In this document: in pieces, positions 1 to 21,240 of the stretch
How the letters are laid out: the number at the start of each line of letters is the position of its first letter
Position numbering within the stretch: position 1 is the first letter of the stretch
Virus record (IMG/VR): IMGVR_UViG_3300000563_000022
Coordinates: 1-21,240 of that record
Reading direction: 5' to 3' (one strand)
From: a virus
Length of the DNA stretch: 21,240 bases
The notes under the pieces: generated by a model
The model's database searches: none
Told to the model about the DNA's origin: nothing
Seen by the model: the letters and a program-made list of their open reading frames with translations, nothing else
Position numbers and translations under genes: made by a program

Positions 1-1
1 C

Positions 2-76
2 AGCAAGGAGTTATCAAAGGGTCAGGCAAGCGAGTTTATTGAGTATCTCGGTAATTTGAAAGGAGGAGATAAATAA
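2..76 (+). CDS. 3' end of a truncated gene, unknown product
   Basis: An open frame enters from the left edge and codes 24 residues before TAA at 74-76. The tail reads L-x-x-x-x-A-S-x-x-I-x-x-L, an amphipathic helix with Leu/Ala/Ser/Ile spacing of the kind seen at the C-termini of phage single-strand annealing or helicase-type proteins. That resemblance is a loose memory, not an identification. The stop overlaps the next start as TAATG, and the next gene's ribosome binding site (AAAGGAGGAG) lies inside this frame. That fits a translationally coupled operon continuing from outside the window. Confidence 0.65.
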   Translation, partial: SKELSKGQASEFIEYLGNLKGGDK

Positions 77-321
77 TGATAGTTACCAACTGTAATCACC
101 AAGATATTCCTACTTTTGGCAGGTTAGGAAATTGGAATGCGTTCTGGTATAAAGGACTTTATTATATTAAGGTTCCAGAATTTTTTCACAAAAATAGTGA
201 CATCAATCAATTTCCTTGTAATGCTGTTGCTTTGTGTGGTGGTAGTAGGCATATCCCTGAGGGGGATTTTGTAAAGCCAGTTACCTTAATAGTTACTGAA
301 AAATTATCAGGAGGTGACTAA
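76..321 (+). CDS. Hypothetical 81-residue protein
   Basis: I do not recognise this protein. The ATG at 76 follows AAAGGAGGAG with good spacing and overlaps the upstream stop (TAATG), so the start is well supported. It is soluble-looking and rich in aromatic residues (a G-N-W-N-A-F-W-Y stretch near residues 18-25), with three Cys and three His scattered through it in no clear zinc-finger arrangement. It has no signal peptide or membrane segment. It is the first complete gene of a run of small early genes that often hold host-takeover or anti-defence functions in phages, but nothing in the sequence assigns such a role here. Confidence 0.75.
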   Translation: MIVTNCNHQDIPTFGRLGNWNAFWYKGLYYIKVPEFFHKNSDINQFPCNAVALCGGSRHIPEGDFVKPVTLIVTEKLSGGD

Positions 322-672
322 TTGAAAATACTATGGGTTTCCCGACATGAACCTCAGTACCAGCAAATGCAAGAGTTAAAAGAAGTTTTTGGTAATGACG
401 TTAAGTTAATAAAACACCACCAAAAGGTAAGGAGCGGTCATGAAGTTATTGAATTAATGAAAAAGAACGACTGCTCTGAAGTAATGGCAGGATTACCTTT
501 GAGTATGGTACAAGAATTGGTTGACCAGGGTATTCAGCCAATTCGAGCCATAATGGAACGGAAGATTCATAGTGAGGGAGGAAGAGTTACATTCTCTCAC
601 AAACACTTTGAACGTATTGAGGACATTCATATCAGTACAGTAAAGTTGTTAAAAAGAGAGGGGAGTAAGTAA
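322..672 (+). CDS. Small Rossmann-like alpha/beta protein, unknown function
   Basis: The start is TTG at 322, directly after the preceding TAA and preceded by GGAGGTGA at 311-318. The 116 residues alternate strands and helices: a first strand (MKILWVSRH), a helix, a second strand (VKLIKHH), a helix, a third strand around EVMAGLPLSM, a helix, and a fourth strand (PIRAIMERK). That is the layout of a small Rossmann-like domain. No Walker motif, dinucleotide-binding glycine loop or catalytic triad is visible. The N-terminal S-R-H and the central G-L-P-L-S stand out as possible functional positions. Short proteins starting MKILWxSRH occur, from memory, in other phages and mobile elements without a firm function. 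I give no function. Confidence 0.75.
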   Translation: MKILWVSRHEPQYQQMQELKEVFGNDVKLIKHHQKVRSGHEVIELMKKNDCSEVMAGLPLSMVQELVDQGIQPIRAIMERKIHSEGGRVTFSHKHFERIEDIHISTVKLLKREGSK

Positions 673-676
673 AAAG

Positions 677-904
677 ATGACACTTGAGTCTGTGAAAGAA
701 ATCTGTTTGGTTAATGAAAAGGGACATGTCGTTAGGAAAAGTAGGAACTTTGTGGGTGTGTTAGATTTGCCTGAGCAACGAGTGGGATTGTGTAAAATTG
801 AGTCTTTGTCAGATTATGACATACAGGTTATGACACTGGTTCTTATACGTTTAATTTCCACTTTGCTTGAAGCACTTACCAAAGAGGAGGAGGTAGAGTT
901 TTAA
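677..904 (+). CDS. Hypothetical 75-residue protein
   Basis: Not recognised. The ATG at 677 follows a purine-rich GAGGGGAGT about 10 nt upstream. The first half has beta-strand character (I-C-L-V-N, then V-G-V-L-D-L). The second half is a hydrophobic amphipathic helix (V-M-T-L-V-L-I-R-L-I-S-T-L-L-E-A-L) ending in an acidic tail. The helix has charged residues inside it, so it looks more like a dimerisation helix than a membrane span. Its TAA overlaps the next gene's ATG (TAATG at 902-906). Confidence 0.7.
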   Translation: MTLESVKEICLVNEKGHVVRKSRNFVGVLDLPEQRVGLCKIESLSDYDIQVMTLVLIRLISTLLEALTKEEEVEF

Positions 905-1131
905 TGAGGAACTTTTACTTTCATGCTAACATTGATGGAAGAAAGAACACAATAAAGGGAGGTCCCAGGAGTAAAAACGGTGGAATGGATTTAGAGTTAA
1001 TGCAGCCTGACGGTGGTGTTAGTAGTCGTACTCTAAGAATTAATTGCACTCCTGCTGACGATGGCTCACTGTTGGTTGAGGTGTATAATGAGAAGAACCA
1101 GTGTATTCATAGGAGGTTAACCTATCGTTAG
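904..1131 (+). CDS. Hypothetical 75-residue basic protein
   Basis: Not recognised. The ATG at 904 overlaps the previous stop and is preceded by AAAGAGGAGGTAG. The 75 residues have predicted beta character throughout, many Gly/Asn turns and a basic tail (R-R-L-T-Y-R), suggesting a small beta-barrel or sandwich. There is no membrane segment or Cys cluster. It ends at 1131, followed by the long hairpin at 1132-1183, so it closes the first small block of the operon. Confidence 0.7.
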   Translation: MRNFYFHANIDGRKNTIKGGPRSKNGGMDLELMQPDGGVSSRTLRINCTPADDGSLLVEVYNEKNQCIHRRLTYR

Positions 1132-1183
1132 TTTAACTTTTCCTTTGGACATTCCTTCTGGAGTGTCCTTAGGTAAGGTTAAA
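1132..1183 (+). other. Long near-perfect hairpin between genes
   Basis: The 70-base gap between genes contains two 24-base arms (1132-1155 and 1160-1183) that fold back on each other around a TTCT loop. I count three internal T-T mismatches and two G-T wobbles. The inner 9 bp (GGACATTCC with GGAGTGTCC) pair completely, counting one wobble. No U-tract follows on either strand, so this is not a classic intrinsic terminator. A protein-binding site, an RNase III-type processing site or an mRNA-stabilising structure are alternatives. Confidence 0.75.
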
Positions 1184-1188
1184 AGAAG

Positions 1189-1203
1189 GGAGGTGAGTTA
1201 ATG
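1189..1203 (+). promoter_or_regulatory. Strong ribosome binding site plus start, copy 1 of a 15-base repeat
   Basis: GGAGGTGAGTTAATG appears here and again, identically, at 1421-1435, each time ending in the ATG of a small gene. The GGAGGTGA part is a perfect complement of a Firmicutes 16S 3' end. The extra shared GTTA spacer suggests a reused translation-initiation cassette. Confidence 0.8.
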
Positions 1204-1413
1204 AGTGTTGAGTTAATTACCAAAGTTATGGGAGTGAGGGCTAACTGTATGTATGACCCAATGGATAAGATGGAGTTAGATAGGGCAGATGTTGATGTTA
1301 TTTCTATAGACTACTATTGTAATGATGTCTTCCAGGGTGCTATTCATCTTACCAAAGAACAAACCCTTGAGTTTGCTAAGCTCATTACTGAGTTCGTGGA
1401 AAGTTTCAAGTAA
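1201..1413 (+). CDS. Hypothetical 70-residue protein
   Basis: Not recognised. The ATG at 1201 sits 4 nt after a perfect GGAGGTGA. The protein has a strand-rich N-terminal half (E-L-I-T-K-V-M-G-V, D-V-I-S-I-D-Y-Y) with a D-P-M-D-K-M-E-L-D-R acidic loop, then an amphipathic helix (T-K-E-Q-T-L-E-F-A-K-L-I-T-E-F). The pattern of a strand followed by 'H-L-T-K-E-Q-xx-E-F-A-xx-I' is typical of small phage proteins that are compact alpha/beta folds. Two isolated Cys are present but form no metal motif. Function unknown. Confidence 0.75.
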   Translation: MSVELITKVMGVRANCMYDPMDKMELDRADVDVISIDYYCNDVFQGAIHLTKEQTLEFAKLITEFVESFK

Positions 1414-1420
1414 CTAAAAA

Positions 1421-1435
1421 GGAGGTGAGTTAATG
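1421..1435 (+). promoter_or_regulatory. Strong ribosome binding site plus start, copy 2 of a 15-base repeat
   Basis: This is an exact second copy of GGAGGTGAGTTAATG (see 1189-1203). It drives the Cys-rich 65-residue gene and is preceded by AAAAA, which extends the anti-Shine-Dalgarno match. Confidence 0.8.
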
Positions 1436-1630
1436 TATTGGACTTTTCCCGTAGGTAAATGGACTTATGCTGTTAGTCGTAGGTGTCCTAAATGTCATAG
1501 GTTTATATCTAAAGGCAAACTTGTAAAAAGGTTCTTCTTCTCCAGGGTAACTGCTAAGAATTTCTGTTGTGTAGAACATGGGGAAGTAACTCCCAAGTGT
1601 ATTCGTAACCACCGTAGACATTTAACCTAA
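1433..1630 (+). CDS. Small basic Cys-rich (zinc-ribbon-like) protein
   Basis: This 65-residue, strongly basic protein has a CPKC knuckle at about residues 18-21 and later Cys/His at CCVEHGEVTPKC (about 45-56). It could form one C4 or C3H zinc ribbon, although the spacing is not that of a family I can name. The start is the ATG of the repeated GGAGGTGAGTTAATG cassette. It ends in R-R-H-L-T. The many Arg/Lys and the zinc-ribbon look suggest nucleic-acid or protein binding, which is inference. An antisense open frame covers the same stretch but has no ribosome site and was not called. Confidence 0.75.
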   Translation: MYWTFPVGKWTYAVSRRCPKCHRFISKGKLVKRFFFSRVTAKNFCCVEHGEVTPKCIRNHRRHLT

Positions 1631-1645
1631 AGGAGGTTGGTAGGT

Positions 1646-1849
1646 GTGTTAGATTTGGATATGTTTAGTAAGTTAGAAGATGAAATTAAACAACTTGCTC
1701 GCAACGCTGAAGTGCTATCCCAATATGTTAGTTTCCCTCCTACACGCCAAACATTGCTTGAAGTTAAAACTATGCTTGAAAGTGCCAGTAGTAAGTTAAG
1801 TAAGGTAAGTACTCCTGACAGAAAGGAGGAGCGAGAGGAAAATGAGTAA
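1646..1849 (+). CDS. Short helical (coiled-coil) protein
   Basis: I place the start at GTG 1646, nine bases after AAAGGAGG (1630-1636). A TTG at 1637 is in frame but directly abuts the ribosome site. The 67 residues are almost all helical with heptad-like Leu/Ile spacing (L-E-D-E-I-K-Q-L-A, then T-L-L-E-V-K-T-M-L) and a charged tail (K-E-E-R-E-E-N-E). The stop at 1847-1849 overlaps the next gene's start at 1842. The short length and coupling to a ribbon-helix-helix-like gene suggest a partner or accessory protein. No function is assigned. Confidence 0.7.
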   Translation: MLDLDMFSKLEDEIKQLARNAEVLSQYVSFPPTRQTLLEVKTMLESASSKLSKVSTPDRKEEREENE

Positions 1850-2222
1850 AGACCAAAACGAAGACATCCAACCACTTGACCCTACAGAACAGCACCAACA
1901 GAGCGACTCTGCTCGTCGCACAGGACACCCTACTCGTAGCATACGGGTTCCTGATGATTTGTGGGAAAAGTATAGTGAGTATTGTGATAGCGAATTGACT
2001 AACAAAAACTCTGACCTTATGCGTTATATGCGTCATTGTGTAAAGCGTTATGAACTCTCGCAAGGAGTTTTACCTGACGATATTATGGAAATACTTAACC
2101 GTCAAATAGGTGAACAAGTTGCGAGGGCTACCGGGGAAGTATTAAAAAAGCTAACTACCAGGCTCTTTGGTCTTAATGATGAAGAGGACCAAGGAGATGA
2201 CTTCGACCCCAGGACCCTTTAG
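1842..2222 (+). CDS. Ribbon-helix-helix-like DNA-binding protein
   Basis: This is a 126-residue protein. Residues 1-28 are polar and probably disordered. Residues 31-70 read as a ribbon-helix-helix module: a basic strand (T-R-S-I-R-V-P-D-D-L), helix A (W-E-K-Y-S-E-Y-C), a turn (T-N-K-N-S-D), and helix B (L-M-R-Y-M-R-H-C-V). The I-R-V-P-x-x-L-W pattern is the family hallmark. A second helical region (80-110) and an acidic tail (E-E-D-Q-G-D-D) follow and could mediate oligomerisation. Such proteins act as dimeric repressors or partition-type regulators. The start follows AAAGGAGGAGCGAGAGG within the end of the upstream gene. It lacks the toxin partner expected of a type II antitoxin. Confidence 0.6.
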   Translation: MSKDQNEDIQPLDPTEQHQQSDSARRTGHPTRSIRVPDDLWEKYSEYCDSELTNKNSDLMRYMRHCVKRYELSQGVLPDDIMEILNRQIGEQVARATGEVLKKLTTRLFGLNDEEDQGDDFDPRTL

Positions 2223-2248
2223 GGGTACTACTCTAGGAGAGGGTTTGG

Positions 2249-2431
2249 TTGCATTTATGTTCAAAGTGTCAAAAGAGAGATAGTTGTTACACTCCTGATG
2301 TTATGAATGTATTGAGGGATATGTCTCAATCAACGGTAAAGCGACAACTTAACAATCGTACTAAGGCTAAGGTTATAATAGAAGTTTTCGAATGTGCAAA
2401 TTTTGTAGAAAAGGAGGTTAGCGTGGAATGA
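2249..2431 (+). CDS. Small four-Cys (zinc-knuckle-like) protein
   Basis: It starts at TTG 2249, six bases after AGGAGAGG. The 60-residue protein has Cys at about 4, 7, 13 and 49 (C-x2-C-x5-C, then F-E-C-A-N-F near the end). That arrangement occurs in many tiny phage proteins that bind one zinc or a small Fe-S cluster. The middle is a basic helix (V-K-R-Q-L-N-N-R-T-K-A-K). Its TGA overlaps the next ATG (ATGA at 2428-2431), so the two are translationally coupled. Function unknown; zinc binding is inference from Cys spacing. Confidence 0.7.
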   Translation: MHLCSKCQKRDSCYTPDVMNVLRDMSQSTVKRQLNNRTKAKVIIEVFECANFVEKEVSVE

Positions 2432-2880
2432 AACAGAAGTTTCGTGAGGGAGATGAAGTAATAACTCCCTATGGTGACAGAGGTATCGTTCAGTGGGCTA
2501 AAGAAAATGGTCAAGTAAGTATAAAAAACCCTGAAAGTGGAGGGTATATTGTGTTTGAACAGAACCAACTAGAACTACACTCAAGAGCCCTCCATACCGA
2601 ACGAACAGAGAAACCTATAACTGAAATGTCATATGAAGAGTTACAGCAAGAGTTAGAGAACCTGCGAAGTTCTAGAGCTCAAGTGCGTAAAAACCAAGGA
2701 CACAAGAAACCATCCAAACGAAAATCTACAGTCACAAAGGAAAAACTTACCAAGAAGAAGAAGACTCCTAAGAAGTCTGCAAACCCTGAACTCGATGCCC
2801 TTATGAGCAAGCTCGAACAACTCTCACCTGAGGATGTTAATAAGATTAACAAATCGCTTGAAGAGGGAGAGGAAAAATGA
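2428..2880 (+). CDS. KOW/SH3-like domain protein with basic linker
   Basis: This is a 150-residue protein in three parts. Residues 4-52 form a small beta-barrel like KOW/SH3 or CarD-type modules (F-R-E-G-D-E-V-I-T-P-Y-G-D-R-G-I-V, then V-S-I-K-N-P). Residues 85-118 are a Lys/Arg-rich linker with K-K-K-K-T-P-K-K repeats, well suited to nucleic-acid contact. Residues 120-148 form a short helical tail (L-D-A-L-M-S-K-L-E-Q-L). Coupled by ATGA to the zinc-knuckle gene before it and to the nuclease after it, it may assist that nuclease/ATPase set. This is positional inference. I could not name a family with confidence. Confidence 0.7.
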   Translation: MKQKFREGDEVITPYGDRGIVQWAKENGQVSIKNPESGGYIVFEQNQLELHSRALHTERTEKPITEMSYEELQQELENLRSSRAQVRKNQGHKKPSKRKSTVTKEKLTKKKKTPKKSANPELDALMSKLEQLSPEDVNKINKSLEEGEEK

Positions 2881-3797
2881 CTGAAAGTAGGGCGTATCTT
2901 TCCGAGGATGTAAGTAAAGAAAAAGAAAAAGAAAAAGTATATTTTGACAACACAAGAATGAGTGCGTTCAGAAAGTGTCCCAGAATGTTTTACTTGCGTC
3001 ATGTAAAGCATTTAGTTCCTAAGAAGATTAGTATGGCTCCAGAGTACGGTATTCGTATCCATGATGTGTTAAAGGACTACTATGCTGACCCTTCACTTGA
3101 CATTACAGAGCTTACTTTGCATTACTTCGCTGATTGGGAAGACAATCCTTTTGATGAGAAAAGAACCAAAAGCAATGCTGTTACTATAATGAGGGGTTAT
3201 GTAAAAAACTACCCAAAGGAGCCTTGGGAGGTCATAGCTAACGAACTTCCCTTTGAACTGCCTTTAGGAGAAACTGCTTCTTATCAGTTCTACTTGATAG
3301 GGAGGATTGACCTTATAGTTCAAATGCATGGAGCACTTTATGGTATGGACCACAAAACTACCACGAGGTTAGGCGACACATATTTTAATGCCTTTAAACC
3401 TAACCAACAAATTGAGGGCTATCTGTGGGGTAGTAAGCAGATGTTTGGAGTAGACAATGTTCAGGGGTTCTTCATCAATGCAATACTTGTAGCTAAAACT
3501 AAAACTAATTATAAACGCCATTTAACTACTCGCACTAAAGCTCAAATTCAAGAGTTCGAACACCACACTTTAACTTGGATGCAGTATATTCAAGACCGCA
3601 TTGACCTTTACCAACGTTACTCCCATATGAGAGATGTTGCCTTTCCTATGGCTACTGAGGCTTGTAGTTATTTCGGAGGTTGTCCTTACAAGGATGCTTG
3701 TTTGGCTCAACTTAACCCTCATGTGTTGGAAACTCAGTATGTCGAGGACCCCTGGGACCCGAGGAAAGAGATGATACTAGAAGAGGAGAGTGAGTAG
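2877..3797 (+). CDS. Cas4/RecB-type PD-(D/E)XK exonuclease with Fe-S cysteines
   Basis: This 306-residue protein has the RecB/Cas4 nuclease hallmarks. They are an early Cys (C34 in F-R-K-C-P-R-M-F-Y), the motif His H62 in G-I-R-I-H, the metal Asp D145 in G-R-I-D-L-I-V, the D-x-K pair D158/K160 in G-M-D-H-K-T-T, and the Q-x3-Y motif Q178/Y182. Three C-terminal Cys (C263, C269, C275) with C34 make the usual four Fe-S ligands. Such enzymes resect DNA ends to give single strands for recombination or replication. It lies just upstream of a Sak4-like ATPase, matching phage recombination cassettes. Residues 14-20 form a KEKEKEK tract encoded by a GAAAAA tandem repeat. No CRISPR array or cas1 is nearby, so a phage recombination role is more likely than spacer acquisition. 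Confidence 0.88.
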   Translation: MTESRAYLSEDVSKEKEKEKVYFDNTRMSAFRKCPRMFYLRHVKHLVPKKISMAPEYGIRIHDVLKDYYADPSLDITELTLHYFADWEDNPFDEKRTKSNAVTIMRGYVKNYPKEPWEVIANELPFELPLGETASYQFYLIGRIDLIVQMHGALYGMDHKTTTRLGDTYFNAFKPNQQIEGYLWGSKQMFGVDNVQGFFINAILVAKTKTNYKRHLTTRTKAQIQEFEHHTLTWMQYIQDRIDLYQRYSHMRDVAFPMATEACSYFGGCPYKDACLAQLNPHVLETQYVEDPWDPRKEMILEEESE

Positions 3798-3799
3798 AA

Positions 3800-4051
3800 A
3801 TGGATTGGTGGCTAAGGGAAGTTGATATTAGAAATGTAGAGAGAATCCAACTGAGGGCTGGAGACTGCTACCGCATAGGCGAAAGTATTAGTGGTATGGT
3901 GGTTCATAACTTTGCTTGGACAAGAAGTCATAGTGAAGGAGCCATAGTAGCCCTTACAAAGGAGAGTCATGTTATAGCTATGTTCTGCCCTCACGATGTG
4001 TCGGTGGTATTTTACAAGAGGTGGGGTGGTGAGTCCAGTGAAGGAATTTAA
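3800..4051 (+). CDS. Hypothetical 83-residue protein
   Basis: Not recognised. The ATG at 3800 follows GAGGAGAG at 3784-3791, two bases after the nuclease stop. It is beta-rich with three Trp, and begins with M-D-W-W-L-R-E-V-D. A strand pair (I-V-A-L-T-K-E-S-H-V-I-A-M-F) near the C-terminus suggests a small barrel. The end overlaps the start of the Sak4-like gene, consistent with translational coupling. It sits between two recombination genes, but no functional residue is visible. Confidence 0.7.
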   Translation: MDWWLREVDIRNVERIQLRAGDCYRIGESISGMVVHNFAWTRSHSEGAIVALTKESHVIAMFCPHDVSVVFYKRWGGESSEGI

Positions 4052-4814
4052 AACTGAGGAAATGTTAATCCCTGAACATGTCAAAGGGCTAATCTATGGT
4101 CATTGGGGTAGTGGTAAAACTTGGACTCTTGGCACAGGACCTAAACCTATGTTCTTGTTTGACCTGGATAGAGGTAGGCAAACTCTTGGCGGAACTCCAG
4201 GAATTGAAGGGATAGATTTTTACTCGAAGGACAAACGCAACATTCGCCCTGTTCTTAACGCTATGAAGAAAAAGATTGGGGAGTTACAAAAGGAATGTCC
4301 TTACAAATTTGTAGCCTTCGACTCTGCTACCCGCCTTGGTGACTACCTTATGTGGAGTATTATTGACCTTAATGGAAGGTGGGGCAGTGAGCCTGAAATG
4401 CGTATGCAGGATTATGGTACTCTTGCAGGAATGTTGGAAGATTGGTTCCTTGACATCCTCGACATACCTGCTCATGTGTTTATTACAGGTCATGCTAAGG
4501 TAGTTTTGCCTGATGAGAAAAGTCCAGCAGGAACTGAGGCACTTTATCTACCTCTTTCTACAGGACAGGCTTTCCCCCAAAAGGTAGGAGCTATATTTGA
4601 TGAAGTGTATAGGCAGGTTGTTACTGCAACTAAGGGTCCACAGGAAACAGAGTACCGCTTACAAACTCAGCCTGATGGTAAGTGGTACGCAAAAACTCGA
4701 TTAAACTATGATGAGGGAGGTGTTAGAAAAAAGGTTCTGGCTAAATATGAACAGCCGAGCTTAGAACAATTGTTCCAGAAGGTAGCGGACGCTCGTCAGA
4801 AACATCAAAATTAA
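4038..4814 (+). CDS. Sak4-like RecA-fold ATPase (AAA_24 type), recombination/ssDNA annealing
   Basis: The 258-residue core has Walker A GHWGSGKT at 21-28, Walker B FVAFDS at 91-96 and a sensor-like FITGHAK at 148-154. A late K-T-R-L is typical of phage nucleotide-binding proteins of the Sak4/AAA_24 group. Those proteins are RecA-core ATPases that promote annealing or pairing of phage single strands. I chose GTG 4038 because family members begin about 15 residues before the first strand (H-V-K-G-L-I-Y-G). GTG 4026 or 4029 are alternatives. An ATG at 3996 is in frame but would overlap the upstream gene by 56 bases. The next gene encodes a DUF669-like protein, the usual neighbour. Confidence 0.85.
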   Translation: MKEFKTEEMLIPEHVKGLIYGHWGSGKTWTLGTGPKPMFLFDLDRGRQTLGGTPGIEGIDFYSKDKRNIRPVLNAMKKKIGELQKECPYKFVAFDSATRLGDYLMWSIIDLNGRWGSEPEMRMQDYGTLAGMLEDWFLDILDIPAHVFITGHAKVVLPDEKSPAGTEALYLPLSTGQAFPQKVGAIFDEVYRQVVTATKGPQETEYRLQTQPDGKWYAKTRLNYDEGGVRKKVLAKYEQPSLEQLFQKVADARQKHQN

Positions 4815-4835
4815 ATTTAAAAAGGAGAGATTTTA

Positions 4836-5282
4836 ATGCGTATCAAAGTGCCAGGTAACTTGAATGACATGAAAGTTCAGGAGTTTGAACCTCTTCCAGC
4901 AGGACAGTATACTCTGAAAGTTTCCAAACTTCCTGAAGTGCGGGAGTCTAAGAAAGGTTCTCAGTATGTTAACTGGGCTTTTGAAGTGGCTGAGGGAGAG
5001 TACCAGGGTCGCAATGTATTTCACATTACCTCACTAAAGGACGCTGAGGTTATGCAATACCGCTTGGGACTCTACCATCTGCTTGAAGTTTTGGGTGCTC
5101 CTTTTGACGGTGATGAGTTTGAGGCTGGGGATACTGTAGGACTCAAACTGCTTGCTGATGTAGGGCAGGAATTCTATGACCCCAACAGCAATCGTACTGT
5201 AAAGAGCCCTGATGAGGCTTCTGACCCTGACAAAGTTCGCATCAACAACCGCATTGAGCAAATCTACCCATACCAAGCATAA
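4836..5282 (+). CDS. DUF669-like protein, probable ssDNA-binding partner of the Sak4-like ATPase
   Basis: A strong AAAAGGAGAG precedes the ATG at 4836. The 148 residues begin with the DUF669-style lead: a short polar start, then L-P-A-G-Q-Y-T-L-K-V (21-30) and a second strand Y-V-N-W-A-F-E-V. The middle has Y-R-L-G-L-Y-H-L-L-E-V-L-G, followed by G-D-T-V-G-L-K-L-L-A-D-V, which is OB-fold-like. Proteins of this family sit next to Sak4 ATPases or phage helicases and are thought to coat single-stranded DNA. The acidic middle and the C-terminal Y-P-Y-Q-A fit such a role. The gene is closed by an intrinsic terminator, so it ends the first part of the operon. Confidence 0.75.
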   Translation: MRIKVPGNLNDMKVQEFEPLPAGQYTLKVSKLPEVRESKKGSQYVNWAFEVAEGEYQGRNVFHITSLKDAEVMQYRLGLYHLLEVLGAPFDGDEFEAGDTVGLKLLADVGQEFYDPNSNRTVKSPDEASDPDKVRINNRIEQIYPYQA

Positions 5283-5291
5283 GTAAAACCA

Positions 5292-5338
5292 GGGAGAGCC
5301 TACTCTTATCTTGGGGTAGGTTCTCTCTTTATCCTTTT
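5292..5338 (+). terminator. Intrinsic terminator after the recombination block
   Basis: Arms 5292-5305 and 5314-5327 form a 14-bp stem, with three wobbles and no bulges, around an 8-base loop. TTTATCCTTTT follows. It lies 10 bases after the DUF669-like stop and ends 20 bases before the next start. No promoter was recognised just downstream, so it is more likely a partial terminator or attenuator than the end of the operon. Confidence 0.8.
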
Positions 5339-5358
5339 GTTTGAGGGAGGGTAATTCT

Positions 5359-5562
5359 TTGGCTGACCGCTTGAAAGTTCAATCATTGAACAGGGAAAGG
5401 TACTTTAGGCAGGGTAGAGTTAAGGCTTCTAATGTTCAAGATGCCCTTGAGAAGTTAAAGGAAATTCATCCTACAGGCGTTAATGTAAGACTTAATCTTT
5501 GTCCCATGACTTGTGTAGGTTACTTTGAATACTACTTGGAGGTGCAAAATGGAAAAGTTTAA
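5359..5562 (+). CDS. Hypothetical 67-residue protein
   Basis: Not recognised. I start it at TTG 5359, seven bases after GAGGGAGGG (5343-5351). A TTG at 5341 is in frame but contains the ribosome site itself. The protein has a basic N-terminal helix, then A-S-N-V-Q-D-A-L-E-K-L-K-E-I-H, and a strand pair with two Cys (L-C-P-M-T-C). The pattern resembles small phage alpha/beta proteins. The palindrome at 5377-5391 lies within its fifth to tenth codons. Its end overlaps the next gene's start region by 14 bases. Confidence 0.65.
   Translation: MADRLKVQSLNRERYFRQGRVKASNVQDALEKLKEIHPTGVNVRLNLCPMTCVGYFEYYLEVQNGKV
5377..5391. repeat. 15-base perfect palindrome, copy 1
   Basis: GTTCAATCATTGAAC has two 7-base inverted arms around a central C. 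The identical 15-mer recurs at 16827-16841 in the opposite module, just before a ribosome site. Here it lies just inside the first gene after the terminator. It could be an operator for a dimeric regulator. Chance recurrence is not excluded. Confidence 0.55.
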
Positions 5563-5968
5563 CCTTGAGGATTTTGAAACTCTCAAAAAGGAGTTTGAAG
5601 CCAGAGAGAATGACCTCTTAAAGTTTAAAGGCGACGAATATGCTCAAGATGTTGACCGTCTACAAAACTTCAGAGAGATAGGTTTATTTATGAACACAAG
5701 TTTGGTAGAACCTGCTATATTTGGCTTAGTTAAACAAGTTCAAGGAATAAAGAACCAGCTCTTATCAGGGCATTACTCTTGGAGTTGGACTACTCCAGAG
5801 GGAGGTGAAGGGCTAAAGCAACGCTTTGCTGATGCTCGCAATTACTTGCTACTGCTCGCAGGTTGTGTTGAGGATTTAGAGCGTTGTAGGAAAGCCCAAT
5901 TTAACCTTGATGATAACCTTGACTCAGGTAACTGCGACCCTTATGGAAGGTATGGTCCTACTGAATGA
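5549..5968 (+). CDS. Possible MazG/Nmad1 (DUF1599)-like nucleotide pyrophosphohydrolase
   Basis: The start is ATG 5549, six bases after GGAGG. The 139 residues are mostly helical. They contain Y-A-Q-D-V-D-R-L-Q-N-F-R-E (31-43), P-A-I-F-G-L-V-K-Q-V (55-64) and F-A-D-A-R-N-Y-L-L-L-L-A (93-104). The last matches the D-x-A-N-Y-x-x-x-L helix of the Nmad1/DUF1599 family, in which helical NTP pyrophosphohydrolase-like proteins act on modified or unwanted nucleotides. The canonical E-x-x-E metal motif is not clear, so activity is uncertain. A Gly/Trp insert (S-W-S-W-T-T-P-E-G-G-E-G) splits the bundle. The tail is acidic with C-D-P-Y-G-R-Y-G. Its position before a methyltransferase and a UDG-polymerase is suggestive of nucleotide handling. 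Confidence 0.45.
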   Translation: MEKFNLEDFETLKKEFEARENDLLKFKGDEYAQDVDRLQNFREIGLFMNTSLVEPAIFGLVKQVQGIKNQLLSGHYSWSWTTPEGGEGLKQRFADARNYLLLLAGCVEDLERCRKAQFNLDDNLDSGNCDPYGRYGPTE

Positions 5969-6128
5969 GTCCTTCTACTCTGCTACTCCATATAGAGGAC
6001 CATCTGCACTGGTGGTGGTTGGCATTGTGGTTTTTTTGTATTTTGCTACCCAGCCCCATAAAAGCACAAAGGAGCATTTCAAAGACCAATTAAGTAAGTA
6101 CGTTAAAGATGAAGAGGAGGGTTTTTAA
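5952..6128 (+). CDS. Small single-span membrane protein
   Basis: About 58 residues with one hydrophobic span (about 18-33, A-L-V-V-V-G-I-V-V-F-L-Y-F-A) and then a Lys-rich cytoplasmic-looking tail (K-S-T-K-E-H-F-K-D-Q). That suggests an N-out, C-in topology. The end is firm because TAA overlaps the next ATG (TAATG at 6126-6130) and the next gene's ribosome site lies inside it. The start is weak: ATG 5952 is only one base after GGAAGG, and in-frame ATGs at 5943, 5910 and 5907 lack a ribosome site. A second short frame starts at 5965 (see findings). It may be holin-like, an accessory lysis protein or a membrane anchor. No family is recognised. Confidence 0.55.
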   Translation: MVLLNESFYSATPYRGPSALVVVGIVVFLYFATQPHKSTKEHFKDQLSKYVKDEEEGF

Positions 6129-6433
6129 TGTCTGAAGTTCAAATAGGAACTACCAGGAAGATTGATGCTGTAAGTAGGATAACTCTACCTAACCATATTA
6201 AGGAGTTTTTAGGTGTGGATGTAGGTTATAAGGTAGAGCTTTTAGTTGTAGGTAAGGATGTGGTTATACGCAGAAAGTCCTCCTACTGTTCTATGTGTGG
6301 AAAAAAAGCTACTCATATCCTCAGAGATACCTTGTTTTGTACTGCCTGCTTAGATTTTATTTCTGAAAAGTACGAAGCTATCAAAAACACAAAGGAGGAT
6401 TCGTTTAATGGCAAACAGCAAGAAGACGATTAA
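6128..6433 (+). CDS. AbrB/SpoVT-type swapped-hairpin regulator with C4 zinc motif
   Basis: A 101-residue protein. Residues 7-49 match the AbrB swapped-hairpin DNA-binding domain (T-R-K-I-D-A-V-S-R-I-T-L-P, then V-G-Y-K-V-E-L-L-V and D-V-V-I-R-R). A pair of CxxC knuckles follows (C54/C57 and C71/C74). Together these parallel clostridial/Bacillus AbrB-type transition regulators, which carry a Cys-rich C-terminal part. AbrB-like proteins bind AT-rich DNA as dimers or tetramers and repress promoters, so this could adjust host or phage transcription. The ATG at 6128 follows AGAGGAGGG. The last 26 bases overlap the ParB-methyltransferase gene, whose ribosome site (AAAGGAGG) lies inside this one. 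Four conserved Cys support structural zinc. Confidence 0.85.
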   Translation: MSEVQIGTTRKIDAVSRITLPNHIKEFLGVDVGYKVELLVVGKDVVIRRKSSYCSMCGKKATHILRDTLFCTACLDFISEKYEAIKNTKEDSFNGKQQEDD

Positions 6434-7703
6434 AGTTACAGACATTGTTGAAGGTAACAGAGGTAGGGTAAAGTATGATAAGATTGAGTCACTTGCAGAA
6501 AGTATTAACCAATTCGGATTGCTTCAACCGATAGTAGTAGACAAAGACCTTACTTTAGTTGCTGGATGTCGTAGACTCCATGCTATTAAAAAGTTGGGGT
6601 GGACAGAGCTTGAGTGGGGTAACCATGTTAAGAGTATGGGTGAGCTTTCTGAATTAGAATTAAAGGAAATGGAACTAGAGGAAAACTTACAGAGAGAAAA
6701 CCTTAGTTGGGAAGAAGAAGTTAACATGCGACATGAAATTCATGTGTTGAAACTTCTCAAGCATAAAGGTTCGAGAACTTTAGAAGAAACTGCAGAAGAC
6801 CTGGGTATTCAAAAGGGGTCTTTATCACAAGATATTAACTTAGCTAAAGGTTTAACTAAATATCCTGAGCTTCGTAAACAAAAAACTAAAGTTGATGCCT
6901 TTAAGGAACTACGCAGAATTAGAGAGCGAGAAGTTCGTGGTGAGTTAATGAAGCGTCGTATGGAAGATGATAGTCCATTAGAGCATATTGAGTTCCATCA
7001 TGGCGATTGTAGGGAACACTCAAAGAAACTCAAAGACAACTCAGTAGATCTGCATCTTACAGACCCGCCCTGGATGATTGATGTAGCTACAGCAGAAGCA
7101 ATAACTAAGAGCTTTGGAAGTTTAGAATATGAGGATGATGACGAAGAAGCTATTAAGGTTGTGCTTTCAGAGGTTTACCCAGAAATGTATAGAACTCTTA
7201 AGGAAGGAGGTCATGCCCTAATATTCTTTGCCATCCAACACTACGAATGGCACAAACAAGCACTTGCTCATGCAGGGTTTGAAGTTGATGAACTTCCTTT
7301 TGTGTGGAGTAGGGGTAGGTTTGGTTCCCGTCATGAGGGAGCGAGGTTTGTTAACACTTATGAAGTAGCTCTCCATTGTTGGAAGGGAACTCCCGTACCT
7401 TTGCCTAAGCAAATTGACAATATTTACTACTGTCGTCTAATACCCAGTGAGGAGAAAATTCATTCGGCAGAAAAACCTGTCGAACTCTATGAACGCCTGA
7501 TTGAGGCTTGCACAGAACCTGGAGAGCTTGTCGCTGACTTCTTTGCAGGTAGTGGTGCAGTGCTTGAGGCTTCACTTAACTTAGGAAGAGATGGTTGGGG
7601 AGTAGAGTTACTTCCTGATGTTTACCATAAAGCCTACGAACGGTTGCAGAAGAAGGAGGTGGAACAGGATGTCGAGGATAGTCCTGGGGGAGGGACCGAG
7701 TAA
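6408..7703 (+). CDS. ParB-like domain / DNA methyltransferase fusion
   Basis: A 431-residue two-part protein. Residues 7-175 are a ParB-type module with G-L-L-Q-P-I-V-V (37-44), V-A-G-C-R-R-L-H-A-I (51-60; usually GERR) and E-E-N-L-Q-R-E-N-L (91-99). A helix-turn-helix-like region follows (E-T-A-E-D-L-G-I, about 127-134). Residues 193-413 are a beta-class amino-methyltransferase with catalytic DPPW at 219-222, then A-D-F-F-A-G-S-G at 376-383 for S-adenosylmethionine binding. The DPPW-before-FAGSG order fits m6A or m4C enzymes. No separate recognition domain is obvious between the motifs, so the ParB part may supply DNA binding. No restriction endonuclease is adjacent, so this looks like an orphan methylase, perhaps for self-protection or partition-like regulation. 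Its 3' end overlaps the polymerase gene by 35 bases. Confidence 0.9.
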   Translation: MANSKKTIKVTDIVEGNRGRVKYDKIESLAESINQFGLLQPIVVDKDLTLVAGCRRLHAIKKLGWTELEWGNHVKSMGELSELELKEMELEENLQRENLSWEEEVNMRHEIHVLKLLKHKGSRTLEETAEDLGIQKGSLSQDINLAKGLTKYPELRKQKTKVDAFKELRRIREREVRGELMKRRMEDDSPLEHIEFHHGDCREHSKKLKDNSVDLHLTDPPWMIDVATAEAITKSFGSLEYEDDDEEAIKVVLSEVYPEMYRTLKEGGHALIFFAIQHYEWHKQALAHAGFEVDELPFVWSRGRFGSRHEGARFVNTYEVALHCWKGTPVPLPKQIDNIYYCRLIPSEEKIHSAEKPVELYERLIEACTEPGELVADFFAGSGAVLEASLNLGRDGWGVELLPDVYHKAYERLQKKEVEQDVEDSPGGGTE

Positions 7704-9969
7704 CGCTAAAATAGTATTTGTAGGTGAAGCTCCTGGCAAACATGAGGCAGAGAGTGGTCGTCCCTTTGTAGGTCCTGCAGGACAAACCTTTAACAACCTT
7801 CTTAGGAGTGCTGGGTTAATAAGAGAAGAAGTTTATGTTACTAATGTAGCTAAAGTACGACCTCCAGGAAATAGGTTTAGAGCTAAGTATTATGTTAAAG
7901 GAAAACCTACAGACGAGTTACTCCACTGCTATGACCAATTAAAGAAAGAAATTGAAACTGTTAATCCTAATCTTATTGTTCCTATGGGTAACGAACCACT
8001 TAGAGCTCTTACAGGTAAGGATAAAATAACAAATTGGAGAGGTAGTATCCTTGATAGTGAGCTGGGTAAAGTAATTCCTACATTTCACCCTTCTGCAGTT
8101 AACCGAAATTGGGGGTACTACCCCCTATCTCTTTTTGATTTCTATCGTATAGCAGACCAAAGCAAGTTTCCCGAACTAGATGTTCCTGACCCTACAATTA
8201 ATGTAGCTAGAAACATTACAGAACTTGAAAAATTTTACACAGAGCTAACTAAACTGGGTCATGCTGGCAACTTACTCTCTTTTGATATTGAAACTTTTAA
8301 TAGGACTGAGATAGATTGTATAGGTTTTTGTGCTTCGCCTGATTGGGCAGTCGTGGTTCCTTTATGTCATAGCGATGGGAGCCCTTATTGGAGCTTACAA
8401 GATGAGATGCAAGTATGGCGAATGATTGCCTCAATGTTAGCTGACCCTAAAATACCCAAGGTAGCTCAAAATGCTAACTTTGATATTACAGTCCTTGAGC
8501 GTTATGGTTGTCCTACTAAAGGACTCTACATGGACACTATGTGTGCTCACAGTGTAGTATATGCTGAGTTACCTAAAGGCTTAGATACACTTACCTCTAT
8601 ATATACAAAATTTCCCTACTTTAAAGACCAGTCTAAAGTAGCTCGTTGGCATTATAATGGTATGGATGCTATTGCTACTCATGTAGTTGCTAATGAACTT
8701 TGCAAAGAGCTAAAGGACTTTGGGGTAGAGAGCTTTTACTTCGACTTTATTCACCTGCTGGTAAATGCTTATCGTGAGATGGGTAACAGAGGGTTGAAGG
8801 TAGACATGAAAACTAGAGCTGAAGTAGACAAAACTCTTAGTGAGCGAATGAAGGAACTAAAAGAAGAGTGGGCACAGGTTACAGGTAAGGAGCTAAACCT
8901 TAACTCTTCTAAACAATTGTTAAATTACTATTATGGAGAGCTGGGTTACCATGAATACAAGAACCGTTCCACAGGTCGACCTACTCTTAATGATGAGGCG
9001 GCTCAGAGGTTATATCGTAAATACAACGACAAATCCCTTCCTATCCTTTTAGAGTACCGAAAACTTTCCAAGTGTTTATCTACCTATGTTAGATCTATTG
9101 TAGACCCCGATGAAAGGATGAGAACAGAATACAAGGTCTTTGGCACAGAAACTGGTCGACTCTCAAGCTCTAAGTGTTTTACAGGACATGGAACTAACCT
9201 TCAGAACTTATATAGACCTGACAATGACCCAAGTGGAGGGTTAATACGGGCATTTTACATCCCCTCTACGAAGGGTAGAGTTTTTATTCAGGCTGACTTA
9301 AGTGGTGCTGATGCTAGAGTAGTTGGCTTGGTTACAGGAGACCCTGGGTTGTTAGATATATTTACTGACCCTAACAAAGATTACCACACTATATCCGCAT
9401 CACTGTTCTTTGGTATACCTGTAGGTCAGGTAAGTAAGGCTCAGCGACAAGTAGCAAAGGCAGGAAATCATGCTTCTAACTATGATGTTAGTTTTAAAAC
9501 TCTTGCTCTTACTCTTGCTATCCCAGAAAATGAAGCTAAGGCTATACTTGCTACCTACCATAACACTTATCCTATGGTGCGTCAGTGGCACAGAGAAGTT
9601 CAATATACCCTCAAGACTAACAATAGAGTTCTCACAACTCCTATGGGTAGAAAGCGTACTTTCTTTGGGCGATGGGGAGATTCGCTGTTTAAGGAAGCAT
9701 ATGCCTTTATTCCCCAGTCTACTGTGGGTGATGTTATCCATAAAGGGTTACTCAACCTGCGGAGAAAACTTCCTTCTTCTTGTGAGGTAGTACAGAATGT
9801 GCATGACTCTTTAGTAATTGAATGTCCCAGGTCAATAGTAAAAGACATCGGACATATGGCTAAAGAATGTATGGAGTTTCCTATAACCTACAAAGACCGA
9901 GAGTTGATAATTCCGGTTGACCTTGAGGTAGGAGATAACTTAAAAGATAAGGAAGACCTAGAACTATAA
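7669..9969 (+). CDS. UDG-like domain / 3'-5' exonuclease / family-A DNA polymerase fusion
   Basis: This 766-residue protein is the phage replicative polymerase. The start is ATG 7669, after AAGGAGGTGG; an in-frame ATG at 7618 would extend deeper into the methyltransferase gene. Residues 13-165 are a family-4-like uracil-DNA glycosylase domain (G-E-A-P-G-x-x-E, G-R-P-F-V-G-P-A-G, V-R-P-P-G-N-R, F-H-P-S). Residues 202-340 are a DnaQ-like exonuclease with DIE at 206-208, N269/D272 and Y329/D333. Residues 370-755 are polymerase I-like: motif A D543/D548, motif B R593/K597/H601/Y605 and motif C VHD at 711-713. The fusion recalls the phage SPO1 polymerase. Three of the four Fe-S Cys of family-4 UDG are missing. 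No 5' nuclease domain is present. Confidence 0.93.
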   Translation: MSRIVLGEGPSNAKIVFVGEAPGKHEAESGRPFVGPAGQTFNNLLRSAGLIREEVYVTNVAKVRPPGNRFRAKYYVKGKPTDELLHCYDQLKKEIETVNPNLIVPMGNEPLRALTGKDKITNWRGSILDSELGKVIPTFHPSAVNRNWGYYPLSLFDFYRIADQSKFPELDVPDPTINVARNITELEKFYTELTKLGHAGNLLSFDIETFNRTEIDCIGFCASPDWAVVVPLCHSDGSPYWSLQDEMQVWRMIASMLADPKIPKVAQNANFDITVLERYGCPTKGLYMDTMCAHSVVYAELPKGLDTLTSIYTKFPYFKDQSKVARWHYNGMDAIATHVVANELCKELKDFGVESFYFDFIHLLVNAYREMGNRGLKVDMKTRAEVDKTLSERMKELKEEWAQVTGKELNLNSSKQLLNYYYGELGYHEYKNRSTGRPTLNDEAAQRLYRKYNDKSLPILLEYRKLSKCLSTYVRSIVDPDERMRTEYKVFGTETGRLSSSKCFTGHGTNLQNLYRPDNDPSGGLIRAFYIPSTKGRVFIQADLSGADARVVGLVTGDPGLLDIFTDPNKDYHTISASLFFGIPVGQVSKAQRQVAKAGNHASNYDVSFKTLALTLAIPENEAKAILATYHNTYPMVRQWHREVQYTLKTNNRVLTTPMGRKRTFFGRWGDSLFKEAYAFIPQSTVGDVIHKGLLNLRRKLPSSCEVVQNVHDSLVIECPRSIVKDIGHMAKECMEFPITYKDRELIIPVDLEVGDNLKDKEDLEL

Positions 9970-9999
9970 ACCTTTAGGAAAGGAGGGGAGGTTACTCAT

Positions 10000-11268
10000 G
10001 TGAAACGCAAATGCAAAGGAACTTGGTTAAGCGAATATTTGAAGTTTACTGACCGACAAGAAAGCCCTGTTATGTTCCATGCTTTTGTAGGCTTGACTAT
10101 GTTAAGTGCAGTAATTGATAGGAAAATAGTCCTTGACCATGGGTACTTTGAATTCTTCCCTAATCTTTACACCATTCTTGTAGCAGGTTCTCAGAAGTGT
10201 AGGAAGTCTACTGCGGTTAGGATAGGCACAAAGTTCCTTAAAAACTTGCCCAATCCTCCCCTGTTGTTGAGTCAGAAAATGACAAAGGAGCACATGGTAC
10301 AAGAACTTCACCAAAACTACACAGCAAAGAAAATGCAGGGAGAGGTACCAGCAAGTTCAGGTATAATTGTAGCTCCTGAACTTACGGTGTTTTTGTCTCG
10401 TGAAAGTATCCAAGCAGGAATGTTGGGTACACTAGTTGACCTTTATGACTCTGATGCTGATTGGAGTTCAGGGACAGTAGCAAGAGGAGTAGAAGGACTT
10501 AAGAATGTTTACCTATCTTTCTTAGGGGCTTCTTCTCCGGAATATTTGAGGATTTCACTTCCTTCTAATGAGGTAGGTGGTGGAATGTTAGCACGAACTC
10601 TGTTGGTATACCAAAGCCGACCTAAGAAGCCAAACCCACGACCTACTTTAACTCCACAAGAACTGGTAATGAGGGACAACATTCAAGAGGATTTGCATAA
10701 AATCCAACAACTATCAGGAGAGGTCGAACTTGCCCCTGAAGCGGCACTTTGGTATGATGCGTGGTACAACAAATGGTTTAGCCATTCAACTGCTCTTGAG
10801 CACGACCCTGCCTTAGATTCTTACTATGCAGGTAAACACAAACATGTGTTGTCAATAGCTACTTTACTCTCTCTAAGCGAAAATGATGATATGATTATAA
10901 CTACTAGTCACCTAAAACGGTCAATTCAACTGCTTAATGCTAACGAGAAAATGTTACCTAATGTTTTAGGGGGACTTCTTACCTCCCCTGTTGGATTCAA
11001 GAACCAAGTTGTGCTTGACGCTATTAGAATTCTAAAAGAAAATGGATTAAAACCCACAAGAACTAACATTATGCGTAGAGTGCACAATACAATGGATGCC
11101 GAGGAACTTACTAAGTGCCTCACTACTCTTATGGAGGCTGACTTAGTCCAACCTACTGATGCGAAAGGAGGGAGTGCAGTTCGTTATGAGCTCTCAACCA
11201 GACTTGCAGGAACTAGTGTTGACCCATCTGAGATTGAAGAACTCGATGAGGGCGAAATGGATTGGTAG
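10000..11268 (+). CDS. DUF3987-like phage replication ATPase
   Basis: A 422-residue protein starting at GTG 10000, preceded by AAAGGAGGGGAGG. An ATG two bases earlier is followed at once by TGA. The opening (W-L-x-E-Y-L-K-F-T-D, then E-S-P-V-M-F-H-A-F-V and F-F-P-N-L-Y-T-I-L-V-A-G-S) matches DUF3987 proteins, a RecA-like ATPase family found in phage and plasmid replication loci. Its P-loop is G-S-Q-K-C-R-K-S-T at 63-71, with Arg where the second Gly of Walker A is usual. A Walker-B-like G-I-I-V-A-P-E is at 121-127. The C-terminal 120 residues look like a winged-helix domain (I-L-K-E-N-G-L-K-P-T-R-T-N-I-M-R). No TOPRIM primase motif is in this protein. Roles in helicase loading or helicase action are inference. 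The sigma-like gene overlaps its end. Confidence 0.8.
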   Translation: MKRKCKGTWLSEYLKFTDRQESPVMFHAFVGLTMLSAVIDRKIVLDHGYFEFFPNLYTILVAGSQKCRKSTAVRIGTKFLKNLPNPPLLLSQKMTKEHMVQELHQNYTAKKMQGEVPASSGIIVAPELTVFLSRESIQAGMLGTLVDLYDSDADWSSGTVARGVEGLKNVYLSFLGASSPEYLRISLPSNEVGGGMLARTLLVYQSRPKKPNPRPTLTPQELVMRDNIQEDLHKIQQLSGEVELAPEAALWYDAWYNKWFSHSTALEHDPALDSYYAGKHKHVLSIATLLSLSENDDMIITTSHLKRSIQLLNANEKMLPNVLGGLLTSPVGFKNQVVLDAIRILKENGLKPTRTNIMRRVHNTMDAEELTKCLTTLMEADLVQPTDAKGGSAVRYELSTRLAGTSVDPSEIEELDEGEMDW

Positions 11269-11719
11269 ATTTCCAGGAACAAAGGACGACCTTGACTCTC
11301 TCTTAAATGAAGCTCTTTGTGTAGCGGCTTCTAGGTATGACTCTTCAATGGGAACTGCCTTTAGTACCTACGCTTGGGCTACTATGGAGGGTTACATTAA
11401 GACTGAGATTGGAAATGTAACCAAAAAAAGAGAGGCGGAGGTCTATGTTGAAGACCTCTGCCCCTCTACAATAGAAGGGAGGGCTATTAAGGTGGAGGAA
11501 AGTACTGAGAAAGAGCGGAGGTTTACTCCACTTACAGCAACAAGAATTGAACTTACCAATAGAACGCAAGAGCAAATAATTAAAATGTTAGTAGAACACC
11601 CTAACACAACCATTGAGGAGATTGCAGAGGAACTGCAACTTACCAAAGGTCATGTTAGGGATGTAGTTAAACTTATAGCCTACAAACTAGAACAACAAGC
11701 AACACAAGAAAGAGGATAG
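11186..11719 (+). CDS. Small sigma-70-like factor (regions 2 and 4)
   Basis: 177 residues starting at ATG 11186, 13 bases after AAAGGAGGG. An ATG at 11246 would cut the first helix of region 2. Residues 8-75 follow the sigma-70 region 2 pattern: L-V-L-T-H-L-R-L-K-N-S-M, D-D-L-D-S-L-L-N-E-A-L, then R-Y-D-S-S-M-G-T-A-F-S-T-Y-A-W-A at 50-65, the core-binding and -10 recognition helices. Residues 126-170 include a helix-turn-helix (I-E-E-I-A-E-E-L-Q-L-T-K-G-H-V) like region 4. The length and two-region layout fit ECF- or phage-type sigma factors. It closes the + operon and probably switches host RNA polymerase to phage promoters, perhaps the opposing structural operon. It overlaps the ATPase gene by 83 bases. 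Confidence 0.8.
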   Translation: MSSQPDLQELVLTHLRLKNSMRAKWIGRFPGTKDDLDSLLNEALCVAASRYDSSMGTAFSTYAWATMEGYIKTEIGNVTKKREAEVYVEDLCPSTIEGRAIKVEESTEKERRFTPLTATRIELTNRTQEQIIKMLVEHPNTTIEEIAEELQLTKGHVRDVVKLIAYKLEQQATQERG

Positions 11720-11749
11720 TTTTAGTTTTACTTGTCCTCCAAGATTTTT
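11711..11749. terminator. Weak intrinsic terminator at the convergent junction
   Basis: An 8-bp stem (11711-11718 with 11731-11738, including two wobbles) and a 12-base loop span the two stop codons. A T6 tract follows at 11744-11749 on the + strand. On the - strand the same stem is followed by TTTCTTGTG, a poorer U-run. It is the only candidate for ending either module here. Confidence 0.45.
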
Positions 11750-14700
11750 TCTAGCTCTTCTCCTGTTAAAGGTCGACCTAACATACTCATATGACGTGCC
11801 ACTACCGAGAGCTTGTCCTGACGGTCAAGCTTTTCGTAGTAGAATTGCTCTGCTCTGTCAACTGGAGTGAAATTGATACCTGTAATATAGCGTAACTTAG
11901 CCCAAGGTGCTCTGGCGTCCTCAATATCAATTCTACGGTCAGGATACATTCGGGACAGTTCCCTAAGTGGGGGGAAAAGGTCTTGAAGTAAACTTGCCGC
12001 CCTTGCAGGCATACCAAGAATTCGTTTACCCGAGTCTTTGTCTATTATAGTTTCCATACCTAGTTTATCCCATACACTAAAAGGTAACACTGACATGGGC
12101 CAGGGTGCAGGAACAATTTCACCTTCAAACTTCTCAATAGGTCTAGCTACAGGGAACATATCAATACCTGACGCTTGACCAAAAAGTATACTAACTGCAG
12201 GGTTTACGTTATGAATTAACCCTTCAAGTCCTTCAGTTAACCTAGCCCAATCATTCCAAGCAAACCCTATATGGGCATACACATCATCAGGAGTTTCTGT
12301 TCCTGTAAACTTACTCCATACTTTAGTAAGGTCTTTAGGTACTTTAAATGCTGCATAGTCTTGCAAATACTGTGGCATAGATTCAAGGCGACGTTCTTCA
12401 GGCTCAGAACTAAACCTTAGCATATTATACATCTTTATCTTACGAGCTGTATATTTAGGGTTTTCCAGCAAAGTTTTGATTTGAAATTCTGCGTTCTTAC
12501 GCATCCAAGTATAAAAAGGAATTGCCTTTTTCATAAATCCCTGTTCGAAATCGCTTAACTGGTCATACTGGAACAAGGTCTTCCAACTTCTAAATGCACC
12601 TTCGTTAAGAGCATCCCCAAACTTAGCTCCCTTACGAACTAAATTCTCAGTTTCCCACATAGCGTGAGAGATTCGGCTAAAGTCCTCAATATTACGAGCA
12701 ACAGCCTTTGCTTTAGATACAGGAAAAGAGTCCATAAACCTATCAACTAGCCCCTTCTTTGCTGTACCTCGTATCAACTGCATAAGGTCTTCACCTAAAC
12801 CTAAATACTCATTAGCAGTAAACTGCCCAACATAACCATAGCCTCTAACTCCTCGAGCACTAAACTCACCTAACCATTCCTGACCTGTCTTCCAAACTCC
12901 ACCTATACTTACCTTCTTATCAGGGCGAGCTAAGATGTCAAAGGCTTTACCATAGTATTTTGGTAGGTCAGTAAGGCTCATACCGTCTTGCATCTGACGA
13001 CCTATATTTGAAGCAAGGTTTCTTGCATGAAATGGAAGTCGAAATATAGTTGCCCCAGCTTTCCATAAAGCCATTGATTTGTCCCACCACTGGAGGAACT
13101 GCTTGCCGAGCCTGCCTCCAATTTCAAACTCCTTAATTCCTGTAAGATGACGAACTAAATCATCATCTATAACTCTTACTGGAGCATCTTTAAACCTACC
13201 TAAAAGGGCTTTAGCAGTACCCTCAGGAATTTCCACTAAGTCACCAAACAACCTGTTCTGCTTCTCATAGTCAACATCAAACCTGCGAAGGTGGGTTTTG
13301 GCAGATTTACCCATCTTCTTAATTTCGTTAAGTCGTGCTTTAAGGGCTTTAGCAGTAACCTTAGGCATAGACTCTAGCCCATCGGTATAATTTCGAAGGT
13401 AAGGTACAATTTCACTCAACCTTACTACAGCTTTTTTACCTGAAGGTAAAACCCCATCCATAGTAGCATCCCAAAAATCAGGAGCCCACCTTTGGACATT
13501 ATCTAGCTTAAACAACTCATCTAAAGCCCGTTGCTGGTGGATAATTTTAGCTGTTTCTACTTTATACAAAGCTAACAAAGCAGTAAGGTCCTCTTTAGGG
13601 GTAAACTCTACCGATAGTTTTCTTAGTTCTTTTTGAATCTTTCTTACATTACCAGGGTCTTCTTTGACTATTGACTTTACATAACGAGCAAACCTAGGCC
13701 CAAAGGGAGAGTCTTCCATAGCTACAAGGGCATTAGCTTTTCGTTGGATTTTTTCTATGTCCGTCATCTTAGACATTTGGTCAAGTGCCTCTGATACTTC
13801 TTTATACTCATCCAAAGTTAGTGAGCCCTTCTTCTTGAACAATGCGGGTGGTTTCTGTGCCTTTCCTCGTAAGTGTCTGCCTGGCAGGTATTGTGCTACA
13901 TCCCTTACTAGCCTTTGAGGATAGTAGAAGTTAAGCCCTTCTCGCATAAACTTCTCTATAGTTTCTGGTTTGAGTGCATAAGCATCTACAAGTTCCTGAA
14001 ATATCTCTGTTGAGAAGTCACTTACAGCCTCAAATTTTGCTCGAGTAGTTTGGTCTAAAGGGAGCTCTCCTCGAGCTACTTGACGAAACAACTTAAACTC
14101 TTCCTCTGTAATTTTACCTAACCGTTTAGTAAGATTACTAAGAGCTTCTGCTGTTTCCTTTCTATAGGCATAATTGTTTAAATTTAGCTGTTTAGTTACT
14201 TGTGCAGGAGTAAGTCCTCCCTGAGTAAATGCCCGAGTGATTGTACTTATTGGATTAGTTTCTTTAATAATATCAATAGTTCGTTCAAGTGCTTTTGTAA
14301 CTCCCATTTTGCCTGAAAGGGTTTTGAATAGTTTAACAGGGCCTCCAAGATAGGTAGAAGGAGAAAGCCCTATGTTTAATACTGTACCTAACAAAGGAGC
14401 CCAAGGAACATTGTAGTGGCGAAGTATGTCTATAAAGTCTCCCCGCTCCTCTGCTGTTATCCCTCGCCAAGCCGCTTCTATTACATCATCCTCTCCTTGT
14501 AGTAAAGACCAAGCTACGTTAGCTACAGCATGTTGGTCCCTATTGAGAATAGAGAATACTCTTTCCAACTTACCCATATCTTCCCAAGGATTTTCCCAAC
14601 TCTTCCAAATGTTAGTTTCAGGTGGTTTGAACTCTCCCGTAGCTAAGTCCCTTTCTAAAAACCTAAAGGGGCTAGCTTCGTCAGGAACTCCTACTTCAGG

Positions 14701-14892
14701 CTTTTCTCTAGGTTTGCCGAAGGTAGGAGTAGGTTTATCCGCTGTAACAGACTTGAAGGAAAAGGGTCCTGCATCAGGTCGTTCCCAAAGCCCTCCGTCA
14801 GGGAGCCTACCTAGTTTTATATCTTGAGTAGGAAACCTGAACCTGTTTTTCTCTTCCTCCTCCTGCCTCTTTAGGATATTTCTCCAAGACAT
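11728..14892 (-). CDS. Large ejection/internal virion-like protein (1054 residues)
   Basis: The longest gene of the window, starting at ATG 14892 after GGGGGTGAAG. The N-terminal 100 residues are polar and Pro-rich. A glycine-rich hydrophobic stretch lies at 162-190. Residues 602-636 (W-K-A-G-A-T-I-F-R-L-P-F-H-A-R-N) and 780-822 (F-E-Q-G-F-M-K-K-A-I-P-F-Y-T-W-M-R-K-N) match a pattern common in very large phage virion proteins, the P-F-Y-T-W-x-R-K-N signature. Such proteins, including the LPD38-type group, are thought to be packaged in the capsid and ejected with the DNA. There is no lysozyme or transglycosylase motif. The gene is last in the structural operon, where T7 places its largest internal protein. 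Function is by position and pattern only. Confidence 0.75.
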   Translation of the reverse strand: MSWRNILKRQEEEEKNRFRFPTQDIKLGRLPDGGLWERPDAGPFSFKSVTADKPTPTFGKPREKPEVGVPDEASPFRFLERDLATGEFKPPETNIWKSWENPWEDMGKLERVFSILNRDQHAVANVAWSLLQGEDDVIEAAWRGITAEERGDFIDILRHYNVPWAPLLGTVLNIGLSPSTYLGGPVKLFKTLSGKMGVTKALERTIDIIKETNPISTITRAFTQGGLTPAQVTKQLNLNNYAYRKETAEALSNLTKRLGKITEEEFKLFRQVARGELPLDQTTRAKFEAVSDFSTEIFQELVDAYALKPETIEKFMREGLNFYYPQRLVRDVAQYLPGRHLRGKAQKPPALFKKKGSLTLDEYKEVSEALDQMSKMTDIEKIQRKANALVAMEDSPFGPRFARYVKSIVKEDPGNVRKIQKELRKLSVEFTPKEDLTALLALYKVETAKIIHQQRALDELFKLDNVQRWAPDFWDATMDGVLPSGKKAVVRLSEIVPYLRNYTDGLESMPKVTAKALKARLNEIKKMGKSAKTHLRRFDVDYEKQNRLFGDLVEIPEGTAKALLGRFKDAPVRVIDDDLVRHLTGIKEFEIGGRLGKQFLQWWDKSMALWKAGATIFRLPFHARNLASNIGRQMQDGMSLTDLPKYYGKAFDILARPDKKVSIGGVWKTGQEWLGEFSARGVRGYGYVGQFTANEYLGLGEDLMQLIRGTAKKGLVDRFMDSFPVSKAKAVARNIEDFSRISHAMWETENLVRKGAKFGDALNEGAFRSWKTLFQYDQLSDFEQGFMKKAIPFYTWMRKNAEFQIKTLLENPKYTARKIKMYNMLRFSSEPEERRLESMPQYLQDYAAFKVPKDLTKVWSKFTGTETPDDVYAHIGFAWNDWARLTEGLEGLIHNVNPAVSILFGQASGIDMFPVARPIEKFEGEIVPAPWPMSVLPFSVWDKLGMETIIDKDSGKRILGMPARAASLLQDLFPPLRELSRMYPDRRIDIEDARAPWAKLRYITGINFTPVDRAEQFYYEKLDRQDKLSVVARHMSMLGRPLTGEELEKILEDK

Positions 14893-14905
14893 AACTTCAC
14901 CCCCA

Positions 14906-16810
14906 TCAATCGTCTAACCTGTAAAAAAACCGTTCGTTACCATCATTGTCTACGCCCCATACTAGGTTGTATCGTTTAGCAAGCTCAGGATTTTCCTTCG
15001 CAAGTTGTTCATGTTCTTCTACAGAAATTTCAGGTGCAAGGTCAGCTGTAGGTTCTTCCACTTCTTCCTCTTCCTCTTCCTCAACATCTTCGTCTGAAGG
15101 GTCAATTTTATGTCTTACTGATGTTTCCCTGGGACCTCGTAGTTGTAACTCCCCATAGTGCTTTTTCAAGTGATCAGGTAAGTCATTGTAAGCACTTTCT
15201 GTTATCTGGTCTGGAAGTTGTTGGATTTCCTGCTCCCGTTCACTGAGAGTTTCAGGCTCTCGGGGGAAAAATATCTCTGCTCGTTCTGGGTATCTTTTGT
15301 ACATAGCATCTTCTATAAGTTCTAACCCTCTAGTAGTAGGCACATTAGCCATAATATATTGTATAATCTTGTCTGCATCTTCCGCACTATAGAACTTTGA
15401 ATGTCCTATAAACTTCATAGCCTCATCAACTATAGCTTGAGCTCTAGCTTGGTCTTCAGTAATTTCTACTCCATGGGCGTCTGCATGTTCCATAATTATG
15501 TTAGTAAGTGACTCTATAGCCGCACCCCAAGCAGGACCTTTACGCCCTTCCTTTTCAGTAACAAGGGGAGAGAACAACTCATTAGCCCAAAGACCTATAT
15601 TCCCTCTAGTCTCCATATCTACTTGCTCCATTTTCATCCAGGCTATAAGAGCATTAACATCGCCCTCATCTAATAGAGCCCCAAAGTCTACGGGTACTTT
15701 CTCACCTTCAGGAGTAATTTGGTATAATTGGGAAGGGTATATATTACCTTCTGCATCTCTAGCCCAACTTAGAGCATAATTTTGTTCCATTTCATTACGC
15801 CATTGTTGTTTTTGTAGTTCACCCATTTCATTGTCAGTTTTCATACCTTCAAGTTCAAGGTAAGTTTCTAAGTCCCTACCAGTTAACCCTGCCTCTTCGA
15901 TACTGGTAGGCTCCCACTCACCTGTTTCAGTGTTCCTACGTTCTAAGCGAGGCTCCCACCTGTCGGTGTCTGAGTTATAGTTAAACTTCATCCTAGTTTG
16001 CATATCGTCAAACTCAAACTCAAGCATCTGGTTTTGCATACGCGTCCTTCTTAATTCTTCCTTTATAACCTGCCCTTGAAGCAGTTCCATTTCAAATAGT
16101 TGCTGGACTTGGTCTTTAGTAAGTTCAAAGCCTACAGTCATAGGTTCTCCAATTTCTACTCTATTGTTGTTCTTATCAATACCAAACATGCGAAGAACCC
16201 TAGTCCCATCTTCCTCTTGGGTTTCTTGCCAATCCACTTGTTGGAATCGTGGGTCGTGTACATTAAATACTATAGGGTCATAACCTTCCTGGTCAGGGAT
16301 AAGGGTGTAGTCCCCAGTTATTGGGTCATAGTGGTCCCTATATTGAACTCCCTTTTCAAGTTCAATCGACCACAGTTTACCTCCAGGTCCTACCACTGTA
16401 TGAAAACCATCATGAACAAAGGACTCAGTTTCTATTGGACCTCGATACTTTACTCCTTCTTCCTCTGTGAAGTCAACCCAGTGCCCATGTCCACCTCGGT
16501 CTAACGCATCTACAAGTTCAGGGCTGTCCTGCAGTATAGCAGAAACATCCTCTGTAGGCATATTTCTAAAATGTTCAATTATTTCTCTTGCATACTCTCT
16601 ATCAGCTTCCTGAGCTCGAAGGTCAATTAATTGCTCTGCTTCTTCTGCCTGTGCAGTTGCTAACTTTGTTTGGGCTTCCTGAGCTCCTATACGAGCCTCA
16701 ATCTCAGGTCTATCTCTCAAGTGTTGAAACATAGGCTGTAACTGCTCCATTGCTGTAGCTAAGTGAGACCTTCTACGAGGCACTTGACCTACTATTCTAG
16801 TCTGCGGCAC
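14906..16810 (-). CDS. Structural / internal virion-like protein (634 residues)
   Basis: The start is GTG at 16808-16810, after AGGAGGTGGGAAA; there is no usable ATG nearby. Residues 40-85 form a charged helical or coiled-coil region (A-Q-A-E-E-A-E-Q-L). The central half has many Trp and Glu and looks beta-rich, with repeated W-E-P-x-L-E-R and Y-x-P-I-T-G-D-Y turns. A second helical region covers about 400-520. An acidic run of Glu (about 575-585) near the C-terminus is encoded by a CTTCCT-like repeat. I recognise no family. It lies between the Gln-rich protein and the 1054-residue ejection-like protein, so a virion or ejection role is likely. It is transcribed leftward, and its ribosome site may pair with the preceding stop region (see findings). 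Confidence 0.7.
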   Translation of the reverse strand: MPQTRIVGQVPRRRSHLATAMEQLQPMFQHLRDRPEIEARIGAQEAQTKLATAQAEEAEQLIDLRAQEADREYAREIIEHFRNMPTEDVSAILQDSPELVDALDRGGHGHWVDFTEEEGVKYRGPIETESFVHDGFHTVVGPGGKLWSIELEKGVQYRDHYDPITGDYTLIPDQEGYDPIVFNVHDPRFQQVDWQETQEEDGTRVLRMFGIDKNNNRVEIGEPMTVGFELTKDQVQQLFEMELLQGQVIKEELRRTRMQNQMLEFEFDDMQTRMKFNYNSDTDRWEPRLERRNTETGEWEPTSIEEAGLTGRDLETYLELEGMKTDNEMGELQKQQWRNEMEQNYALSWARDAEGNIYPSQLYQITPEGEKVPVDFGALLDEGDVNALIAWMKMEQVDMETRGNIGLWANELFSPLVTEKEGRKGPAWGAAIESLTNIIMEHADAHGVEITEDQARAQAIVDEAMKFIGHSKFYSAEDADKIIQYIMANVPTTRGLELIEDAMYKRYPERAEIFFPREPETLSEREQEIQQLPDQITESAYNDLPDHLKKHYGELQLRGPRETSVRHKIDPSDEDVEEEEEEEVEEPTADLAPEISVEEHEQLAKENPELAKRYNLVWGVDNDGNERFFYRLDD

Positions 16811-16826
16811 TTTCCCACCTCCTAAG

Positions 16827-16841
16827 GTTCAATCATTGAAC
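16827..16841. repeat. 15-base perfect palindrome, copy 2
   Basis: Identical to 5377-5391. It lies in the 40-base gap before the 634-residue gene, immediately upstream of that gene's ribosome site. CCTAA (16821-16825) and TTAGG (16851-16855) flank it as an outer inverted repeat. Confidence 0.55.
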
Positions 16842-16850
16842 TATTCAAAG

Positions 16851-17693
16851 TTAGGTTAAAAAGTGAGGTACTAATTGTCCTATAAGCTGTAGGATACCTC
16901 CAAAAGCACCTTCACTACCTTCATCCAGGTAACCAATTTGAGTAGGCATACCTAACAACCCTAACATCTCCTGCATAGCCCTCTGCTGAGCATCTCCCTG
17001 CCAACCTAACCCAGCTTGGAGTGCTTGTAAGGCTTGTTGCTGTGCCTGTTGTCCATGACCCAACCCTGCTTGAGCTGCTTGTAGAGCCTGAGCTTGTCGA
17101 GCTTGGTCTAGTTGCTGGGCGAATTGGTGATGCTCTGAACGTTGACCTGCAAGAGCTTCTGCAAGTTCAGTTCCTGCTCTTTGTTGTCCTCTTGCTCTTT
17201 CACTTCCCCAATAAGTGCCAGGACCTACATACTGTTCTGCTATTGCAGGCATTATATCCCGTTGGAAATGAGCTACCGCAGGGTCAGCTACATCTCTCTG
17301 AAACCTTGCGTCAATCTGCTCACCTGTTCGTGGGGTAGCTCCTGCCATTAGTTGGGCTAAAGTGTTTTGATACTGCTGACCCATTTGTTGGGGTTGCATA
17401 AAGGACTCTAACAGCCCTGCATAAGGCATTTGCTGTCCATGTCGCTGTCCAAATGTTTCCATAGCACTACGGAAAAAGGATTCCTGTTCAGGCGACATGG
17501 AAGGTTCTCTATGAATTTCTGGGTCTCTGCCGAACAACCAATTCTTTATACCACTAAAAAGTCCTCCACTTTGAGTACTTACCTCTCCCCCTCCGCGTAG
17601 TCCTCCTGTCCCAGGACCAGGCGAAGGATAGGGCAAACCAGGCATAGAGGAGTTAAACCTCCCACTACGAAAAGTTCTTGCCCTTCCAGGCAT
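16851..17693 (-). CDS. Gln/Ala-rich phage virion (ejection-like) protein (280 residues)
   Basis: The start is ATG 17691-17693, preceded by AAGGAGGTGTAG. Residues 1-45 are Gly/Pro/Ser-rich and disordered. Residues 67-175 contain a helical core (R-D-V-A-D-P-A-V-A-H-F-Q-R-D-I-M-P-A-I-A-E-Q) followed by a G-P-G-T-Y-W-G-S-E-R-A turn. Residues 185-245 are a Gln/Ala-rich amphipathic helix with Q-A-x-Q-A-L-Q-A-A-Q repeats, ending in a hydrophobic tail (I-L-Q-L-I-G-Q-L-V-P-H-F). The 'D-P-x-x-x-x-F-x-x-x-I-x-P-x-I-x-E-x-x-x-G' core recurs, from memory, in many podovirus proteins beside the tail nozzle and ejection proteins. It probably travels in the virion and helps DNA or protein ejection through the membrane. 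Confidence 0.7.
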   Translation of the reverse strand: MPGRARTFRSGRFNSSMPGLPYPSPGPGTGGLRGGGEVSTQSGGLFSGIKNWLFGRDPEIHREPSMSPEQESFFRSAMETFGQRHGQQMPYAGLLESFMQPQQMGQQYQNTLAQLMAGATPRTGEQIDARFQRDVADPAVAHFQRDIMPAIAEQYVGPGTYWGSERARGQQRAGTELAEALAGQRSEHHQFAQQLDQARQAQALQAAQAGLGHGQQAQQQALQALQAGLGWQGDAQQRAMQEMLGLLGMPTQIGYLDEGSEGAFGGILQLIGQLVPHFLT

Positions 17694-17713
17694 ATCTACA
17701 CCTCCTTCAATAC

Positions 17714-17893
17714 TTACAATTCTCCAATAGTAACTCCTCCTGAAGTCGATTCCTCCAGCTCTTGCAGTTCTGCAACTAACTCAGAAAGTATAGCTCTTAA
17801 TTCGAGCTCTAACTCTCGGTTCCAATCTATAAGTTCCTTTAACTTCATGTCAGGTCTTATTGAAGGTACTTGTAAGTGTGATTTTACTCTCAT
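17714..17893 (-). CDS. Hypothetical 59-residue helical protein
   Basis: The frame runs from ATG 17891-17893 to TAA 17714-17716 and is too short for many gene callers. The ATG overlaps the upstream gene's TGA (ATGA), and GGAGGTGTCAGAGAG precedes it, so it is coupled to the nozzle gene. The 59 residues form a heptad-like helix (W-N-R-E-L-E-L-E-L-R-A-I-L-S-E-L-V-A-E-L-Q-E-L) between a basic N-terminus (M-R-V-K-S-H-L-Q-V-P) and a Gly-rich tail (S-G-G-V-T-I-G-E-L). A short coiled-coil fits a connector or virion assembly protein. Function unknown. Confidence 0.75.
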   Translation of the reverse strand: MRVKSHLQVPSIRPDMKLKELIDWNRELELELRAILSELVAELQELEESTSGGVTIGEL

Positions 17894-19401
17894 CTCTCTG
17901 ACACCTCCAAGAACTTAAGGTTAAAAGCCCTTAAGCTGAATACTTCTCCATCCGTACTACGAAGCCTAAACCTTATCTTATAATCAACCGAATCAAAGTA
18001 AGTTTGATACCACTTATATCGAGAACTCAACTCTAAGGTTTTAAGTGGAGTCCAAGTAATACCTTCATCATTTGAATAACTTACTTCTACTTCTGTACCT
18101 GAAAGTTCAAAATCTATTCCTCTATACCTTATATATCGTGCTTGGTATAGTTCTGAAAGGACAAAATCCTTTGATTGCCATTCTAGCGTGAAATGCTCTC
18201 CATGGTCCGTAGCAATTGAAGAGTTAACCAGCCCAATATATCCATCAGATTTTCCTACCACTAGGAAGGGAGTGGTAGCTGTTCCGCCAAAATCTCTGAT
18301 AAGTCCAGCCAAATCTCCAATACTACCTTCTAAATCTCCAATAGTAACTGACTCTGAAGTAACATACCTATCCAACACTGAAGCATTTATGTTATACTTA
18401 AACCATACCCCTTTACGCCAATTATACACATAAACTGTATCAGGCTCTATACTCTCCATAGGAGCTACGAACCACACTTCGTCTCCAAACATTCCAGATA
18501 CAACCCGTTCAACTGCATTTCCTTGTATAAGAGCAGGCATTTCATCCCGTAAACCGTCTCCTACGGGAGTTATAGTCCTACCTCCCTGGTATAGATAAAC
18601 ATTATCTGCACCAAGAAAATAATGACGGTCATTAAGTGCAACTACCCCTCTAGGAGCCACTCCTCCTAAGTGAGCAACTCTAGTTTCAAAGCCAAAAGTA
18701 GTAGGGCTACCTAGATAGGTCATTATAACTATAGAGTTTTCTTTGTAAATTACTAATTCATTGCCTAAGTTTTCTACTGCTACAATTCCTCCCGGAGAGT
18801 CTACTAAGTCGACAAAATCTCCGTTATCAAAATCATCGTAAGTCCCTATAGCAGTCCATCTAACTCTTTGTCTAGTTCGATGCACACTATCCTCAAGAGT
18901 ATCAAACACAACTAGTCTATTGCCAAAGTTTTTTACAAAACTACCTCTTACAGAATCTTGGGCATCAATCTCACTTACTGTAACTCCTCCATCCCATAAC
19001 AGTAGAGGTATATTTATAGAAGCCATAACAAGCTGACCTGTAAATACTGCAGTGTTAATATATTGCCCCCACTCACCAACAGTAGTGTAAGTATCATCTA
19101 ACACTTCCCACTCATTAGTTATACTATTAAGAGAATATATTGTTCCATCTGTACAAGCCATAGTATGAACATTACCATCCAGGTCAGCAAACTGCCTAAA
19201 ACCAAAAATGGGGCCATCTAACGGTAAGTTATCCCCTAATGGCACTACCCCTGCTCTCTGTGTAAGTGCCTGTCCTATCATCGACAAATTCATACAGTGA
19301 GTAGAGGCAGCGTCATTAATCATGGTAGGAGGCATATCTAGTTGGATTCCCTCAAGTGGAGGTCCAACAAGGTAGTTCTCTTCCTTTCTTCTGTACGCCA
19401 T
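17890..19401 (-). CDS. Beta-propeller tail nozzle/stabilisation-like protein (503 residues)
   Basis: The ATG is at 19399-19401. The protein is almost all beta with blade-like repeats, including G-x-x-H-T-M-A-C-T-D-G-T-I-Y near 80, F-G-N-R-L-V-V-F-D near 158 and L-G-N-E-L-V-I-Y-K-E-N near 212. The stretch G-V-V-A-L-N-D-R-H-Y-F-L-G-A-D-N-V-Y-L-Y (about 253-272) is typical of phage proteins annotated as tail nozzle or stabilisation proteins (P22 gp10/T7 gp12-like). A short tandem repeat (I-G-D-L-E-G-S, I-G-D-L-A-G-L, about 350-372) interrupts the propeller. The C-terminal 100 residues look like a beta-sandwich (E-V-S-Y-S-N-D-E-G-I-T-W-T-P-L). Its place after the adaptor matches the podovirus order. 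It most likely forms the end of the short tail. Confidence 0.75.
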   Translation of the reverse strand: MAYRRKEENYLVGPPLEGIQLDMPPTMINDAASTHCMNLSMIGQALTQRAGVVPLGDNLPLDGPIFGFRQFADLDGNVHTMACTDGTIYSLNSITNEWEVLDDTYTTVGEWGQYINTAVFTGQLVMASINIPLLLWDGGVTVSEIDAQDSVRGSFVKNFGNRLVVFDTLEDSVHRTRQRVRWTAIGTYDDFDNGDFVDLVDSPGGIVAVENLGNELVIYKENSIVIMTYLGSPTTFGFETRVAHLGGVAPRGVVALNDRHYFLGADNVYLYQGGRTITPVGDGLRDEMPALIQGNAVERVVSGMFGDEVWFVAPMESIEPDTVYVYNWRKGVWFKYNINASVLDRYVTSESVTIGDLEGSIGDLAGLIRDFGGTATTPFLVVGKSDGYIGLVNSSIATDHGEHFTLEWQSKDFVLSELYQARYIRYRGIDFELSGTEVEVSYSNDEGITWTPLKTLELSSRYKWYQTYFDSVDYKIRFRLRSTDGEVFSLRAFNLKFLEVSER

Positions 19402-19412
19402 AACCTAACCCC

Positions 19413-19677
19413 CTAGAGAAACAATGCCAGAGCAGCTATCAAGACACCCAATACACCTATTATAGCTCCAGCCCTATTTAACACTTTTACTTCCCACTTT
19501 GTAAAACCCCTAGATAGAAATGCTTGTTTTTCTACTCACGTAATCTCTCGTTAATAGCTTCATACTTTTAACTGCGTATCTGGTTTCTATCAAGTCCATT
19601 TGGAGGGTAGTAATACGGTCTGACAGATTGTCAATTTTATCTTCTAGTTTAGTTACTCTAGCCCTTTCTTCTGTCAT
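19413..19677 (-). pseudogene. XhlA/holin-like gene broken by two apparent 1-base deletions
   Basis: The first frame (ATG 19675-19677, TAG 19510-19512) gives 55 residues with a coiled-coil (K-L-E-D-K-I-D-N-L-S-D-R-I-T-T-L). Two -1 shifts in the reading restore one 88-residue protein: one near the AAAA run around 19567, and one near 19539 just before a TAG. The restored tail is E-A-I-N-E-R-L-R-E, then V-E-K-Q-A-F-L-S-R-G-F-T-K-W-E-V, then a membrane span (A-I-I-G-V-L-G-V-L-I-A-A-L-A-L-F-L), ending at TAG 19413-19415. A coiled-coil followed by one C-terminal span is the layout of haemolysin XhlA-type lysis accessory proteins. It may be a true pseudogene, a sequence error in short homopolymers, or a programmed frameshift. 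AAAGGAGG precedes it, 13 bases from the ATG. Confidence 0.6.
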
Positions 19678-19753
19678 TGTGGGTCCACTGCCTCCTTTGT
19701 GTGTTTTCTACTATAACCTCTAAATTAGAATAACTGATTCCTTGTGGGTCACT

Positions 19754-20359
19754 TTACTCGTCTACAATTTCAAAATCAAACCACCAGCCACATTGTTCTA
19801 AAAATGTTCCTGTTGCCCCCGAGTAATTATGAATATGAATATACAAAGTAATATTACCAGTAGAAGTAATATATATATCTTGATTAATATCTAACTCTTC
19901 TCCCTTATACCCACTGGTTACCCAGTCGTTTTCGTGTCTATACATAAGTTGCTCCCCTATATGCAAGACTGTAGTTTCCATAGTAGAACCGGGAGTTGCT
20001 GCTAAATGATAGCGAGCATTTCGGATTACTAATTTCTTGTCAACTGGGATATTAATGTCAAAGGCTTGTACGACTGCCAGAGTATCACTTGAAATACTCC
20101 TCACTTCCGCACCAAAACATCCGCTAATTTGGAAGCGACAAGGGGGTAAATCCTGCCTCAACTCCTCAACTTCACCATCAACATATTGTTTGCTTGCAAT
20201 GTCTCCAACATCTTCAGGCTCATTATTTATCTCTACCCTAAGTCCATTATTCTTAAAAGTAAAAAACGCCTCAAGAGCTTGTTTAACTCCTACTCTAATA
20301 AATTCATCAATATCTCTAGCATTGTCAGCTTTTGTAGGAGTACTACTATCCCATACCAT
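19754..20359 (-). CDS. Fiber/receptor-binding-like virion protein (201 residues)
   Basis: The ATG at 20357-20359 follows GAGAGGAGTGAAATAG. The first 40 residues (M-V-W-D-S-S-T-P-T-K-A-D-N-A, then a helix) resemble the N-terminal attachment segment of phage fibers and spikes, which often begin M-A-W-D-x-x-x-P. A short linker (V-G-D-I-A-S-K-Q-Y-V-D-G-E-V) with the S-K-x-Y-V-D motif, common in fiber shafts, is at about 50-63. Residues 75-201 are beta-rich with a jelly-roll look (Y-I-T-S-T-G-N-I-T-L-Y-I-H-I) and two or three Cys. It lies between the adaptor and the nozzle. It could be a short head or tail fiber that binds the host surface, which is inference from pattern and place. Confidence 0.6.
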   Translation of the reverse strand: MVWDSSTPTKADNARDIDEFIRVGVKQALEAFFTFKNNGLRVEINNEPEDVGDIASKQYVDGEVEELRQDLPPCRFQISGCFGAEVRSISSDTLAVVQAFDINIPVDKKLVIRNARYHLAATPGSTMETTVLHIGEQLMYRHENDWVTSGYKGEELDINQDIYITSTGNITLYIHIHNYSGATGTFLEQCGWWFDFEIVDE

Positions 20360-20377
20360 CTATTTCACTCCTCTCCA

Positions 20378-21037
20378 TTAAACCCATGGATTGTATCTAT
20401 GGTCAGTCAAAGTAGCTGTCATACCCGGCAGTCTGAAAGGTTTTAACCTAGGTGTGTAATCAGCATCAGCAGTTTGCTCTGCCCTAACTGCACTCCTGAG
20501 CTCTGACATATACTTTCTTTCCCACATATGGGCGTCTTCAGGAAGTTGTAAAGCCATAAAAGCCCGTTCAGTAGCGGCTGCGACTATTAACCCATCATGA
20601 GGAATTTCAGGTTGGTCAGTAGGGTTTACTAGTTCTGTCGGAGTAGCCGCATATCTAATGTAGATTTTATATGACTGACTAGACTTTGGATAAAACTCTA
20701 GGGCATTACCCCACCTAGTATAGTACTTTGGTTCCCCAGTAGCCGCATTTTCAAAGGCGTCAGGGAAATGCTCGTCATAGTCTTCTGGTGAAATTCTGAT
20801 AAGATTACGACCAGAACCATTAACTAGCTTAACACTATAGAGGTTTCTTATACTGGGGAGTATAATAGTCCTGGAGTCAGACTCCAAGTCTGCATTAGCT
20901 ACTTTAATCCATCCCTTAAAGACAAAGTCCTTATTAATCTTTTGTAAGCCAAGGTTAACCCAGGTAGGGATAACCCCTGTTTTGTCATCCCTACCTAAGT
21001 TCTCCTCGACCTGGGCAATAAACTGCTCCAGGTTCAT
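20378..21037 (-). CDS. Head-tail adaptor-like protein (T7 gp11 / P22 gp4-like)
   Basis: 219 residues with ATG 21035-21037 after GGGGGAGGTTGG. The N-terminal helical part (F-I-A-Q-V-E-E-N-L-G, then W-V-N-L-G-L-Q-K-I-N-K-D at 26-37) and the central strands (G-E-P-K-Y-Y-T-R-W-G-N-A-L-E-F-Y-P at 101-117, then Y-K-I-Y-I-R-Y) follow the familiar adaptor pattern. A Y-x-x-x-P-T-E-L-V loop and D-Q-P-E-I-P-H-D-G-L-I-V-A-A-A-T-E helix come next. Such proteins form a ring between the portal and the nozzle in short-tailed phages. The tail from 195 on is Pro/Arg-rich and disordered-looking. It lies directly downstream of the probable head gene and upstream of the fiber-like gene. Confidence 0.75.
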   Translation of the reverse strand: MNLEQFIAQVEENLGRDDKTGVIPTWVNLGLQKINKDFVFKGWIKVANADLESDSRTIILPSIRNLYSVKLVNGSGRNLIRISPEDYDEHFPDAFENAATGEPKYYTRWGNALEFYPKSSQSYKIYIRYAATPTELVNPTDQPEIPHDGLIVAAATERAFMALQLPEDAHMWERKYMSELRSAVRAEQTADADYTPRLKPFRLPGMTATLTDHRYNPWV

Positions 21038-21052
21038 TTTTCCAACCTCCCC

Positions 21053-21240
21053 CTAATTAGTACCAAGTACAAAACCACCAAACGAACTTAAATTGTTACC
21101 ATTAGTAGCCTCTTCCGCTCCATCCAAGTCCCAAACTGTTACTTCTCCTGTGCTTTTATCCCAAATAGGCAAGTAGGTGTAAATACCAAAAATCTTAGGG
21201 AGAAAGAATACAATAGCATCATTCTTAACTTGAGATGTGG
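21053..21240 (-). CDS. C-terminal end of a truncated virion protein, perhaps the major capsid protein
   Basis: An open frame enters from the right edge and codes the last 61 residues of a protein ending at TAG (21053-21055). It is beta-rich (V-F-F-L-P-K-I-F-G-I-Y-T-Y-L-P-I-W) with an acidic loop and a Gly-rich tail (S-S-F-G-G-F-V-L-G-T-N). In T7-like gene order the capsid gene comes just before the adaptor. The sequence itself does not identify the family, so the capsid suggestion rests on position alone. The gene's start lies outside the window. Confidence 0.6.
   Translation of the reverse strand, partial: TSQVKNDAIVFFLPKIFGIYTYLPIWDKSTGEVTVWDLDGAEEATNGNNLSSFGGFVLGTN

Follow-up and report, generated by a model that had tools for sequence, protein, structure and literature searches.

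A phage family A DNA polymerase with an N-terminal uracil-DNA glycosylase domain that lacks iron-sulfur ligands and keeps its uracil-pocket residues

The window, meaning the whole stretch of 21,240 nt that was analysed (positions 1 to 21,240 of IMG/VR virus record IMGVR_UViG_3300000563_000022), covers most of a 26.7-kb virus fragment, and the genome is incomplete. At 7669–9969 on the plus strand lies the gene for a family A DNA polymerase of 766 aa (open reading frame, Pfam, AlphaFold). In a single chain, a uracil-DNA glycosylase (UDG) domain is followed by a 3'-5' exonuclease and PolA, as in the SPO1/PaBG type. The UDG domain, of family-4 type but without Fe-S ligands, occupies residues 1–165 (7669–8163; PF03167 and fold match), the exonuclease residues 185–327 (8221–8649; PF01612), and the DNA_pol_A domain residues 384–758 (8818–9942; PF00476), all on the plus strand. 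The full-length AlphaFold model was confident throughout (pLDDT 95.1, pTM 0.92) with a short linker, and a PDB fold search with it gave Klenow, Bst and Taq polymerases as matches. In the alignment of relatives, exonuclease residues D206, E208, D272 and D333 were conserved, and the polymerase catalytic residues D543 and H712-D713 were invariant. Because D206, E208, D272, D333, D543 and D713 are conserved, the proofreading and polymerase activities of the window protein are likely both intact.

A strong Shine-Dalgarno sequence, AAGGAGGT, was read directly at 7653–7660 (+), 8 nt ahead of ATG 7669, which we therefore took as the start; the in-frame ATG at 7618 was rejected, and no Cys pair is found there. 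The 5' end of the gene overlaps the 3' end of the gene immediately upstream (6408–7703, +), whose product joins a ParB N-terminal domain to an N4/N6 DNA methyltransferase. L003, L004, L005 and L089 each have a ParB or a methyltransferase gene at the corresponding place. Further upstream, a small protein (6128–6433, +) has an AbrB-type-like domain and then a CxxC zinc-finger-like pair; a search for a family match to it found none. On the other side, the polymerase gene is adjoined by a primase/helicase-type gene (10000–11268, +; DUF3987, phrog_14296), whose 3' end is overlapped by about 110 nt in a different frame by a gene for a Sigma-70-like protein (11159–11719, +; TIGR02937 E=6e-9, below cut-off). 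The neighbours of the polymerase are replication genes (PD-(D/E)XK nuclease, AAA ATPase, DUF669 and the DUF3987 primase/helicase), and no second DNA polymerase gene was found within the window. OP947158, PP438425 and MW202489 have a gene order similar to that of the window.

A sequence-only reading had proposed that a family-4-like UDG is fused to the replicative polymerase, citing the motifs GEAPG, GRPFVG and VRPPGNR. All three lie within 7669–8175 in frame with the polymerase, the second reading SGRPFVG, and the proposal held in profile and fold searches. PF03167 matched residues 7–149 with E=1.1e-32 (113.5 bits vs a cut-off of 24.3), and phmmer against the PDB matched TthUDG 1ui0 (E=2.7e-29) and Thermotoga maritima UDG (about 1e-28). 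The NCBIfam family-4 model TIGR00758 scored 120.8 bits, just short of its 125.3-bit cut-off, with its first 11 positions unmatched. The AlphaFold model of the domain alone (pLDDT 97.6) had T. maritima UDG 1l9g as its best PDB match (E=2.5e-18, TM 0.84) and gave TM 0.85 with 1ui0; UdgX ranked next. GEAPG as motif A, the RPPGNR loop and HPSAVNR as motif B are those of family 4. Sequence profile and modelled fold together confirmed the N-terminal domain as a genuine UDG domain, and the abundance of UDG-fused relatives, described below, excludes chance.

We compared the active site with that of TthUDG, whose numbering is used here, and counted residues in 135 non-redundant fused relatives. Motif A (GEAPG, residues 19–23, 7723–7737) contains E20, equivalent to E41 (Glu in 120/135); it is followed by E26, equivalent to E47 (7744–7746; kept in 124/135), the pocket aromatic F33, equivalent to F54 (7765–7767; 125/135), and the uracil-recognition Asn N59, equivalent to N80 (7843–7845; 117/135). 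The VRPPGNR loop (residues 63–69, 7855–7875) aligns its N68 with the catalytic N89, and motif B (HPSAVNR, residues 140–146, 8086–8106) supplies H140, equivalent to H155 (His in 126/135), and the motif-B arginine R146, aligned with UdgX R184. Thus the window protein keeps all of the E41, E47, F54, N80, N89, H155 and motif-B arginine positions. In UdgX, N91, the counterpart of the N80 position, hydrogen-bonds uracil; published work assigns catalysis, or what corresponds to it in UdgX, to the E/N/H residues and N89 (PMC10359453).

No more than one of the four cysteines that bind the Fe-S cluster is left in the window protein. V63 stands at the family-4 position of ligand C84, and C87 (7927–7929), near TthUDG C100, is the sole possible remaining ligand, with 2% conservation (alignment A3). 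Of the four ligand cysteines of TthUDG, C13 and C16 are not covered by the alignment. The N-terminal CxxC is absent, because the Shine-Dalgarno-backed start at ATG 7669 leaves it no room. With no N-terminal CxxC, valine in place of C84 and at most C87 left, the domain is, as judged from its sequence, 'family-4-derived' and outside the canonical family-4 members, which are stand-alone enzymes whose [4Fe-4S] cluster is bound by four cysteines; the window protein is unable to form such a cluster, although it has their fold, motif A of the form GE(A/G)PG, RPPxNR and the HP of motif B (1ui0, 1l9g). The loss of ligands was absent from the sequence-only reading. In family-4/5 UDGs, the cluster stabilises a loop, and disruption of its cysteines abolishes activity only in part (PMC5295032). 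With the catalytic residues in place, and since loss of the cysteines lowers activity only partly, the UDG domain of the window may plausibly function without a cluster.

Scanning viral contigs with the single protein gave no relatives. Alignment searches of viral contigs gave 80 loci, a polymerase-only search gave 79 further loci (some on contigs already in the first set), and a smaller alignment run against bacterial-genome contigs gave 13 more, all on MAG contigs and none of use as a prophage in a named host. A near-identity DNA search detected no close phage relative; Microcystis phage Mel-JY34, whose host is Microcystis elabens, is a relative that has been isolated. The UDG domain was present in 177 of the 177 assessable relatives, 171 fused and 6 with split polymerases; these figures count loci with repeats, which reduce to the 135 non-redundant fused members. 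The apparent absence of UDG from L096, L148, L178 and L179 was rejected, as a contig end cuts off the domain. The split polymerases (L074, L089, L137, L153, L165, L180) have a UDG-exonuclease frame and a separate polymerase frame; an intron, an intein, a true split or a sequencing frameshift are candidate causes.

The full catalytic set was found in 67/135 non-redundant members, and the pocket was kept with N89 missing in 42/135, so about 80% have an intact pocket, across deep divergence. At least one pocket residue was changed in the other 26 members, among which L172 and L176 are truncations; the domain is still present where the pocket is broken, as in L003, L013, L075, L081 and L085. Mapped on a quick-method tree built from the exonuclease and polymerase regions (133 rows), loss of the intact pocket requires 20 changes, at least 16 of them forced by supported branches, with the two truncated rows slightly inflating the count. 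The mean top-residue frequency was 0.55 for UDG vs 0.47 for the exonuclease and 0.49 for the polymerase, so that the UDG region is no less conserved than the other two, and the pocket residues are among its best-conserved positions. The mean UDG-minus-polymerase identity was −0.081 in broken-pocket vs −0.014 in intact pairs, a comparison that is descriptive only, given shared ancestry. Broken-pocket UDG domains thus diverge faster than their polymerase, suggesting that the sequence of the domain is constrained by the function of the pocket.

A GEQPG motif A, with an otherwise intact pocket and no N89, was found in 32/135 members. In GEQPG members such as L026 and L036, a conserved TNVIKDLDxPLxxYI replaces the RPPxNR catalytic loop, and the KRRIH loop with the UdgX crosslinking histidine was found in 0/37 GEQPG members. 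In UdgX, Gln at this motif-A position dampens excision (PMC10359453). Because Gln at the position accompanies the R-loop in >98% of UdgX proteins in a published sequence survey, GEQPG without an R-loop is an unusual combination, and no earlier description of such a branch was found in open PMC papers. More weakly, we infer from these motifs that the GEQPG subclade may bind uracil alone, without excising it. UdgX of Mycobacterium smegmatis has the fold in common with the window domain, and its GEQPG motif recurs in this subclade; unlike the window protein, with its GEAPG and no R-loop, it pairs GEQPG with a KRRIH R-loop whose histidine crosslinks DNA.

UDG-PolA fusions are already known from SPO1 gp31, PaBG and phiLo, and that of the window is an Fe-S-free variant. 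The relation to the SPO1 polymerase pointed out in the sequence-only reading was borne out: gp31 (Okubovirus) has the same succession of N-terminal family-4-like UDG, 3'-5' exonuclease and PolA, and its UDG domain shares 31.6% identity with that of the window (E=3e-14). In SPO1, however, the pocket is degenerate, with QENPF for GEAPG and N80 changed to Ser; as that of the window is intact, the two domains are not functional equivalents. Pseudomonas phage PaBG gp205 is a published UDG-exonuclease-PolA fusion, found, unlike that of the window, in jumbo myophages (Lupandier; PMC7412058); among open PMC papers, it was the only phage UDG-polymerase fusion encountered. The family A polymerase of phiLo (9QHS, 2026) also has a UDG-like N-terminal domain, which the window domain matches with a profile E of 2.9e-12, a fold TM of 0.72 and 25% identity, but it has 1142 residues and its structure title mentions 'modified template'; no accompanying paper was found in open PMC papers. 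Open PMC papers likewise yielded no earlier description of a cysteine-less, pocket-conserving UDG-PolA lineage.

We then considered the genes of thymine and uracil-nucleotide metabolism. Thymidylate synthase/hydroxymethylase (PF00303) was found in 0/45 records from the lineage of the window, about 30 of which are at least 40 kb long; the 45 comprise the window's incomplete fragment and 44 relatives. It was present in 4/4 of SPO1, Serbin, Almagne and ctfzr933, phages whose UDG pockets are mostly degenerate. No dUTPase (PF00692, PF08761) was found in the window's lineage; PF00692 occurred only in SPO1, which unlike that lineage combines a dUTPase with a dUMP hydroxymethylase, and Serbin alone had a dUTPase_2 (PF08761). 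The fused domain was the sole UDG in 46/46 records tested.

Taken together, these results favour, at somewhat better than even chances, the view that the N-terminal domain serves uracil recognition as a module tied to the replicative polymerase, with probable excision in the window phage. A family-4 UDG would have been joined permanently to a phage replicase and would have dropped its [4Fe-4S] cluster, stabilising but not essential for catalysis, while keeping the uracil pocket, the catalytic Glu/Asn/His and the motif-B arginine. In the window phage, the domain would flip out uracil and probably excise it in or close to the replication fork, and so remove uracil that stems from misincorporated dUMP or from deamination of cytosine; dUMP is a candidate source because no dUTPase was found in the lineage. 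Excision would be retained in lineages like that of the window, and broken-pocket branches would keep a DNA grip only. As about 17–19% of relatives have changed pockets yet keep the domain, uracil chemistry would not be the sole role everywhere, and we infer, less strongly, that the function common to the lineage may be to bind uracil/DNA in cis with the polymerase. Against excision, an abasic site in a single-stranded template would block the polymerase; the Fe-S-anchored loop aids substrate recognition in family 4, and its loss may leave weak activity only. A more specific form, which we put forward tentatively and consider doubtful as a whole, is a permanent Fe-S-free uracil sensor on the replicase, with excision in some branches including that of the window and a GEQPG branch, marked by its new conserved loop, that binds uracil without excising it. 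Such a sensor, if real, would be a phage counterpart, in an unrelated fold, of the read-ahead uracil recognition of archaea.

The main competing explanation, which we consider rather unlikely, is an architectural or processivity module: the main job of the UDG fold would be to hold DNA for the polymerase, uracil chemistry being secondary or vestigial. The presence of the domain in every assessable relative, destroyed pockets included, the repeated breakage on the tree, and the confident full-length model with its short linker fit such a role. Vaccinia D4 is a family-1 UDG that forms a separate subunit, with a family-B polymerase. It is likewise a UDG recruited into a viral replicase, where it serves as processivity factor (PMC10253040). 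The conservation of pocket and catalytic residues in about 80% of members, and the faster change of the domain in broken-pocket lineages, nevertheless point the other way. The suggestion of the sequence-only reading that the domain may be inactive and architectural is unlikely for the window protein but would suit those relatives, a minority, whose pockets are broken. A read-ahead sensor would instead bind template uracil and stall the polymerase without excision, as does the uracil pocket of archaeal family-B polymerases. The 32 members with an intact pocket, GEQPG and no N89, all without the KRRIH loop, and the dampening effect of Gln in UdgX would suit it, but the window protein, with GEAPG and N68 at the N89 position, is of the excising type, and we consider this explanation improbable.

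Handling of modified bases appears more improbable still: a hydroxymethyluracil derivative would replace thymine, and the domain would discriminate or tolerate the modified bases. Thymidylate-synthase-like genes do lie near the polymerase in the distant UDG-PolA phages SPO1, Serbin, Almagne, ctfzr933, LysYB1, Triscuit and KimJongPhill, but none was found in the 45 records of the window's lineage, and where such a gene is present the UDG pocket is mostly degenerate. The parallel with modified thymine that the sequence-only reading drew from SPO1 is not supported here. Counter-defence, in which the domain would repair uracil introduced into phage DNA by host cytidine deaminases, has the slightest probability of all; an intact pocket coupled to replication would fit it, with nothing specific in its favour, but the gene context offered no support and the domain occurs throughout the lineage whatever the host.

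The lineage amounts to a natural experiment on why phages from SPO1 onward fuse UDG to the replicase: the same polymerase occurs with intact, catalytically muted and destroyed pockets, always attached and with no modified-thymine genes. A comparison of the pocket types would tell removal of uracil from its sensing, and both from a simple grip on DNA. Never lost in a large lineage, the domain is directly testable as a replicase-borne detector or remover of uracil, and a uracil-aware polymerase might be of use in biotechnology.

The Fe-S cysteine ligands were kept only in Serbin, Almagne, ctfzr933 and the split ctLwi270, and together with an essentially complete family-4 site only in ctfzr933 and ctLwi270. 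Serbin and Almagne, with cysteines kept and motif A broken, are the opposite of the window's lineage. A CxxC in L005 was discounted, because it sits in a stop-to-stop frame ahead of where the domain can be aligned. The fused UDG keeps Fe-S cysteines in phages with thymidylate-synthase-like genes (L088 3613–8292, L087 2648–8526, L090 2420–8451). UDG scores were insignificant for the T5-like (falkor) and PaMx43 polymerases. In the distant phages LysYB1, Triscuit, KimJongPhill and Emalyn, a thymidylate synthase or dCMP deaminase gene lies beside the UDG-PolA polymerase, and the wider family may be linked to uracil-nucleotide metabolism, a link unseen in the window's branch. The N-termini annotated as 'DNA polymerase I' in Emalyn (L183), KimJongPhill (L184) and Triscuit (L189) are strongly degenerate and UDG-like, suggesting that the UDG fusion may be older and wider than annotation shows.
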